From Alphaproteobacteria bacterium (GTDB lineage Bacteria > Pseudomonadota > Alphaproteobacteria > Micropepsales > Micropepsaceae): a stretch of 64,000 bases of DNA. This document shows positions 1 to 64,000 of the stretch, in pieces (the stretch's first letter is position 1; every line of letters begins with the position of its first letter). The position numbers and the translations under genes are program-made. The notes under the pieces are model-generated. The model did not search any database. It saw only the letters and a list, made by a program, of their open reading frames with translations, and was not told where the DNA came from. The stretch spans positions 1-64,000 of the forward strand of contig JAGWNK010000004.1 of assembly GCA_028871345.1 (NCBI GenBank), read 5' to 3'.

Positions 1-2
1 TT

Positions 3-149
3 GACTTCGTCAGCGCCTACAACTTCGCCAAGAGGCTAAAGACCCTCAAAGGTCTCACGCCCTACGAGTACATCTGCAAAGTATGGACAAAAGAGCCCGA
101 GCGGTTCACGCTTGATCCTCTCCATCAAATGCCGGGACTAAACATCTAG
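3..149 (+). CDS. IS481-family transposase, C-terminal end (cut by window edge)
   Basis: An open frame enters from the left edge and ends at TAG 147-149, giving the last 48 residues of a DDE transposase. The tail reads KGLTPYEYI, then TKEPERF and HQMPGLNI, which is the typical C-terminus of IS481-type transposases. The rest of the element lies outside the window, so its completeness and its far inverted repeat cannot be judged. The last part overlaps, on the opposite strand, the 3' end of the small gene at 106-432. The element therefore probably inserted into or beside that gene. I did not define the IS boundary with confidence. Confidence 0.85.
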   Translation, partial: DFVSAYNFAKRLKTLKGLTPYEYICKVWTKEPERFTLDPLHQMPGLNI

Positions 150-432
150 CCTTTTCTTGAGGCGTGCGGCCGGCGTGGCCGTCAATTGTCTTTGAGCCAA
201 AGCGGATGTGCGGCGGGTGAGCTGGCTCTTCTTGCTCCTCGGTATCCCACCACCTGAGAACAGCTATTGCCGCATCTTCCGGAATGACAGCGCTGCCGTC
301 CGGGTAGCGGGCGTCGGTGAGCGCATAGGCATCTTCGAGCGCGAAGTTCTTTTCGAGGCCATTCGCGCAAAACGCTTCGCAGAGCACCTGCGCAAACCGA
401 TGCTTCAAAGGACGTTCAGACATCGCAGTCAT
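106..432 (-). CDS. Hypothetical protein (108 aa), 3' end overlapping a transposase gene
   Basis: The family is not recognised. The start at 432 was chosen because its ATG overlaps the stop of the upstream gene as ATGA, with a GGAG-type Shine-Dalgarno just upstream, which implies translational coupling. The product is soluble and mixed in character, with an acidic stretch (WWDTEEQEEP) near residues 65-75. The final residues (about CLVPAFDGEDQA) are encoded by the antisense strand of the transposase end at 106-149. The natural C-terminus may therefore have been replaced by IS-derived codons. It is the last gene of a three-gene minus-strand group. Confidence 0.55.
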   Translation of the reverse strand: MTAMSERPLKHRFAQVLCEAFCANGLEKNFALEDAYALTDARYPDGSAVIPEDAAIAVLRWWDTEEQEEPAHPPHIRFGSKTIDGHAGRTPQEKARCLVPAFDGEDQA

Positions 433-764
433 GGCACCGCTCCGCTGGGCCGACGTGTGTCCGGCCGGGTCCTGTCCGTCCTCGCCCAAGGCCGGCGCCC
501 GGAGCGCACGCGAATGATACCGTTTGGAACGAACTTGGATTCATCATACTCGCAGGACGACAGCACCGAATCCGTCCAGGGCGAGCGGTCCTCGGTGCCG
601 CACAGGTTGCCTCCTTCGGTACATCGCGTTCCTCGGGCGACGGCTTCCCGCGCCGCACGCTCATCTTCAGCCGACACCCAGAGACACCTGGGGACCATCG
701 ACGAAGCCTTCCACAGCGGGCTGCGGAGGCCCCTCTTGAGCGGTGTCAGACGATACACGGGCAT
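429..764 (-). CDS. Small hypothetical protein of the MPxYRL type (111 aa)
   Basis: The N-terminus MPVYRLTPL, the following W-x-AS segment, the SAEDERAAR helix and PWTDSVLSSCEYD resemble, from memory, a family of about 80-aa alphaproteobacterial proteins of unknown function. The start at 764 is preceded by GGAGG about 8 bases upstream. The frame stays open much further upstream, but that part has no gene-like character. The C-terminal ~25 residues are basic and proline-rich and look like an extension. The gene overlaps its upstream neighbour by 19 bases and its downstream neighbour by 4 bases, consistent with one operon. Confidence 0.55.
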   Translation of the reverse strand: MPVYRLTPLKRGLRSPLWKASSMVPRCLWVSAEDERAAREAVARGTRCTEGGNLCGTEDRSPWTDSVLSSCEYDESKFVPNGIIRVRSGRRPWARTDRTRPDTRRPSGAVP

Positions 765-1108
765 GGCTCTTCCCTCCATGATGGCCTCGATGGCGCGTTC
801 GGTGTGGCGTTCTCGTCGGCGCAACAAACTTCCGTGTCTCTGCCAGCGGCAATCCGTTCGCTGAGCAACCGTGCGGACCACAATCCCAGTGGAAACGTCA
901 CGATCAATCCATAGAGCTGGGTCATCGCCAGGAGATATGGGGTGCGGCCGAGGACAACCAGGTGATCGGCGCACTGCACCACATAGTGACCGTTCGATGG
1001 ATGCGCATGCAGCAGGTCCCCGCCGACCGCAGCCATGACGAGTGAACAGGACACATAATTTGCCAGGCCAAGACCGACGCCACACTTCCATATGTTCGGA
1101 GACGCCAT
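746..1108 (-). CDS. Hypothetical protein with hydrophobic segments (120 aa)
   Basis: The family is not recognised. The ATG at 1108 has an AGGGAG Shine-Dalgarno at a good distance. The protein has a weakly hydrophobic N-terminal stretch (about residues 10-30) and a stronger one around residues 58-80 (LLAMTQLYGLIVTFPLGLWSA), so one or two membrane segments are possible. A central GHYVVQCADHLVVL segment looks like folded protein. The C-terminal 30 residues are polar and proline-rich. It is the first of three overlapping minus-strand genes and lies 162 bases downstream of the HWE kinase gene in the same direction. Confidence 0.45.
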   Translation of the reverse strand: MASPNIWKCGVGLGLANYVSCSLVMAAVGGDLLHAHPSNGHYVVQCADHLVVLGRTPYLLAMTQLYGLIVTFPLGLWSARLLSERIAAGRDTEVCCADENATPNAPSRPSWREEPCPCIV

Positions 1109-1270
1109 GGATGCTCCCTGCTGCCGCGCCTGGCCGAGTGCGGTCCCTCACGCCGACAAAACGCGCGAGAACCCATGAGGACTTTGCGGTGGTCCGATTT
1201 GTCGCACCCTCCGGATAATATCGGAAAAGCCCAACAGTTCTCGGGATAGAAGGTGACGGAAACCCGCGGT

Positions 1271-2752
1271 TCAGCCTTCGTGTGCGGCGAGTGCAGAGGC
1301 GGGCAGGATAATCCCGCAGCGCACGCCTTGCGGCAGGAATTCCAAGCCCACATGCGCGCCGCTTTCCATTTTGAGGGCACGCTCGATAAGGGTGGAACCA
1401 AAGCCGCGCGAACGTGGCGCTCGGACTAACGGCCCATCGGCTTCCTGCCAAATAAGATTGAGCTGAGACTCCGCGCAGTCCCACGTCAACCGCACGGCTC
1501 CATCAGGTACGGAAAGGGCACCGTATTTCATGGCATTGGTGCAAAGCTCGTGCAGAGCCATTCCAAGTGCCTGAGCGGCGCCGGGCGTGAGCCGTATAGC
1601 GGGCCCTTGGGCGTGAATGCGTGTGCCCGACGGATGATCGCAAAAGCCCGCTTGTGCGCGCACCAACTCGCCGACTTCCACGCCTTCCCAGTTCGAGCGA
1701 ACGAGCAGATCGTGGCAGGCTGCCAGGGCCGCAATGCGCTTGGTAAAACTTTCCGCGAATTCACGGGGGTCGCAGTCGCGGGCGGCGAGATGGGCGATCG
1801 CTTGCACCACGGCCAGCAGGTTCTTGGATCGATGGTTTACCTCTCGCATGAGCAGCGCGACCTTCTGCTCAGCTTTCCGGCTGACGGTGTCGTCTCTCAC
1901 GACGGCAACGAGTCCGGAGATATCTCCGTTGCCGCACCTGATTGCCGCCAGGCTCTCGGAGACATCGACACGGGAATCCGATTTCGTTCTGATCTGGGTC
2001 TCGATCGTGATGTTGGCTCCGCCCTGGAGTACCTGCCGGACGCGATCCCAATCTTTGTCCATCAGGTCGGGCGGAATCAGCGTCTTGATGCTGCGTCCGA
2101 TGATCTTCTCAGCAGTATAGCCATGGAGACGGGCGGCCGCCGGGTTCCAGCTCTGGATATTGCCGTGCTTGTCCAGTGCGAAGATGCCGTCAGCGGAGGC
2201 ACTGATGATGAATTCGTTGACGAGGCGAATGCCGAGGTGGCTTACATCCGATATGATCAGCCCGCGCACATGGCCGCTGTCAAGAGGCACCGGGACCGAC
2301 GACATCAATGCCGGCAAGGGGCCAATGGGGCTTTTGAGCTCGATCTCGTGTTGGACCTGGTCTCGCCGTACCAGCTCCATTATTCCGCCCATGTCCGGGG
2401 TTTGGACGACGACATCGTCCAACGCCGTGCCCAGCAATCTCTGGCGATCCCTTCCGACGATCCGGGCAAACGCGGAATTGCAGTAAAGGATAAGACCGCT
2501 ATCGGAGACCGTGAGGGCACCTTCGGCCATCTGTTCGATCAATAATTGATAGGGTTCGGCGGCGCTCTTGAGCGTGTAAACGGCAGGGCTGCCCCGCCCA
2601 TTAACGACCAACGCGTCCACCTCGCCATCGCGGATGGCGCGCAACAGTTCCTCTGCCGCCTCGGCGCGCGCTTGGGCTTTCCGCAGTTCAGCCTGCAGCC
2701 AGTGCATGTCGCCTGATGGATCGGCGGGCATTGCCCGCTGCCCCGCGTTCAT
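1271..2752 (-). CDS. PAS-domain HWE-family sensor histidine kinase
   Basis: A soluble-looking sensor kinase of 493 aa. It has an N-terminal coiled coil (about residues 15-50, QAELRKAQARAEAAEELL), then two PAS-like domains (about 65-180 and 185-310, with YCNSAFARIVGR and SWNPAAARLHGY), then the kinase core. The H-box MREVNHRSKNLLAVVQAIAH, the N-box LHELCTNAMKYGALS and the IWQEADGP segment with the W-x-E pattern identify the HWE class rather than classical HisKA. No transmembrane segment was found, so the signal is probably cytosolic (light, redox or ligand through PAS). The start at 2752 has an AAAGGG site; the frame is open to 3100, but that extension looks non-coding. No partner regulator is adjacent. 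Confidence 0.9.
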   Translation of the reverse strand: MNAGQRAMPADPSGDMHWLQAELRKAQARAEAAEELLRAIRDGEVDALVVNGRGSPAVYTLKSAAEPYQLLIEQMAEGALTVSDSGLILYCNSAFARIVGRDRQRLLGTALDDVVVQTPDMGGIMELVRRDQVQHEIELKSPIGPLPALMSSVPVPLDSGHVRGLIISDVSHLGIRLVNEFIISASADGIFALDKHGNIQSWNPAAARLHGYTAEKIIGRSIKTLIPPDLMDKDWDRVRQVLQGGANITIETQIRTKSDSRVDVSESLAAIRCGNGDISGLVAVVRDDTVSRKAEQKVALLMREVNHRSKNLLAVVQAIAHLAARDCDPREFAESFTKRIAALAACHDLLVRSNWEGVEVGELVRAQAGFCDHPSGTRIHAQGPAIRLTPGAAQALGMALHELCTNAMKYGALSVPDGAVRLTWDCAESQLNLIWQEADGPLVRAPRSRGFGSTLIERALKMESGAHVGLEFLPQGVRCGIILPASALAAHEG

Positions 2753-3118
2753 TTCAGCCCTTTGCGATCCAGAAAAGGGAAACTGCACCCACCAAGCAAC
2801 CGGGCCAAGAGCGCCGCCGCCGGTCCGAGCGTGCTTTCCGCCGGAAATCAGCCGCCCACCACATCGCTCCCCCAAAGTTCCCAAGCGCCCGTCGGCGCCA
2901 TGCTCTTGGAAGCTCTGATCGAGGATACAGCCTGAGACACTCCAGCGAAAGTCTTGCGTGCATTGGAGCGCTCCAACCAAATTGACCAAATCCGCTGGTC
3001 GGCAGCCAATTTTTCGATCACAGGCTAACGGCGAGCGTTTGTAGGCACCTCTTGCTGGTCTCCCGCTCAGAACTTGCGTTGCGATCCACTCTCGACCCAA
3101 CGGGGTGGAGCTGCAAGC
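2753..3118. other. Gene-free stretch between the HWE kinase and the crotonase
   Basis: Open frames run through these 366 bases on both strands, but none has a convincing start, Shine-Dalgarno site or protein-like composition. The region should carry the promoter of the minus-strand kinase and the 3' end of the minus-strand crotonase transcript. I found no clear terminator hairpin or operator in it. Confidence 0.5.
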
Positions 3119-3922
3119 CTATCGCGTCTCGCGCGGCGGGCGTTTCTCGAGGAAGGCGCAGATGCCTTCTTCGGCCTCCAGGTGCAGCATGTTCTCGGTC
3201 ATCACCCGCGCGGCGTCGTCATAGGCTTCGCTCAAGCCCATCTCGAGCTGGCGATAGAAGGTTTCCTTGCCTTTCTTCACGGCAATGCGCGGCTTCGACG
3301 CGATGAGGTTCGCGAGGGCCATGGTCTCGCGTTCCAAGTCCTCCGGCACCGTCATGCGGTTGATCAATCCGAGGTGCCAGGCCTGCGACGCGGATACGGC
3401 TTCGCCTGTCAACAGCATTTCCATCGCATGCTTGCGCGACAGGTTGCGCGACAGCGCCACGGCCGGCGTCGAGCAGAACAGGCCGATGTTCACGCCTGGC
3501 GTGGCGAACGAGGCCGACGAGGAGGCGACGGCGAGATCGCAGCTCGCCACCAGCTGGCAGCCCGCCGCGGTGGCGATGCCCTGGACCTCGGCGATCACGG
3601 GCTTGGGATGGCGCACGATGGTCTGCATCAGGGCGGAGCAGCGGGCGAAGAGGGCGGCGAACGCCGCCTTGCCATGGTCGATGTCCTTGCGGTGGGCTGT
3701 CATCTCCTTGAGGTCATGGCCGGCACAATAGGCGGGGCCGGCGGCGGCCAGCACGATGACGCGGACGGCAGTGCTGCGCGCCGCCTGATCGAGAGCCGAT
3801 TGCAGGGCCAGCATCAGCGCTTCGCTGAGGGCATTGCGCGCCTGGGGCCGGTTCATGGTCAGGCGCAGGACGCGGTCGACCTGGGCGGCCAAGACCAGCG
3901 GAGTCGAAGACGGTGCATTCAT
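3119..3922 (-). CDS. Enoyl-CoA hydratase/isomerase family protein (ECHDC3-like)
   Basis: A crotonase-fold protein of 267 aa. The oxyanion-hole region YCAGHDLKEM (residues 65-74) and GIATAAGCQLVASCDLAVA (about 115-133) match the ECHDC3 group, including GLFCSTPAVAL and the final LEKRPP. The two acidic residues used by classical enoyl-CoA hydratase are replaced: Gln123 sits where Glu144 is expected and Gly143 where Glu164 is expected. Simple hydration is therefore unlikely and the substrate is unknown. The start at 3922 (MNAPSS) fits the family; an upstream in-frame ATG at 3994 would add a poor leader that spans a 16-bp palindrome. Divergent from rplM. Confidence 0.88.
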   Translation of the reverse strand: MNAPSSTPLVLAAQVDRVLRLTMNRPQARNALSEALMLALQSALDQAARSTAVRVIVLAAAGPAYCAGHDLKEMTAHRKDIDHGKAAFAALFARCSALMQTIVRHPKPVIAEVQGIATAAGCQLVASCDLAVASSSASFATPGVNIGLFCSTPAVALSRNLSRKHAMEMLLTGEAVSASQAWHLGLINRMTVPEDLERETMALANLIASKPRIAVKKGKETFYRQLEMGLSEAYDDAARVMTENMLHLEAEEGICAFLEKRPPRETR

Positions 3923-3975
3923 AGGACGACTGTAGGGGGTGGCGGGCCCGGGCCCAAGAGTGCCGGCATCATCTA

Positions 3976-3991
3976 CGGTATTATAATACCG
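3976..3991. promoter_or_regulatory. Perfect 16-bp palindrome, possible operator
   Basis: CGGTATTATAATACCG is an exact inverted repeat without a spacer. It lies 53 bases upstream of the crotonase start and 90 bases upstream of rplM, so it sits in the divergent promoter region. Its AT-rich centre stands out in GC-rich DNA and contains TATAAT-like hexamers on both strands. It could be a repressor site or a -10 region; which protein binds is unknown. Confidence 0.5.
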
Positions 3992-4025
3992 CACATGGAA
4001 AATGCCGCCCCGACGGGCTTTTCCC

Positions 4026-4054
4026 TTGACGCCGCCTGCAGCGACCCGTAGAAG
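4026..4054 (+). promoter_or_regulatory. Candidate rplM-rpsI promoter
   Basis: TTGACG (4026-4031) and TAGAAG (4049-4054) are separated by 17 bases, which matches housekeeping sigma-70 spacing. They lie directly upstream of the rplM start and predict a leader of roughly 20 bases. This is assigned from sequence alone. Confidence 0.5.
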
Positions 4055-4081
4055 GGCCCCCGCTCAAACGGAACAACACAC

Positions 4082-4558
4082 ATGAAAACCTACTCGGCCA
4101 AGGCCTCCGAGATCGAGAAGAAGTGGGTCGTGATCGACGCCAGCGGGCTGGTGGTCGGCCGTCTTGCCTCGCTCGTCGCGCTGCGCTTGCGCGGCAAGCA
4201 CAAGCCCGGCTTCACGCCGCACATGGACTGCGGCGACAACGTCATCATCGTCAACGCCGCCAAGGTGCTGCTCACCGGCCAGAAGCTGAAGAAGAAGGTG
4301 TACTACCACCACACCGGCTACATCGGCGGCATCAAGGAGCGCGTCGCGGGTGACATCATGCGCGGGGCACATCCCGAGCGGATCGTCGAGAAGGCGGTGG
4401 AGCGCATGCTGCCGCGCGGTCCCCTCGGCCGGCGCCAGCTCGCCAACCTGCGCGTCTATCCGGGGGCGGAGCATCCCCACGAGGCGCAGCAGCCTGAGAA
4501 GATCGACATCGCCAAAATGAATCCCAAGAACACCAGACACCACGTGAAGGCGGCCTGA
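4082..4558 (+). CDS. rplM: 50S ribosomal protein L13
   Basis: L13 is an early-assembly protein of the large ribosomal subunit. The 158-aa product has the usual length for alphaproteobacteria. It carries the characteristic [16 protein letters not shown] start, the [12 protein letters not shown] strand, [12 protein letters not shown] and the [24 protein letters not shown] block. The C-terminal extension ([13 protein letters not shown]) is normal for the group. rpsI begins one base after its stop codon, the conserved L13-S9 operon. Confidence 0.98.
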
Positions 4559-4559
4559 C

Positions 4560-5057
4560 ATGGCAGAAGATGTGAAGAGCTTCGGCGACCTGAAATCCAC
4601 GCTGATCAAGGCGAAGACGCAGGTGCCGGCGGGCCAGGCGGCCGAGCAGGGCGCCTCGAAGAAGGACGCCAAGGGCCGAGCCTATGCCACCGGCCGGCGC
4701 AAGGACGCGGTCGCCCGCGTCTGGATCAAGCCGGGCAAGGGCGTGATCACGGTCAACAACAAGGAAGAGAAGGTCTACTTCGCACGACCGGTGCTGCGCA
4801 TGATCCTGCGCCAACCGCTGATCGCGGCGGGCCGCGACGGCCAGTTCGACGTCATCGTCTCGGTGACGGGTGGCGGCTTGTCGGGGCAGGCCGGCGCGGT
4901 GCGTCACGGCATCAGTCGGGCCCTGGTGGCCTATGAGCCGGGGCTGCGCGCGGTGCTGAAGCCCGGCGGCTTCCTGACGCGCGATCCGCGCGCCGTGGAG
5001 CGCAAGAAGTACGGCCGTCCCAAGGCGCGCCGCAGCTTCCAGTTCTCGAAGCGCTGA
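4560..5057 (+). CDS. rpsI: 30S ribosomal protein S9
   Basis: S9 is a small-subunit protein whose C-terminal tail contacts tRNA in the P site. The 165-aa product has an N-terminal extension of about 35 residues before the conserved core, which starts at [20 protein letters not shown]. The tail [18 protein letters not shown] is intact. The ATG follows the rplM stop by one base, so the two are surely co-transcribed. In many alphaproteobacteria argC follows closely; here argC is about 10 kb further on. Confidence 0.98.
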
Positions 5058-5385
5058 TCGGGGTTACAGGACATTGGGCAGCGGCTTGCGGAAACGCAGG
5101 CCGCTGTCTTGCTTTCGAGAAGCAGTGGGCAACGGCGGAACGTCGCCTCGTTTCGCGCGAGGCGGCGCTTGTCGGCACGGGGAACACACCCATCGCGGGG
5201 TCGCTTGCTTCCCGATCAACCCCATCTACTTGAAACTCATAAGCAAAAACGGATCGAACCGGTTTCGGTGCTCGTCGCGCGAATTCGACAACAAATTCCG
5301 AGTTCTACATGCTCCGGTTGGGGATTAACTACCCGTTATACGAGTGGTTGCATACTTGAGCGCCTGTATCTCTCTGGTGAATAGG
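5058..5385. other. Gene-free stretch downstream of rpsI
   Basis: Short open frames exist in these 328 bases, but none has a good start or family resemblance. The composition becomes more AT-rich toward the right (about 5215-5345), as expected for the promoter region of the following DUF2336 gene. I could not fix a terminator for the ribosomal operon here. Confidence 0.45.
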
Positions 5386-6645
5386 ATGCAAGAGCCGAAC
5401 AGACGACTTCTCGTTGCGGGGTCACCGTCATCGGTGCCCGCAGCACTCCTGCGAGCCCTGGAAGACCGGACCAGACTTGCCCAGCAGGAGCTGGCCCAGC
5501 GGACCGATGCCGGCGACGATGTCCTGGCCTATCTCGCCGAACATGGCGGGGTTACGACACGGCGAGCCGTCGCCGCCAACCTTGCGGCACCACGCAGCGC
5601 GAACCTGCGCCTCTGCGACGACGAGGAAGAGGACGTACGAGGCGAGCTGGCCCGCAAGATCGCACGGCTTCTTCCGGACATCTCTCCCAACGAAGCCAGC
5701 AGCCTTCGCGATCACTGCGTTGAGCTCCTGGAAAAGCTCGCCAACGATCAAGCACCGCGTGTCCGCGGCATGCTCGCCGAAGAAATCAAGCGGCTGGCTT
5801 GTGTACCCAAGTCCGTGGTCGACCGTCTGGCTCACGACGTCGAGGAGATCGTGTCGACCCCGATCCTGGAATATTCGCCGCTGCTGTCGGATGCGGATCT
5901 CATCGAGATCATTGCCGGCGCCCAGGTCGAGCGGGTGCTGACGGCCATTGCCCGCCGCCAGCCGCTAGGCGCCGACGTCAGCGACGCCGTCGTCGGATCC
6001 CTGGATATTCCCGTCCTTGCGACACTGCTCGCCAACCCAAAGGCGACGGTTCGTACGGAAACGCTCTACCGGATCGCCGTGTCCGCGGAGAAGATTTCCG
6101 CTCTGCACGAGCTGCTGGTGTTGCGCAGCGATTTGTCGGTGCGAACCATCCGCCGCCTGGCCACGTTTGTCGGAACGAAGCTTCTCGAAATGCTCGCCGA
6201 CCGGCATAACCTGGATGAAGCGACCAGTGAGATCATTCACCGCCGCCTGCAAGAACGCCTGCAAAAAGACAGCGAGAACGACACGGACGCCGCTGCGCGC
6301 CTGCCGGCAAGAATGCGCGACGCGATCGATGAAGAGACCGTCGAGATTGCCGTTCGGCGCGGCGACAAGGTCGCCGTCGTCCGCGCCCTCGCGACGTTGA
6401 CGGAGGTTCCGCCCGACACGATCCGCTGCGCCTTCGAAGCGCGCGCGCCCCACGCGATGATCGCGCTCGTCTGGAAGGCGGGCCTTTCCATGCGCCTGGC
6501 CTATCACATCCAGGTCTTCGTCATGCACCTTGCTCCCTCCGACCGCGTCGCGGCGCGGAACGGCAAGTACTTTCCCTTCACCAAGGAGGAAATGGCGTGG
6601 CAATTGGGGATACTTGGCGTTCTTCCTCCAACCGGCCAAGCCTGA
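5386..6645 (+). CDS. DUF2336 domain protein with HEAT-like helical repeats
   Basis: A 419-aa all-helical cytoplasmic protein of the DUF2336 type, which is common in alphaproteobacteria. The N-terminal two thirds read as HEAT-like repeats, with recurring AVAANLA, VRGELARKIARLLP and VRGMLAEEIKRLA segments. The molecular role is unknown; some members lie near sensory and motility genes. I chose ATG 5386 (MQEPNRR); an in-frame GTG at 5344 would add 14 residues, and neither has a strong Shine-Dalgarno site. It has no operon partner, with 145 bases to the next gene. Confidence 0.75.
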   Translation: MQEPNRRLLVAGSPSSVPAALLRALEDRTRLAQQELAQRTDAGDDVLAYLAEHGGVTTRRAVAANLAAPRSANLRLCDDEEEDVRGELARKIARLLPDISPNEASSLRDHCVELLEKLANDQAPRVRGMLAEEIKRLACVPKSVVDRLAHDVEEIVSTPILEYSPLLSDADLIEIIAGAQVERVLTAIARRQPLGADVSDAVVGSLDIPVLATLLANPKATVRTETLYRIAVSAEKISALHELLVLRSDLSVRTIRRLATFVGTKLLEMLADRHNLDEATSEIIHRRLQERLQKDSENDTDAAARLPARMRDAIDEETVEIAVRRGDKVAVVRALATLTEVPPDTIRCAFEARAPHAMIALVWKAGLSMRLAYHIQVFVMHLAPSDRVAARNGKYFPFTKEEMAWQLGILGVLPPTGQA

Positions 6646-6730
6646 CCTTGGTCATCGTATCGCGGAACAATTGCTTCATGGCCGCGCGGCATCAGGATGC
6701 AAGGCATCGGGACGAATTGAGGTATTCTTG

Positions 6731-6758
6731 TTGACTCCTATATCTCGCCGGTTATAGG
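6731..6758 (+). promoter_or_regulatory. ArsR-gene promoter overlapped by an inverted repeat
   Basis: TTGACT (6731-6736) and TATAGG (6753-6758) are 16 bases apart and make a plausible promoter. The same DNA holds the perfect inverted repeat CCTATA-N10-TATAGG (6737-6758), whose right half coincides with the -10 element. This is the layout expected for an autorepressed ArsR-type gene, which starts 32 bases further on. Confidence 0.55.
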
Positions 6759-6790
6759 TTCAACCGATAGCCCGTGAGTTATCGATCGCA

Positions 6791-7114
6791 GTGCCCCAGA
6801 CCCACGATGACCTGTTCCGGACGCTCGCCGATCCGACGCGTAGGGCCATCTTCGAACGGCTCTGCCGCGAAGGGGAACAGACAGTGTGGGCGCTAACGGA
6901 GCGCGCGGGCGTTTCACAGCCGGCCGTCTCCAAGCATTTGAGGGTACTAAAGCAGGCCCGCCTGGTACGCGACCGCCACGCCGGCCGCGAAACGCATTAC
7001 AGCGCGCAACTCGGTGCCTTGGCCCCGTTGATCGACTGGACAGGCCAAATGACCGGATTTTGGCAGAACCGCTTCGACCGCCTCGAAGACCTTCTCAAGA
7101 GGATGGACCAATGA
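6791..7114 (+). CDS. ArsR-family winged-helix transcriptional regulator
   Basis: A 107-aa repressor-type regulator. The HTH reads LADPTRRAIFERLCREGEQTV, then SQPAVSKHLRVLKQARLV, with the wing DRHAGRETHYSA. There is no metal-binding cysteine motif in the recognition helix, so it belongs to the SdpR/AHSA1-associated branch rather than the metal sensors. It starts at GTG 6791 and its stop overlaps the next gene's start (ATGA), so the SRPBCC protein is made in a coupled way. The promoter carries an inverted repeat suitable for autoregulation. Confidence 0.9.
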   Translation: MPQTHDDLFRTLADPTRRAIFERLCREGEQTVWALTERAGVSQPAVSKHLRVLKQARLVRDRHAGRETHYSAQLGALAPLIDWTGQMTGFWQNRFDRLEDLLKRMDQ

Positions 7115-7515
7115 ACAAACCCGAGACGTTGTCCGTCGTTATCGAACGCGAGGTTCCGCATCCGCCTGAGAAGATCTGGCGGGCGCTTACCCAGCCGCAC
7201 CTGATCGAGGCCTGGCTGATGAAGAATGATTTCAAGCCTGCCATGGACCACCAATTCAGTTTTCGCGCAGACTGGGGCAGCGTCGCGTGCAAGGTCCTGG
7301 CCATCGAACCGAACAAGACGCTGTCCTACACCTGGGCCGCATACGGCTTGGAAAGTGTCGTCACCTGGACTCTCACGCCCACCGGCACCGGAACGCATTT
7401 GCGCATGGAGCAGTCCGGATTCCGCCCCGACCAGCAGCAGGCCTACCAGGGCGCAAGTTTCGGGTGGCAGAATTTCCTGGCCAATCTCGAGCAAGTCTTG
7501 GCGCAGGCGGAATGA
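7111..7515 (+). CDS. SRPBCC (AHSA1-type) domain protein
   Basis: A 134-aa helix-grip protein of the Hsp90-activator-homologue/START-like superfamily. It begins with a conserved VVIEREVPHPPEKIWRALTQPHLIEAWLM and ends with a long helix, GWQNFLANLEQVL. Such proteins bind hydrophobic ligands. Pairing with an ArsR regulator by a 4-base overlap is a very common arrangement, but the ligand and role are unknown. The start at 7111 follows from the overlap. Confidence 0.88.
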   Translation: MNKPETLSVVIEREVPHPPEKIWRALTQPHLIEAWLMKNDFKPAMDHQFSFRADWGSVACKVLAIEPNKTLSYTWAAYGLESVVTWTLTPTGTGTHLRMEQSGFRPDQQQAYQGASFGWQNFLANLEQVLAQAE

Positions 7516-7555
7516 CATCGAGCCGTGCAAAGCGTTTGGGCGGAAGAGAGACGGC

Positions 7556-7945
7556 ATGACGAACAGCGCATCGCGGAACAAGTCTCCATCCCAGATGATC
7601 GACGCGCGGATCAAGGAACTCGGCGACTGGCGGGGAAAGATGCTCAGCCGGCTGCGCGCCTTGATCAAGGAGGCCGATCCCGATGTCGTCGAGGAATGGA
7701 AGTGGAGGGGTGTTCCGGTATGGTATCATGACGGGATGGTCTGCACCGGCGAGACTTACAAGAACGCCGTGAAGATGACCTTCGCCAAAGGCGCCGCCTT
7801 GGATGATCCCGCGCACTTGTTCAATTCCAGCCTTGACGGGAACACCAGGCGCGCCATCGATATCCACGAAGGCGAGACGATCAACGCCGAGGCACTGAAG
7901 AAGCTCGTCCGGGCAGCGGTGGCGCTCAACAAATCAAAGAGCTGA
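7556..7945 (+). CDS. DUF1801 (YdhG-like) family protein
   Basis: A 129-aa protein of the DUF1801 fold, marked by VVEEWKWRGVPVWYHDGMVC, KMTFAKGAAL and LFNSSLDGNTRRAIDI. The function is not established. The ATG at 7556 has GGAAGAGAG just upstream. It follows the SRPBCC gene by 40 bases and is often found with ArsR/SRPBCC pairs, so it is probably the third gene of the same transcript. The protein has no signal peptide or membrane segment. Confidence 0.82.
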   Translation: MTNSASRNKSPSQMIDARIKELGDWRGKMLSRLRALIKEADPDVVEEWKWRGVPVWYHDGMVCTGETYKNAVKMTFAKGAALDDPAHLFNSSLDGNTRRAIDIHEGETINAEALKKLVRAAVALNKSKS

Positions 7946-7994
7946 CCGGGAGGCGATCACGATCGCTTTCTGCATCCCGCCGTCGCCATTCGCG

Positions 7995-9053
7995 TCACAC
8001 ACGTGGACGGCTGGCACCGGCAAAGCCCGAAAACGGGTTGGCCGGCGTACGCCCCAGATAGGACTTCGCGAGTTCCTCGGGACGTATGAACTCGTCGCGG
8101 AACCAGGGAAAAGTCTTGGGGGAAAATGCGGTGACGAGCCAGTTCGACAGCCGACGCACGCGCGGGATGCGAGCGGCTCCCGGGTGGTAGGTCATCCAGA
8201 TGTCCACCGGCAGATGGACGTCGAGGTCCACCGGAACGATAGGGGCGCCGATCGCATGCACATAGGTCGGCAGCATGCCGATGCCGGCACCCTTGGTGAT
8301 CGACCAGTAGTTGGCACTGCTGACGTTGGTGCGCAGGGAGATCAGTCCCTCGGGGCGCGTGCCGGGGAACACGTGGTCATAGAGCTGCTTGGCCTGCGAA
8401 TGTTCGTCGGACTGCAGCACGATGCGGTGGTTGCGCAATTCCGCGATCGTCTTTGGCACACCAAAGGTGTCGAGGTAGGACTGCGCCGCGAACGGCACGA
8501 GATGCAGCCGCCCCAGCTTGGTCACCAGCAATTCCTTTGCCGTGGGGCGGGTGAGCTGCACCGAGATGTCGGCTTCGAGCCGCAGGACGTCAGCCGAATG
8601 CATGGCGCAGATGACGTCGAGCATCAGCTTCGGATTGGCGCGCTGGAAGTCCACGAGATAGGGCGCCAGCCAGAAAGTGCCAAGGCCCTCGGTGATGGCC
8701 AGGCGAATCTCGCCCGTCAGGGTCTGGTTCGTCCGGTCGCGCGCCTGCACCAGGGCGAAGGCGGCCTGTTCCATCTGCTGGACCGCGGCGAGGATCGTCT
8801 CGCCTTCCGCCGTTAACCGTATGCCGTCGTTGTGACGCGTAATCAGCGTCACGCCGAGCGACCGCTCGAAAGCGGCAATGCGCCGGCGCACGGCGTTGAA
8901 CGACAGCTCGATGTGCTCTGCCGTGGCGCGAAAACTGCGATTCCGGACCAGTTCGAGGAACAGATGGGCGCCATCCCAGTCGATGAACCCCTTAGGTCTC
9001 GCCTGGAGCACGTGATCCCCTACGGGAACACGACGTTCACGAATCGCCGGCAT
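7995..9053 (-). CDS. LysR-family transcriptional regulator
   Basis: A 352-aa LysR-type protein. The N-terminal winged HTH (about residues 22-80) contains FLELVRNRSFRATAEH and FNAVRRRIAAFERSLGVTLITR. An effector-binding domain follows, ending in an unusually long tail (PWFRDEFIRPEELAKSYLGRT and more). The start at 9053 has an AAGGGGGG site; an upstream in-frame start at 9164 would overlap the divergent gene. It is divergent from the five-gene operon with only about 56 bases between starts. This is the classic LysR arrangement and suggests it controls that operon. The inducer is unknown. Confidence 0.85.
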   Translation of the reverse strand: MPAIRERRVPVGDHVLQARPKGFIDWDGAHLFLELVRNRSFRATAEHIELSFNAVRRRIAAFERSLGVTLITRHNDGIRLTAEGETILAAVQQMEQAAFALVQARDRTNQTLTGEIRLAITEGLGTFWLAPYLVDFQRANPKLMLDVICAMHSADVLRLEADISVQLTRPTAKELLVTKLGRLHLVPFAAQSYLDTFGVPKTIAELRNHRIVLQSDEHSQAKQLYDHVFPGTRPEGLISLRTNVSSANYWSITKGAGIGMLPTYVHAIGAPIVPVDLDVHLPVDIWMTYHPGAARIPRVRRLSNWLVTAFSPKTFPWFRDEFIRPEELAKSYLGRTPANPFSGFAGASRPRV

Positions 9054-9109
9054 ACGGGGCCGCCCCCCTTTCGGTAGAACAAATATACGCAAACTGTGGG
9101 GTGCAGGAA

Positions 9110-10354
9110 ATGACAGAACACTGCTCGACGGTTGTGTTTCAGACAAACCCGGCCGCCGCCTCAAAAAAGTGCCGCCCGCTCGAACAGATCGATGCCAGCC
9201 GCATGGCCAGGCATCTCGTCATTTACCAAGGGGACGGCGAAACCATCGCTCGCCTGATCCCCGAGGCAGACGCCCGCATCGGCAGCCTGGCCGAGGTGTC
9301 CGTCGTCCGCAGAGTGGCCGCGCACAACCCGGATTCCTTCTGGGCCATCGCGCGCCGCACCAAGGATTTCGGAAGTCCGCAAGCGGAAGGATTCGTCGCC
9401 CTCCTGTTCCTGACGCGCGAGGGGCTCAACGATCTGGCGGCGAGGAAATTCAACGCCCACGACCCCGATCCGGCACTCTTGACACCCGCAGGACAGAGAC
9501 CGGAGGCCATCTACGTCTGGGCGGCCTATGCCGAGGGGAGGCTGGCGCCCGCCGTGGCGCTGGTGCTGCAGAAGATCTCGGTTCCGCCCTACACGGATGT
9601 GCCGCTGTACGCCCGCACCACCACGAAGGACGGGACGCGCTTCACGGAGAGCCTCGGGTTCCGGCGCGCCGGCGACATCGGCGGCGCCGATGCTTCGCAT
9701 CTCTATGTCTACGAGCGCTCGAAGTCCAAGCCGACCAACGCGCCCGCCTATGACACCTATCACAAGGGCGCCGACCGCAGGACGCTGTCGGTGACCGTGG
9801 CTCGGAGCATGGAAGACTGGCTGCGTGTGGCCAGCATCCGCAGCGCCGTCTACATCGGGGAACAGGAGTGCCCCTTCGAAGAGGAATTCGACGGCAACGA
9901 CTTCTCGGCCATCCACCTCATCGGCTATGTGGGCGACGAACCCAGCGGCTGCATCCGCATCCGCCACTTCGCGGAATTCGCCAAGATCGAACGCCTGGCG
10001 GTGCGCAAGGAATTCCGCAACACCCGTCTTTCATTCCAGCTGGTGAAGGCCGCCATCGAACTGTGCCGGGCGAAGGGCTACCGCCGCCTTTACGGACACT
10101 CGCAGCGCCGGCTGATGAATTTCTGGAGCCGCTTCGGCTTCATCCCGATGCCCGGCGGAAAAGGTTTCGTGTTCTCCGATTTCGACTACGTGGAGATCGT
10201 GCTCGACATCGAACCGCTGCCCGATGCCATCAGGATCGGCATGGACCCTTACGTGATCATCAGGCCCGAAGGCCGGTGGCACGAGCCGGGTATCCTCGAG
10301 CGGTCCGCCGCCAGGCCGGTGTCGCGGCCCTCCGTCGGATTCGTCCGCCAATGA
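9110..10354 (+). CDS. Double-GNAT acyltransferase-like fusion protein
   Basis: A 414-aa protein that appears to hold two GNAT folds. The C-terminal half (about 227-367) is clear: IRSAVYIGEQECPFEEEFDGND, HLIGYVGDEPSGCIRIR, KIERLAVRKEFRNTRLSFQLV and a closing MNFWSRFGF. The N-terminal half (about 60-200) is weaker but also ends in a GNAT-like LYARTTTKDGTRFTESLGF. The family transfers acyl groups from acyl-CoA to amines; substrates are unknown here. ATG 9110 and GTG 9101 are both possible starts, and the AGGA motif fits neither ideally. It is the first gene of an operon that continues by an ATGA overlap into the next gene. Confidence 0.8.
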   Translation: MTEHCSTVVFQTNPAAASKKCRPLEQIDASRMARHLVIYQGDGETIARLIPEADARIGSLAEVSVVRRVAAHNPDSFWAIARRTKDFGSPQAEGFVALLFLTREGLNDLAARKFNAHDPDPALLTPAGQRPEAIYVWAAYAEGRLAPAVALVLQKISVPPYTDVPLYARTTTKDGTRFTESLGFRRAGDIGGADASHLYVYERSKSKPTNAPAYDTYHKGADRRTLSVTVARSMEDWLRVASIRSAVYIGEQECPFEEEFDGNDFSAIHLIGYVGDEPSGCIRIRHFAEFAKIERLAVRKEFRNTRLSFQLVKAAIELCRAKGYRRLYGHSQRRLMNFWSRFGFIPMPGGKGFVFSDFDYVEIVLDIEPLPDAIRIGMDPYVIIRPEGRWHEPGILERSAARPVSRPSVGFVRQ

Positions 10355-10953
10355 GCATCGTGGTCTCGATCGACCACTATCGCAGGCGGCGGCTCGTGCC
10401 GCCGCTTGTGTTCGTCGAACTGCAGGAAAACCAGCTGTCCCGGAACAGCGCCGTTGCCGCCGCCGAGACCGTCACTGTGCTGAACCGTTGCCGGCTGCTG
10501 CTCGATTATGCCAGGTCCAACGGCTGGCCGCTCGGCTTCGTGGGCGCCCGTTGCGGCAAGAGGAAGCGCTGCGGAATCAGCTGGATCGAGGGCTTCGAGC
10601 CGCGGCGCAACGACATGGTGTTCGAACGCACGGACGCATCCTGCTACACGAACCGGGAGTTCGCCGATGCCATGACCGTCGCGGGCAGCGTGTTCGTGCT
10701 CGCGGGTTTCGCGGGCGAACGAACCTGCCTTGCGACGGTGATGGACACCGCCCGCAATGGCCATCAGGCCGGGCTGATAGAGGATGCCACCACGGCAGGC
10801 GGACTGCCGGGGCTCAGCGTCGCCGAGAGCCACAGGGCCATGGTGGCGATCGCGAGCCAATACGCGACGATCGTGACAGCGAGGCGTTGGATGGAAGTGG
10901 CGGGGACTGTCCAATCACAGCTGGAGCCAACATATGACATCGGACGTCCTTGA
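10351..10953 (+). CDS. Isochorismatase-fold (cysteine hydrolase-like) protein with degraded triad
   Basis: A 200-aa protein whose overall pattern fits the isochorismatase-like fold: strand LVFVELQENQ near residues 19-28, VFVLAGFAGERTCLATV near 114-130, then EDATTAGG. The family uses an Asp-Lys-Cys triad. Here Cys126 is present, but the Asp position reads Glu23 and the Lys position reads Glu92 (MVFERTDASCYTN). Normal cysteine-hydrolase chemistry is therefore doubtful. The start at 10351 overlaps the upstream stop by four bases, and the stop overlaps the next gene by 20 bases, so it is firmly part of the operon. Confidence 0.75.
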   Translation: MSIVVSIDHYRRRRLVPPLVFVELQENQLSRNSAVAAAETVTVLNRCRLLLDYARSNGWPLGFVGARCGKRKRCGISWIEGFEPRRNDMVFERTDASCYTNREFADAMTVAGSVFVLAGFAGERTCLATVMDTARNGHQAGLIEDATTAGGLPGLSVAESHRAMVAIASQYATIVTARRWMEVAGTVQSQLEPTYDIGRP

Positions 10954-11206
10954 TAAAATGGAAGAGAGCGCGGCCGTGCTTCGTCACGAGATCGAGAAAC
11001 TCGATCTTCTGGGCCTCAGCTTCGCCGCGTCTCTCGTCCGCATCGCCCATCTGGATCTCCAGATGCGCCTTCACAAGGTGACGGGAGGCGAAATCGACGT
11101 GCTCACGCTCGCGGCAAACGCCCTCGAACACGAGCGGCTCACGCGCCAAGGGCGCGTCTTTGAAACACCGGGCCAACCGGCTCCTGTATCATCGAAAGGC
11201 CAGTGA
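10934..11206 (+). CDS. Small hypothetical helical protein (90 aa)
   Basis: The family is not recognised. The sequence is mostly amphipathic helix: EESAAVLRHEIEKLDLLGLSFAASLVRIAHLDLQ at about residues 9-42. The tail is polar. The layout suggests a small helical bundle or a partner or regulatory subunit. The ATG at 10934 lies inside the end of the isochorismatase-like gene, and the stop overlaps the next ATG (TGATG). A coupling this tight on both sides supports real expression. Confidence 0.65.
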   Translation: MTSDVLDKMEESAAVLRHEIEKLDLLGLSFAASLVRIAHLDLQMRLHKVTGGEIDVLTLAANALEHERLTRQGRVFETPGQPAPVSSKGQ

Positions 11207-11514
11207 TGTCTCAGAGAAGCGGCGCGGCTCGTTCACGAGCCGCAGGAAAGGCAGCCGACCGGCGTCCGGTCGTTCGTGAAGAGGTGGCATTGACGGCGTA
11301 TCTCGCACTGCTGCACGCCGATCAATGGCTCTTCCTCGCCGACGGGATGCTGGGAAGCGACGCGCGGATCGTCGATGGAAAATCGATGAGCGAAATCCGC
11401 CGCTCCATCGCGGATCATCTCGAATACCTGCAGCCTCGCGCCTACAGGCGGCTTCACGGCAGCGAGCCCTCTCAACGGAACGTGGCCGGGCCGGAGCAGA
11501 AAGAGAGACTATGA
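11206..11514 (+). CDS. Small hypothetical protein (102 aa)
   Basis: The family is not recognised. After a basic N-terminus (about 25 residues rich in R, A and S) comes a helical core, VALTAYLALLHADQWLFLADGMLGSDARI, then MSEIRRSIADHLEYLQPRAYRRL. There is no signal peptide. The ATG at 11206 shares a base with the upstream stop, and the stop overlaps the ligase gene as ATGA. With its 90-aa neighbour it forms a pair of tiny proteins conserved in position between the isochorismatase-like and ligase genes here; whether this holds elsewhere is unknown. Confidence 0.62.
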   Translation: MSQRSGAARSRAAGKAADRRPVVREEVALTAYLALLHADQWLFLADGMLGSDARIVDGKSMSEIRRSIADHLEYLQPRAYRRLHGSEPSQRNVAGPEQKERL

Positions 11515-12899
11515 GCGACGACGCAAATCAAATGCGGGCGGCACATTTCGCCCATTTCTGCGAACTGATGCCGGAACTTGTCGCCAGGCTGTCCTGGTCG
11601 CGCGAGGGGATCGAAGCCCATCGGACAAGGGCCCTTCGCGAACTGCTCGGTCACGCCAAGCGGCATGCGCCATGGCACGCGGCGCGCCTAGCCCACTTGG
11701 ACCCGGAGCGCGCGACGATCGAGGACCTGGCCAGCATACCGCCGATGACGAAGAGCGATCTGATGCACAATTGGGACGCGATCGTCACGGTGCCCGGCGC
11801 GAGCCTGAAGGTCGCCGAGGAAGCCGTACGCAACATGCGCGACCAGTTCTACATCTGGGGCAACCACACGCTGTTCGCCTCCGGAGGAACCGGGGGTCGG
11901 CCGGGCTTGTTTGTCAACGACTGGACCTCGCTGGCCATGAACTGGGGGGGAATGTCGCGTACCATCCGGCCCTATCTCGCCTCGCTGCCGCTGCCCGGCG
12001 GGGGCATCCCACACAACTACCGCACCGTCGCCGTCGGCGCCGAGATGTCGGGTCACGGATCGTTCGTCGTGGGACGGGTCTTCTCGAACCCGGCCAACCC
12101 GACACGCATGCTGTCGGGCTGGCGGTCGGTGGCAGAGCTTATTCCGAAATTGAACGCGGCCCAGCCTCAGCTGCTGTCCTGCTATCCCAACCTGATTCCG
12201 GCGCTGGCGGCGGCGGCGCGCTCGGGCGAACTCAAAATCGACCCGCTGGCGATCGTCTGCGGCGGCGAGCATTTTCCCGATCACAGCCAGCGGCTGGCGC
12301 GCGAGACATGGCCGGAGGCGGCCATCATGACCTGCTGGGGCACCAGCGAGGGCGGCGGCACGCATCCCTGCGTCAGCGGCGACGGATTTCATGTGAGCGA
12401 AGACCAGGTCATCATCGAGCCGGTGGACGAAACCGGGGCGCCGACCATGCCCGGCCAGCGTTCGGCGGGCATTTACTTCACCAATCTCTACAACAGGGCC
12501 CAACCCATCATCCGCTACCACATCGACGACGTGTTCGAGATGGATGACGAGCCATGCGCTTGCGGGTCGCTTCACCGCAAGATCCGGCAGGTCCACGGCC
12601 GCGCCTTCGAGAAGTTTCACTACGGCACCATTATTGTTCACCCCGTCACATTGCAACTTGCGGTGCTGGAACAACCGAGCATTCTGGAATACCAGATCCG
12701 TCAGACCAAGCGCGGTGCGCATCTCGCCTATCGCGGCGAAGGCGACATCGACGGCGCAAGGCTGGCCGCGAAAATGCGCCAGGCGCTGAAGAGCTACGGC
12801 GTGGTGGAGCCTGAGGTGACGGTCGAGTGCGTGGCGCAGTTGGGGCGCACATCCGTCGGGAAGCTGAAGCGATTCATTCCGCTGCCGCCGACGTCCTGA
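11511..12899 (+). CDS. Phenylacetate-CoA ligase (PaaK/CapK)-like adenylate-forming enzyme
   Basis: A 462-aa member of the adenylate-forming superfamily, closest to PaaK/CapK-type ligases. Visible motifs are the phosphate-binding loop LFASGGTGGRPGLF (about residue 123), CWGTSEGGGTHP (about 277) in the position of the Y-G-x-T-E motif, the ribose-binding Asp in RYHIDDV, and the C-terminal hinge and Lys region near SVGKLKRF. It should activate a carboxylate as an acyl-adenylate and probably an acyl-CoA. The acid is unknown; an aromatic acid is a guess from the family. It is the last gene of the operon and could feed the double-GNAT enzyme. Confidence 0.82.
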   Translation: MSDDANQMRAAHFAHFCELMPELVARLSWSREGIEAHRTRALRELLGHAKRHAPWHAARLAHLDPERATIEDLASIPPMTKSDLMHNWDAIVTVPGASLKVAEEAVRNMRDQFYIWGNHTLFASGGTGGRPGLFVNDWTSLAMNWGGMSRTIRPYLASLPLPGGGIPHNYRTVAVGAEMSGHGSFVVGRVFSNPANPTRMLSGWRSVAELIPKLNAAQPQLLSCYPNLIPALAAAARSGELKIDPLAIVCGGEHFPDHSQRLARETWPEAAIMTCWGTSEGGGTHPCVSGDGFHVSEDQVIIEPVDETGAPTMPGQRSAGIYFTNLYNRAQPIIRYHIDDVFEMDDEPCACGSLHRKIRQVHGRAFEKFHYGTIIVHPVTLQLAVLEQPSILEYQIRQTKRGAHLAYRGEGDIDGARLAAKMRQALKSYGVVEPEVTVECVAQLGRTSVGKLKRFIPLPPTS

Positions 12900-13172
12900 A
12901 CGCCCCCGATCTGCCCGATGTTGCCAGGCGAACAAGCGCGCCCGGCGACGCACGCAACTCGGCACCGCCGGCAGGGAATAGCGGCCGCGAAAGCCCGAAA
13001 TGATGGCATCGCGCGAAAATCCTCTGATTCCGGTTTACGGTTCATTGACGGAACTAAAGACCTGTCCGGGAAATCCTGTTCTGCCAACTCTTTGTTCACC
13101 TTGCAGCGGCAAAGTCGGAACGATTTTGCCCCGGGGAACGGATTGCTGGGAAAGCCCACAGGCTCGGAAACC

Positions 13173-14786
13173 ATGCATGCGAAGTCGGGCTGGGCAAGCC
13201 CGCGCGAGCGGGAAGCCACGCGCAAGGTAATCCTGGAGGCGGCGAACAAGCTGGTCGGAGAAAGCGGGCCGGAGGCGCTCAGCTTCAGCACGATCGCCGC
13301 GGCGACGGGCATCGCGCGGGCGACGCTGTATGGATATTTCTCCAGCAAGGGCGAGTTGTTGACTCAACTCGGCGAGGATCCGACGGTCGCGGACGGGCCT
13401 ACGGAGAATGTTTCAGCCGAGCCAGTCGACGAAGCGAAGGCTCCATCGCCGCCTGCGATTGCCGCGACGGACGCTGGCGATCTCATGCACGAGCAGGCCA
13501 AGGCGCTCGATGCGCTGGCGCAGCGCGTGCTCGTCCCCAAGTCGATGATGAAGGGCGGCACTGAGACGGTCATCGCCAAGCTTGAAGCGCGTCTTGCCGT
13601 CTTCGAGAAAGCCTGTCCGGAATGCGGGAAACGGGTAGACCGCGAGATCAGGGCCTTGTGGGAGAAGAGCGCGGCAACCTCTAACTTGGCGGGCCGGCTG
13701 CAAGAGAGCCTCGACGCCTTCGAAAAGCGCCAGCAGCAGATGCTGGCGGAGATGCGGCTCGAGCTGCACAATCTTACGCATCCGAAGAGTGCGAATCCGG
13801 CGCCGACCGTGATCCGGTTGCCGGTCCTGGTCGAGGCGCCGACCGAGCCCAATCCTCCCATCGAACTCGAAGCGTCGGAGCCCGAGACGGTCGGGCCGCC
13901 TCCGCCAGCGATATCGGAGAACCCAGACGCCGCAACGGACATCTCGACGAGAAGCGGGTATATTTCATCCGCGCGGCGCGCGGCAATCGACGCCGCCAAG
14001 CAGACGCAGGCTGTGCCTCGGCGGTCCCGGTACAAGACGCGCGTGTTGCTGCGCTATGCGCTTGGGGCGGCAATTCTGATATTCCTCGTCACGGCCTTCC
14101 TGGTCTTGCGGCAGGTCCTGGCGATGACGCAGGCCGATGCCGGCGTGCGGCATACGGCATCCGTGTCGCACATCGCCAAGCGCACGCTGGCGATGCAGGC
14201 GGCGGGCGGCGATCGGCAAGCACAGCTCGCCCTCGGGCTAAAGCTCATGAACGGCACCGGCGTCGCCGTGAATGTCGAAAGGGGCGTGATCTGGCTCGAG
14301 CGCGCCGCCGCGGCCGGCCTGCCTGTGGCTCAGAACCTGGTGGGCGTGCTCTATCAAACGGGTACCGGCGTGAACGCCGATATGGCCCAGGCCGCGCGCT
14401 GGTACGAAGCCGCCGCACAGCAGGGCAATGTCAAGGCCATGACCAATCTCGGAAAGCTCTACGCCGGCGGCTGGCCGCAAAGAACCGACTACACGGCAGC
14501 GGCGCGCTGGTTCTCGGCCGCCGCGAGCTACGGCGATGTCGATGCGGAATTCGACCTCGCCGTCCTCTACGAGCGGGGGCAGGGCGTGTCGCGAAGCATC
14601 GCCGACGCCTTCAAATGGTACTCGCTTGCGGGCGCGCAAGGCGACGCCAACGCCGCCGCCCGCGCCTCCATACTTTCCGCGCAACTGATGCCCGACGAAC
14701 TCGCTGCGGCCGAAGCGGCAACATCCGGGTTCAGGCCCCGGCAGACGGTGTTGGCCGCGAATGCCTCGCCGCGCGACGCGAACTGA
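13173..14786 (+). CDS. TetR-type HTH fused to a transmembrane segment and Sel1 repeats
   Basis: A 537-aa protein with an unusual domain order. Residues about 8-62 form a TetR HTH (REATRKVILEAANKLV, then FSTIAAATGIARATLYGYFSSKGEL). A coiled-coil and proline-rich linker follows (about 65-285) with a CPEC pair near residue 147. One transmembrane helix lies near 290-316 (LLRYALGAAILIFLVTAFLVL). The rest (about 335-510) is three to four Sel1 repeats, for example QLALGLKLMNGTGV and AARWYEAAAQQG. By topology the HTH would be cytosolic and the Sel1 part periplasmic, suggesting a membrane-bound regulator. ATG 13173 was chosen over an earlier in-frame start at 12918 that adds a non-conserved basic leader. 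Confidence 0.8.
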   Translation: MHAKSGWASPREREATRKVILEAANKLVGESGPEALSFSTIAAATGIARATLYGYFSSKGELLTQLGEDPTVADGPTENVSAEPVDEAKAPSPPAIAATDAGDLMHEQAKALDALAQRVLVPKSMMKGGTETVIAKLEARLAVFEKACPECGKRVDREIRALWEKSAATSNLAGRLQESLDAFEKRQQQMLAEMRLELHNLTHPKSANPAPTVIRLPVLVEAPTEPNPPIELEASEPETVGPPPPAISENPDAATDISTRSGYISSARRAAIDAAKQTQAVPRRSRYKTRVLLRYALGAAILIFLVTAFLVLRQVLAMTQADAGVRHTASVSHIAKRTLAMQAAGGDRQAQLALGLKLMNGTGVAVNVERGVIWLERAAAAGLPVAQNLVGVLYQTGTGVNADMAQAARWYEAAAQQGNVKAMTNLGKLYAGGWPQRTDYTAAARWFSAAASYGDVDAEFDLAVLYERGQGVSRSIADAFKWYSLAGAQGDANAAARASILSAQLMPDELAAAEAATSGFRPRQTVLAANASPRDAN

Positions 14787-15281
14787 TCAAGCCGGGGCTG
14801 GGGTGGTCGTGCCAAGCGGATCAGGGCCGTACTCGTTTGCGCCTTTCACGCCGGGCTGGCACCAGAAGTAGATCAGCACGACGGCAACAACCAGCGCGGC
14901 CAAATTGATGAGCCAGCCGATCGTAAAATAGAACGACAAGAACGCGACGGCGCCAAAGGGACCCGAGAGGGCCGTCAGCAGCGCGATCACCTGGATAAGG
15001 CCGCCCAGAACGACCCACAGCCACACGAGCGAGCCGTTGCGACCGATGTCCTGAAGGCGGCGCGCACCAATCCCCGCCGTGGGCAGAAGCAGTGCGAGAC
15101 CGGCCACCGCGGTTAGCAGACCCAGATGGATGACTGCATCAACGACTGCCGCGCCCAGATACACGACAAAACAGGCGAGGATGAAGTACCAGAACTCCTT
15201 GCGGCTTACTCGGCCCTTGAGATCGAAATAATGCTCGGTCACGTTGCGTCGGAAGACTTCGACGACTTCCTGCGGATCCAT
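14787..15281 (-). CDS. DUF805 family inner-membrane protein
   Basis: A 164-aa integral membrane protein of the DUF805 family. The soluble N-terminus includes NVTEHYFDLKGRVSRKEFWYFIL, the family signature, followed by about four hydrophobic helices and RRLQDIGRNGSLVWLW between helices. The function is unknown. The start at 15281 (MDPQEV) has a GGGGG site. Its stop abuts the end of the convergent TetR/Sel1 gene, with no spacer for a separate terminator. Confidence 0.85.
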   Translation of the reverse strand: MDPQEVVEVFRRNVTEHYFDLKGRVSRKEFWYFILACFVVYLGAAVVDAVIHLGLLTAVAGLALLLPTAGIGARRLQDIGRNGSLVWLWVVLGGLIQVIALLTALSGPFGAVAFLSFYFTIGWLINLAALVVAVVLIYFWCQPGVKGANEYGPDPLGTTTPAPA

Positions 15282-15425
15282 GAGGTAGCCCCCTGCTGCA
15301 GTGCGGCCATGCGAGCAACCTCCGCGACTGTGGAGGAATCGCTGGTTATTTTCAGGTAAGTTTGCCGCAATGGACTTGTCAACGCGGATCGCTATGGAAG
15401 TACGGACCGAATCGGGCGGACGGCA

Positions 15426-16436
15426 GTGAAACACAGCATTTTCATCGATGGCGGGTATGGAACCACGGGCCTCGAAATCCGAGAACGCCTAGCGGCGCGC
15501 CCCGACTTTTCCCTGGTGCAGTTGGCGGAAGCCCAACGCAAGGATCCCGGCGCCCGGGCGGCCGCGCTCAACGATGCCGACGTGGTGATCCTGTGCCTGC
15601 CCGACGAGGCCGCCCGGGATGCCGTGGCCATGATCGAAAACCCCACGGTGCGCGTCATTGACGCTTCCACCGCGCATCGCACGGCGCCTGGATGGGTTTA
15701 TGGCTTTCCCGAGATGGAGGCTGGCCAGCGCGAGGCCATCTCAGCGGCGAAGCGTGTGAGCAATCCGGGCTGCTGGGCGACCGCGTTCATCGCGCTTATC
15801 AGGCCGCTTGTGCGGGCAGGGATCGTGCCGGCCGATTTTCCCGTCACGGTGAACGGCGTGTCCGGCTACTCGGGCGGCGGCAAGGCCATGATACAGGAGT
15901 TTGAGGACGAGGCCGCGCCCACCCACACGAAGGCGGTCGTGCGCAGCTACGCGCTGACGCTGTCGCACAAGCACCTGCCTGAAATGCAGATGCATGCGAT
16001 GCTGGCGCACCCACCGGTGTTCTCGCCGAATGTCGGCCGGTTCTATCGCGGGATGCTCGTCGACGTGCCGTTGCAGCTCTGGGCGCTGCCGGGCAGGCCC
16101 TCGGTGATGCAAGTTCACAAAGCGCTGGCAGATGCCTATCGCGGCGAAAGACTCGTCGAGGTAGCATCTCTCGAAGGCGGCACGTTGTTGCCGATGGAGG
16201 CGGCACTAGCGCTGCGGGATCCGCCGGGAGCAGTGCGTGCCGCCGCTTTGTCCGCTCTTGATGCTGAACTGTTGAAGTTGACCAACGGCTTGGCACTCTA
16301 CGTGTTCGGTAACGACAAACACGGGCAGGTTCGCCTTGTCGCACTACTCGACAACCTCGGCAAAGGCGCCGGCGGCGCGGCGGTGCAGAACCTGAACATC
16401 ATGCTCGGGTTACCCGAGCAGGCGGGACTCGTTTGA
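15426..16436 (+). CDS. argC: N-acetyl-gamma-glutamyl-phosphate reductase (type 2)
   Basis: Catalyses the third step of arginine synthesis, NADPH-dependent reduction of N-acetylglutamyl phosphate to the semialdehyde. The 336-aa length is that of the shorter type-2 enzymes. Visible features are the nucleotide-binding start IFIDGGYGTTGLEI, the catalytic Cys in VSNPGCWATAF and the YSGGGKAMI loop. It starts at GTG 15426. The stop overlaps the next start (TGATG), so the PaiB-like gene is coupled to it. Elsewhere in the class argC usually sits next to rpsI; here it is separated by the accessory block at 5-15 kb. Confidence 0.95.
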   Translation: MKHSIFIDGGYGTTGLEIRERLAARPDFSLVQLAEAQRKDPGARAAALNDADVVILCLPDEAARDAVAMIENPTVRVIDASTAHRTAPGWVYGFPEMEAGQREAISAAKRVSNPGCWATAFIALIRPLVRAGIVPADFPVTVNGVSGYSGGGKAMIQEFEDEAAPTHTKAVVRSYALTLSHKHLPEMQMHAMLAHPPVFSPNVGRFYRGMLVDVPLQLWALPGRPSVMQVHKALADAYRGERLVEVASLEGGTLLPMEAALALRDPPGAVRAAALSALDAELLKLTNGLALYVFGNDKHGQVRLVALLDNLGKGAGGAAVQNLNIMLGLPEQAGLV

Positions 16437-17062
16437 TGTACCGCCCGAAGGCATTCGTCGTCGACGATCCTCAGTTGCTGCGCGATTTCATCCGGCGGCG
16501 ATCGTTTGCCACCATCGCCGCTGTCATCGATGGCGCCGCGGCTCTCGCGTATGCTCCGGTCCTCCTCCATGTGGACGAGCACAGGGACATCTTCCGGTTC
16601 CATCTCGCCAAGAGCAATCCTGTCGCCTCTGTTGCCGATGGCGAGCAATTGACGTTCTCATTTCTCGGCCCCGACACCTACGTCTCGCCCGATTGGTACG
16701 CGAGCAAAGGCTTCGTACCGACCTGGAACTATGCGGCGATAGAGGGCAGGGGCGCGGTCCGGCGCTTGTCGGACGACGCGACGCATCGGCTTCTGGTCGA
16801 TCTTTCGGCAATGCACGAAGGCCGGCTGGCGCCCAAGGCGCCGTGGACGATGGACAAGACGCCGCCGGAGAAGGTGAAGGCCATGCTACAGGCGATCGTC
16901 GGCTTCGAAGTGGCAATCACGAGCTTGCAAGGCAAGTTCAAGCTGTCGCAGGACAAAAAGCCTGAGGATGTCGCCGGCGTGATCGCGGCACTCGAGGCGC
17001 AAAGCGACGGGCGCGCCAGACACATCGCGGCCGTGATGCGGCGTTGGAATCCCAAGAGATAG
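16436..17062 (+). CDS. PaiB-like FMN-binding protein / negative transcriptional regulator family
   Basis: A 208-aa protein of the PaiB family, with a split-barrel flavin-binding fold like the pyridoxamine-phosphate-oxidase group. The N-terminus MYRPKAFVVDDPQLLRDFIRRRSFATI, HLAKSNPVA, YVSPDWYASKGFVPTWNYAAI and FEVAITSLQGKFKLSQDK are all family features. PaiB was named for effects on sporulation and protease genes in Bacillus, but a redox or detoxification role is as likely here. Its ATG shares a base with the argC stop. Confidence 0.88.
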   Translation: MYRPKAFVVDDPQLLRDFIRRRSFATIAAVIDGAAALAYAPVLLHVDEHRDIFRFHLAKSNPVASVADGEQLTFSFLGPDTYVSPDWYASKGFVPTWNYAAIEGRGAVRRLSDDATHRLLVDLSAMHEGRLAPKAPWTMDKTPPEKVKAMLQAIVGFEVAITSLQGKFKLSQDKKPEDVAGVIAALEAQSDGRARHIAAVMRRWNPKR

Positions 17063-17091
17063 TGGTGCGGGCCGGTCGAGCGGAAGCCGGC

Positions 17092-19059
17092 CTAAGACGC
17101 CTCTTTCGTCGCAGCCCTCGCTGCGCTGATGCGATCGGTTATGTCGGTACCTGGGCCACTCTTGCGTGGGGGCCGCCGTTTCGAATCTTCCTCGACCACG
17201 ACGTCGTCGGATTTGATGCGCACGTACGTACCCGGAGCGTCGCCGAGGACTGCCAGCGCGCCGTCGCCGGGCACGCGCGCCGGAACTTTCGGACCCGACC
17301 GCTGCGACAGCCAGGCGTCCCAATCGGGCCACCAGGAACCTGGATGCTCTTTCGCGCCCGCTATCCAATCCTCGACGCGCACGGGAAGTTTCTCATTGGT
17401 CCAATATTGGTACTTCCCGCCGGCGGGCGGATTGATGACGCCCGCGATGTGGCCGGAACCGGCGAGGATGTAGCGGATCGGGCCCTTGAAGAGTTTCGCC
17501 GCCTTGTACACGGAGCGGTATGGCGCGATGTGGTCTTCCTTCGCCGACTGCAGATAGACAGGCACCGCGACCTCGTGCAGATCGAGCGAGACGTCGCCGA
17601 ACTTCATCTTGCCGAGCGCCAAGGCGTTGTCGCGGTAGCATTCGCGCAGGTAGAAGAGGTGCATATTCTCGGGCATGCGCGTCGTGTCGGAGTTCCAGTA
17701 GAGCAGGTCGAAGGGCGCCGGCGTCTTGCCTAAGAGGTAGTTGCTGATGACGAACGACCAAATGAGATCGTTGGCACGCAGCATATTGAAGGTCGTCGCC
17801 ATCTTACGGCCCTGCAACAAGCCCCCGTCGGCCTCCATCTGCTTTTTCAAGGCATCGAGCTGAACATCGTCCACGAAGATCTTGAGATCTCCGGCCTCGC
17901 TGAAATCGACCTGCGCCGCCCAGAAGGTGGCCGAATGGATGCGGTCGTCGCCGGTCTTCGCCATATAGGCAAGCGTGGCCCCCAAAAGCGTACCGCCGAT
18001 GCAATAGCCGACAACGTTGGGATCGCGCACGCCGGTGGCCTGATGCACGGCGTCGAGGGCCGCGAAAATGCCGTCGCGCATGTAGTCCTCGAAGTTCTTG
18101 TCGGCGAGGCTGCGGTCAGGATTGATCCAGGAGACGACGAACACCGTGTAGCCCTGGCCGACCAGCCAGCGGACGAAGGAATTCTCCGGACGCAGGTCGA
18201 GGATGTAGAACTTGTTGATCCAGGGCGGAAAGATCAGCAACGGACGCTCGTAAACCTCCGGCGTGGTCGGCGTGTATTGCAGGAGCTCGAATAGCGCGTT
18301 GCGAAAAACAACCTTGCCGGGCGTCACGGCGATGTTCTCGCCGACGACGAAGGCATCGGCGCTCTGGCGGATGGCCAGCTGCCCGTTGCCCCTCTGTAGG
18401 TCGGCCAGCAGGTTGTCGAGACCCTTTACCAGGTTCTCGCCGTTCGATTGCAGCGTGACGCGCAGGACCTCGGGGTTGGTGAAGGCGAAGTTGGTGGGCG
18501 CCATCGCATCGGCGAACTGCTGGGTATAGAATTCCGCCCTGCGCCGCGTTTCCGGCTCCAGGCCCTCGATATGGGAGACAGTGTCCTGCAGCCAGTTTGC
18601 CGTCAGGAGATAGGACTGCTTGATGAAGTCGAAGACGACGTTTTCCTGCCAATCCTTGTCGCGAAACCGGCGGTCGCCGGCTTTGGGCTCTACGACGGGG
18701 GCGGGATGCCCGCCGAGCATGCGGTAGGCCGTGGCTTCCCAGAGGCCCATATAGCCGCCCCACAGCTCGATCTGGGCGTTGAACAGTGCCTGGGGATGGG
18801 CCGCCATTCCCCGCATCAGGGCGGCGAAGGTGTTCGTCAGGTTCAGCGGGTCCCGCGGCGCGTCGCCAGAATCCCTCTGTCGGCTCACGAATTCCGCCGC
18901 CACCTTCTGCATTTTCATGCCCGCGCGGACTAGGTTTCGGGCCAGCTCCCCCGGATTAGCCGGCGCTGGCGATTGCGGATCGGCGCTGGACGCCGTCGTC
19001 TTCCCGGCAGGCTCGTCGTTCAGGGCAGTCTTGTATTTCTTGGGCGTTGTGGTCTGCAT
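17092..19059 (-). CDS. phaC: Class I poly(3-hydroxyalkanoate) synthase
   Basis: Polymerises 3-hydroxyacyl-CoA into PHA storage granules in the cytosol. The 655-aa product carries the PHA-synthase N-terminal domain and an alpha/beta-hydrolase core. The lipase-like box VGYCIGGTLLG has Cys353 as nucleophile; the Asp (SAKEDHIAPY) and His (AGSGHIAGVINPP) of the triad are present. There is no PhaE or PhaR subunit nearby, consistent with class I. An N-terminal Ala/Pro-rich leader of about 35 residues is present. It is divergent from the OmpA-like lipoprotein gene. phaC beside an aminotransferase-hom-glpX-recJ run is common in alphaproteobacteria. Confidence 0.96.
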   Translation of the reverse strand: MQTTTPKKYKTALNDEPAGKTTASSADPQSPAPANPGELARNLVRAGMKMQKVAAEFVSRQRDSGDAPRDPLNLTNTFAALMRGMAAHPQALFNAQIELWGGYMGLWEATAYRMLGGHPAPVVEPKAGDRRFRDKDWQENVVFDFIKQSYLLTANWLQDTVSHIEGLEPETRRRAEFYTQQFADAMAPTNFAFTNPEVLRVTLQSNGENLVKGLDNLLADLQRGNGQLAIRQSADAFVVGENIAVTPGKVVFRNALFELLQYTPTTPEVYERPLLIFPPWINKFYILDLRPENSFVRWLVGQGYTVFVVSWINPDRSLADKNFEDYMRDGIFAALDAVHQATGVRDPNVVGYCIGGTLLGATLAYMAKTGDDRIHSATFWAAQVDFSEAGDLKIFVDDVQLDALKKQMEADGGLLQGRKMATTFNMLRANDLIWSFVISNYLLGKTPAPFDLLYWNSDTTRMPENMHLFYLRECYRDNALALGKMKFGDVSLDLHEVAVPVYLQSAKEDHIAPYRSVYKAAKLFKGPIRYILAGSGHIAGVINPPAGGKYQYWTNEKLPVRVEDWIAGAKEHPGSWWPDWDAWLSQRSGPKVPARVPGDGALAVLGDAPGTYVRIKSDDVVVEEDSKRRPPRKSGPGTDITDRISAARAATKEAS

Positions 19060-19258
19060 CCGTCCGACGTTCAGCCTCGTTTGTGCGATTGCGGCGGGGT
19101 CCGCCGCGCCTATTTAGGTATGAACGAGGAACTTGTGCAAGTTTGTCACAAGATTACATAGAGTTGCGTGGCGCAGAGCGCTTGGATCGGCGACCTTGCC
19201 CCTGTATATGTCGCTGACGGGCCGGCGCAGCGCAGGCACGGCTGAGGAGTTCTTCACG

Positions 19259-20770
19259 ATGCTGGGCTTTCAGGGCAAGAAGCGTGTCGTATTGCGAATT
19301 GCGGCGCTAACCGCGGTCGCCATGACGGCGGGAGCCTGTTCCAGCCTGCCCTCAGTCCCGGATTGGGTCGATCCGACCAGCTGGTTCGGGGACGATTCGT
19401 CCAGCACCGCCGACACGAATGCGCAGACCCCCGACCTCGCCAGCATCCCCGACAGGCCGACGGCCAGCACACCCGATGACCAGAAGCAGGTGGCCGAATC
19501 GCTCGCTGCCGACCGCCAGCACGCGCAGTACAGCGCGGATGCGCTAAAGGGCGGCACCGAAGCCGCGGCTGCTCCGCCGCCGAACCTTGCACCGTCCGAC
19601 GTCGCGTCTTCCGAGAATTTGCCGGGCTCGGCCGCGGACCAGGCGTCCCGCGGTCGCGGCGGCCAATCGGCTGCGACCGCGCCCGCATCGGCCCTCAGCG
19701 CGGTGCCGGTCCAGACCGCACAGGTCGATCGCTCAGTCACGCCGGCTCCGACCGGTGCCGCGATGCCCGGCACACTGCCGCCGCCGCCCGCCGGCGTGGC
19801 GGCCAACGCGCCGGCGCCGGACGTCCAACCGGCACCGTCCGCCGCGCCGATGCCGTCGCCAGGACCGCAGGAAGCCGAAAACGAAACGCCGACGGCACCG
19901 GTGACACCGCCCACCACGGCGGCTCAGCCAGCCCCGGTCCGGACTGCAAGCTTGGAACATACAGCCCCCCAGCCGGCTCGGGTTCGCCACCATCGTGCGC
20001 GCACCGCCAGCACGTATCATCATGCAGCCAGACGGCCTGTGGCGTCGGCACAGGTCGCGCCGGCGCAACCCGAGCAGCAGATGGCGGCCGTTGATCCGTC
20101 GGACGCGGCATTGGGCTTCGAGCCGTCGAAGGCACCGCCGCTCGACCCCTCGGTGTCGCAGTTCGTGGCGCAGCCGATCCTGCAGCGCTATGAGCAGACA
20201 GCCGCAGCGGCACACATGTATTCGTCGGGCGTGTCGGTCGCCGCGGCGCAGCCGAGGGCGCACAGGCACCATCATCGCGCCGCCCGATCGGATGTCGCAA
20301 TGGGCGGCCCCGAACACATGAGCGGCGCCGTCGTCGCCAACATGGAGGCGCTTAATTCGACCGAAGCTGCGCCGGCAGCAATGCCTGCCGCCTATGCCGA
20401 CGCCCAAGGCCTGCCGGCATCGGCGGTCGTGTTCTTCCCGGGTGACATCACATCGTTGAGCGCCCGGGCGCGGGCGGAAATCCGCACGGCCGCAGAACAA
20501 TACAGGGCGCAAGGCGGGAACGGCTACGTCCGCGTGGTCGGCCACTCGTCCAGCCGTACGCCCAACATGTCGGCGGCAGAGCATCAGAAGATCGTCTTCG
20601 AGAAATCGCAGGAGCGCGCCGACGCCGTCGCACAGGAGCTGATCCGCGACGGTGTTCCGGCAGCGAAGGTGCTGGTCGAGGCGGTCGGTGACAGCCAGCC
20701 CGTCTATTACGAGTCCATGCCGAAGGGCGAGGACGGCAACCGCCGGACAGAGATATTCCTTCAGGGCTGA
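19259..20770 (+). CDS. OmpA-like outer-membrane lipoprotein with Ala/Pro-rich linker
   Basis: A 503-aa exported protein. It has an N-terminal signal with a lipobox ending at TAGAC (about residue 25), a very long Ala/Pro/Gln-rich low-complexity region (about 60-375), and a C-terminal OmpA-like peptidoglycan-binding domain (about 385-503, with SAVVFFPGDITSLSARARAEI, VRVVGHSSS and NRRTEIFLQG). It probably links the outer membrane to peptidoglycan. ATG 19259 has AGGAG upstream; an in-frame upstream start at 19133 lacks a signal peptide. The linker contains several His-rich patches (HRHHHRAA). Confidence 0.85.
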   Translation: MLGFQGKKRVVLRIAALTAVAMTAGACSSLPSVPDWVDPTSWFGDDSSSTADTNAQTPDLASIPDRPTASTPDDQKQVAESLAADRQHAQYSADALKGGTEAAAAPPPNLAPSDVASSENLPGSAADQASRGRGGQSAATAPASALSAVPVQTAQVDRSVTPAPTGAAMPGTLPPPPAGVAANAPAPDVQPAPSAAPMPSPGPQEAENETPTAPVTPPTTAAQPAPVRTASLEHTAPQPARVRHHRARTASTYHHAARRPVASAQVAPAQPEQQMAAVDPSDAALGFEPSKAPPLDPSVSQFVAQPILQRYEQTAAAAHMYSSGVSVAAAQPRAHRHHHRAARSDVAMGGPEHMSGAVVANMEALNSTEAAPAAMPAAYADAQGLPASAVVFFPGDITSLSARARAEIRTAAEQYRAQGGNGYVRVVGHSSSRTPNMSAAEHQKIVFEKSQERADAVAQELIRDGVPAAKVLVEAVGDSQPVYYESMPKGEDGNRRTEIFLQG

Positions 20771-20898
20771 CGACTGCTGAGACACACCGAAGCAGGCACC
20801 CCCGGCAGCGGTGGTTTGCCGGGAATACCGTTGCGCCGCGGCCGATTTGCCGCGATGCTTTGCGTTTCCTGGGATTTCATTGCGCGTAAAGGTCCGTC

Positions 20899-22110
20899 AT
20901 GCACGCCGAGTTCCACCGCATCAAGCGCCTGCCGCCCTACATCTTTGAGGAAGTGAACCGCCTCAAGGCGCAGGCACGTGCGGCGGGTGAGGACATCATC
21001 GACTTCGGCATGGGCAATCCTGACATGCCAACGCCCAAGCACATCGTGGACAAGCTCTGTGAAGTCGCACGAGACCCAAAATCAAACCGCTACTCGGCGT
21101 CGCGGGGCATCAAAGGCCTGCGCAGGGCCATGGCGGCCTATTATAAGCGTCGCTTCGGCATCACGCTCGATCCCGACACGGAAGTGATCGCCACGCTCGG
21201 CTCGAAGGAAGGCTTCGCCAACCTGGCGGCGGCCATCACGGCCCCCGGCGACGTCGTGCTGGTGCCCAATCCGGCCTATCCCATCCATGCCTTCGGTTTC
21301 ATCCTGGCGGGGGCGGCAATCCGGCATATCCCGGCGACGTCACCCGAAGCTTATCTGAGCGCGATCGGGCACGCCACGCGGCACTCCATTCCGTCACCGC
21401 TGGCGTTGGTCGTGAACTATCCGTCGAACCCAACGGCGCAGGTCGTGGGCCTGGACTTCTACAAGGAGATCGTCTCGTTCGCGAAGAAGCACGACATCTG
21501 GGTGCTGTCGGATCTGGCCTACGCCGACATCTATTTTGACAGCAATCCGCCCCCTTCAATACTCGAAATCGACGGTGCGAAAGACATCTCGATCGAGTTT
21601 CAGTCTCTGTCCAAGACATTTGCGATGCCAGGATGGCGCATGGGCTTTGCCGCCGGCAACCAGCGACTGGTCGGCGCCTTGGCGCGTATCAAGTCCTACC
21701 TGGACTATGGAGCGTATACACCGATCCAGGTGGCCGCGGCGGCCGCGCTAAACGGCCCGCTGGAATGCATCGATGAAATCCGTGCCGTCTACAAGGCGCG
21801 GCGGGACGTGCTGGTCGAGAGCATGTCGCGCGCCGGCTGGAACATTCCTTCACCGCCCGCCTCGATGTTCGCATGGGCGCCGGTGCCGCCGCAGTACGCC
21901 AAGCACGGTTCGTTGGAGTTCTCCAAGCAACTGCTCATCCACGCCAAAGTGGCCGTAGCGCCCGGCGTGGGATTCGGCGAGTACGGCGAAGGCTATGTGC
22001 GCGTGGCGCTGGTGGAGAACGAACACCGCATCCGTCAGGCGGCGCGCAACGTGAAGAAGTTCCTCTCGATGCGGGTCAACGAACCTCCGGCTTTGGAAGA
22101 CGTGAAATGA
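20899..22110 (+). CDS. Class I/II PLP-dependent aminotransferase (alanine/aspartate type)
   Basis: A 403-aa fold-type I aminotransferase of the AlaC/LL-DAP-aminotransferase-like group. PLP-binding Lys239 sits in SLSKTFAMPGWRMGF. NYPSNPTAQV and the substrate Arg region near GYVRVALVENEHRIRQA are present. It probably transaminates pyruvate or oxaloacetate with glutamate. It is the first gene of a run; hom starts inside its stop (ATGA). Supplying amino donors to the aspartate family is likely from context, but the exact substrate cannot be fixed. Confidence 0.9.
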   Translation: MHAEFHRIKRLPPYIFEEVNRLKAQARAAGEDIIDFGMGNPDMPTPKHIVDKLCEVARDPKSNRYSASRGIKGLRRAMAAYYKRRFGITLDPDTEVIATLGSKEGFANLAAAITAPGDVVLVPNPAYPIHAFGFILAGAAIRHIPATSPEAYLSAIGHATRHSIPSPLALVVNYPSNPTAQVVGLDFYKEIVSFAKKHDIWVLSDLAYADIYFDSNPPPSILEIDGAKDISIEFQSLSKTFAMPGWRMGFAAGNQRLVGALARIKSYLDYGAYTPIQVAAAAALNGPLECIDEIRAVYKARRDVLVESMSRAGWNIPSPPASMFAWAPVPPQYAKHGSLEFSKQLLIHAKVAVAPGVGFGEYGEGYVRVALVENEHRIRQAARNVKKFLSMRVNEPPALEDVK

Positions 22111-23390
22111 CCCGACCGCTGAAAATCGCCTTTGCGGGGCTCGGCACGGTCGGCGGCGGTGTCGTCAAGGCGCTGCAGAAACGTTCCGAAATTCTCGAAG
22201 CCCGGGCGGGGCGCCCGCTTGAAATCGTCGGGATGTGCGCCCGCAGCCGCCACAAGAGCCGCGGCTTCGAAGTCACGAACTGGGTCGACGATCCGCAAGC
22301 GCTGGCGGCCGGCGATGCCGACGTCATCGTCGAACTGATCGGCGGCGAAGATGGCCCGGCGCTGGCGCTGTCCGAGGCTGCACTGGAATCCGGCAAGCAT
22401 GTCGTGACCGCCAACAAGGCGCTGCTGGCGCGCCACGGCGCGCATCTTGCGGCGCTGGCGGAATCCAAGGGACTGGCCCTGCGGTTCGAAGCTGCCGTCG
22501 CCGGCGGCATCCCTATCGTGAAGTCGCTGCGCGAGAGCCTGATCGCCTACGGCGTGGTGACCGTGCGCGGCATCCTCAACGGCACCTGCAACTACATCCT
22601 GACGCAGATGGAGGCGACAGGGCGTAGCTTCGAGGAGGTTCTGTCGGACGCGCAGCATCTGGGTTATGCGGAAGCCGACCCGACCCTTGACGTCGGCGGC
22701 GGCGATACGGCGCACAAGCTCGCGCTTCTTGCAGGGCTGGCGTTCGGCATGACGCCGGATCTCGATCACATGCCGGTAGAAGGCATCGCGCATATCTCGC
22801 CCGAGGACATCGCCTTCGCGCGCGAGTTCGGCTATCGGATCAAATTACTCGGAATCGCCAAGGCAACGGCCCAGGGAATCGACCAACGGGTGCAGCCGGC
22901 CATGGTCAAGGCCGGTACACCGCTGGCCGACGTCGATGGTGCATTCAATGCCGTCATGGCGGTCGCAAATGACGCAGGCCCCTTTTTTTTCGAAGGACGC
23001 GGGGCCGGCGAGGCACCGACTGCCAACGCTGTCATCGCTGATCTCGTCGACATTGCGCGAGGAAATATGGGCCCGGCCTTCGGAATCCCGGCGCATTCGC
23101 TGATATCGTTATCACCAGCCCCGGCCGGTAGCGCGGTGTCGGCCTTTTATCTACGCTTCCAGGTGCTGGATGTGCCTGGCGTGCTCGCCGAAATCGCGGG
23201 CCATCTGGCGAAATGGCGCGTGTCCATCGAGAGCATGATACAGCGTGGACGAGCGCCGAGTGAGGCCGTATCCATCGTTATGATCACCCATGAGACCAAG
23301 CATGCGGACGTGCAGCGCGCCCTGAAGACGATCGCGCTGTCCGACAAGGTAATAGCGCCGCCCTGCATGATCCCAATGGAAGCCCGATAA
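22107..23390 (+). CDS. hom: Homoserine dehydrogenase
   Basis: NAD(P)H-dependent reduction of aspartate semialdehyde to homoserine, at the branch to threonine and methionine. The 427-aa product has the Rossmann start IAFAGLGTVGGGVVKAL, the catalytic segment GILNGTCNYILTQM, and YAEADPTLDVGGGDTAHK. A C-terminal ACT domain (about 345-425, FQVLDVPGVLAEIAGHLAK) implies feedback control by threonine. A run of eight T lies at 22983-22990 inside the gene and reads through in frame. Coupled to the aminotransferase by a 4-base overlap. Confidence 0.97.
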   Translation: MTRPLKIAFAGLGTVGGGVVKALQKRSEILEARAGRPLEIVGMCARSRHKSRGFEVTNWVDDPQALAAGDADVIVELIGGEDGPALALSEAALESGKHVVTANKALLARHGAHLAALAESKGLALRFEAAVAGGIPIVKSLRESLIAYGVVTVRGILNGTCNYILTQMEATGRSFEEVLSDAQHLGYAEADPTLDVGGGDTAHKLALLAGLAFGMTPDLDHMPVEGIAHISPEDIAFAREFGYRIKLLGIAKATAQGIDQRVQPAMVKAGTPLADVDGAFNAVMAVANDAGPFFFEGRGAGEAPTANAVIADLVDIARGNMGPAFGIPAHSLISLSPAPAGSAVSAFYLRFQVLDVPGVLAEIAGHLAKWRVSIESMIQRGRAPSEAVSIVMITHETKHADVQRALKTIALSDKVIAPPCMIPMEAR

Positions 23391-23406
23391 CCGTCGAGGA
23401 GATTCC

Positions 23407-24369
23407 ATGCCCGCTCGCTTACTGGACCGCGCCTTCGCGCTGGAGGCTGTGCGCGTGACCGAACGCGCTGCTATTGCGGCATCCGATCAGATCGGGCGGG
23501 GCGACGAACACGCCGCTGACCACGCCGCGGTCGAAGCGATGCGCCAGGCGTTCAACCTGCTGCCCATCGACGGCACGGTGGTGATCGGCGAGGGCGAACG
23601 CGACGAAGCGCCCATGCTCTATGTCGGCGAGAAGGTGGGGACCGGCGGCGTGGCAGTCGACATCGCGCTCGACCCCTTGGAAGGCACGACGCTGACCTCG
23701 AAGGCGCTGCCGAATGCGCTTGCAGTGATGGCCCTGGCTGAGCCTGGCACGCTCCTCAACGCCCCGGATGTCTATATGGACAAGGTCGCCATCGGCAGCG
23801 GGTATCCGGAGGGTACGATCGATCTTGACGCCGAACCCGCCGAGAACGTGCTCGCCGTGGCCAAGGCGAAGAACGTGCATCCGCGCGAGATCACGTGCTG
23901 CATCCTCGACCGACCGCGGCATGAAAAACACATCGCTGCCGTGCGCGCCGTCGGTGCCTCCGTCCATCTCATCACGGACGGCGACGTCGCAGGCGTGATT
24001 GCCACCAGTGATCCGGCCACGGGCATCGATTTGTACATCGGTCGCGGCGGGGCGCCGGAAGGCGTGCTGGCGGCGGCGGCGCTACGCTGCGTGGGCGGCC
24101 AGTTCCAGGGTCGGCTGTTCTTTCGCTCCGATGACGAGAAGGCGCGGGCAGACAAGATCGGCATCGTCGACTTTGATCGGAAATACCAGCTCAGGGACTT
24201 GGCCCGGGGCGACGTCATCTTCTCAGCCACGGGCGTGACGAACGGCTCGATGTTGAAGGGCGTGCAGCGAACGGCCGAGTGCATCATGACGCATAGCGTG
24301 GTAATGCGGTCCTCGTCGGGAACAGTGCGCTGGATTTCGGCGCGCCATCCCCGCCGACAGGGGCGCTGA
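23407..24369 (+). CDS. glpX: Class II fructose-1,6-bisphosphatase
   Basis: Dephosphorylates fructose-1,6-bisphosphate in gluconeogenesis. At 320 aa it has the length of GlpX enzymes. The metal and phosphate motifs GRGDEHAADHAAVEAMR, DGTVVIGEGERDEAPML and DPLEGTTLTSK are all present, as is the substrate loop RPRHEKHI. GAGGAG lies upstream of ATG 23407. It sits 16 bases after hom and 11 bases before recJ, in the conserved order for this class, so all four genes are probably one transcript. Confidence 0.95.
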   Translation: MPARLLDRAFALEAVRVTERAAIAASDQIGRGDEHAADHAAVEAMRQAFNLLPIDGTVVIGEGERDEAPMLYVGEKVGTGGVAVDIALDPLEGTTLTSKALPNALAVMALAEPGTLLNAPDVYMDKVAIGSGYPEGTIDLDAEPAENVLAVAKAKNVHPREITCCILDRPRHEKHIAAVRAVGASVHLITDGDVAGVIATSDPATGIDLYIGRGGAPEGVLAAAALRCVGGQFQGRLFFRSDDEKARADKIGIVDFDRKYQLRDLARGDVIFSATGVTNGSMLKGVQRTAECIMTHSVVMRSSSGTVRWISARHPRRQGR

Positions 24370-24380
24370 CCTCCGAGAAA

Positions 24381-26120
24381 ATGCAGGTTTCGCGATCATT
24401 TTCGGGGCGACGGTGGGCCGTTGCGGAATGCGACGGCGCAGCCGTGCATGCCCTGGCGCAAAATCTTGAAATCCCGGCAATCGTGGCGCGGCTGCTAATC
24501 GTCCGAGGGGTAGACCCCGGCGACGCGACCGATCATCTCAACCCGACCCTCAAGCGCTATCTGCCTGATCCTTCGATCCTGACGGACATGGATGTGGCCG
24601 TCGCCCACGTCGCGGCGGCCATCCAGGCGGGCAAACGCATCGCTGTCTTTGGCGACTACGATGTGGATGGTTCGTGCTCGGGTGCGCTGCTGCACACGTT
24701 CCTCAGCGCCGTGGACAAGCCGCCCCGTCTCTACGTGCCAGACCGGCTCACAGAGGGTTATGGGCCAAACGCGGCCGCGCTGCTGCGATTAAGGGACGAG
24801 GGCGCAGATCTCGTCCTGACGGTGGACTGCGGGGCCGGAGCAGCGCACGCCATTGCGGCCGCAAAGGGCCTCGATGTCATCGTGCTCGATCACCATGCCT
24901 GCGAGCACGAACCGCCGGCTTTGGCCCATGTGAACCCAAACCGGTCGAGCGACACGTCGGGTCTGGGGCATCTCGCGGCGGCCGGGATCACGTTCCTGTT
25001 CCTGGTGGGTCTCAATCGTGCTCTCCGGAACGCGGGATGGTACTCCAGGCGACCCGAGCCTGACCTGCTCGAATATATCGACCTCGTCGGTATGGCGACG
25101 GTCTGCGACGTCGTCCCTCTGATCGGGCTCAACCGGGCTTTCGTGCGGCAGGGACTTGCGAGAATGGATGACCTGCGCCGGCCGGGACTGGCAGCGCTGG
25201 CGCAGGTCGCCGGCGTGGCGCCACCATTCACGCCGTATCACCTGGGCTATGTCTTCGGCCCACGCGTCAATGCAGGCGGCCGGGTCGGGCGGTGCAGCTT
25301 GGGCGTGGAGCTTCTCACGTGCCTCGATGCGACCGGAAGCAGCAACTGTGCCGCGGCGCTCGATCTGCACAATCGCGAGCGCCAGGCGATCGAGAGACTG
25401 ATCCTCGAGGAAGCGACGGCCCTCGCCGCGCCGCAGGACAGCTGGCCGTTTCTCCTGCTCGCCGGCGATGGCTGGCATCCGGGCGTCGTCGGCATCGTCG
25501 CCGGGCGTCTGAAGGATCGCTTTGGCAAGCCTTGTTTCGTGGCCGGTTTCGAGGGCGGCCTGGGGCGCGGATCGGCGCGCTCGGTTCCAGGCGTGGATGT
25601 CGGCGCGATCATCCGCAGCGCCCGCGAGGCGGGTGTCCTGGACAGCGGCGGCGGACATGCCATGGCGGCGGGATTTTCGTTGAGGCCCGATCAGGCCGAC
25701 GCCTTTCGCGCCTTTTTGGTGACGCAATTCGGGGCGCTGCCGACCGTTGCGGCGCCGGCTGGTATGACTCTCGATGCGATCGTTTCGCCGGCCGGTGCGA
25801 CAGCGGCGCTCGTCAACAACATTGCCCGGGTCGGTCCGTTCGGCGCAGGCAATCCTGAACCCCTTTTTGCGGTCCCCGACGTCGAAGTTACGTTCGCCGA
25901 TGTCGTCGGGCGAGATCACGTCCGCGTGAGGCTGAGGGGTGGTGACGGAGGCCGGCTGGATGCCATTGCCTTCCGCATGGCGCAGACAGACCTTGGGCGC
26001 GGCCTCCTGGCGGCTCGTGGGCAGCGGGTCCACGTGGCGGGTCGCCTGCGGGCAGAGGAATGGAACGGGGCGCCCAGAGTACAACTGCATCTTGAGGATG
26101 CCGCCCCGGCAAATGCCTGA
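24381..26120 (+). CDS. recJ: Single-stranded-DNA-specific exonuclease RecJ
   Basis: A 5'-3' ssDNA exonuclease for recombination and mismatch repair. The 579-aa protein shows the DHH phosphoesterase motifs in order: VFGDYDVDGSCSGALL (about residue 90), LTVDCGAGA, VLDHHACEHEPPALAHVNPN and DLVGMATVCDVVPL. The DHHA1 part has DSGGGHAMAAGFSL, followed by the C-terminal OB-fold region. The ATG at 24381 has only a weak Shine-Dalgarno site, consistent with coupling to glpX. Usual length, and no missing motif noticed. Confidence 0.96.
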   Translation: MQVSRSFSGRRWAVAECDGAAVHALAQNLEIPAIVARLLIVRGVDPGDATDHLNPTLKRYLPDPSILTDMDVAVAHVAAAIQAGKRIAVFGDYDVDGSCSGALLHTFLSAVDKPPRLYVPDRLTEGYGPNAAALLRLRDEGADLVLTVDCGAGAAHAIAAAKGLDVIVLDHHACEHEPPALAHVNPNRSSDTSGLGHLAAAGITFLFLVGLNRALRNAGWYSRRPEPDLLEYIDLVGMATVCDVVPLIGLNRAFVRQGLARMDDLRRPGLAALAQVAGVAPPFTPYHLGYVFGPRVNAGGRVGRCSLGVELLTCLDATGSSNCAAALDLHNRERQAIERLILEEATALAAPQDSWPFLLLAGDGWHPGVVGIVAGRLKDRFGKPCFVAGFEGGLGRGSARSVPGVDVGAIIRSAREAGVLDSGGGHAMAAGFSLRPDQADAFRAFLVTQFGALPTVAAPAGMTLDAIVSPAGATAALVNNIARVGPFGAGNPEPLFAVPDVEVTFADVVGRDHVRVRLRGGDGGRLDAIAFRMAQTDLGRGLLAARGQRVHVAGRLRAEEWNGAPRVQLHLEDAAPANA

Positions 26121-26126
26121 CCGCGC

Positions 26127-26155
26127 TTGCAAAGTGCCTTTTCGGGTCTTATAGC
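26127..26155 (+). promoter_or_regulatory. Candidate tRNA-Glu promoter
   Basis: TTGCAA (26127-26132) and TATAGC (26150-26155) are separated by 17 bases, and the -10 ends 38 bases before the tRNA. A TATAGC hexamer is also placed suitably upstream of tRNA-Cys, which supports reading it as a -10 element in this genome. Confidence 0.5.
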
Positions 26156-26193
26156 CGCGAGCTTCGTACGGCAGCGTGGCCGTATGGCAGGCT

Positions 26194-26268
26194 GCGCCCT
26201 TCGTCTATCGGTTAGGACTCAAGATTTTCAATCTTGCAAGAGGGGTTCGACTCCCCTAGGGCGCGCCA
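26194..26268 (+). tRNA. tRNA-Glu (anticodon TTC)
   Basis: A full cloverleaf is present. The 7-bp acceptor stem GCGCCCT/AGGGCGC is perfect. The anticodon stem CAAGA/TCTTG encloses the loop TTTTCAA. The T-arm GAGGGGTTCGACTCCCC fits and CCA is encoded at 26266-26268. It lies 16 bases before the next protein gene. Confidence 0.96.
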
Positions 26269-26284
26269 TTCGGCGGAGGAAGCG

Positions 26285-28237
26285 ATGCGTGGTCGGGGCT
26301 TGTGGGCCGTTCTTCTGGCTGTTGTCTTGTTAGCGCTATCGGCTTCGTCTCCCGGGCTGGCGGAACAGACCCCGCAAGGTAAGTACAAGAACTTCCGGAC
26401 CGCCATCTACGTCACGGTGAACTCCACGCATGCGCTCGCCGATCCGGCGACATTCGCGCGCCAATATGACCGCATGGCGCGCCAGCTGAAATTCGACAAG
26501 GTCTACATCGAAGTCTATCGCGACCACGACTTCGCCACCGACGCCGAAATCGAGACAGTCAAGAAGGCGTTCGAGGGCAAGGGCATCCTCGTCGCCGGCG
26601 GCGTGACGCTGGCCGCAGGCGGCAATAAGGGCCAGTTTGGCACCTTCGACTACGAGAACCCCACCGACCGCGATGAATGCAAGCGCGCCTCGAAGCTTGC
26701 CGCCAAGCACTTCAACGAGGTGATCCTCGACGACTTCTTCTTCTACACCAGCAAGAGCGATGCCGACATCGCGGCCAAAGGCATGCGCAGCTGGACTCAG
26801 TACCGCCTGGATACGATGCGGGAAGCGGCGCAGAACCTGGTTGTTGGACCGGCCAAGGCCGTCAATCCCGCCGTGAAGATGATCATCAAGTACCCGAATT
26901 GGTACGAACACTTCCAGGGCCTGGGCTACGACCTGGAGAAGGAGCCGCGCATCTTCGACGGCATCTACACCGGCACCGAGACACGCGATCCGTACGTCAC
27001 GGACCAGCTCCTGCAACAGTACGAGAGCTACGAGATCATCCGCTATTTCGACAACATCCGGCCGGGCGGCAACGGCGGAGGTTGGGTCGACACCTACAGC
27101 ACGCACTATGTGGACCGCTATGCGGAGCAGCTGTGGGACACGCTGTTCGCCAAGGCACCGCAGATCATGTTGTTCAACTGGTCGGACTTGGTGCGAGACG
27201 AATCCACCGAGCCAGGCGAGCGGACGGCGTGGAAGAACGTGCCCACCACGTTCAACTGGAACGCGATGGCGAGGAGCTACCGCTCGACGGGCAAGGGCGA
27301 CGCGGGACCTGGCTGGGGCTCGGCGGCGGGGTATTCCCTCGACGCCGTCGACAAGGTTCTCGGCGAGCTGGGCAAGCCGATCGGTATTCCGAGCTACAAG
27401 CCCTACCAGTCGGCCGGCGAGGACTTCCTGCAGAACTATTTGGGCAATGTCGGTATCCCGATCGAGATGGTGCCCGAGTTCCCGAAGAACGCAAAGCTCA
27501 TCCTCCTCACCGAACAGGCCAAGTACGATCCCGACATCGTGCAGAAGATCGAGAACCAGCTGAAATCCGGCGGCGACGTCGTCATCACCAGCGGACTGCT
27601 GCGCGCGCTGCAAGACAAGGGCATCAAGGATGTCGTGGAGTGGGAGGACACAGGCCGAATCCTGTCGATCCATGATTTCGTCAACGGCTTCGGTGCCGGC
27701 AACGGCGTCAGCCTCAACGATCCGAAGCATCCGAACCCCGCTGTGCTTTTCCCAGCGATCCGCTTTTACACCAATGATTCCTGGGGAATCATTCGCGGTG
27801 TTGCAGGCTCCAAGGGCAACCCGATCCTGCTGATGAACCGCTATTCGAAAGGAGTGATCTATCTCCTGACCATCCCGGAGAACGAAGCGGACCTGTACAA
27901 TCTGCCGCAGCCGGTGCTGACCCAGCTGAAGACTTATCTGATGGAAGGGTTCCCGGTGCGGCTTGATGCCCCCGCGCTGGTGACCATGTTCGCCTATGAC
28001 AACGACACGGTGGTCGTTGAGTCCTACCGGCCGGAATCGTCACGGGCGACCGTCATCGTGCCGGGCGAGAACGTCAAACTCCGGGACGTGCAGAATGGCG
28101 CGCTGATCGCAGGCCACAAGCCGCCGATGCCGCCCATCCCGGCCCGGTACCGCCGCTACTATCAGCCGCCCCGGGAGACTCTGTTCCCCGTCAGCATTGC
28201 GCCCCATTCCTGGCGCGTTTACCGTATCGAACGCTAG
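26285..28237 (+). CDS. Secreted TIM-barrel-like protein, possible glycoside hydrolase
   Basis: A 650-aa exported protein with a clear signal peptide (GLWAVLLAVVLLALSASSPGLAEQ). The N-terminal ~330 residues resemble a TIM barrel, with strand-like segments FRTAIYVTVNSTH, KVYIEVYRDHDF, ILVAGGVTLA, NEVILDDFFFYTS and MIIKYPNWYEHF. A middle domain (about 370-530) looks like a class-I-glutaminase-like Rossmann fold (AKLILLTEQAKYDP, GGDVVITSGLLRAL). A beta-rich tail follows. This order recalls GH42-type enzymes, but the catalytic acids cannot be assigned and no family is claimed. GGAGGAAG precedes ATG 26285. Confidence 0.65.
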   Translation: MRGRGLWAVLLAVVLLALSASSPGLAEQTPQGKYKNFRTAIYVTVNSTHALADPATFARQYDRMARQLKFDKVYIEVYRDHDFATDAEIETVKKAFEGKGILVAGGVTLAAGGNKGQFGTFDYENPTDRDECKRASKLAAKHFNEVILDDFFFYTSKSDADIAAKGMRSWTQYRLDTMREAAQNLVVGPAKAVNPAVKMIIKYPNWYEHFQGLGYDLEKEPRIFDGIYTGTETRDPYVTDQLLQQYESYEIIRYFDNIRPGGNGGGWVDTYSTHYVDRYAEQLWDTLFAKAPQIMLFNWSDLVRDESTEPGERTAWKNVPTTFNWNAMARSYRSTGKGDAGPGWGSAAGYSLDAVDKVLGELGKPIGIPSYKPYQSAGEDFLQNYLGNVGIPIEMVPEFPKNAKLILLTEQAKYDPDIVQKIENQLKSGGDVVITSGLLRALQDKGIKDVVEWEDTGRILSIHDFVNGFGAGNGVSLNDPKHPNPAVLFPAIRFYTNDSWGIIRGVAGSKGNPILLMNRYSKGVIYLLTIPENEADLYNLPQPVLTQLKTYLMEGFPVRLDAPALVTMFAYDNDTVVVESYRPESSRATVIVPGENVKLRDVQNGALIAGHKPPMPPIPARYRRYYQPPRETLFPVSIAPHSWRVYRIER

Positions 28238-28278
28238 GGCTGCGTCGGTCGCAGCCCATTCATCGGAAGGGGATGCGG

Positions 28279-28788
28279 ATGAAGTCTACACGGTTCTTGG
28301 CGCTCGGCGCAGCGCTTCTCGCAGTTGCTCCGCTGGCATGGGCGGGACACGGCAAGGTCGGCCTGTGGGAAATCACGATCCACAACAATTCGGGGCATAT
28401 GTCGGGTATGCCCGACATGTCGAAGCTGCCGCCCGAGGCGCGCGCGCAGATGCAGTCGCACCACGCAGGAATGATGGGTCCCAACGGAATGACCGTGCGT
28501 CACTGCATGACCGCCGCCGAAGTGAACAATGACAAGCCGGATCTGGCGCACAACTCCCAATGCAAGGCCTCGAACATCAAGATGAGTGGCCAGACGTTCA
28601 GCGCGGACATCGTCTGCAGCGGCAAGACCATGAACGGCAAGGGGCATGTCCAGATTGCCTACACCTCGCCGGAGCACTATACGGGCTCCGAAACGATGAG
28701 CTTGATCGTTGACGGACAGCCCATGCAGCACGACATGACCATGGAGGGGAAATGGGTGTCGGCGGTCTGCCCGGCCGGGGTAAACTAG
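28279..28788 (+). CDS. DUF3617 family exported protein
   Basis: A 169-aa periplasmic protein of the DUF3617 family. After the signal peptide (FLALGAALLAVAPLAWAG) comes the family start GKVGLWEITIH, then a Met/His-rich stretch (HMSGMPDMSKLPPEARAQMQSHHAGMMG), a conserved HCMTAAEV and paired cysteines. The function is unknown; the Met/His-rich patch could bind copper, which is speculation. AAGGGG is well spaced for ATG 28279; an in-frame ATG at 28273 is only two codons earlier. It follows the TIM-barrel gene by 41 bases and may be co-transcribed. Confidence 0.82.
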   Translation: MKSTRFLALGAALLAVAPLAWAGHGKVGLWEITIHNNSGHMSGMPDMSKLPPEARAQMQSHHAGMMGPNGMTVRHCMTAAEVNNDKPDLAHNSQCKASNIKMSGQTFSADIVCSGKTMNGKGHVQIAYTSPEHYTGSETMSLIVDGQPMQHDMTMEGKWVSAVCPAGVN

Positions 28789-28848
28789 CTGTTACCACGC
28801 CTTTAAGCACTCGAGGGGCAAACTGGATGCCCGGCCACAGGAGCACGC

Positions 28849-29448
28849 ATGTATCGCCTTGATGAAGAAGACGACGACGAGAAGTCCAAGACCGAACCCG
28901 AAGCCCAGCCCTCGCCGGTGCAAAAGGCGCTGTTCAAATCGCGCACAGTCCTGATCTTCGGCGAAGTCGACATGAAGATGGCCGAACGGGTGAGTGCGCA
29001 GCTCCTCGCACTCGCCGCGGAAGGTGACGGCGACATCCGTGTCATCGTCAACTCGCCGGGCGGCCATGTGGAGTCGGGCGACACCATCCACGACATGATC
29101 AAGTTCGCGGGTCCGCGCATCAAGATGATTGGAACGGGCTGGGTGGCGTCGGCGGGGGCGCACATCTACCTCGGTGCAAGCAGGGAGAACCGCTACTGCC
29201 TGCCAAATACCCGCTTCCTGTTGCACCAGCCGTTGGGTGGCGTGCGCGGCCAAGCCTCGGATATCTCCATCGAGGCGGAAGAGATCCTCAAGATGCGGGA
29301 ACGATTGAACCGCATCATCGCACGGGAGACCGGCCAGACGCTTGAAAAGGTGGTGGCCGATACGGAGCGAAATTTCTGGATGGGCGCCGAGGAGGCCAAG
29401 AATTACGGCCTCGTGTCGCGCATCATCTCGAACGCAAGAGACGTGTAG
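28849..29448 (+). CDS. ClpP-like protease-fold protein lacking the catalytic Asp
   Basis: A 199-aa ClpP-fold protein. The nucleophile Ser101 (GWVASAGAHIY) and His126 (FLLHQPLGG) align with the ClpP triad. The third residue aligns to Asn175 (DTERNFWM) where ClpP has Asp. An acidic, charged N-terminus (about 30 residues) replaces the normal axial loop region. The usual clpX or lon neighbours are absent. It is therefore probably a second, divergent ClpP with weak or altered activity, or a structural ClpR-like ring partner. A strong terminator follows at 29484. Confidence 0.85.
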   Translation: MYRLDEEDDDEKSKTEPEAQPSPVQKALFKSRTVLIFGEVDMKMAERVSAQLLALAAEGDGDIRVIVNSPGGHVESGDTIHDMIKFAGPRIKMIGTGWVASAGAHIYLGASRENRYCLPNTRFLLHQPLGGVRGQASDISIEAEEILKMRERLNRIIARETGQTLEKVVADTERNFWMGAEEAKNYGLVSRIISNARDV

Positions 29449-29483
29449 GCGCAGCCGCCCCACGTCTGTTCTCATCATGCAAG

Positions 29484-29510
29484 AAGGCCGGTCGTGAGAC
29501 CGGCCTTTCT
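29484..29510 (+). terminator. Rho-independent terminator after the clpP-like gene
   Basis: A 10-bp perfect stem, AAGGCCGGTC / GACCGGCCTT, closes a GTGA loop and runs into TCT. It starts 36 bases after the stop codon. The flanking A residues on the left also make it partly functional in the opposite direction. Confidence 0.8.
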
Positions 29511-29663
29511 GCTGGACGCAATGGGTTTCGCGACCGCGATACTGCCAAACGCGGGCAGTTGCCGGTTGAGGAATCCCAGAGCACGCAATAGAAATGGTCG
29601 CTGTTTTGGCGTCCCGGCAAACGCCGCCGGCAAGTTGCTTCAACAACAAGGAAAATTCCGAGG

Positions 29664-31277
29664 ATGGGAATTGCTGAGCCGCAAACAAGTGCGCCCTGGT
29701 GGCGTGGGGCTGTCGTTTATCAAGTTTACGTCCGCAGCTTCTGCGACGGAAACGGAGACGGGCAGGGCGATTTCGCCGGCCTGATTTCGAAGCTCGACTA
29801 CATCGCGGATCTCGGCGTGGACGCCATCTGGTTGTCCCCGATCCATCCATCGCCCAACCGCGACTGGGGCTACGACGTATCGGATTACATGAATGTGCAC
29901 CCGGATTACGGCGCCCTGGCCGATTTCGATGCACTGTTGGCGGCGGCGCATGCCAAAGGCGTCAAGGTCATCCTCGATGAAGTACTGTGTCATACTTCGG
30001 ACGAACATCCCTGGTTCCGCGACAGCTTGAACCGGGGCGAGAAATCCGACTGGTACGTATGGACGGATCCGCGCCCGGACGGAACAGCGCCCAACAACTG
30101 GCTGTCAGCCTTCGGCGGGCCGGCGTGGTCCTATCAGCCCGCGCGGCGCCAGCACTACCACCACAAGTTCCTGCGCCAGCAGCCGAAGCTCAACTGGCGC
30201 AATCCCGCGGCCCGCGAGGCCGCATTGAAAGTTCTTGACTTTTGGCTCGATCGTGGCGTCGACGGCTACCGCTTGGACGTTGCCAACGCCTACCTGCATG
30301 ACGAGACGCTGGCGGACAATCCGCCCGTCCCATTCGATCAGAGGACCGTCGCCAACTGGTCGGATGCGGCGCGGTTGCAGCGCCATCTTCATGACTCCAA
30401 CCTGCCCGACAACATCGTCTGCCTGGACGAGATCCGGCGGCGGGTCGTGCGGCACGGCGACCGCTTCGTGTTCGGCGAATTCTCCGAGGGCTTTGAGCGC
30501 TCGGGAGCCTTTGCCGCGCCGGACGAGGGCCTGCATGCCGGCTACACGTTCTTCATGCTGCGGGCTCGTGAATTGTCGCCCGCCTTCGTCAAGGACAATT
30601 ACGCCCTTTTGACGGGTCACCCCAATCACTGGCCCTGCGTATCGCTGTCAAACCACGACATCGTCCGGACGGTGACTCGGTTCGGCGGCGCCACCGACGG
30701 CGATCCCGCTCTGGCCAAGCTCCTTCTGGCAGTGCTGTTGACGATCAAGGGAACGGCACTGCTCTATCAGGGAGAGGAGCTCGGCCTTCCGAATGTCGAG
30801 CTTCGGCGCGACCAGCTGCGCGATCCAGTCGGTGACCTGTACTATCCGACCGCCAAGGGGCGCGACGGCTGCCGCACGCCGATGCCATGGGATGCTAATG
30901 CGGCCCATCTTGGTTTCACAACCGGTACGCCCTGGCTCCCCTTGGGCGCGACCCACCGGCCCTTGGCGGTGTCGCAGCAGCAATCCGACGATCGTTCCGT
31001 CCTCACCTACACCAAGCGGTTCCTTAAAGCGCGGAAAACATCAGTGGCACTACGGCTCGGCGACCAGCAATTTCTCGATGCGCCGGTTCTCGCTTTCCTG
31101 CGCACCCACGGCCAGGAGCGCATTCTGTGCGTGTTCAACATGAGCCGGGCGGACACCGAATGGTGCGACGACTGGCTCGGGCACGCCACGCCGCTGGAGT
31201 GGGGTTGCGGCAAGACGGTGCGCTCCGGTGACCGCTTACGTCTTGGGCCGCTCGCCGCCTGGTTCGGCCGCGTCTAG
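29664..31277 (+). CDS. GH13 alpha-glucosidase (alpha-amylase family)
   Basis: A 537-aa cytosolic-looking GH13 enzyme with no signal peptide. It hydrolyses or transfers alpha-glucosyl bonds of short oligosaccharides. Motifs in order: WLSPIHPSPNRDWGYDVSDY, DEVLCHTSDEHPWF, nucleophile Asp205 in DGYRLDVAN, acid/base Glu272 in FGEFSEG, and Asp332 in SNHDIVRT. These place it with the proteobacterial alpha-glucosidases (GH13_23-like). DEVLCHTS is a variant of the more usual DQVLSHTS. The ATG at 29664 has GAGG upstream. The last 42 bases overlap the convergent NifU-like gene. Confidence 0.93.
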   Translation: MGIAEPQTSAPWWRGAVVYQVYVRSFCDGNGDGQGDFAGLISKLDYIADLGVDAIWLSPIHPSPNRDWGYDVSDYMNVHPDYGALADFDALLAAAHAKGVKVILDEVLCHTSDEHPWFRDSLNRGEKSDWYVWTDPRPDGTAPNNWLSAFGGPAWSYQPARRQHYHHKFLRQQPKLNWRNPAAREAALKVLDFWLDRGVDGYRLDVANAYLHDETLADNPPVPFDQRTVANWSDAARLQRHLHDSNLPDNIVCLDEIRRRVVRHGDRFVFGEFSEGFERSGAFAAPDEGLHAGYTFFMLRARELSPAFVKDNYALLTGHPNHWPCVSLSNHDIVRTVTRFGGATDGDPALAKLLLAVLLTIKGTALLYQGEELGLPNVELRRDQLRDPVGDLYYPTAKGRDGCRTPMPWDANAAHLGFTTGTPWLPLGATHRPLAVSQQQSDDRSVLTYTKRFLKARKTSVALRLGDQQFLDAPVLAFLRTHGQERILCVFNMSRADTEWCDDWLGHATPLEWGCGKTVRSGDRLRLGPLAAWFGRV

Positions 31278-31688
31278 CGCCTCGAACGCCTTCAGCGCGG
31301 CATCGATGGGCAGAAGCACGCATTTGTGCCGGCCGGGAATCGCGGCGACCGCTTTCAGCGTCTCGTAGCGGCCGAACGGCTCAGCCGGCGGCAAGCCCTG
31401 CTGGAGCATGCGCACGACGTCCTCCCGGAGCTTCAAGAGGTCCGCGCGCGTGCGACCCGCGATGGACTGCCCGAGGATCGACGCCGACGCCTGGGCGAAG
31501 ACGCAGGCTCGCGTGTCCTGTGCGACTGCGGTAATGCGGCCACCCTGCAGCTGCAGATCGATGGTTGAACGGTCGCCGCACGCCGGATTGTGCTCCGTGT
31601 ACGAGACATCGGGCGTGACCAGACGGCCGGCGGCGTTCGCCTCCGCGGCAAGGCGCAAGACGGCCATAGTGTAGATCGCGTCGCTCAT
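31236..31688 (-). CDS. NifU/IscU-like iron-sulfur scaffold protein
   Basis: A 150-aa protein of the IscU/NifU N-terminal family. The three conserved cysteines expected for a scaffold are visible in NPACGD, ACVFAQAS and GRHKCVLLP. The typical LKLREDVVRML helix is also present. It would carry nascent Fe-S clusters. It starts within the stop of the MocA-like gene (ATGA), so the two are coupled; an Fe-S role next to molybdenum-hydroxylase genes makes sense, since CoxS binds two [2Fe-2S] clusters. The 3' end overlaps the convergent GH13 gene by 42 bases. Confidence 0.85.
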   Translation of the reverse strand: MSDAIYTMAVLRLAAEANAAGRLVTPDVSYTEHNPACGDRSTIDLQLQGGRITAVAQDTRACVFAQASASILGQSIAGRTRADLLKLREDVVRMLQQGLPPAEPFGRYETLKAVAAIPGRHKCVLLPIDAALKAFEALDAAEPGGERPKT

Positions 31689-32272
31689 ACCGGAAGATCT
31701 TCGGGGCGGTCGATGTCGATCAATGGCGCTTCGTCCGGCAGGGGAACCTCGTCGACCGCTTCGGGGTGCTGCAGAATGATCCTCTTGGCGCCCTCTTCGC
31801 CGGAAAGCCCAAGGATTGCCGGAAAAAAAGCCCGGCTCCAGAGCACCGGATTGCCCCGGCGACCGTTGCAGGTCGGCACGGCGACGCGTCCCGGCCGGAA
31901 CGCCGCAATCAGGGCGTCGATATGCGCGGCGCGGATGTAGGGCATATCACCCAAGAGAATCAGCACGCCCGCGCAGGTGGATGGAACAGCCCTCACACCG
32001 CACTTCAATGACTCACTTAATCCTCTTGAAAACATTTTATTTTCCACAAATTCAACAGCGAGATCCGTCACGGCTTGCCGAACTTCTGCAGAAGCGTTTC
32101 CGGTGATAACAATGACCCGGTTGGCCTGGCTGCCCAGGGCGGCTTCCACCGCATGACGAATTATTGGCTTACCGGCGACAGCAGCCAGCAACTTGTTGCC
32201 GGGCATCCGCGTGGACATGCCCGCGGCCAAGATGACAGCAGCAATGGGCGCCTTGATCGGGGCAATCGGCAT
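31685..32272 (-). CDS. MocA-like molybdenum cofactor nucleotidyltransferase
   Basis: A 195-aa NTP transferase of the MobA/MocA type. It has the nucleotide-binding start AAVILAAGMSTRMPGNKLLAAVAGKPIIRHAVEAAL, then ILLGDMPYI and RRGNPVLWSR. In related systems it attaches CMP to molybdopterin for xanthine-dehydrogenase or CO-dehydrogenase-type enzymes. Lack of a MobA GMP-type context and the presence of xdhC/coxMS nearby favour that role. ATG 32272 was preferred over 32317 because the product then begins just before the conserved motif. Confidence 0.82.
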   Translation of the reverse strand: MPIAPIKAPIAAVILAAGMSTRMPGNKLLAAVAGKPIIRHAVEAALGSQANRVIVITGNASAEVRQAVTDLAVEFVENKMFSRGLSESLKCGVRAVPSTCAGVLILLGDMPYIRAAHIDALIAAFRPGRVAVPTCNGRRGNPVLWSRAFFPAILGLSGEEGAKRIILQHPEAVDEVPLPDEAPLIDIDRPEDLPV

Positions 32273-32313
32273 GACGAAGACCCTAGTGCGGTCCTTCTTC
32301 CCTGTCGAAGGGA

Positions 32314-33666
32314 TCACCCCTTCGCGGGCTTGCGGGGCAGTCGCAAGGTGGCACGCAACCCGCCGCTGTCACGGTTCTCCAAGGCCACCGCGCCGCCGTG
32401 GCCCTGGGCGATTGCCCTGACGAGCGTCAGGCCGAGGCCGGTGCCCCCCGTCTCCAGATTGCGGGAACTCTCCAGACGCACGAATGGCTCGAAGACGCGC
32501 GTTTGGTCCTCCTCCGCGATTCCGGGGCCGTTGTCCTCAACCACGACCTCGTAGGCGTCGCCAGCCTCACGGATCGAGACATCTGCGTTGTGTCCATAGG
32601 CGACGGCGTTCTCGATGAGGTTGCGCACGGCACGCTGTATTTCGTTGGCGCGGCAACTTAGGGGGGCAGGAGGGTGGCCTTGCCAGGTAACCGGCTCGCC
32701 GAGGTCGTCTAGGTCGGCGCAAACGCTCTCCACAAGCGAAGAGAGATCGATTTGGCGCGGTGCCTCTCCGCCGGCCCCGCGGGCGGCGGAGAGCACGGCT
32801 TCGGTCAGTGCCTGCAGTTCGTCGACGTTGCGCTGCAGGCGATCGCGTAGCTCGCTATCCTCCACGAACTCCGTATTGATGCGCATCGCCGTGATAGGGG
32901 TGCGCAGATCGTGTCCCACGGCGGATAAGAGTTGCCGCTGGCGTTCCAGGGTGCGCGTCACCTGGTCGGTCATCGTGTTGAAGGCCTGGGCGGCATGGCA
33001 TACGTCATCCGGCCCGACTTCCGGCACGCGCGGCGCGGTCTCGCCCCTGGCGACCAGTGACGCCGCATCAGCGAGCTTCGACAACGGCCTGGCCACGCGG
33101 CGCGCGATGTAGGCGCCCGCGGCGGACGCGACGAGTGCCGCAACGATGGCCGCAATCACGATTTCGGTGGGCCACGGCGGCGGCGGCGGCTTGATGAAGG
33201 TTGCGACCAGCCTCGTGTTGCGCACGACGGGGAGCGACATTTCGATGGTATCCAATCCGCGCCGCCAATCCTTGTGAGGGTTGGGAGGCGCCCCGGGCCA
33301 GGACGCAAAATGAACGGCGATCGGAGCGTCCGCATATTTCGGCGGCAGCATGGAGCGCAGCCTCGATGCAATCCTGGCTTCGGACGGATTCATGGGAGCC
33401 GGGACGACGTTCCCTTGTTCGACGGAGAACTGCCAAAGCTTTGATTTCAGGGCCTCAGTCGCTGGGCGGCGCGCTTTGGGCGGGATCGAGGCCATCAGCG
33501 TCGTGATCGACGCGGCGCGATCGACCACGCGTTCCGTGAGATCGTTCTCGCTGAGCCGCTCGCTGCCGAGCTCGAACCACAAGGCGACCGCGGCGTTCGA
33601 AAGGAACACGGCGACCGCCGTCACCACGATGAGCTGCATGCCCAGCGTGCGCGGCCAGAGCCTCAT
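32314..33666 (-). CDS. Membrane sensor histidine kinase (EnvZ/OmpR-pathway type)
   Basis: A 450-aa sensor. The N-terminal membrane helix (LGMQLIVVTAVAVFLSNAAVALW) is followed by a periplasmic domain of about 120 residues, then a second helix (IVIAAIVAALVASAAGAYIA). A HAMP region (RPLSKLADAASLVARGE), dimerisation domain with His252 in AVGHDLRTPITAMR, and ATPase boxes NLIENAVAYG, VEDNGPGI and GTGLGLTLV complete it. Its ATG overlaps the upstream regulator stop (ATGA). The stimulus is unknown. The frame continues upstream to 34185, but that is antisense of the regulator's coding sequence in another frame. Confidence 0.94.
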   Translation of the reverse strand: MRLWPRTLGMQLIVVTAVAVFLSNAAVALWFELGSERLSENDLTERVVDRAASITTLMASIPPKARRPATEALKSKLWQFSVEQGNVVPAPMNPSEARIASRLRSMLPPKYADAPIAVHFASWPGAPPNPHKDWRRGLDTIEMSLPVVRNTRLVATFIKPPPPPWPTEIVIAAIVAALVASAAGAYIARRVARPLSKLADAASLVARGETAPRVPEVGPDDVCHAAQAFNTMTDQVTRTLERQRQLLSAVGHDLRTPITAMRINTEFVEDSELRDRLQRNVDELQALTEAVLSAARGAGGEAPRQIDLSSLVESVCADLDDLGEPVTWQGHPPAPLSCRANEIQRAVRNLIENAVAYGHNADVSIREAGDAYEVVVEDNGPGIAEEDQTRVFEPFVRLESSRNLETGGTGLGLTLVRAIAQGHGGAVALENRDSGGLRATLRLPRKPAKG

Positions 33667-34409
33667 TCCGTAACGGGCTCCATGGCGAAGATGTAACCAC
33701 CACCCCATACGGTCTTTATGTAGCGCGGATTCTTGGGATCCGGCTCGATTTTCTTGCGCAACCTGCTCACATGGTTGTCGATGGAACGATCGAACAGGTC
33801 GGCATCGCGTCCCTTCGTCAGGTCGAGCAGCTGGTTGCGCGTGAGCGCGATCTTGGGCCGCTCGAGCAGCGCAGTCAGCAGGCGGAATTCGCCGCTCGAC
33901 AGGGGCATGGCGACACCATCCTGGCCGATGAGCTCGCGTTGGCCCGTGTCCAGCATCCAGTCTCCGAAGCGGATGCGGGCCGCCGTAGGGGGCTTCTGAC
34001 GCGGGGGCAGGGCCTGGGTCCGACGCAACACCGCGGCAACGCGAGCGATCAGCTCGCGGGGGCTGAACGGCTTCGGGATGTAGTCGTCCGCGCCCATTTC
34101 CAAACCGATGATGCGATCGACTTCCTCGCCACGGGCCGTCAGCAGGATCACCGGCGTCTGCGTCGTCTCGCGGATTGAGCGACACAGGCTCAGCCCATCT
34201 TCGCCGGGCATCATGATGTCAAGCACGACGATATCGATGCCGGCCGCCTTCATGATCTTGCGGGCCGCTGCTGCATCCGGCGCGGTGGTCGCCCGATATC
34301 CGTGTTCCCGCAAATACCGCGCGAGGGGTTCACGAATGTCGCGCGCGTCCTCGACCACCAGGACATGGGGCTTGGACTCGTCCCTGTTCATGGGGAACGC
34401 TTCTAGCAT
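33663..34409 (-). CDS. OmpR-family response regulator
   Basis: A 248-aa regulator with a receiver domain (phospho-acceptor Asp64 in IVVLDIMMPGEDG, Lys in PKPFSPREL) and a winged-helix DNA-binding domain (LSSGEFRLLTALLERP, RSIDNHVSRLRKKIEPDP, IKTVWGGGYIF). It is paired with the downstream kinase by a 4-base overlap. ATG 34409 has AGGATAAGG upstream and was preferred; ATG 34391 (MNRDES) is an alternative that lacks a good site. The divergent EF-hand gene starts 166 bases away and is a candidate target. Confidence 0.95.
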   Translation of the reverse strand: MLEAFPMNRDESKPHVLVVEDARDIREPLARYLREHGYRATTAPDAAAARKIMKAAGIDIVVLDIMMPGEDGLSLCRSIRETTQTPVILLTARGEEVDRIIGLEMGADDYIPKPFSPRELIARVAAVLRRTQALPPRQKPPTAARIRFGDWMLDTGQRELIGQDGVAMPLSSGEFRLLTALLERPKIALTRNQLLDLTKGRDADLFDRSIDNHVSRLRKKIEPDPKNPRYIKTVWGGGYIFAMEPVTE

Positions 34410-34575
34410 GCCTTATCCTGTGTCCGGCGCAGATGCCTCGCAAATGCTCAATTGCCGCAAAGTTTGTCGGGTCTGAAGAGGTAGTAACACTTGCGAAAAC
34501 AATATTTCGTTCTGGGAAAGTTCTGCTACAACCACGGCGTGAGTTATCAGCGCCCATTCTGATGGAGAATTTCTC

Positions 34576-35409
34576 ATGAAATGCAGCGTGAGAACCGCCT
34601 GGATCACAGCCGCCATCGTTGCAGCACCAGCGTTCGCTCAAATGGAGGGACCGCAGCCGCCCGACGGCCCGATGATCGGCCTTCAGCGGAGCAACGACCG
34701 CCAGGAAGAACGCCTCCTGCGCGCCTTCGACCTCAACCACGACGGAAAGGTCACACACGACGAGATGAACCGCACGATCGGCGCGCGCTTTGCGGCCGCG
34801 ACGAACCATGCGCCAGGAATGGCCCTCTCCCAGTTCACCGCGCTCCATTTGGCGGAGTTTCGCCAGCACGCCGCAAACACGTTCCGCCGCCTGGATTGGG
34901 ACGGCAACGGCCGGTTGTCCCTTGCCGAATACGCTGCGCCGCAACGGGTCCGTTTCATGACCTTGGACGAAGGCGGTGCGGCCGCCGTGTCGTGCGCGCA
35001 GAAACAGCAGCCCGCGCGGGGGACGTCGCGCCGGAGCAGCTACGGCCGCAGCAACTATTCCCTGGCGGGATTCTGCTTCGACAACGACCTCAATCGGGAC
35101 GGAACGGTGAGCCGCAGCGAGTTGGACGCAGCCGTCGGAAAACGGTTTGCCGCGGCAGCCGGCGGGGCGTCGTTCATCACGCCGGCCCAGTACACTTCAA
35201 GCGAAGAGGAGCGCTTCACCGCGGCAAACGCGCGAACGTTTCAGCGCCTCGACCGCGATAACGACGGGGCACTGACGATCCAAGAATTTGCTACGACACC
35301 GCTCAGGCTCTTTGCACGACTTGATCGCAATAAGGATCGCATGCTCACGGCCGATGAAATCCAGCCGCGCTCGCGATATCGCAGCGATGCAAGGCGCTTG
35401 GACGATTAG
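34576..35409 (+). CDS. Exported EF-hand calcium-binding protein
   Basis: A 277-aa protein with a signal peptide (ITAAIVAAPAFAQ) and five EF-hand-like loops: DLNHDGKVTHDE, DWDGNGRLSLAE, DLNRDGTVSRSE, DRDNDGALTIQE and DRNKDRMLTADE. The first four have the D-x-D/N-x-D/N-G pattern; the fifth is degenerate (Arg in place of Gly). It probably binds calcium in the periplasm. The role is unknown. It is divergent from the two-component pair, and its stop overlaps the convergent xdhC-like gene by four bases. Confidence 0.88.
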   Translation: MKCSVRTAWITAAIVAAPAFAQMEGPQPPDGPMIGLQRSNDRQEERLLRAFDLNHDGKVTHDEMNRTIGARFAAATNHAPGMALSQFTALHLAEFRQHAANTFRRLDWDGNGRLSLAEYAAPQRVRFMTLDEGGAAAVSCAQKQQPARGTSRRSSYGRSNYSLAGFCFDNDLNRDGTVSRSELDAAVGKRFAAAAGGASFITPAQYTSSEEERFTAANARTFQRLDRDNDGALTIQEFATTPLRLFARLDRNKDRMLTADEIQPRSRYRSDARRLDD

Positions 35410-36407
35410 CCCGCCCGCAGTCGCTCGATGATCTGCGCCAAGATGGAGACGGCGATTTCCTCCGGCGTCTTGGCGCCGATCGCGAGGCCGACGGGGCCAT
35501 GAACCCGCGCCAACACGGCGTCATCGAAACCCTGGTCGCGCAAACGGGACAGGCGCGCTGCGTGGGTTCGCTTGGATCCCAGAGCGCCGATGTAGAACGC
35601 CGGCGACCGCAGTGCGATCGCCAATGCCGGATCGTCAATCTTGGGATCGTGTGACAAGGTGACGACCGCGCTGCGGTGGCCGAGCGGGACCCGCGCGAGC
35701 GCCTCGTCGGGCCATTCGGGGGTCAGGCAAAACCCTGGGAAGCGCTCGGCCGTGGCGAAGGACGATCGCGGATCGATGATGCGCACGTGAAGCCCGAGCA
35801 GCATTGCCATGGTGGCCAGGGACTGGGCTACATGCACGGCGCCGACAATCATGAGATCGACGGGCGGGTTCGACACCGCCAGGAACCAGGAACGGCCTTC
35901 GACGTCTACGCTCGTGCTGCGATCGGCATGGGTGGCGGCAGCGGCGGCCCGCCCGAGATCCGAAGTATCCGTAGAGGGGTCGATCAGGCGAGCCTCGCCT
36001 GTCTTCAGATCCAGGGCTCGTGCCATGCTGCGGTCCGCTCGTCTGGCGTTGTTAAGGGCCGTCAGCGCCCGTCGGGCGGCATCACCGGCCACCGGCTCCA
36101 CGAAAATCTCGATGCGCCCACCACAGGCGAGACCAACCGACCAAGCTTGTACATCCTGAACGCCGAATTCGAGGTGGCGCACCCGGCCGTCACCGATCGC
36201 GGCGCGCGCTGCCTCTATGACGGCGCCTTCAACACACCCGCCGGAGACCGAGCCGACAAAGGCGCCGTCATCGCGCACCACGATCTGGCTGCCGGCCGGG
36301 CGGGGCGCCGATCCCCAGGTGTTCACGACCGTGCCGAGCGCCACACGACGGCCTTCTTTCAGCCATCGCTCGGCGGCGAAGAGTGCATCGGTATCGTCGG
36401 GCGTCAT
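35406..36407 (-). CDS. XdhC/CoxF-family molybdenum hydroxylase maturation protein
   Basis: A 333-aa protein of the XdhC/CoxI family. The N-terminal domain has ALGTVVNTWGSAPRPAGSQIVV and GSVSGGCVEGAVIEAA. The C-terminal Rossmann domain has DLMIVGAVHVAQSLATMAMLLG, HDPKIDDPAL and YIGALGSKRTHAARL, ending in GLAIGAKTPEEIAVSILA. These proteins bind and sulfurate or insert the molybdenum cofactor. In the Rossmann loop the usual G-x-G-H reads G-A-V-H. It is joined to coxM by ATGA and ends the operon. Confidence 0.92.
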   Translation of the reverse strand: MTPDDTDALFAAERWLKEGRRVALGTVVNTWGSAPRPAGSQIVVRDDGAFVGSVSGGCVEGAVIEAARAAIGDGRVRHLEFGVQDVQAWSVGLACGGRIEIFVEPVAGDAARRALTALNNARRADRSMARALDLKTGEARLIDPSTDTSDLGRAAAAATHADRSTSVDVEGRSWFLAVSNPPVDLMIVGAVHVAQSLATMAMLLGLHVRIIDPRSSFATAERFPGFCLTPEWPDEALARVPLGHRSAVVTLSHDPKIDDPALAIALRSPAFYIGALGSKRTHAARLSRLRDQGFDDAVLARVHGPVGLAIGAKTPEEIAVSILAQIIERLRAG

Positions 36408-37207
36408 CCGAGTGCCGCTTGTATGGCCCGCCGGGCCATGACCGTCACGAGGTGGGCGCGGTACTCCGCCGAAGCATGCAAATCGGATGTCATGTCTTCA
36501 ACTGCCACCGAAATATCTGCGATCGCATCGGTGGCAAATCGCCTCGAAAGCGCAGCCTCCATGTCCACGACACGAAACACGGAGGGCGCCGCGCCGGTCA
36601 CGGCCACGCGCGCGCCCTTGCCCTTGGCAGCCACGAAAACACCCGGCATGGCATAGCGCGAGGCCGGATTGCGGAACTTGCAGTAGCCTGCACGCTCGGG
36701 AATGGGGAATTCAATCTCGGTCACGATCTCGTCCGGCTCGAGGATGGTCGAGAACATACCCGTGAAAAACGCATCCGCCGCGACCGTCCGCCTAGTCGTC
36801 CTCACCGAAGCGCCCAGCGCCAGAACCGCCGCAGGATAGTCGGCGGCAGGATCGTTGTTTGCTACCGATCCGCCAAGCGTCCCCATGTGCCGGACCGCCG
36901 GATCCGCGATGCCTTCCGCCAGCTGTGCGAGGGCAGGGATCGCGCCTTGGACGTCGGCCGACACGGCGACATCGTGGTGTGTCGTCAAGGCACCGATCAC
37001 GAGTCTGTCCCGTTCCCGACGCACAAAAGACAGATCCCGCAGTCCCGCGATGTCGATGACGTCGCTGGGTCGGGCCAAGCGCATCTTCATTGCGGCGATC
37101 AGAGACTGTCCGCCGGCCAGGAGCTTGGCCTCGGGCAGGGCGGCCAGCAGGGCAACCGCTTCCTTCAGTGACGCCGCTTTGTGGTAGACGAAGGACGCCG
37201 GAATCAT
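36404..37207 (-). CDS. CO-dehydrogenase-type FAD-binding medium subunit
   Basis: A 267-aa FAD subunit of the xanthine-oxidase family (CoxM-like). The flavin motifs [20 protein letters not shown] and [23 protein letters not shown] are intact. It passes electrons between the Fe-S subunit and the acceptor. A true CO dehydrogenase is not implied; related subunits serve many aldehyde and heterocycle hydroxylases. It lies between coxS- and xdhC-like genes, overlapping each by four bases. Confidence 0.92.
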
Positions 37208-37677
37208 GAGTTGGTGTCCATGTCCTTGGCTGCAGTTTCGATGGCGTTGACGATGTTGTGATACCCCGTACAGCGGCAGAGATTGCCTTCCAGTTCATGG
37301 CGGATCGTCGGGCGGTCGAGTTTTGGCTTGCGGCGGATCAAGTCGACGGCGGTCATGATCATGCCTGGGGTGCAGAAGCCGCACTGCACGCCGTGATGCT
37401 CTCGGAACGCCTCCTGCACGGGATGCAGGATGCCGTCCTTCGCCAGCCCTTCGATGGTCGTGATCGCTGCGCCGTTCGCCTGAACCGCAAACATATTGCA
37501 GGACTTCACAGCCCGGCCGTCTAGATGGATCACGCAGGCGCCACAGTGGCCGGTGTCGCAACCGATATGCGTTCCGGTGAGTCTCAAGGCCTCGCGCAGA
37601 AAATAGACGAGCAGCATGCGGTCCTCGACATCGGTGCTCCTCGGTTCGCCGTTCACCGTCACGGTGATTGCGGTCAT
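37204..37677 (-). CDS. CO-dehydrogenase-type [2Fe-2S] small subunit
   Basis: A 157-aa small subunit (CoxS-like) with two [2Fe-2S] domains. The plant-ferredoxin-type motif is [16 protein letters not shown] with a later Cys. The C-terminal motif comprises CGFCTPGM and [13 protein letters not shown] 37677 follows AAGGAG with ideal spacing; in-frame starts at 37695 and 37698 lie further upstream without such a site. It is normally the partner of a molybdopterin large subunit, but none is encoded in this window. Confidence 0.95.
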
Positions 37678-37743
37678 GTGCCACTCCTTATCCATCAACT
37701 GTCAGCGGCCGGCCATGCGCGGTCAAGGTCATTCACGAGCGGC

Positions 37744-38289
37744 TCAGCTGCCCATCAGCGCAAGAATGACGGCAATCACCGCGGCAATGACAGCAATGAT
37801 CCAGATGCGCCGTTCCGTTTTCCGCTCCCGTGCGGGTTCCGCGGTGGCAGCCGGTGTCACCTGTTTGATAAAACGCTGAAAGAATTCATCTGCAATCTGG
37901 CGCGCCGCGCCATCGATCAAGCGCTGACCCACTTGCGCAAGCTTGCCACCCACGTTCGCCCTGGCAGCGTAGACGATGGCGGTGCCGTCTTGCGTTTTCG
38001 TAAGGGCGACTTCCGCTTCGCCACCGGCAAAGCCAGCTGCGCCGCCCTGACCTTCGCCTGTGATGCGGTAGCGTCGCGGTGGGTCGAGATCGCTGAGACT
38101 CACTTTGCCCCTGAAAGTCGCCCTGAGCGGACCGATGTGGACGAGTGCGCTGGCCTCGAATTCAGTCGGGCCAAGTCTCACGAGGGACTGGCAGCCCGGG
38201 ATGGAGGCTTGAAGCACATTAGGATCATTCAGCGCCCGCCAGACCTCGTCGGGGGGAGCCGGAATGTTATATTGTCCCTTGAATTCCAT
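37744..38289 (-). CDS. CoxG-like SRPBCC membrane-anchored protein
   Basis: A 181-aa protein of the CoxG family. The START-like domain (about residues 1-145) begins MEFKGQYNIPAPPDEVWRALNDPNVL and includes GPLRATFRGKVSLSDLDPP and QIADEFFQRF. A linker then leads to a C-terminal membrane helix (IWIIAVIAAVIAVILALMG). CoxG has been implicated in attaching CO dehydrogenase or related hydroxylases to the membrane. It is the first gene of the cox-like group, 66 bases before coxS. Confidence 0.92.
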   Translation of the reverse strand: MEFKGQYNIPAPPDEVWRALNDPNVLQASIPGCQSLVRLGPTEFEASALVHIGPLRATFRGKVSLSDLDPPRRYRITGEGQGGAAGFAGGEAEVALTKTQDGTAIVYAARANVGGKLAQVGQRLIDGAARQIADEFFQRFIKQVTPAATAEPARERKTERRIWIIAVIAAVIAVILALMGS

Positions 38290-38429
38290 TGGTTACGTCT
38301 TCCGGAAGAGTAAAACTAAACCACACGTCGAGATAGAAGTTGCTACGACAGATCTGCGACAGTCCGGCTTCACGGCCTTGTGGGACTATGTTAACCTTAT
38401 TTTTACCATCGAGTATTTTGGGGACGGGG

Positions 38430-38960
38430 ATGGATACAGCCCTTACGGCATTGACGGCGGATGCCACAGTGGAAGTCGTCGGACAGATCAAGTGGTTCGA
38501 CCTCGCCAAAGGATACGGTTTCATCAAGCCTGCCAGCGGCGGTCAGGGAGACATTCTCCTGCATCAGACCTGCGTTCGCCAGTCCGGTTTCAAGACTGCC
38601 TACGAGGGTGCGCGGGTTGTGTGCGAAGCGGTGCAGGGGCCGAAAGGCCTCCAGGCACGCCGTCTTCTTTCGCTGGACAACTCGACGGCTCAGCCGGGCG
38701 AGGCGGCCGCCCAGAGGGCTGCACGCTATACTGCCGAACCCCGGGGCCCGGCCTTCGATGCCACGGTGAAATGGTTTAACCGAGGCAAGGGCTATGGCTT
38801 CGTGTCGCGCGGTCCGGACACCCCCGATGTTTTTGTCCACATGGAGACGTTGCGCCGCAGCGGCATCCGTGAATTGCGCCAAGGACAGCGGGTGAGGGTA
38901 CGCGCCGGGGACGGCCCGAAAGGCGAACTGGCGGCCGAGATTACCGTTCTCGACGCATAG
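38430..38960 (+). CDS. Double cold-shock-domain protein
   Basis: A 176-aa protein with two cold-shock domains (about residues 15-80 and 108-174). RNA-binding motifs are [14 protein letters not shown] with DILLHQ in the first, and [14 protein letters not shown] with DVFVHM in the second. Double CSD proteins are an alphaproteobacterial speciality. The FVHM sequence departs from the usual F-V-H-x. ATG 38430 follows GGGGACGGGG. About 35 bases upstream, TTAA-N7-TTTA (38391-38405) is one base off a CtrA-type site; this is only a hint. Confidence 0.9.
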
Positions 38961-39021
38961 TTGCGGATAAGGTCTGCGAAGCGCTTCGCTGCTGCGACGA
39001 AGGCGCGCTAGACTGTGCGCC

Positions 39022-39483
39022 ATGCGCAGCTTGGCCACGATACTCGTCGCGTTCACGATCCTCGCCGGATGCTCCCGGGGCGATCACACGGCGCCCCTGC
39101 CCACCACGAAGGTCGTTATCGACACCCGCAACGGTCCGGCGGTGTTCACGGTGGAAGTGGCAGCCGATCCAGCATCGCGGGAGCACGGACTGATGGAACG
39201 AACTGACCTCGCTCCTGATGCAGGGATGTTGTTCGATTTCCAGCAGCCGGCCTTCGAAACCTTCTGGATGAAAGATACGCCCTTGTCGCTGGACATGCTG
39301 TTCATCCGGCAGGACGGCACGGTTTCGACCATTGTGGCGAACACGATTCCGTACTCGGAGGAAAAAATCCCATCCAGCGAGCCGGTCCGCGCCGTGCTCG
39401 AGATCAACGGGGGGCGGGCCGCCGCACTCGGCATTGAGCCGGGAGACAAGGCCCATGCCTCAATCTTCGGGAATAGACCATAG
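39022..39483 (+). CDS. DUF192 family lipoprotein
   Basis: A 153-aa exported protein. The signal ends in a lipobox (ILAGC, Cys at about residue 17). The DUF192 domain is clear: DPASREHGLMERTDLAPDAGMLFDF, then FWMKDTPLSLDMLFI and a final GDKA. The function is unknown. It is 61 bases downstream of the cold-shock gene in the same direction, an order common in this class, and may share its transcript. tRNA-Pro follows. Confidence 0.9.
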   Translation: MRSLATILVAFTILAGCSRGDHTAPLPTTKVVIDTRNGPAVFTVEVAADPASREHGLMERTDLAPDAGMLFDFQQPAFETFWMKDTPLSLDMLFIRQDGTVSTIVANTIPYSEEKIPSSEPVRAVLEINGGRAAALGIEPGDKAHASIFGNRP

Positions 39484-39544
39484 GGTTGATGTGAGCCCTC
39501 AATTTCGTGTAGGGCGATGGCACGGATATTCGGAACGGTTGTCA

Positions 39545-39621
39545 CGGGGCGTGGCGCAGCCTGGTAGCGCATCTGCTTTGGGAGCAGAGGGTCGTGTGTT
39601 CGAATCACACCGCCCCGACCA
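39545..39621 (+). tRNA. tRNA-Pro (anticodon TGG)
   Basis: The acceptor CGGGGCG pairs perfectly with CGCCCCG. The anticodon stem TCTGC/GCAGA encloses TTTGGGA. The T-loop TTCGAAT is present and CCA is encoded at 39619-39621. The total is 77 bases. Confidence 0.96.
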
Positions 39622-39713
39622 ACCTTCGCCGAGCGCCTCAGGAAGTCTCCGTTCGATGCCCGTCGTTGGCGCCGAATGCGACGTGTCGACCGGCAACAGA
39701 GAAGAGATGGACC

Positions 39714-40019
39714 ATGCGTGCACGCATCTACCAACCCGCGCGGACTGCCATGCAATCGGGCAAGGCCCGCACCAAGGCCTGGCTTCTGGAATATGAACCG
39801 TCGAGTCCGCGCCGGATCGATCCTCTGATGGGCTGGACAAGCTCATCGGACATGCTGTCGCAGGTAGAGCTGGAGTTCGATACCAAGGACGAAGCCATCA
39901 CTTACGCGCAAAAGCACGGCATTCCCTTCGACCTCTTCGAGCGTCAGACGCCCGTCGCCAAGCCGAAGTCCTACGCGGAGAATTTCCGCTACGACCGCAA
40001 GGTGCCCTGGTCGCATTGA
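39714..40019 (+). CDS. ETC complex I subunit, NDUFS4-like
   Basis: A 101-aa accessory subunit of respiratory complex I, the bacterial homologue of mitochondrial NDUFS4. This protein is restricted to alphaproteobacteria and eukaryotes. Features are ARIYQPARTAMQSGKARTKAWLLEYE, the GWTSSSDMLSQVELEFDTKDEAITYA block and the closing YAENFRYDRKVPWSH. The ATG at 39714 is fixed by the conserved N-terminus. It lies between tRNA-Pro and tRNA-Arg, as a single gene away from the nuo operon. Confidence 0.93.
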   Translation: MRARIYQPARTAMQSGKARTKAWLLEYEPSSPRRIDPLMGWTSSSDMLSQVELEFDTKDEAITYAQKHGIPFDLFERQTPVAKPKSYAENFRYDRKVPWSH

Positions 40020-40097
40020 AGCAGAATGCGCGTTCCGGAAACCGGGTCGTGCTATATCTGGGTCGGGACCGTTCATCGGGTACACCAGGTCCTACGG

Positions 40098-40174
40098 GGC
40101 CCCGTAGCTCAACTGGATAGAGCAGCTGCCTTCTAAGCCGCAGGTTGCGTGTTCGAGTCACGCCGGGGTCGCCA
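40098..40174 (+). tRNA. tRNA-Arg (anticodon TCT)
   Basis: The acceptor GGCCCCG pairs with CGGGGTC, including one G-T wobble. The D-stem GCTC/GAGC and the T-stem GCGTG/CACGC are intact, and CCA is encoded at 40172-40174. The loop CTTCTAA gives anticodon TCT. The anticodon stem GCTGC/GCCGC contains one T-C mismatch at its middle pair. Confidence 0.92.
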
Positions 40175-40303
40175 TTCTGTCGCACACAAGCCAAACAATG
40201 CGTCGGGCCCGCATCGCGATGTTCCGGGTTCCCGGGCGGACGCGCCACCGTTGACGCCGTCTCCGCAGAGCGTAAAAGCCGCCCCCTCAAGAGGACTGCT
40301 GGA

Positions 40304-41608
40304 ATGAGGGTCGTCGGCGGGAGGTGGTCGAACTGGTCGGGCGGGGTGTCCTGCCGGCCCCAGGCGATCGTGGCGCCCAAGGACGAGGTCGAGCTTGCGG
40401 CGGCCATCCGCAAGGCGGAAGGCCAGGTACGGGTGCCAGGCTCCGGGCATTCCTTCAACCCGCTGAACGCCACGGACGGGACGCTCATCGATCTTTCGGC
40501 CTTTACGGGGCTTCAGGGGTGCGACCCGGGCAGCGAAAGAGCAACCATCGCTGCGGCCACGCCTCTGTGGGGCATCGGATCCCTGCTGCATCCGCTCGGT
40601 TATGCCCTCAAGAACATGGGCGACATCGATCGGCAGACCCTGGGCGGCGCGGTTGGAACCGGCACCCATGGAACAGGGCGCACCCTAGGCAGCTTTTCGG
40701 CCGAAGTAGCCAGCTTCCGCCTGGTGCTGGCGAGCGGGGAAGTCGTCCATTGCTCACCCACCGAGAACGTCGAAATCTTTGCGGCAGGCCGAACAGCCCT
40801 GGGCCTCCTGGGGGTGATGACCGAGATCGATATGAAGGTGCGGCCCGTCTACAAGCTCGCAGAGAGACAATTCCTCCACCCGATCAGCGAACTCTTCCGC
40901 CAGCTCGACGGCCTGGTCACGGCCAATCGGCATTTCGAGTTCTTCTGGTTTCCCTATGCGGACGTCGCGGTGTGCAAGTCGCTGAACGTAACCAACGCAA
41001 ATGCCCCCACACGTCACAGCGCGAAGACTTTGCGGATGAAGGGTGAGCGGCGGACGGCCGCGGAATACGTCTATGCCGCATCCAACGAGGTCCTGCCGCG
41101 CCTCCCGTTTCTGACGGGGCCGATGCACCGGCTGTTCTCGAAATTCATGCCGGGCCAGGAGCGAGTGCGCTGGAGCCACGAGATTTTTCCCAACACCAGG
41201 ACCGTACGCTTCAACGAGGTGGAATACGCAGTTCCCTACCAAAAAGGACCAGACGTCGTGCGCGAAATCGCGGAAATGATCCGCAAGCGAAAGATCGTCA
41301 CTGGATTCCCCATCGAGTACCGCACCGTCGCGGCAGATGATGTATGGCTGAGTCCGTTCTATGAGAGGGCAAGTGCCACCATCGCGGTGCACCAATACTG
41401 GCGGTTCAACAGCACCGAATTGTTCGAGGCGTGCGAAGCCATATTCCGCGGCTATGGCGGCCGTCCCCATTGGGGGAAGTTGCACACGCGCGCGGCGAAC
41501 GAGCTGGCGGCGTTGTATCCCAAGTTCGAAGACTTCAAAGCCGTGCGCCGGCGGCTCGACCCGAAGGGAAAGTTCCTGAACGACTACCTGCGCGGCTCAT
41601 TCGCCTGA
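40304..41608 (+). CDS. FAD-linked sugar-lactone oxidase (D-arabinono-1,4-lactone oxidase family)
   Basis: A 434-aa flavoprotein of the VAO/PCMH fold. The FAD domain shows VRVPGSGHSFNPLNATDGTLIDLS and LGGAVGTGTHGTGRTLG. The C-terminal ALO domain ends with RPHWGKLHTRAANELAALYPKFEDF and LDPKGKFLNDYL, which are diagnostic of the aldonolactone/alditol oxidase group. It oxidises a sugar lactone or polyol with oxygen or another acceptor; the exact substrate is unknown. No export signal. It is convergent with hisI, leaving only 13 bases between stops. Confidence 0.88.
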   Translation: MRVVGGRWSNWSGGVSCRPQAIVAPKDEVELAAAIRKAEGQVRVPGSGHSFNPLNATDGTLIDLSAFTGLQGCDPGSERATIAAATPLWGIGSLLHPLGYALKNMGDIDRQTLGGAVGTGTHGTGRTLGSFSAEVASFRLVLASGEVVHCSPTENVEIFAAGRTALGLLGVMTEIDMKVRPVYKLAERQFLHPISELFRQLDGLVTANRHFEFFWFPYADVAVCKSLNVTNANAPTRHSAKTLRMKGERRTAAEYVYAASNEVLPRLPFLTGPMHRLFSKFMPGQERVRWSHEIFPNTRTVRFNEVEYAVPYQKGPDVVREIAEMIRKRKIVTGFPIEYRTVAADDVWLSPFYERASATIAVHQYWRFNSTELFEACEAIFRGYGGRPHWGKLHTRAANELAALYPKFEDFKAVRRRLDPKGKFLNDYLRGSFA

Positions 41609-41621
41609 GGGTGAGGAGCCA

Positions 41622-41975
41622 TCAGCTGTCCATGTCCTTCAGCGTTCGGAAGAAACACGTGGGGGCGCCCGTGTGACAGGCCGGGCCGAGCTGATCGACC
41701 TTGAGCAACAACGTGTCGCCGTCGCAGTCGATCCACGCCTCAACCAGGCGCTGAGTGTTGCCCGACGATTCGCCCTTGCGCCAAACCTGTTTGCGCGAGC
41801 GGGACCAGTAAGTGACGTGACCGGTGGCCAAAGTTTCCTCGAGCGTATGGCGGTTCATCCAGGCGAGCATCAGCACGGCGCCGGTGGAATGGCTCTGAGC
41901 GACGACGGGCACCAAACCGTCGTCGTTGAATTTCACCGCATTGACGAACGCTTCGCGCGACAGCCAGTCGGTCAT
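41622..41975 (-). CDS. hisI: Phosphoribosyl-AMP cyclohydrolase
   Basis: Third step of histidine synthesis, opening the purine ring of phosphoribosyl-AMP. The 117-aa single-domain enzyme has [38 protein letters not shown], the metal site [11 protein letters not shown] and [10 protein letters not shown] with the zinc-ligand cysteines. There is no fused HisE domain. It is coupled to the upstream metC gene by ATGA, an unexpected partner since the other his genes are absent here. Confidence 0.97.
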
Positions 41976-43123
41976 CCAAGCCTCTTCAGCCCCGCCTCGA
42001 GGTCGACTAGCAGATCGTCGGGATCATCGAGGCCCGCATGGATGCGGATCACGGGGCCTTCGGCCTCGAACTTGCGCGCCGTGCGCACGAATTCGGCCGG
42101 GATGATCAGACTCTCATAGCCGCCCCAGGAATATCCGATTCCGAAGTGCCGCAGGCCGTCCATCATGGCGGCTAGCTTGCCGTCGCTGACCGGCTTCAGG
42201 ACGGCGCCGAACAGACCGCAGGCGCCCAGGAAGTCTCGCTTCCAAAGCCGGTGGCCGGGGTCGCTCTCGAGGGCGGGATAAAGCACGCGCGAAACCTGCG
42301 GCTGCGTCTCGAGCCAACGGGCTAGCTTCAACGCCGTCTTTTGGTGCCGCTCCAGCCGCACAGCCAGGGTGCGCACGCCGCGCAGGGCCAGGAAGCAGTC
42401 GTCACCGCCAAGGAACTGGCCCATCGTGCCAGAGAAGTCCCGCAGTCGGTCGGCATGGCTCTCGTTGGCGGCCACGTAGCCGACCATGACGTCGGAATGT
42501 CCGCCGATATACTTGGTGCCGGCCTGGATCGACAGGTCGACGCCGCGTTTGAGGGCGGGAAAGAAGATCGGCGTGCCCCAGGTGTTGTCCATGAGCACGG
42601 AAGCGCCGCGGGCGTGAGCCTCGGCGGCGATGGCGGGCACGTCCTGAATCTCGAAGGTCAGAGAACCGGGACTCTCGCAGAACACTGCCCTGGTGTTTGG
42701 GCGAAACAGCGCGGCGATCCCTTCGCCGATCAGAGGGTCGTAGAACGTGGTCTCGACGCCGAAGCGCTTCAGCACGGAACCGCAGAATTGGCGCGTCGGC
42801 CAATAGCAGTTATCGGTCACCAGAATATGATCGCCGGCGCCGCATACCGACAGAATTGCGGTGGTGATGGCGTTGAGGCCGGAGGGCAGGCTGACCGTGC
42901 GGGCGGCTCCTTCCAGGGCCGATATGGCATCCTCGAAACTCGTGGTCGTGGGAGTGCCCCGGCGGCCGTAAACGTAGCGTTTTGACTTTTCAGCCTTCAG
43001 GGAGGCGAGGTTGGGGTGCAGGATCGTCGAAGTCCGGTAGACCGGCGTGTTGACGGTCCCGAAATGCTCCTGGCTCATCCGTCCGGCGGAAACAACGATC
43101 GTATCGGGCTTGTCATCGGCCAT
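41972..43123 (-). CDS. metC: Cystathionine beta-lyase
   Basis: A PLP enzyme of the Cys/Met-metabolism family, 383 aa. It cleaves cystathionine to homocysteine, pyruvate and ammonia. The PLP Lys is in [40 protein letters not shown] and [14 protein letters not shown] are typical of the MetC branch. No regulatory RNA element was recognised in the short upstream region. It ends inside the hisI start. Genes for sulfur-amino-acid metabolism continue upstream (sseA, cysteine synthase). Confidence 0.92.
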
Positions 43124-43191
43124 GGCCTACCTCACAGCGGACTTATTGGCCCGCCCCAGGGTCACTGGCAAGACGGAGCAGTGCATGCCTG

Positions 43192-44610
43192 CTATCCGGC
43201 CGGCTTCTCCTTGTGCCGGTTGGCACGCGATTCGAGGATGCCTCGCAGCGGGAAATTGAACAGCCAAAAAACGATGCCTGCGAAGAGTCCGACGCCGGCG
43301 CACATCAGGAAGAATTCTTGCTTGCTGACGATGCTGAAATACTTCCCGAGGAAGCCCTGGAGCTGATTACCGACGAAGCTGGTCATCAGCCACACGCCCA
43401 TCATCATGGACAGGATCTGCGGCGGCGCCACGCGAGCCGTCAACGCCAGCCCGATCGGCGAAAAATAGAGCTCGCCCATCGTGATAACGGCGAAGAACGC
43501 GAGAAGCCATAGCCAGCTGACCTGCTCGTGCGCGCCTGTGAAGCTGACCGCTCCGATCATCACGACGTAAGAGAGCCCCATCATGATGTTACCCAACGCC
43601 ATCTTGGTCAGCACGCTGGGTTCCTTGCCCCGCTTCGATTGCCAGGACCAGAAGCCCACGACCAGCGGCGTGAACAGCATGATGAAGGCCGGATTGAACG
43701 ACTGGAACCACGTATAGGGAATTTCCCAGTTGACCAAGCCCGGGATTAGGCGGCGATCCGTGAGATTCTGCGCGAAGAGCGCAATCGTGTTGCCCTGCTG
43801 TTCGTAGGCCGCCCAGAACAGGCTGCCCGGTATGAAGAGGAGGAACAGCGCGATCGTCGCCTTCCAGTCCTCGCCCGTCATTGGAGTTTTGACTTCCGTC
43901 TTCTTCTTGAGGCGGCCGGCGCGGTCCTCTGGCAGCGTGCGCAGCGCGAAGAGATAACTGATCAGACCGAGTACCATGCCGGCGCCCGCCGCGAAGTAAC
44001 CCCAGTGATAGCCATACGCTTCGCCCAGCGTCCCGCAGATCAACGGCGAAAAGAAAGCGCCGAGATTGATGCCCACATAGAAGATCGAGAATGCGCTGTC
44101 GATGCGATGATCGCCCGGCTTGTACAGGTTGCCCACCTGGGTTGAGATGTTCGGCTTAAAGAATCCGTTGCCGATAATGAGCAGAAGAAGACCGAGGAAG
44201 AAGAGTTGCGGCACCATCAGCGTAAATTCGCCGGCCGCCATGATCACGGCGCCGATGATCACGCTGTTGCGCTGCCCAATCCAACGGTCCGCGATCATCC
44301 CTCCGATGATCGGTGTCAGATAGACAAACGAGGTGTAGTTGCCATAGATGAGCGACGACAGCGGCTGCGGAGCCAGCGGCTGGCCGCCATTGTAGATCAG
44401 CTCGAAGAAATGCTTCAGCGCGTGGTAGCCGACGACACTGTCCGAGGTCGGCTGCAGCAGGAGATAATTGACGAGCGAGTAGATCAGGATGGCGCGCATC
44501 CCGTAGTAGGAAAAACGCTCCCACATCTCGGTCGTAAAAAGATAACTCAGCCCTATCGGATGGCCGAAGAGAGTCCTCTCCTTGACCGCACGTCCTGCCG
44601 CATCCGCCAT
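43192..44610 (-). CDS. POT-family proton-dependent oligopeptide transporter
   Basis: A 472-aa inner-membrane MFS transporter for di- and tripeptides. The family signature MWERFSYYGMRAILIYSLVNY opens the protein; GNGFFKPNISTQVG and AFSIFYVGINLGAFFSPLICG follow. Around twelve or more hydrophobic helices are visible. ATG 44610 (MADAAG) has AAGGGGG well placed; ATG 44631 adds seven residues without a clear site. It lies between metC and a GNAT gene on the same strand. Confidence 0.93.
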   Translation of the reverse strand: MADAAGRAVKERTLFGHPIGLSYLFTTEMWERFSYYGMRAILIYSLVNYLLLQPTSDSVVGYHALKHFFELIYNGGQPLAPQPLSSLIYGNYTSFVYLTPIIGGMIADRWIGQRNSVIIGAVIMAAGEFTLMVPQLFFLGLLLLIIGNGFFKPNISTQVGNLYKPGDHRIDSAFSIFYVGINLGAFFSPLICGTLGEAYGYHWGYFAAGAGMVLGLISYLFALRTLPEDRAGRLKKKTEVKTPMTGEDWKATIALFLLFIPGSLFWAAYEQQGNTIALFAQNLTDRRLIPGLVNWEIPYTWFQSFNPAFIMLFTPLVVGFWSWQSKRGKEPSVLTKMALGNIMMGLSYVVMIGAVSFTGAHEQVSWLWLLAFFAVITMGELYFSPIGLALTARVAPPQILSMMMGVWLMTSFVGNQLQGFLGKYFSIVSKQEFFLMCAGVGLFAGIVFWLFNFPLRGILESRANRHKEKPAG

Positions 44611-44653
44611 CGAGGCCCCCTTGTCAGCCATGTTTGGAGTGTCGCGCCCCCCA

Positions 44654-45184
44654 CTAAAGCAACTCGACGCACCGCTCCTCGCGGGAGTAAGGCACAAAGC
44701 CCATGCGTTGATAAAGCGGCAAAGCGCGCGGATGGTCCAAAGTGCAGGTGTTCACGAGCAGCGTTGAAATCGGGTGCGCCCAGGCGTTCGCGACCGAATG
44801 ATACAGGAAGAAATATCCGAGTCGTTTTCCGATGAATTCCGGCATTAATCCGAAATAGGCGATCAACCCCGTCTTGGGGTCCCGGAAGTCGAGCTCGGCC
44901 ATGCCCGCGGGACAGCCGTTCACATAGAGCACGTAGAGTTCTACCTCCGGGTGCTGAATGACCGCCGCGAGGGAGGCGTCATCGAGACGCTTTCGGTCGA
45001 CCCAGAAATAAGGGCCGCCGATCGCGTCGTAGAGATAGCGATAGAAATGCAGCGGCGGAGTCTCGGCGCGCAGCATGGCAGCCTTGCCCTGCGGATGCGG
45101 CGGCGGAATGACCGCGGGTCGCGCCTTCATCTCGAGAAAGGTCACAGTCATCGGTATGGTCTTCTTGTTCTTCGATGCCGCCAT
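44654..45184 (-). CDS. GNAT-family N-acetyltransferase
   Basis: A 176-aa acetyltransferase-fold protein. The core reads HFYRYLYDAIGGPYFWVDR, VELYVLYVNGCPAGMAELDFRD, YFGLMPEFIGKRLGYFFL (acetyl-CoA pyrophosphate loop region) and DHPRALPLYQRMGFVPY. The substrate is unknown. The start at 45184 is five bases after the sseA stop, so it is probably co-transcribed with the cysteine synthase and sulfurtransferase genes. The extension upstream would run into sseA. Confidence 0.85.
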   Translation of the reverse strand: MAASKNKKTIPMTVTFLEMKARPAVIPPPHPQGKAAMLRAETPPLHFYRYLYDAIGGPYFWVDRKRLDDASLAAVIQHPEVELYVLYVNGCPAGMAELDFRDPKTGLIAYFGLMPEFIGKRLGYFFLYHSVANAWAHPISTLLVNTCTLDHPRALPLYQRMGFVPYSREERCVELL

Positions 45185-45189
45185 TGCAG

Positions 45190-46032
45190 TCAGTCCGTTG
45201 CCACCGGCGCGTCCGGTCTGGCGCCCCACTCCGACCACGAACCATCATAGAGGGCGGCATGGCGCGCGCCCGCGACCTCCAAGGCGAGGAATACGATGGA
45301 GGCGGTTACTCCTGAGCCGCAACTCGTCACGACCGGCCTCGAAAGATCGACTCCATTTCGGGCGAACAAGGCGCGCAGCGTGTCTGGCGGCTGCAGGCAA
45401 CCGTCAGGCGTCGTGAATGTCGTGTAAGGCATGTTGATGCTGCCCGGGATGTGGCCGCCGCGCACCCCGGGTCTGGGCTCCGGCTCGCGGGCATAGAAAC
45501 GCGGCGTGCCCCGGGCGTCGATGACCTGCTCGGCGGCTGTGCGGACATTCTCCATCATGTGGTCGAAGTCGCGTACCAGGGTAGTATCCAATTTTGGTGT
45601 GAAAGCAGCAGGCGAGGGCGAGACCCGACCGCTACCGAGCGACCGGCTTTCGCGCTTCCATTTCGGCAGCCCACCGTCGAGTACGGAGACGCGCTCGTGC
45701 CCCATGGCGCGCAACATCCACCAGGCACGCGCGCTCGAATAGATACCGGCGCCGTCGTAGACCACCACATGGTGACCGTCGCCCAGGCCGAGACTTCCCA
45801 AGCGCCGCGCCAGCACGGAGGCAGGCGGCAGCATGTGCGGCCACGGACTCGTCTCGTCCGACAGGGCATCAATGTCGAAGAACACCGCACCGGGAATATG
45901 CGCGGCCGAATACTCCGCCTTGGCGTCGCGGCCGGCCTGCGGCAGGTACCAGGAGGCATCCGCAATGCGGATATCGGAACGGCCAAGATGGGCCTCCAAC
46001 CATTCCGTCGTGACGATCGCGGGTGTGGTCAT
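45190..46032 (-). CDS. sseA: 3-mercaptopyruvate sulfurtransferase
   Basis: A 280-aa two-domain rhodanese-like enzyme that moves sulfur from 3-mercaptopyruvate to thiol or cyanide acceptors. The inactive N-terminal domain and the active C-terminal domain are both complete. The loop SCGSGVTAS has the C-G-S-G-V pattern of mercaptopyruvate rather than thiosulfate sulfurtransferases. The ATG at 46032 overlaps the cysteine synthase stop. The frame is open further upstream, but that part is antisense to no conserved protein and was discarded. Confidence 0.94.
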   Translation of the reverse strand: MTTPAIVTTEWLEAHLGRSDIRIADASWYLPQAGRDAKAEYSAAHIPGAVFFDIDALSDETSPWPHMLPPASVLARRLGSLGLGDGHHVVVYDGAGIYSSARAWWMLRAMGHERVSVLDGGLPKWKRESRSLGSGRVSPSPAAFTPKLDTTLVRDFDHMMENVRTAAEQVIDARGTPRFYAREPEPRPGVRGGHIPGSINMPYTTFTTPDGCLQPPDTLRALFARNGVDLSRPVVTSCGSGVTASIVFLALEVAGARHAALYDGSWSEWGARPDAPVATD

Positions 46033-47120
46033 CGGACGAACGGGACCGCAATTGGCGATTGCCGATGGGCCAGCCAGGGTGGCGTCGGCAGCGACTTCGA
46101 CTGGAGGAATTCCGGATTGAAGAGCTTGCTCTGATACCGCGTACCGTAGTCCGCCAGGATGGTAACGACGGTGTGGCCGGGACCCATGTCTTTCGCCATG
46201 CGGATGGCGCCAGCGACGTTGACGCCGGTCGATCCTCCCATGCAGAGCCCTTCGTGCCTCAGCAGATCGAACACGATTGGCAACATCTCTTCGTCCGGAA
46301 TTTCGTAGGCGTCGTCGATCGGCGCCCCTTCTAGGTTGGCTGTCACGCGGTTCTGTCCGATGCCTTCCGTAATGGACGAGCCGTGCGACTTTAGCTCGCC
46401 GGTCTTCACCCAGGAATAGATTGCGGCCCCCAAGGGGTCGGCGGCCGCAATCCGGATGTCCTGCCGCTTGGCCTTCAGCGCCATGGCCACGCCTGCGAGC
46501 GTCCCTCCGGTACCGACCGAACAGACGAAGCCGTCGATGCGTCCGGATGTCTGCTCCCAGATTTCGGGGCCGGTGGTCTCGACATGCGCGCGGCGGTTGG
46601 CAACGTTGTCGAACTGGTTGGCCCATACCGCCCCCGCGGGATCGGTTCTTGCCAGTTGGTCGGCAATGCGCCCCGAAATCTTCACGTAGTTGTTCGAGTC
46701 CCGGAAGGGTACTGCAGGGACCTCGATGAGGTTGGCCCCCAGCAGACGTAAAGCGTCTTTCTTTTCCTGACTCTGCGTCTCAGGAATGACAATGACTGAC
46801 CGGAAGCCCATCGCGTTGCCAACGACTGCCAAGCCGATACCGGTGTTGCCGGCGGTGCCTTCCACGATGACGCCTCCCGGCCGCAAGGCGCCGCGGGCGA
46901 TGGCGTCCTGAACAATGAAGAGCGCCGCCCGGTCCTTGACCGATTGGCCGGGATTCATGAATTCGGCCTTCCCGAGGATGGTGCAGCCGGTCTCCTCGGA
47001 GGCACGCCGGAGGCGGATGAGCGGGGTGTTGCCGATGGCGGCAAGGGCGTCAGGCCTGATCGTCACGAAATTGTCCAACGGTGGCGGCGCCACGAACGTA
47101 GGCGTGGTGTCGCAGGCCAT
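46029..47120 (-). CDS. Cysteine synthase A-like enzyme
   Basis: A PLP enzyme of 363 aa, longer than the usual ~310-aa CysK. It makes cysteine from O-acetylserine and sulfide. PLP Lys is in MNPGQSVKDRAALFIV. The phosphate loop GTAGNTGIGLAVV has A where CysK has S, and SVGTGGTLAGVAMALK is present. The longer C-terminus (YQSKLFNPEFLQSKSLPTPPWL) marks the branch also seen in eukaryote-like and alphaproteobacterial enzymes. No clear Shine-Dalgarno site precedes 47120; the gene starts 22 bases after tRNA-Asn on the same strand and may be read from the tRNA transcript. Confidence 0.9.
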   Translation of the reverse strand: MACDTTPTFVAPPPLDNFVTIRPDALAAIGNTPLIRLRRASEETGCTILGKAEFMNPGQSVKDRAALFIVQDAIARGALRPGGVIVEGTAGNTGIGLAVVGNAMGFRSVIVIPETQSQEKKDALRLLGANLIEVPAVPFRDSNNYVKISGRIADQLARTDPAGAVWANQFDNVANRRAHVETTGPEIWEQTSGRIDGFVCSVGTGGTLAGVAMALKAKRQDIRIAAADPLGAAIYSWVKTGELKSHGSSITEGIGQNRVTANLEGAPIDDAYEIPDEEMLPIVFDLLRHEGLCMGGSTGVNVAGAIRMAKDMGPGHTVVTILADYGTRYQSKLFNPEFLQSKSLPTPPWLAHRQSPIAVPFVR

Positions 47121-47141
47121 CAAGGCGGAGGACGGCGGAAC

Positions 47142-47216
47142 TGGCTCCCCGGGACGGATTCGAACCATCGACCAACCGGTTAACAGCCGGTTGCTCTACC
47201 GCTGAGCTACCGGGGA
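47142..47216 (-). tRNA. tRNA-Asn (anticodon GTT)
   Basis: On the minus strand the acceptor TCCCCGG pairs with CCGGGGA. The anticodon stem and loop give CTGTTAA with anticodon GTT. The T-loop TTCGAAT is present and CCA is encoded. It lies directly upstream of the cysteine synthase gene. Confidence 0.95.
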
Positions 47217-47569
47217 ACACAGGTGCGCAAGCTCATGGGGCGCGTTGTCTAGCGCGTCTTGACAGGCATGGCTATATCAAAGTGGATCCCACACTGGCCA
47301 TCGTCGTGACCCGTGAATGCCCGCCGTATGCGATTCGGCCGCGTCCCGATTCGGCTCCGGCGATGCAGCGCTAGCTAATAATCCTCCGTCCTGCACCACG
47401 CGCCGCGAGTTTGGTCCGTTTCCTGCCGCTGACTTCTGGATGCCGTTCCCGGGGCAATCTCATCTTGTCCGTGGACGTGCCGTAGTCTGTGGAGTCAGAT
47501 GACATTTCGAAACCGGGCAGGGTCGGCGGAACCTCTGTCAGGGCGGCCCAAAACGCGACGCCAGACGCC
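47217..47569. other. Gene-free stretch upstream of tRNA-Asn
   Basis: No convincing protein gene is present in these roughly 350 bases on either strand. The segment should contain the minus-strand promoter of tRNA-Asn; a TATAGC hexamer on the minus strand near 47270 is a possible -10 element, about 50 bases before the tRNA. The right edge holds the terminator of the tRNA-Cys transcript. Confidence 0.45.
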
Positions 47570-47601
47570 AAAAAGAAGAGGGCCGGGCGAATGCCCGGCC
47601 C
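47570..47601 (-). terminator. Rho-independent terminator of the tRNA-Cys transcript
   Basis: Read on the minus strand, a perfect 9-bp GC stem (GGGCCGGGC / GCCCGGCCC, 4-base loop) is followed by TCTTCTTTTT. It lies about 105 bases downstream of tRNA-Cys and upstream of tRNA-Asn, so it separates the two minus-strand units. Confidence 0.8.
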
Positions 47602-47664
47602 CAAGGCGTTGGGTAATGGTGGGGTGTCTTCAAGGGAAGACAGTGGCAGGATGCCCTATCAAGG

Positions 47665-47679
47665 TTAACAAAACCTTAA
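47665..47679. promoter_or_regulatory. CtrA-type site TTAA-N7-TTAA
   Basis: TTAACAAAACCTTAA is an exact match to the two-half-site spacing of the alphaproteobacterial cell-cycle regulator CtrA. It stands in an AT-rich patch just beyond the 3' end of tRNA-Cys. No start codon lies close by on either strand, so the regulated gene is unclear. Confidence 0.4.
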
Positions 47680-47705
47680 CGACATCGTGGGGTAAATCTT
47701 AGGAT

Positions 47706-47779
47706 TGGAGGCCACGCCCGGAATTGAACCGGGGTACACGGTTTTGCAGACCGTTGCGTCACCACTCCGCCACGTGGCC
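47706..47779 (-). tRNA. tRNA-Cys (anticodon GCA)
   Basis: On the minus strand the acceptor GGCCACG pairs with CGTGGCC. The anticodon arm ACGGT/ACCGT encloses CTGCAAA, giving anticodon GCA. The T-arm has TTCAATT, a common tRNA-Cys variant. CCA is encoded at 47706-47708. The total is 74 bases. Confidence 0.95.
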
Positions 47780-47789
47780 CAGGGCGCGG

Positions 47790-47819
47790 GCTATATCAGA
47801 ACGATGCGGCTGCTGCCAA
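47790..47819 (-). promoter_or_regulatory. Candidate tRNA-Cys promoter
   Basis: On the minus strand TTGGCA and TATAGC are separated by 18 bases, and the -10 ends ten bases before the tRNA 5' end. The same TATAGC hexamer precedes tRNA-Glu. Confidence 0.45.
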
Positions 47820-48061
47820 TCTGGGCTGTGATCCTTGCACAGCCCGCCCGGTTGCCTTGCAGGACGACCGTCCCCATATGCCGTCCGCGGAAAGCGTCGC
47901 GATCCAACCGCCCGATCTCGAGAATGCGAGTCTCGATCGGAATCGGGTGCGTCGTTACGCGAGGCTCGGGAAAGTGCAGGCGCCCTGCTTTCGCCTGGCT
48001 TTGGCACAAGGATTCGATTCGCTTTCTGACGCACCCAGATCGAGTGGAAGGGGTTTCAGCC

Positions 48062-49432
48062 ATGAGGGGTACTTGCCTGGCGTTGGCCGTCTCGGCCGCA
48101 ATCGCGTTCGGCGCGCTCGCACGCGCCCAGGACAGCGCGCCATTTTCCCTTTCCGAGGCGCTCGGCGTCGCGTATGAGACCAATCCGCAACTTGCCGCGG
48201 CCCAGGCAGGTTTGCGGGCCACCGACGAGACGGTCGCACAGGCCAACGCCAACTGGCGGCCCTATATCAGTGCAAGCGGCACCTACGGATTCGAAAAGTT
48301 CAAAATCGGCGGTACCCCCAACTGGATCGGCACGCACCCCCTGCAGGCGCAGCTGGGTGTCACGCAGAATATCTTCCGCGGCGGGCGCACCTATGCCGAA
48401 ATTCAACAGGCCAAGGCGAACGTGGGCGTCGGCCGTGCCCAGCTGCTGGCTACCGAGCAGACCGTCATCCTCATGGCCGCGACGGCCTACATGAACGTTG
48501 TGCGGGACACGGCCATCCTTCAGTTGCGACTGCACAATGTCGATGTCTTGCGGCGGCAGCGCGATTCTACGGCTTTGGAATTCAAGGCCGGATCGCTGAC
48601 GCGGACCGACCTGTCCCAGGCAGAGGCGCGTTTGGCGGGCGCGCAGGCGGGATTGACGGCCGCACAGGGGCAGCTTGCCATCAGTCGAGCCGACTTCCTG
48701 CAGGCCATCGGTCGTCCGGCCGAAACCTTGGAAGACCGACCGGCGCTGCCCAGCATCCCGGCGAGCGAGGAGGACACTCTCGGTGTAGCCCTCAAGGGAA
48801 ACCCAGCACTGATTGCCGCGCAGGAAAGCGAGCGGGCCGCAAACTACGCCATCGACGACGCTATTGGTGCGATGCTTCCCCAGGTAAGCGTTCAGGGCGG
48901 CTACTCGTATTCGCAACAATCCTACAGTTCGTCACTGGGAGCAGGCTCCGTCACGCACGGGCTGGGCATCATCGGGCAAGTCACAGTGCCGATCTACCAG
49001 GGCGGCGCTGAAGAAGCGACGGTTCGCCAGGCCAAGGAGCTGCACGCCCAAGCCGAATTGAACGTAACGGTCACGGACCGGCAAGTCCGCGACGCCGTCT
49101 CCTCGGCATGGAATACCTACCAGGCCGCGCTGGCGACCATTGCATCGAACGAGGCGACCGAGAGGGCCGACGAGATCGCGTTCACTGGTGTCAGCAAGGA
49201 GCAACAAGTTGGCAGTCGCACCATCCTGGATGTGCTCAACGCCCAGCAGGAACTCCTGAACGCGCAGGTAGCCGTGGTGACCTCGCGTCGCGACGCTACT
49301 GTCGCAGCCTTCCAGGTCCTTGCCGCGGCAGGGAAGCTGACGGCCAAATCGCTCGCCTTGAAGGTCAAACTGTACGACCCGCTCGATCATTATGACAGTA
49401 ATGCAGCACGCTGGATCGGCTTCGGAGATTAA
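48062..49432 (+). CDS. tolC: TolC-family outer-membrane efflux/secretion protein
   Basis: A 456-aa outer-membrane channel for type I secretion and RND efflux. The signal peptide is LALAVSAAIAFGALARAQ. Two repeats of the OEP fold follow, each starting with a conserved helix (LGVAYETNPQLAAAQAGLRATDETVAQA; VALKGNPALIAAQESERAANYAIDDA). The GYSYSQQSYSSS segment and VGSRTILDVLNAQQELLNAQV are typical. GGAAGGGG precedes ATG 48062; the frame is open to 47705, but that leader lacks coding character. It is followed by popZ-like and valS genes, a conserved alphaproteobacterial order. Confidence 0.94.
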   Translation: MRGTCLALAVSAAIAFGALARAQDSAPFSLSEALGVAYETNPQLAAAQAGLRATDETVAQANANWRPYISASGTYGFEKFKIGGTPNWIGTHPLQAQLGVTQNIFRGGRTYAEIQQAKANVGVGRAQLLATEQTVILMAATAYMNVVRDTAILQLRLHNVDVLRRQRDSTALEFKAGSLTRTDLSQAEARLAGAQAGLTAAQGQLAISRADFLQAIGRPAETLEDRPALPSIPASEEDTLGVALKGNPALIAAQESERAANYAIDDAIGAMLPQVSVQGGYSYSQQSYSSSLGAGSVTHGLGIIGQVTVPIYQGGAEEATVRQAKELHAQAELNVTVTDRQVRDAVSSAWNTYQAALATIASNEATERADEIAFTGVSKEQQVGSRTILDVLNAQQELLNAQVAVVTSRRDATVAAFQVLAAAGKLTAKSLALKVKLYDPLDHYDSNAARWIGFGD

Positions 49433-49525
49433 TGTTCGGCCACGAATTTCTTAACTCGATCTTTGCGTTCTGTGGTCAACTGTCCTAGGGTCTCTAACAA
49501 CGAATTCCGCCGGTTGGAGCCCCGC

Positions 49526-50200
49526 ATGGCATCGAGCCCACAGCACGAACCGACGATGGAGGAGATCCTCGCTTCCATCCGGAAGATCATTTCCGAGGAC
49601 TCGTCCGAGCCGCAGCCCGCGCCGGTGGCCGAGGCACAACTCGCGCCCGTCTCTGTGCCTGTTGAGAGCGACGTGTTGGAGCTGACGCGGGAAATCGTGG
49701 ATACGCCGGCACCGCCAGTCGAACCCCTGCGTGCCGCCCCTCAGCCTGAGCCGGTGCGCGCAGTTCAACCTGAGCCGGTGCGCCCAGTTCCGATGCCAGA
49801 AAACGATGTCGTGTTTCAGACAGTGGAGGAGCCCGTCGTGACGAATGAACCCACAGGCGCAGTCCACGAAGGAATTTTCTCGGATAAGACGCGCAGGGCG
49901 CTGGACGACGCTTTCGCAGGCCTCGACAACGAACCGGACGAGCTCGTGGCTCCTCCACGTCCTGCCGCCGCCATTGGAGCCGTGGACGGTGCGACCGTTG
50001 AGGCGGTGTTCGAACGCGCCGTTCGCGAGGCCTTCGAGCCGGTCGTGAACAAGTGGCTGGGCACAAACGCAGACGCGATCGTCGAGCGCATGAAGCCACT
50101 TATCCGCGAATGGATGGACGAGCACTTCCCCTCCCTGCTGGAGGGTGCGGTGCGCGACGAGGTCGCCCGCGTGGCAAAGGCGCGCGGCGGCAGGCATTAG
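49526..50200 (+). CDS. PopZ-like polar organizing protein (DUF2497)
   Basis: A 224-aa protein of the PopZ family, which self-assembles at cell poles and anchors the chromosome origin in Caulobacter. The conserved N-terminal helix MEEILASIRKIISEDS, a Pro/Val/Glu-rich acidic linker (about 30-120, with a repeated QPEPVR unit), and the C-terminal helices AVREAFEPVVNKWLGTNADAIVERMKPLIREWMDEHFPSLL are all present. ATG 49526 has GGAG upstream. Its place between tolC and valS is the usual one. Confidence 0.93.
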   Translation: MASSPQHEPTMEEILASIRKIISEDSSEPQPAPVAEAQLAPVSVPVESDVLELTREIVDTPAPPVEPLRAAPQPEPVRAVQPEPVRPVPMPENDVVFQTVEEPVVTNEPTGAVHEGIFSDKTRRALDDAFAGLDNEPDELVAPPRPAAAIGAVDGATVEAVFERAVREAFEPVVNKWLGTNADAIVERMKPLIREWMDEHFPSLLEGAVRDEVARVAKARGGRH

Positions 50201-50296
50201 CCCCCGCCTATCCGGGGCAGGGCCCCGATAACCCCTTGACGGATCGGCGTCCGAGTTGTTTCACCCATCCCGGCGCCGCAAGGGGATTTGCCGTTC

Positions 50297-52945
50297 ATGC
50301 TCGACAAGACATTCGACCCCAAAGAGGTTGAAGGCCGGATTTATGCCCGGTGGGCGGAATCGGGCGCCTTCCGCGCCGGCCGCCGCCCGGACGCCGAGCC
50401 CTTCTGCATCGTCATTCCGCCTCCCAACGTTACCGGGCGGCTGCACATTGGCCATGCCCTCAACAACTCCCTGCAGGACGCCATCGCGCGCTTCGAGCGG
50501 ATGCGGGGCAAAGACGTGCTCTGGCAACCCGGCATGGACCATGCGGGCATCGCCACCCAACTGGTGGTCGAACGGGAACTGGCCAAACGACAGCAGAGCC
50601 GGCTGGAGATGGGGCGCGAGAAGTTCCTCGAAGCCGTCTGGACGTGGAAAGAGGAGTCGGGCGGGGCCATCGGCGAACAGCTGCGGCGCCTGGGCGCCTC
50701 GGCGGATTGGTCGCGCGAACGCTTCACCATGGACGACGGCCTGTCCCGCGCAGTTGTGAAAGTATTTGTCGAGCTTTATCGGCAGAACCTCATCTACAAG
50801 GATAAGCGGCTGGTCAATTGGGACCCGCGGCTCCAAACGGCCGTCAGCGATCTCGAGGTCGAGAGCATCGAGCTCAAAGGCAACCTCTGGCACATTAAAT
50901 ACCCGCTGGAAGGGCGAGCCGGAGAGTACATCACGGTGGCGACCACCCGCCCGGAAACGATGCTCGGCGACACGGCTGTGGCGGTTCACGCCGACGACCA
51001 GCGTTACAAGCCGTTGCTCGAAGCGAAGGCGCAGGCCCGCCAACCGCTCACGGGGCGCTTGATTCCCATCGTCGCGGACGAGATCGCCGACCCCGAAAAG
51101 GGCTCAGGTGCCGTCAAGATCACGCCAGGCCACGATTTCAATGATTTCGAGGTCGGCCGGCGCCACAAGCTGCCTCTGATCAACATCCTCAACAGGGACG
51201 GCACCCTGAACGACAGCGTACCCAAGAAGTACCGCGGGTTGGACCGCTTCTTGGCGCGCAAGGCCGTCGTGGCCGATCTCGAGGAACTCGGACTGATCGA
51301 CAAGATCGAGCCGATCATCCATGCCGTGCCGCACGACGAGAAGACCAAGACGGTAGTGCTCGAGCCTTACCTGACCGAGCAGTGGTATCTCGACGTCCGC
51401 ACGCTCGCGAAACGCGCCGTCCAGGTGGTCGAGGAGGGTCGCACCAAATTCGTGCCTGAGAACTGGGCCAACGTCTATTTCAACTGGCTGCGCAACATCC
51501 AACCCTGGTGCATCTCGCGCCAATTGTGGTGGGGCCATCAACTGCCCGTCTGGTACGGCGACGACGGCACGATCTACGTCGCGGAGAGCGAAGCCGAAGC
51601 GGTCAGACAAGCCGGCGGAGCCAAGCTTACGCGGGACCCCGACGTGCTCGATACCTGGTTCTCGTCGGCCTTGTGGCCATTCTCGACGCTCGGCTGGCCG
51701 GATGAAACGACGGAACTGAAGCGGTTCTACCCGACCAGCGTGCTGATCACCGGCTTCGACATCATCTTCTTCTGGGTGGCGCGGATGATGATGATGGGCA
51801 TGCACTTCATGAACGACGTGCCTTTCCGCACCGTCTACATCCACAATCGCGTCCTGGACGAGAAGGGCGTGAAGATGTCCAAGACCAAGGGGAACGTCAT
51901 TGATCCCCTCGATCTGGTCGACGAATACGGCGCCGATGCGCTGCGCTTCACGCTGGCGCTCGCTGCCGGACAGACCCGCGACATGCGCATCGGCCCGGCG
52001 CGCGTTGAAACCAACCGCAATTTTGCGACCAAGCTGTGGAATGCGGCGCGCTTCTGCGAGATGAACGGCTGCGACACGCGCGTGGATTTCGATCCGGCCA
52101 GGGTCTCGCAGACGGTCAACAAGTGGATCGTGGCTGAGGCCGCGAAATCGGCAAGAGAGGTGACGACGGCGCTGGAGACCCTGCGCTTCAACGATGCGGC
52201 GCGCGCAGCGTACCACTTCGTCTGGGACGTCTACTGCGACTGGTATCTCGAATTCATCAAACCCCTGCTCAACGGCACCGACGAAGGAGCGAAGGCGGAG
52301 GCGCGAATGACTGCTGCGTGGACCCGGGACACGATCCTGAAGCTACTGCACCCCTTCATGCCCTACATCACCGAGGAGCTTTGGGCGCGGACGGTCGAAC
52401 AGTTGGCGCCACGGCAGACGCTGCTGATTGAAGCGCCGTGGCCGGATTTATCGTCGCTACCGCGCGACGACTCGGCGGCGGCGGAGATGCGGTGGGTCAT
52501 CGATCTCGTGTCCGGCGTGCGCTCCGTTCGCTCGGAGATGAACGTGCCGCCGTCTGCCAAGATTACCTTGGTGCTCAAGGGTGCCAGCGCGGAGACAAAG
52601 AACCGGCTCGACCGTCACCTCGGCGTGATATCGACCCTTGCGCGACTTTTCAGCGCCACCACCGGGGATGTCATCCCGCCCGGCTCTGCGCAGTTCGTCA
52701 TCGGTGAAGCCATGGTCGCTTTGCCGCTCGGCGATGTCATCGATTTCGTCAAGGAGCGCGCGCGGCTCGAGAAGGAGCTGAAGAAGGCGCAGGATGAGAT
52801 CGCCCGGTTCGATGCCAAGCTCTCCAATGAGCAGTTCGTTTCCCGCGCGCCGGAAGACGTGCTTGCAGAACAGCGCGAGAAGCGCGCGGAGGCCGCGGCC
52901 CAGGCCGCGCGCCTGAAGGATGCCATTGCCCGCCTCGCGAGCTGA
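50297..52945 (+). CDS. valS: Valyl-tRNA synthetase
   Basis: Charges tRNA-Val. The 882-aa protein has the HIGH motif as HIGHAL near residue 50 (NVTGRLHIGHALNN) and KMSKT near residue 526. An editing domain lies between them (TTRPETMLGDTAVAVH). At the C-terminus is the coiled-coil tRNA arm (LEKELKKAQDEIARFDAKL, about 815-835). ATG 50297 was chosen; a TTG at 50288 would add three residues. A complete, ordinary class I synthetase. Confidence 0.98.
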   Translation: MLDKTFDPKEVEGRIYARWAESGAFRAGRRPDAEPFCIVIPPPNVTGRLHIGHALNNSLQDAIARFERMRGKDVLWQPGMDHAGIATQLVVERELAKRQQSRLEMGREKFLEAVWTWKEESGGAIGEQLRRLGASADWSRERFTMDDGLSRAVVKVFVELYRQNLIYKDKRLVNWDPRLQTAVSDLEVESIELKGNLWHIKYPLEGRAGEYITVATTRPETMLGDTAVAVHADDQRYKPLLEAKAQARQPLTGRLIPIVADEIADPEKGSGAVKITPGHDFNDFEVGRRHKLPLINILNRDGTLNDSVPKKYRGLDRFLARKAVVADLEELGLIDKIEPIIHAVPHDEKTKTVVLEPYLTEQWYLDVRTLAKRAVQVVEEGRTKFVPENWANVYFNWLRNIQPWCISRQLWWGHQLPVWYGDDGTIYVAESEAEAVRQAGGAKLTRDPDVLDTWFSSALWPFSTLGWPDETTELKRFYPTSVLITGFDIIFFWVARMMMMGMHFMNDVPFRTVYIHNRVLDEKGVKMSKTKGNVIDPLDLVDEYGADALRFTLALAAGQTRDMRIGPARVETNRNFATKLWNAARFCEMNGCDTRVDFDPARVSQTVNKWIVAEAAKSAREVTTALETLRFNDAARAAYHFVWDVYCDWYLEFIKPLLNGTDEGAKAEARMTAAWTRDTILKLLHPFMPYITEELWARTVEQLAPRQTLLIEAPWPDLSSLPRDDSAAAEMRWVIDLVSGVRSVRSEMNVPPSAKITLVLKGASAETKNRLDRHLGVISTLARLFSATTGDVIPPGSAQFVIGEAMVALPLGDVIDFVKERARLEKELKKAQDEIARFDAKLSNEQFVSRAPEDVLAEQREKRAEAAAQAARLKDAIARLAS

Positions 52946-53103
52946 TCGTGCAAGAGCAACAGAATTATCACCTGCGAATGCCATAGTCCTGCCACGTTTG
53001 ACCCGGAACAGCGGGTTTCCTGAACCGTTTTCATTTGATGATGTGCGGCTTGCGGGCCGCGCATGAGGGTGCCGTTTCCACCAGCAGCAAGGGAGACACG
53101 CTC

Positions 53104-53490
53104 ATGTTGAAACGCAATGCTTTGATCGCCATGGCGGCGGTCGTGGCGCTTGGTGCGAGCACTGCCGCAGCCAACGCCGACGCGTGCAGTCATCACGGGC
53201 ATCCCGTCGGGACAATTCTCGGAGCAGCCGGCGGCGGCCTGATCGGCAATGCCATCACCCACGGCAGCGCTGTGGGCACCGTTGGCGGTGCTGTGGCTGG
53301 CGGCTTCGCGGGTAACGCCATCGCGCGGAGCGGCGACTGCCACTATGACCGTTACCGGCGGGCCTATTATTACTACGACCGCGATCATCGCCGGCACTAC
53401 GTCAACTACTATGAGGACCGGGACGAAAGATACCGGGACCGCCGGGACTATTATCGCGACCGGGACAATCCTGACGATAACGGTTACTAA
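53104..53490 (+). CDS. Glycine-zipper 2TM-domain exported protein
   Basis: A 128-aa exported protein. The signal peptide (LIAMAAVVALGASTAAANA) is followed by a glycine-zipper pair of short hydrophobic helices (GTILGAAGGGLIGNAITHG, GTVGGAVAGGFAGNAIA). The tail is rich in Tyr, Arg and Asp with repeated YRDRRDYY units. Similar proteins sit in or near the outer membrane; the function is unknown. AAGGGAG precedes ATG 53104. A strong terminator follows. Confidence 0.82.
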   Translation: MLKRNALIAMAAVVALGASTAAANADACSHHGHPVGTILGAAGGGLIGNAITHGSAVGTVGGAVAGGFAGNAIARSGDCHYDRYRRAYYYYDRDHRRHYVNYYEDRDERYRDRRDYYRDRDNPDDNGY

Positions 53491-53515
53491 TCGACCGCTC
53501 CCTCAGGCACGCAAA

Positions 53516-53549
53516 GCGGCCGCCGAGCAATCGGCGGCCGCGTTGTTTT
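53516..53549 (+). terminator. Rho-independent terminator after the glycine-zipper gene
   Basis: An 11-bp perfect stem, GCGGCCGCCGA / TCGGCGGCCGC, with a GCAA loop is followed by GTTGTTTTG. It lies 26 bases after the stop codon. Confidence 0.8.
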
Positions 53550-53585
53550 GGGGGCTTGAATGCCGAGCGCGCCCCACTATCTTAA

Positions 53586-53604
53586 TGTAACGGTTAGTAT
53601 TACA
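53586..53604. promoter_or_regulatory. Inverted repeat before the Old Yellow Enzyme gene
   Basis: TGTAA-N9-TTACA lies 14 bases before the start codon, between the preceding terminator and the Shine-Dalgarno site. The position fits an operator for a TetR- or LysR-type repressor of the reductase gene, but no cognate regulator is adjacent. Confidence 0.35.
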
Positions 53605-53618
53605 GAAGAGGGGCCTCG

Positions 53619-54677
53619 ATGCCGTCCTTGTTCGATCCTGTGGCGCTGGGCGCGCTGCGCCTGCCCAATCGCATCGTCATGGCACCGTTGACGCGTTGCC
53701 GCGCCGAGCCGGAGACTCGCGTACCCTCGATGCTGGCGGCGACGTACTACGCGCAACGAGCGTCCGCGGGATTGATCCTGACAGAGGCTACGTCGGTCGA
53801 TCCCCTCGGAGTCGGCTATCCGGCCACTCCCGGAATCTGGTCGGACGAACAGACAGAAGGCTGGAAGCCGATCGTGGAGGCCGTCCACGGTAGAGGCGGG
53901 CGCATCATGCTTCAACTCTGGCATGTGGGACGCATTTCCGATCCGTTTTATCTTGGGGGTCGCCAGCCGGTGTCGGCGAGTCCCATCGCCGCCAAGGGGC
54001 ATGTCAGCCTGATGCGGCCCTTGAAGGACTTCGTGGCGCCGCGCGCGCTGGATGCGGATGAAATTCCGGCTGTCATCGCGGCTTATCGCAATGGAGCGCG
54101 GAACGCCAAGAGGGCAGGGTTCGACGGCGTCGAAATCCACGGCGCGAATGGTTATCTTCTCGACCAGTTCCTCCAGGACTCCACGAACAAGCGCACGGAC
54201 GCTTACGGCGGCTCGCGCGAGAAGCGTGCACGGCTCATGCTCGAAGTCACCGATGCCGTCTGCGACGTATGGGGACCCGACCGGGTCGGCATGCATCTGG
54301 CGCCGCGGGCTGACAGCCATGACATGGGCGACAGTGATCGTCTGGCGACATTCACCTATGTGGCGCACGAACTCGGCAAGCGGAAGCTGGCCTTCCTTTG
54401 CACGCGAGAGGCCAGGAAAGAAGACAGTATCAGTCCTTTCATGAAGGAAGCCTTCGGCGGCCCGCTTATCGCCAACGAAGGTTTCAACAAGGATGCAGCG
54501 GAGCAGGCCCTCGCGGACGGCGTGGCGGATGCGGTCGCCTTCGGCAAACTCATCATCGCCAATCCCGATCTCGTCGAACGCTTCCGGAACGGTGCGCCGC
54601 TCAACTCCTGGGACGCATCCACATTCTATGGCGGGGACCAGAAGGGCTACACGGACTATCCCACGGCCGCTGACTGA
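53619..54677 (+). CDS. Old Yellow Enzyme-family ene-reductase
   Basis: A 352-aa FMN enzyme that reduces activated alkenes or nitro compounds with NAD(P)H (NemA/XenB-like). The start LFDPVALGALRLPNRIVMAPLTRCRA, the LQLWHVGR segment, GFDGVEIHGANGYLLDQFLQ and DAYGGSREKRARLML are family hallmarks. A role in stress or detoxification is likely. It stands alone, with AGAGG upstream of ATG 53619 and a dyad in the promoter. Confidence 0.94.
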   Translation: MPSLFDPVALGALRLPNRIVMAPLTRCRAEPETRVPSMLAATYYAQRASAGLILTEATSVDPLGVGYPATPGIWSDEQTEGWKPIVEAVHGRGGRIMLQLWHVGRISDPFYLGGRQPVSASPIAAKGHVSLMRPLKDFVAPRALDADEIPAVIAAYRNGARNAKRAGFDGVEIHGANGYLLDQFLQDSTNKRTDAYGGSREKRARLMLEVTDAVCDVWGPDRVGMHLAPRADSHDMGDSDRLATFTYVAHELGKRKLAFLCTREARKEDSISPFMKEAFGGPLIANEGFNKDAAEQALADGVADAVAFGKLIIANPDLVERFRNGAPLNSWDASTFYGGDQKGYTDYPTAAD

Positions 54678-54827
54678 ACCTGCGGGGTCTTACAGAGGAT
54701 CGGTTCGCGCCATCACGGATGTCTTTGACCCGAGCAGGCTGCGGGCCTTGCCGAGGGCGAAATTGACCTTCCTTTTGCGGTCGTTGCGAAGTAAGGAAAA
54801 CGTCTGAGTTCGAACTCCTCGAAGACC

Positions 54828-56543
54828 ATGACCAAATTCGACAAATCCAGGCTGCCTTCCCGCCACGTGACAGAGGGGCCCGAGCGCGCGCCGCATCGGT
54901 CCTACTATTACGCCATGGGCCTCACGGAAGAGGAGATCCATCGTCCGTTCATCGGTGTGGCAACCTGCTGGAACGAAGCCGCACCCTGCAATATTGCGTT
55001 GATGCGACAGGCGCAGGCGGCCAAGACGGGCGTCAAGGGATCCGGCGGAACGCCTCGGGAATTCTGCACGATCACGGTCACCGACGGCATTGCCATGGGC
55101 CATGAGGGCATGAAGTCCTCGCTGGTCAGCCGCGAAGTCATCGCGGACAGCGTCGAACTGACCATGCGCGGCCACTGCTACGATGGTCTGGTCGGCATCG
55201 CCGGCTGCGACAAGTCCCTGCCCGGGATGATGATGTCGATGCTGCGGCTGAATGTCCCGAGCGTGTTCTTGTACGGCGGCTCGATCATGCCCGGCAGGGT
55301 AAAGGGCAAGGACGTGACGGTGGTCGACGTCTTTGAGGGAGTCGGACAGCATTCGGCGGGCAAGCTGCCGGACTGCGACCTGACGGAACTCGAGCGGCAC
55401 GCTTGCCCGGGCGCCGGCGCCTGCGGCGGCCAGTTCACGGCAAACACGATGGCCTGCGTCGCCGAGGCGATCGGCCTCGCGCTGCCACATTCGTCGGGCC
55501 CGCCGGCCGAGATCGTGGAACGCGACGATTTTGCGACCAAGGCGGGCGAGGCCGTGATGTCGCTACTCAAGCGCGGAATCCGTCCGCGCGACATCTGCAC
55601 CCGCAAGGCGTTCGAGAACGCGGCCGCGGTCGTGGCGGCGACAGGCGGCTCAACCAACGCGGCGCTGCATCTGCCGGCCATGGCCAACGAAGCGGGCATA
55701 TCCTTCGATCTCTTCGACGTGGCCGAGATTTTCAAGCGCACGCCCTACCTGGCGTCCCTGAAGCCAGGCGGCCTGTATGTCGCCAAGGACATGTGGGAGG
55801 CCGGCGGCGTGCCCATGCTGATGCGCGCATTGCTCGACGGCGGCTTCATCCACGGATCCTGCATGACGGCAACGGGCAAAACCGTCGCCGAAAACCTCAA
55901 GGATGTGGCCTTCAATCCGTCCCAGAAGGTGATGAAGGACGTGGCGCACGCCCTGGCTCCGACCGGCGGCGTGGTCGGTTTGCGAGGGAACCTTGCGCCC
56001 GACGGCGCCATCGTCAAGATCGCCGGGCTGAAGCACATCAAGCACCGCGGACCGGCGCGCGTCTTCGACTGCGAAGAAGACTGCTTCGCCGCCGTGCAGA
56101 GGAGGGAATATCAGCCAGGCGACGTGCTGGTGATCCGCTACGAGGGACCGAAGGGCGGTCCCGGCATGCGCGAGATGCTGTCGACGACGGCCGCGCTTTA
56201 TGGCCAAGGCGTCGAGAACATCGCGCTGGTCACCGACGGGCGCTTCTCGGGGGGAACCCGCGGGCTCTGCGTGGGCCACGTCGGTCCGGAGGCCGCCGAA
56301 GGGGGACCGATCGCGCTTCTTCGCGACGGCGACATGATCCTCATCGATGCTGAAATCGGCACGATCGAGGTTGAATTGCCTGCGGCAGAACTCGCCGCAC
56401 GCAAGACCTCGTGGAAGCCGAAACCGGCAAGCTTCGGAACCGGCGCATTGTGGCGTTTTGCCAAGAATGTCGGGCCGGCCCGCCATGGGGCAGTCACCAC
56501 GCCGGGCGCGCAACACGAGGTGCGGTGCTACGCCGACATTTAG
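54828..56543 (+). CDS. ilvD: Dihydroxy-acid dehydratase
   Basis: Penultimate step of valine, leucine and isoleucine synthesis. The 571-aa protein carries the three cysteine segments that bind the Fe-S cluster: [22 protein letters not shown] and [38 protein letters not shown] near the C-terminus is typical. The length fits the shorter IlvD/Edd branch, whose members may also act on sugar acids; the branched-chain role is the default call. Confidence 0.93.
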
Positions 56544-56707
56544 CGTCTGCTGTAACACCAGTCGGCGCGGGATAGGGTTTGGTCGCCTCCCGCGCGACAG
56601 CCGAGACGCTCGCTAACCTGCTTTGGTTACAGTGAAATCCGAAAACGACGACGTGCGCTCGACAGGCAGCGCGCCAGCCCTACAATGGTGCCCAGTGGGG
56701 GGAGTGT

Positions 56708-57919
56708 ATGCGTCGCCGCTACGGTTGGGGCCTCGATGACGGGTACGGCCGGTTCATGGCAACGGCCGCGTCCGTGCTTGCCGTCGCCATCATCAGCTAC
56801 GCCACGGCGCTGTTCCTCTTCGCGCATTACCGCACGACGCTGTCGTCGCACCCCGACATCAGGCAGGCCGTGACGGCGACGAACACGCCGCCGCCCGAAA
56901 CGCGCATTTGGCTGTCGAAGGATTACCCGCCTGGCGACGCGCGACTCGTCGATGTCGTGGCTGCCGGTGACGTGATGATGGGTTCCACGAATTCGGACCT
57001 TAACCCCCGCATCGTTCCTGGCGTGGACGCCGCCTCGCTGATCGGTTCCGATCTCGCTATCATCTTTCGCCGCTCGGACGTCGCATTCGTCAATCTCGAA
57101 GGTCCGCTCTACGACGGTTCCGAACCGACGGCAAAAAATTGCACGAGCTGCTTTTCGTTCCGCAGTCCGACCTACTACGCCGATGTGCTGTCGAGTCTGC
57201 ACGTCTCCGTCGTCAGTCTGGCAAACAACCACAGCGGCGATTACGGCCAAGCCGGACGCGAGTCCACCATCGCGGCGCTGATGCGGCGCGGGATCGGCTT
57301 TGCGGGGCTGGAACGGGACGGCGCGCGGACCTCCATACTGCGTCTGGCGAACGGACGAACCGTCGGCGTCATCGCCTTCGCCCCCAACAGCGGAACGCTC
57401 GACATCAACGACATCCCGGCTGCCGCCGGCCAGATACGCGAGCTCAAGGCCAAAGTGGATCTCGTGCTCGTTTCCTTCCATGGCGGGGCCGAAGGCTGGG
57501 ACCATGTGCACGTCGCCAGGGGTGATGAAACCTTTGACGGCGAGGATCGCGGCGACGTCATCGCATTCGCGCATGCCGCCGTGGACGCTGGTGCCGACCT
57601 GGTGGTCGGGCAGGGACCGCATGTGCCGCGCGCCGTCGAACTCTACAGGCATCATTTGATTGCCTACAGCCTCGGCAATTTCTGGACCTATGCGGGCGTC
57701 GGCAGCTACGCCGTGTCTGGTCTTGGGCCGGTGCTCGAAGCCTGGATCGAGCCCGATGGGACCATTGCCGGATTCGAGGTCCATTCGACCCGGCAAGCTG
57801 GCCTGGGCGTGCCGCACCTGGACCCGGAGAACGAAGCCGCACGCTACGTGTACTACCTCACGCGGGCGGATTTCCCCGATACCGGTGACGCACTCGCCAA
57901 CGCAGTGAAGCCGCAATAG
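56708..57919 (+). CDS. CapA-family (PGA_cap) membrane-anchored metallophosphatase-like protein
   Basis: A 403-aa protein with one N-terminal membrane helix (VLAVAIISYATALFLFAHY) and a CapA domain. Metal-site motifs are VAAGDVMMGST, VAFVNLEGPL, LANNHSGDYG and VSFHGGAEGWDHVH, followed by GPHVPRAVELYRHHLIAYSLGNFW. CapA proteins take part in poly-gamma-glutamate export, and other members are linked to polysaccharide envelopes. The capBC genes are absent. Next to a polysaccharide deacetylase and opgGH it most likely serves an envelope glycan. ATG 56708 has GGGGGGAG upstream. Confidence 0.85.
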   Translation: MRRRYGWGLDDGYGRFMATAASVLAVAIISYATALFLFAHYRTTLSSHPDIRQAVTATNTPPPETRIWLSKDYPPGDARLVDVVAAGDVMMGSTNSDLNPRIVPGVDAASLIGSDLAIIFRRSDVAFVNLEGPLYDGSEPTAKNCTSCFSFRSPTYYADVLSSLHVSVVSLANNHSGDYGQAGRESTIAALMRRGIGFAGLERDGARTSILRLANGRTVGVIAFAPNSGTLDINDIPAAAGQIRELKAKVDLVLVSFHGGAEGWDHVHVARGDETFDGEDRGDVIAFAHAAVDAGADLVVGQGPHVPRAVELYRHHLIAYSLGNFWTYAGVGSYAVSGLGPVLEAWIEPDGTIAGFEVHSTRQAGLGVPHLDPENEAARYVYYLTRADFPDTGDALANAVKPQ

Positions 57920-58155
57920 GCAAGGCGGGCGGCCGCCCCTACAAGCTTGGAATGAAACCAATCTTCGACTTCGAGCTGCCGAAATGCGGCGCCGTCTCCG
58001 GTTGGCTGCCGCCGGGGAGCTTGCCTCACCGGGCGGGCAGGAAACCGGGGCTTTCAAGCAACGAGTCGGCACAGAACTAGCCCCATGCGACCCATCGCCT
58101 TGCCCCAGGGCCACACGGCCCATAGACTGCAACCTGGTCCAAGGATGCAGCTCGG

Positions 58156-59013
58156 ATGCGGTTGGAAATCGTTTTTGCAGCCGTGACTTGCATGGCGGTC
58201 CTGCCGGCATGGGCGAGCGGTACGGCCGACCGCCCCGAGGAACTGGCGTGGTTCCAGGCGCACACCATCTTCCACTCCGGATTGCGCAACGGGCACGAAA
58301 TTGCCCTGACGTTCGACGACGGTCCGAACGCCTACACGACCCGGGTTCTCGACGTTCTCAAAGCCAACAACGTGAAGGCGACGTTCTTCATCGTGGGCAA
58401 GATGGCGAAGGCGCACCCGGACATCCTGGCGCGGATCGCCGCGGAAGGGCACCTGCTCGCCAATCACAGCGCCAGCCATCCCGAGCTGACGAGCTCGTTT
58501 GACGCGGACCCGAGCACCCTGATCAACCAGTTGCGCATCGTGCACAACGAGATCGCGCCGCTGATGAAGCCGACCGACAAGTTCTATTTCCGCGCACCCT
58601 ATGGCTACTGGCGTTCGGCGCACGCTCAAATCCTCAACGACGATCCGGTGCTGCGAAACTATGTCGGCCCGATCTACTGGGATGTCGGCGGCGACATCTC
58701 GATGCATGACGGCTACGTGATGAGCGCCGCCGACTGGGATTGCTGGCGGCACAAATGGACGCCGCAGATCTGCGCCAAGGGGTACCTTCGCGAGATTCGC
58801 CGCGACGACGGCGGCGTCGTCCTCATGCACTGCATCCACCGGCAATCGGCTGATCTCGTGGCCTCTGTCGTTCCGCCGATGCTGCAGGAAGGCTACCGCT
58901 TCGTACGCCTCGACGAGGTGCCAGAATACCGCCAGTACGAGACCCCGCAATCCGCGCCGGCCGTCGCCTGGACTCCGCTGACACCAACGACAAAAGTCGC
59001 AGAGCTCAAATAG
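58156..59013 (+). CDS. Exported polysaccharide deacetylase (NodB homology)
   Basis: A 285-aa exported CE4-type enzyme with a signal peptide (IVFAAVTCMAVLPAWAS). The catalytic motif ALTFDDGPNAYT and metal-binding HSASHPEL (H-x3-H) are present, as are RAPYGYWRS and the later VLMHCIHRQS His segment. It should remove N- or O-acetyl groups from a cell-surface or peptidoglycan-type glycan. It is 236 bases downstream of the CapA-like gene; that gap holds no clear gene. Confidence 0.9.
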   Translation: MRLEIVFAAVTCMAVLPAWASGTADRPEELAWFQAHTIFHSGLRNGHEIALTFDDGPNAYTTRVLDVLKANNVKATFFIVGKMAKAHPDILARIAAEGHLLANHSASHPELTSSFDADPSTLINQLRIVHNEIAPLMKPTDKFYFRAPYGYWRSAHAQILNDDPVLRNYVGPIYWDVGGDISMHDGYVMSAADWDCWRHKWTPQICAKGYLREIRRDDGGVVLMHCIHRQSADLVASVVPPMLQEGYRFVRLDEVPEYRQYETPQSAPAVAWTPLTPTTKVAELK

Positions 59014-59111
59014 CATCACGCTCATCGAAGGAGCGAGCCCAAGCGCGATCGAGCGGGCCGGCCGAGGTATGATCTCCCGTCCGCAGGCAGCGCGTCCGTT
59101 ACCTTCGGCGG

Positions 59112-60698
59112 TCAGTGCGCCGGCGGAAAATACTGGTAGAGCCAGGTCTCGGACAAAGTCTTGTCCGCCAGACGCAAGTAGCAGCGCATGTTCAGCGGCC
59201 CGGGGCCGCCCGCCATGACGTCGAAGACCGCGCGCCAGCGCTCGGTGCCGACGACCTTGATGACGTAGGGGTGCACCACCTTGCCGCGAGAGAGCGTGAC
59301 CACCGGCACAATGTCGTAGCGCGGGGCCATGCCGGTCAGCGGCCCTCCTTCGAAGTCAATGACGAACTTGTGCGTATTGGCAACCGCAGGCCCGCCGACG
59401 ATGCCTCCGCGTCCGATCCTCGTCGCCACGACATACCCGACGTCTCTGGGAAGAAACGGCGAAGGATCCTGCCAATAGAGCCGGTAATCCAGTGCCACGT
59501 GCGTACCTGCCGAGACACGCTGCTTCGGCAACCAGTACGCCACGATATTGTCGTGTGTCTCGTCGTCGGTTGGAATCTCGACCAGCTGTACCGCACCTTC
59601 ACCCCATTTGCCGCGCGGCTCGACCCACATGCTCGGACGCTTGTTGTAGAAGGTCCCGTCGTCTTGGTAGTCGTTGAAATCGCGGTCCCTTTGCATCAAC
59701 CCGAACCCTTTCGGATTGTCGTCGACGAACGAGTTGGCCTGTACCGTCGGCGGATTGACGAGAGGGCGCCAGATCCGCTCACCGGAGCCGGTCCACAGGG
59801 CAAGTCCGTCGCTGTCATGGATTTGCGGCCGCCAGTCGTCCCCCTGGAGCCTGTTGCTCTCGTTGTACCAGAACATGCTGGTCAGCGGCGCGATACCAAG
59901 CCGCTCGATGTCGGCGCGTGCGAACAGATCGGCATGAATGTCCATTATCACACCGTTGTCGCGACGCGCCGTGAACCTGTACGCTCCCGTAATGCTGCGG
60001 CCCTCAAGCAGCGCGTACACCGTCACGGCGCCGCCGTGGTCTTCGCCAATCCAGAATTCGCTGAAGATGGGAAACTCCTCCCGGCTCGAGGCGGAGGTGT
60101 TGACGGCGATCCCGCGCGCGGAGGCTCCGTACTGATCGTCCGATCCGGACGCGCGGAAATAGCTGGCTCCCTGAAACGCCAGCCAGTCGCGCTCGACATC
60201 ATGGCCATTCATCACGCGAAAGCCTGAAAAGCCGAGATCGTGCGGCAACCGCTTGTCCAGCCCCGTTCCGTTCCAATCGAAATACGATGGGCGATACAGG
60301 ATATCGCGCGATGTTCCCCCCGCCAGCGCATTGATATTCACGGAATAGGGCACTACCTGCTTCACAGGGAAGAACCTCACCGGGAGAGGCGGAGGACCAT
60401 TCTTCCACAGTGCGAATCCGGGCCTGAACTGAATGCGCTGCGAAACATCGAAATTCATTGTGCGGACGATATCGGGGGCCGGCTGGCGCGGCTCCACGTA
60501 CGCCTTCCGCGAGAGTTCCTGCGCCCGAACTCGGAGGAGATCGAAATTGAAGGGGCGAGCCGGACCAAGAACGAGCTCTTTCTTCGCTCCGGCAGGAGCC
60601 GCAAGCGCAGACACGGCAGCAGCGAAACCCAAGGTCCAGGGCAGCGACGCACCGAGCATGTGTCGACGTGATAGAGGCACGTTCGTCTTCCATGTCAT
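59112..60698 (-). CDS. Periplasmic glucan biosynthesis protein (OpgG/OpgD family)
   Basis: A 528-aa exported protein needed to make osmoregulated periplasmic glucans. The start MTWKTNVPLSRRHMLGASL is a Tat-type signal (S-R-R-x-x-L with a hydrophobic core), as in OpgD. The MdoG domain fills the rest: FNFDLLRVRAQELSRKAY, YFRASGSDDQYGASARGIAVNT, EFPIFSEFWI and a C-terminal beta-sandwich. It is divergent from opgH rather than in an opgGH operon. ATG 60698 was preferred over 60719; neither has a strong ribosome site. Confidence 0.92.
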   Translation of the reverse strand: MTWKTNVPLSRRHMLGASLPWTLGFAAAVSALAAPAGAKKELVLGPARPFNFDLLRVRAQELSRKAYVEPRQPAPDIVRTMNFDVSQRIQFRPGFALWKNGPPPLPVRFFPVKQVVPYSVNINALAGGTSRDILYRPSYFDWNGTGLDKRLPHDLGFSGFRVMNGHDVERDWLAFQGASYFRASGSDDQYGASARGIAVNTSASSREEFPIFSEFWIGEDHGGAVTVYALLEGRSITGAYRFTARRDNGVIMDIHADLFARADIERLGIAPLTSMFWYNESNRLQGDDWRPQIHDSDGLALWTGSGERIWRPLVNPPTVQANSFVDDNPKGFGLMQRDRDFNDYQDDGTFYNKRPSMWVEPRGKWGEGAVQLVEIPTDDETHDNIVAYWLPKQRVSAGTHVALDYRLYWQDPSPFLPRDVGYVVATRIGRGGIVGGPAVANTHKFVIDFEGGPLTGMAPRYDIVPVVTLSRGKVVHPYVIKVVGTERWRAVFDVMAGGPGPLNMRCYLRLADKTLSETWLYQYFPPAH

Positions 60699-60957
60699 GA
60701 CAGGCGCCCAACGGATCATGCACTGTCTCGGGTTCAAAGCGAGGCCGTGTCGGTTACACAAATTTTTCCAATTGCCGGCCAATTCCCGCCACGAGCCGCC
60801 GTTACATGAACGCCATGCGCGGTCGCGTCGAGGACTTGCGAGGAGGTGACCAGCGGCAGGTGACAAAAGTGTGGCAAATCCTGGCAGACGCTAAAGCGCG
60901 TGTATCATCGCATCGGGATCGACGCAGCAACCCGGTCAGGTCAAAAGGAAACGAACA

Positions 60958-61143
60958 ATGGATTGTGCGCCGGAAACAACCACCGCTCCCCACGCCGAAA
61001 TGACGCCGCGGCCACGTCCCGCCTCGATGCCGGAGCAGGAGATCGTGGCGTGGACGCCGCGACTGCTTCTTGCCGCGGCCTGGAAGTCCATCGCCGAGGG
61101 CGTGCCGCCATCGGCGAGGCCCATTCCCGCCCGCAGAAGTTAA
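60958..61143 (+). CDS. Small protein upstream of opgH, possibly its detached N-terminal leader (61 aa)
   Basis: The ORF has AAAGGA upstream of its ATG. The product is proline-rich, then MPEQEIVAWTPRLLLAAAWKSI. A MPEQ segment is, from memory, also found in the cytosolic N-terminal leader of many OpgH proteins. The frame is the same as opgH and is interrupted only by TAA 61141-61143 and TGA six bases later; opgH starts 18 bases after the first stop. It may be a natural small partner or a leader split from opgH. Not recognised as an independent family. Confidence 0.5.
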   Translation: MDCAPETTTAPHAEMTPRPRPASMPEQEIVAWTPRLLLAAAWKSIAEGVPPSARPIPARRS

Positions 61144-61161
61144 GCCTGATCATCGATCGTT

Positions 61162-62913
61162 ATGATCGCGTTGCGTTGGTTGTATCTCGGACTCGTACTG
61201 GCGACGACCGCCTCCGCGACAACACGGCTGTTCAACGTTCTTCGAGTCGACGGCCTCGACGCGGCGGAAAGCGCCTATCTCCTGCTGTTCGCCATCCTGT
61301 TCACGTGGATCTCCGCCTCCTTCTGGCTGGCCTGCATCGGTGCCTATGCCCGCTGGCGCGGTCTATCGGCCGGTACGCTGATTCACCCCACGCAAGGTGA
61401 CCGCCAATTCGGCGGTTCTGCCTCGCGAACGGCCCTGCTGTTTCCCGTGCGCAACGAAGAGGCGTCGCGATTGTTCGCGGGCATCAGTGCAGTGTGTGAC
61501 TCCATCCGCGAACGAGGCGCCCATGATCACTTCGACGTCTTCATCCTCAGCGACAGCAACGATCCCGACTGCGTGGCGCAAGAGCAGCAAGGCTGGAGAG
61601 ACCTACGCCGAGAGATCGGTCAAGGCATCTACTACCGGCATCGCACCGACAATATCGGCAAGAAGAGCGGTAACATCGCGCAGTTCTGCCGCAACTGGGG
61701 CAGGCTCTACGATTACATGGTCGTGCTCGATGCCGACAGCCTGATGACAGGAGAGACGCTGGTATCCCTCGTTCGTCTGATGGACCTCAACCCCAAATCC
61801 GCTCTCATCCAGGTCTCGCCGCAGCTGGTGGGACAGGACTCGCTGTTCGCCCGCATCCAGCAGTTCGCGTCAAGCGTCTACGGACCGATCTACACGGCAG
61901 GCCTGGCGCTGCTGCAGGGCCCCGGCGGAAATTACTGGGGACACAACGCCATCATCCGAGTCGCCGCGTTCATGCAGAACTGCGGATTGCCCAAGCTGCC
62001 CGGAAGGGCACCGCTCGGCGGCGAGATCATGAGCCACGATTTCGTCGAGGCGGCACTCCTGCTGCGTGCGGGATGGGAAGTTCATCTTGTTACCACGCTC
62101 GATGGCAGTTATGAGGAACCGCCGACGACGCTGCTCGATCATCTGGCCCGCGACCGCCGCTGGTGCCAGGGCAACCTTCAGCATCTGCGCCTCATCTTCG
62201 CGCAAGGATTCAGGACCGAAAGCCGCGGGCACTTCCTTGCCGGCGTCATGTCGTATGTGTCGTCGCCGCTGTGGCTGGCGCTGATCCTGGCCTCCATCGC
62301 GATGATGCTGGATCCTGTGCACGTCGAACCGGTCACCTATTTCGGCCGCTATCCGCTGATCGCCTGGCCGGTGTCCCACACGACGGATCTGCTGGCATTG
62401 CTCGGCGAAACAGCAGGGCTGCTATATGGCCCAAAACTTCTCGGCCTGCTTCTTGTCCTCCGCGGTCAGGAAACGCGCCGGGCGCATGGGGGAGGGTGGA
62501 AGGCCGTCGTGAGCGTTGCGCTGGAGAGCCTATTCTCCACGCTTCTGGCACCCATCGCGATGTTGTCGCAGAGCGGCTTCGTGGTCCGCATCCTACTCGG
62601 AGAAACCAAAGGCTGGGGTGTCCAGCGCCGCGACGCGGGCGGCCTCGGATGGAGACTGATCGCTCGAGTGTTCGCCGTTCACACCCTGATTGCCGTCATT
62701 GGCTGTATCGTCGTCTATCTCCTCCTGCCCGGCTGCATCTGGTGGTTCGTCCTTCTGTTTGCGGGGCCGGCGATGGCCATTCCGTTCGTCAGCCTGACCA
62801 GCAGCACGGCCGTCGGGCGCTGGACCTCCCGTCACGGCCTGTTCATGACGGCGGAGGACGCCGGGCGCATAGAGATCGTCAAGCGGGTCAAGCTGAGCCT
62901 GTCACGGGCATAA
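61162..62913 (+). CDS. Periplasmic glucan glucosyltransferase OpgH
   Basis: A 583-aa inner-membrane GT2 enzyme that polymerises beta-glucan from UDP-glucose and passes it to the periplasm. Two N-terminal helices are followed by the catalytic domain: ALLFPVRNEEASRLFA, FILSDSNDPD, VVLDADSLMTG, and DRRWCQGNLQHLRL (Q-x-x-R-W-type motif). About six hydrophobic helices follow. It is shorter than enterobacterial OpgH (about 850 aa), with both termini reduced; the missing leader may be the 61-aa ORF just upstream. Divergent from the opgG/D gene. Confidence 0.92.
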   Translation: MIALRWLYLGLVLATTASATTRLFNVLRVDGLDAAESAYLLLFAILFTWISASFWLACIGAYARWRGLSAGTLIHPTQGDRQFGGSASRTALLFPVRNEEASRLFAGISAVCDSIRERGAHDHFDVFILSDSNDPDCVAQEQQGWRDLRREIGQGIYYRHRTDNIGKKSGNIAQFCRNWGRLYDYMVVLDADSLMTGETLVSLVRLMDLNPKSALIQVSPQLVGQDSLFARIQQFASSVYGPIYTAGLALLQGPGGNYWGHNAIIRVAAFMQNCGLPKLPGRAPLGGEIMSHDFVEAALLLRAGWEVHLVTTLDGSYEEPPTTLLDHLARDRRWCQGNLQHLRLIFAQGFRTESRGHFLAGVMSYVSSPLWLALILASIAMMLDPVHVEPVTYFGRYPLIAWPVSHTTDLLALLGETAGLLYGPKLLGLLLVLRGQETRRAHGGGWKAVVSVALESLFSTLLAPIAMLSQSGFVVRILLGETKGWGVQRRDAGGLGWRLIARVFAVHTLIAVIGCIVVYLLLPGCIWWFVLLFAGPAMAIPFVSLTSSTAVGRWTSRHGLFMTAEDAGRIEIVKRVKLSLSRA

Positions 62914-62919
62914 ACGCCC

Positions 62920-63348
62920 TTACAGATGCCTGAGAAGCGCGCCGCGGGCCACGCGTACAGGGCGCGCGCGCCGCAGGAGCACCAGCAGAGCGTCCACCAG
63001 CGCCGCGTCGCTGGCCGGTTTCATGATCGAAGTCACCTCTGGCCACTCACGATAGATCGGATCGTCTTTGCCCTGTCCCGTGTAGAAGAGAAATGGAACC
63101 TGCCGGCGGGCCAGGATCCGGGCGATCGGGTCCACCGAGTGCCTTCCGACATGGACATCGAGAATGGCAGCAGAAATGTCGGCGGCGGTCGCGCAGGCTA
63201 CGGCGTCTGTGACCTCGGCGTATGGACCGAGCACGCGCGCGCCCTCATCTACGAGCATGCTTTCAAGCTGAAGAGCGATCGGAAATTCGTCCTCGACTAC
63301 CAGTACGCAACTTCCCGCCAAGGCACCGCCAAATCCGTGATCCGGCAT
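62920..63348 (-). CDS. Single-domain CheY-like response regulator
   Basis: A 142-aa receiver domain without an output domain. The acidic pocket VVEDEFPIALQLESML, phospho-acceptor Asp64 in AAILDVHVG, and Lys in SIMKPASDAALVDAL are present. Similar stand-alone receivers often pair with HWE kinases in alphaproteobacteria, so it could be served by the orphan HWE kinase at 1271-2752, but that is inference. The start at 63348 (MPDHGF) was chosen; the frame is open to 63402. Convergent with opgH, with six bases between stops. Confidence 0.88.
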   Translation of the reverse strand: MPDHGFGGALAGSCVLVVEDEFPIALQLESMLVDEGARVLGPYAEVTDAVACATAADISAAILDVHVGRHSVDPIARILARRQVPFLFYTGQGKDDPIYREWPEVTSIMKPASDAALVDALLVLLRRARPVRVARGALLRHL

Positions 63349-63480
63349 AACTTCGGAACTCCACAAAGCACGAGGTCGGGAAGGTTGCGTCAAAATCAAC
63401 ACCTAGGCCGACACCTACCATAACTCGGGGCAGTGCCTGTCTGTTCCTGCGAACCGTATCATTTCTGCAAATCGGGGCGT

Positions 63481-63570
63481 TGGCGGATGGGGTGGGATTC
63501 GAACCCACGAGACCCTCACAGGCCTGCCGGTTTTCAAGACCGGTGCCTTAAACCGCTCGGCCACCCATCC
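63481..63570 (-). tRNA. tRNA-Ser (anticodon TGA)
   Basis: On the minus strand this is a 90-base class II tRNA. The acceptor GGATGGG pairs with CCCATCC. The anticodon loop is CTTGAAA (TGA). A long variable arm (GCAGGCCTGTGAGGGTCTC region), the T-loop TTCGAAT and an encoded CCA complete it. Confidence 0.96.
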
Positions 63571-63688
63571 GTACTCCGCTCCTAACCTCGAATTTAGGCG
63601 CGAAGCAAGTCGGGGTCGGAATTCGCGGTTGAGCGGCCGTGGCCCATCCCTTACCCTTTTTCTTCTGTCCAGGGGCTGATTCGGCTTC

Positions 63689-64000
63689 ATGTTTCCGGGA
63701 TTACGACAAACCTTCGCCCTCGTGGTGCTTGGTGCATTGGTCGCGGGCTGCGCCGGCACACAGCAGGCGCCGCAGGTCACAGTGCCTCCCAATTCCGGCG
63801 TCTACCGCATCGGGCAGCCCTACCAGATCGGCGGGACCTGGTATTACCCCCGCGAACAGCCGGATTACGACGAGACCGGCATTGCCTCGTGGTACGGCCC
63901 GACGTTCGACGGGAACCTGACGGCCGACGGCGAAATCTTCGATCGCAACGCCCTGACGGCCGCCCATCGCACCCTGCCGATGCCGGTGAACGTCCGCATC
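63689..64000 (+). CDS. rlpA: Septal-ring lytic transglycosylase RlpA-like lipoprotein (5' part)
   Basis: The first 104 residues of a lipoprotein, cut by the window edge. The signal peptide ends in a lipobox (LGALVAGC, Cys at about residue 21). The double-psi beta-barrel domain begins with TGIASWYGPTFDGNLTADGEIFD and ALTAAHRTLPMPVNVRI, the RlpA signature. RlpA binds or cleaves denuded glycan strands at the septum. Whether the C-terminal SPOR domain is present cannot be seen. It starts 118 bases after tRNA-Ser. Confidence 0.92.
   Translation, partial: MFPGLRQTFALVVLGALVAGCAGTQQAPQVTVPPNSGVYRIGQPYQIGGTWYYPREQPDYDETGIASWYGPTFDGNLTADGEIFDRNALTAAHRTLPMPVNVRI

Follow-up and report, generated by a model that had tools for sequence, protein, structure and literature searches.

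Within the 64,000-nucleotide stretch of DNA analyzed here (the window), a single gene on the forward strand (13173–14786) encodes a protein of 537 residues in which a TetR-type helix-turn-helix (HTH), a coil, a membrane helix and Sel1 repeats follow one another, as judged from the open reading frame, Pfam and AlphaFold2. The start at 13173 fits the relatives, which carry TTG, GTG or ATG starts at the matching place. A first-pass annotation made from the letters alone had seen an HTH, a membrane helix and Sel1 repeats in a single frame, and this is borne out by Pfam, AlphaFold2 and hydropathy. Its HTH at residues 8–62 is indeed of TetR type, but is placed by Pfam at residues 20–64 (13230–13364; TetR_N, PF00440, 47.6 bits against a cut-off of 24, E 1.4e-12), and its “three to four” Sel1 repeats are fixed at four (14217–14318, 14322–14429, 14433–14528 and 14541–14645; 98 bits against 30.7). 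No other Pfam family reached its cut-off in the protein; the C-terminal ligand/dimerization domain of TetR proteins found no Pfam match, the NCBIfam TetR models cover the HTH region only, and a linker, the coil and the membrane helix stand where this domain would be. The region upstream (12900–13172), in which no operator was established, is preceded by a further forward-strand gene (11505–12896) without a Pfam match at 1e-5, whose product we presume, by eye, to be CapK/coenzyme F390 synthetase-like.

AlphaFold2, run on the window protein aligned with four MAG relatives from the pattern scan mentioned below (five sequences in all), returned a full model with a mean pLDDT of 66 and linkers of low confidence. 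It comprises four HTH helices (residues 10–31, 38–45, 49–55 and 59–67; pLDDT block means of 78–87 over residues 11–60), a long helix at residues 130–202 (13560–13778), a low-confidence helix at residues 290–316 and a confident Sel1 solenoid. The long helix is read as a coiled coil, and its core ‘LExRLxVxE’ is kept in the genus. Foldseek matched the full model to Sel1, TPR and other proteins through the repeat part, with no TetR protein among the 50 matches listed. Modeled alone, the HTH part reached a pLDDT of about 90 over residues 11–60, and the best 50 PDB matches listed for it either carry TetR in the title or are taken by us to be TetR-type. The best of them had an E-value of 5.8e-3 (probability 1.00) and none fell to 0.001 or below, modest values which we attribute to the shortness of the part. 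The HTH helices, whose loss in a structure prediction had been named in the first-pass annotation as an argument against it, are hence all four predicted, and the TetR fold is matched.

The membrane helix (residues 290–316; 14040–14120) had been proposed at the same residues and coincides with the AlphaFold2 helix and with the best 19-residue hydropathy window (300–318); its N side is richer in K/R. On the same side lies the motif YISSARRAAIDAA (13959–13997), which by eye resembles YLSAARRSARAAA of a PodJ-like paralogue in the same genome. Of the 53 family members introduced below, 51 have a single membrane segment by hydropathy and the other 2 have a pair, and the K/R count is higher before the segment than after it in 50, equal in 2 and lower in 1. 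Hydropathy and charge bias thus favor a cytoplasmic HTH and Sel1 repeats beyond the membrane, in the periplasm. The CPEC pair (Cys148 and Cys151; 13614–13625), likewise pointed out before, is present in the window protein and not conserved: cysteine occupies column 148 in 2 and column 151 in 1 of 49 aligned members, and a metal site was rejected on these grounds. Leucine stands at each of the two columns in 32/49 members and the remainder are mostly Ile, Val or Met, so that CPEC sits at core-like positions of the putative coil.

Such a layout could in principle arise by a chance reading frame or by an assembly fusion joining separate genes for a TetR and a Sel1 protein. Apart from the oddity of the layout nothing speaks for this, and the identical in-frame layout is found in 47 genomes and recurs in separate assemblies, which makes an artifact extremely improbable. 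A first recurrence search with residues 1–330 against 61 genomes yielded same-layout partners in the same genus, and its divergent matches were also translated for the member count. Among 69 genomes of the genus, a narrow coil profile gave 17 strong members, and weaker matches also proved to be members; a broader one (A6), built on 42 of the 49 coil segments available, found matches in 60, PodJ-like proteins included. Reading of the proteins placed the family in 53 of the 69 genomes (49 in the alignment A5, plus G074, G086, G071 and G070), and consequently the HTH-Sel1 layout is no local accident. An in-frame HTH is present in 47 of the 53 (43 of the 49 in A5 and the four outside it), and the architecture for which the first-pass annotation had suggested searching other genomes is therefore widespread in the genus. 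At E ≤ 0.01, Pfam recovered TetR_N in 41 and Sel1 in 47 of the 49 A5 members; two in-frame HTHs accordingly miss this threshold. Second copies occur in G086 (two) and G066 (one). No full member was read in 16 of the 69 genomes, several of which are incomplete.

In a draw of 385 genomes of the class, five of them from the genus itself, the narrow coil profile had no match at 1e-5 beyond the genus. The broader profile gave 12 matches in 11 genomes outside the genus at 1e-3; none of the 11 that were translated (only one of the pair in G186) has the HTH-Sel1 layout, and those of G374 and G286 are PodJ-like. Since the coil evolves fast, distant members may escape coil profiles. One pattern scan and one plasmid search extended the search for the combination beyond the class: 4 of 77 loci from the scan count as family members by their match columns, with the other 73 judged from the match table, and among the ten plasmid matches listed only the membrane/Sel1 part was matched. 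A TetR HTH with Sel1 repeats is not described in the open-access literature among the matches listed. Across 17 compared loci, no neighbor family is common to all besides the gene itself; argC-like (10), OmpA-like (10), aminotransferase (9) and homoserine dehydrogenase (9) genes recur, which we read as conserved position, not function.

The membrane/Sel1 half is PodJ-like. The window's own genome encodes two PodJ-like proteins, C48 with 822 residues and the shorter C82, which have Sel1 repeats and a different N-terminus. A profile of this PodJ-type N-terminal module (A8; PWxVxGIxPEAREAA...GEWL; 10 rows, C82 excluded) matches in the own genome C48 and C82 only and has no match in the TetR-Sel1 protein, where the TetR HTH stands at its place; matches occur in 47 of 190 genomes of the class, three of them of the own genus. 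No peptidoglycan-binding domain was matched by Pfam in either the TetR-Sel1 protein or its PodJ-like paralogue; elsewhere, it is present in three of four Sel1 proteins bearing the PodJ-type module. The module itself gave three weak, sub-threshold hints of a ribbon-helix-helix (FitA-like_RHH, E 0.085; PSK_trans_fac, E 0.023; pArc, E 0.25), and in one genome several short adjacent frames carry it (L338, L339 and L340). It also occurs on ParB-like proteins, e.g., in G051 (L338:3632-4624; ParB_N 94 bits, HTH_ParB 110 bits) and, identified by similarity search, in G042 (L352:1028-2386). The genes beside these two encode the module together with a membrane helix and Sel1 repeats (115 bits in G051, seen by eye in G042). 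Sel1 scaffolds may be linked with chromosome partition.

In a Sel1 tree of 81 rows, all 53 fusion-family rows, the six HTH-less or broken ones included, lie on one side of a branch, opposite 18 PodJ-like rows of the genus (C82 among them) and 10 rows from outside, of which G130 has a very long branch. The input comprised 56 fusion proteins (53 first and 3 second copies), of which G008, G025 and G085 were dropped as too short, and 29 PodJ-like loci giving 28 rows (G124 gave none). With a support of 94/77 and presence in 92% of 200 bootstrap trees, the branch lends moderate support to a single origin of the family. The protein thus probably represents a PodJ-like paralogue in which, on a single occasion, a TetR HTH took the place of the N-terminal module. 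At the loci read, HTH and Sel1 parts are not split into neighboring genes; separate genes, which the first-pass annotation had taken as a sign of local fusion, enter only further back, as the HTH probably stems from an ancient fusion with a stand-alone TetR.

For the donor, a stand-alone TetR near the PodJ-like gene is plausible. In 17 genomes, the TetR that best matches the window HTH and the PodJ-like gene are about 12–27 kb apart, by a hand tally in which PodJ-like genes were assigned mostly by frame length and G003 enters with a partial frame. The two lie on different contigs in at least seven genomes, and in G028 and G029 the best-match TetR is elsewhere and a weaker one lies within 17–20 kb. 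Scored with the family HTH profile, 10 PodJ-linked TetRs of the genus reach 65.7–72.1 bits, 12 of the same kind with unknown linkage 66.1–74.4 and 22 others, which are a sample, 29.1–53.9; this gap is partly due to selection, since the PodJ-linked ones were picked as best matches to the window HTH. By BLAST, the closest stand-alone TetR of 43 HTHs was PodJ-linked in 6 cases, of the same kind with unknown linkage in 22 and another in 15, and with PodJ-linked and other TetRs alone the split is 23 to 20.

The HTH is under purifying selection. Both members bear the HTH in 22 of 26 close pairs; there its dN/dS is 0.06–0.66, with 0.06–0.13 in 7 pairs, ratios that are rough because pair members overlap and some dS values are high. 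It is lower than that of the linker in 15 of the 21 pairs with both values, higher in 6, and mostly exceeds that of the Sel1 part, which is more conserved than the HTH. The share of the commonest residue is 0.49 for the HTH and 0.31 and 0.35 for the two linkers, F56 is found in all 43 HTH-bearing A5 members and K or R at position 59 in 41. At the recognition-helix column Y53, tyrosine is missing in 22/43; a second HTH type, as delimited by a pattern of ours, makes up 15/43, of which 14 lack the tyrosine and 13 have arginine. Net charge resembles that of stand-alone TetRs (means of 0.14 for 28 and 0.33 for 15 HTHs against 0.70 for 20 matches, at least one of which is a stray short one).

The HTH is absent from G010, G062, G028, G029 and G082, where translation of about 600–800 bases upstream gave no frame for it, and in G063 a frame break separates HTH-like sequence, now in another frame, from the coil. 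As the remainder of the five HTH-less proteins is intact, the protein has a role independent of the HTH. On the Sel1 tree, G010 groups with G062 and G028 with G029, and G082 stands apart; with HTH-less members nested in this way, one gain and at least three losses would be the simplest history. Because the HTH was seemingly gained once and lost several times while the other parts were retained, natural HTH-plus and HTH-minus versions are available for comparison.

An operator was sought in nine genomes, including that of the window, over 300 bases upstream and 60 bases of the gene; the best upstream palindromes agree poorly and differ between relatives. The most shared 10–14-mers stem mostly from an upstream direct repeat, TTGTTTACC followed by TTCTTCACC (in G062 by TTTTTCACC). 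The repeat TTGTTTACC...TTCACC lies upstream in G019, G007, G033, G061, G010 and G062, and of the loci counted, six of one subclade have TTGTTTACC and the four others do not. As an HTH-dependent operator it was rejected, because it is kept in G010 and G062, both of which have no HTH. With 10 occurrences against 8.6 expected, GTTYACC shows no enrichment in the window, and the only sigma-70-like site in 12850–15500 falls within the gene.

These results could be taken to mean that the HTH fold has turned into a protein-protein or dimerization domain and that DNA binding is gone. HTH-less members in at least three places of the tree, the frame break in G063, the altered recognition helix in part of the family and the fruitless operator search would all agree with such a change. 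However, TetR_N scores well above its cut-off in the window protein, the low dN/dS of the seven pairs points to constraint on the HTH, and F56 and the basic residue at 59 are conserved, so that we consider a loss of DNA binding distinctly unlikely.

Another option could be that the HTH does not switch transcription and instead keeps a locus of the chromosome in place at the membrane or cell pole, the protein acting as chromosome-envelope tether or polar scaffold. The PodJ-like membrane/Sel1 half (Sel1 tree, own-genome paralogue) and the presence of the module replaced here by the HTH on ParB-like proteins beside module-Sel1 genes (G051 and G042) are in line with this, as is SlmA, a nucleoid-occlusion factor belonging to the TetR family; the SlmA model was one of many TetR models that the window protein matched far below cut-off. 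On the other hand, an ordinary PodJ-like protein is encoded in the same genome as well, the peptidoglycan-binding domain of three of four module-Sel1 proteins elsewhere is found neither here nor in the paralogue, and the HTH was lost in some lineages. We therefore regard a tether as a serious though rather doubtful possibility. More speculative, and in our view unlikely, is a generalization according to which alphaproteobacterial membrane Sel1 scaffolds swap N-terminal DNA-handling modules and serve as chromosome-to-envelope connectors, with a possible ribbon-helix-helix in PodJ-like proteins and ParB-like partners and the TetR HTH in this genus, where it would provide a sequence-specific DNA anchor.

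The explanation we favor, held at somewhat less than an even chance, is a membrane-tethered, coil-dimerized DNA-binding protein with control of transcription from the membrane as its most likely output, as in ToxR/TcpP/CadC-like regulators. Here, a PodJ-like inner-membrane protein would have exchanged its usual N-terminal module for a TetR-type HTH, facing the cytoplasm with the Sel1 repeats in the periplasm. The coil could pair two HTHs, substituting for the missing ligand/dimerization domain, and the resulting membrane-bound dimer could then bind an operator. The Sel1 part, in turn, might bind an envelope protein or a peptidoglycan-linked partner and in this way govern where the anchor sits, how active it is or whether it is proteolyzed; proteolysis might also set the HTH free. 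With a DNA-binding head in place of the front end of a scaffold, the protein may recruit selected DNA to the membrane. Binding to DNA is argued from the predicted HTH, and sensing from the Sel1 part and the comparison with PodJ. Of the one-component membrane regulator envisaged in the first-pass annotation, the anchor, the predicted TetR HTH and the Sel1 part beyond the helix are upheld by the domain models, the predicted fold and topology and the conservation across the genus; counted against a regulator are the lack of a DNA site in our search, the HTH-less members, the lack of Tyr53 in 22/43 HTHs, the six pairs in which the HTH ratio exceeds that of the linker, the stronger conservation of Sel1 and the lack of a constant neighbor at the 17 loci.

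Among known systems, TetR regulators are soluble, ligand-switched dimers. TetR/AcrR regulators share the N-terminal TetR_N, and the family HTH profile also scores stand-alone TetRs of the genus, whereas the protein described here is membrane anchored and has no matched C-terminal ligand domain. ExoR and other periplasmic Sel1 regulators likewise consist of Sel1 repeats; however, with 29.3 bits against a cut-off of 450 in the NCBIfam ExoR model, the TetR-Sel1 protein is no member by score, and ExoR is not known to carry a fused DNA-binding domain. CadC is a transmembrane transcription regulator, and PodJ-like proteins are protein scaffolds. According to PMC10269533, a transmembrane transcription regulator combines a predicted DNA-binding domain with a membrane region, which by prediction applies here, too, and the single pass is shared with ToxR and TcpP; the TetR-type HTH and the Sel1 part set our protein apart, and neither ‘TetR’ nor ‘Sel1’ appears in the main text of that source. 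PodJ, as outlined in PMC8980812 and PMC9926476, has one membrane helix, a cytoplasmic coil with a disordered stretch, and Sel1 repeats beyond the membrane, and the Sel1 parts of PodJ-like scaffolds can be co-aligned with ours. Caulobacter PodJ has a C-terminal peptidoglycan-binding domain, and proteases trim PodJ to a shorter form (both PMC8980812); the periplasmic Sel1 domain of PodJ may touch peptidoglycan (PMC9926476). In contrast to these scaffolds, the protein of this genus carries a TetR HTH for the PodJ-type module and a shorter coil, and no peptidoglycan-binding domain was found in it. Joining TetR and PodJ-like parts would carry the state of the envelope to the DNA without a kinase or, alternatively, would let a scaffold hold DNA.
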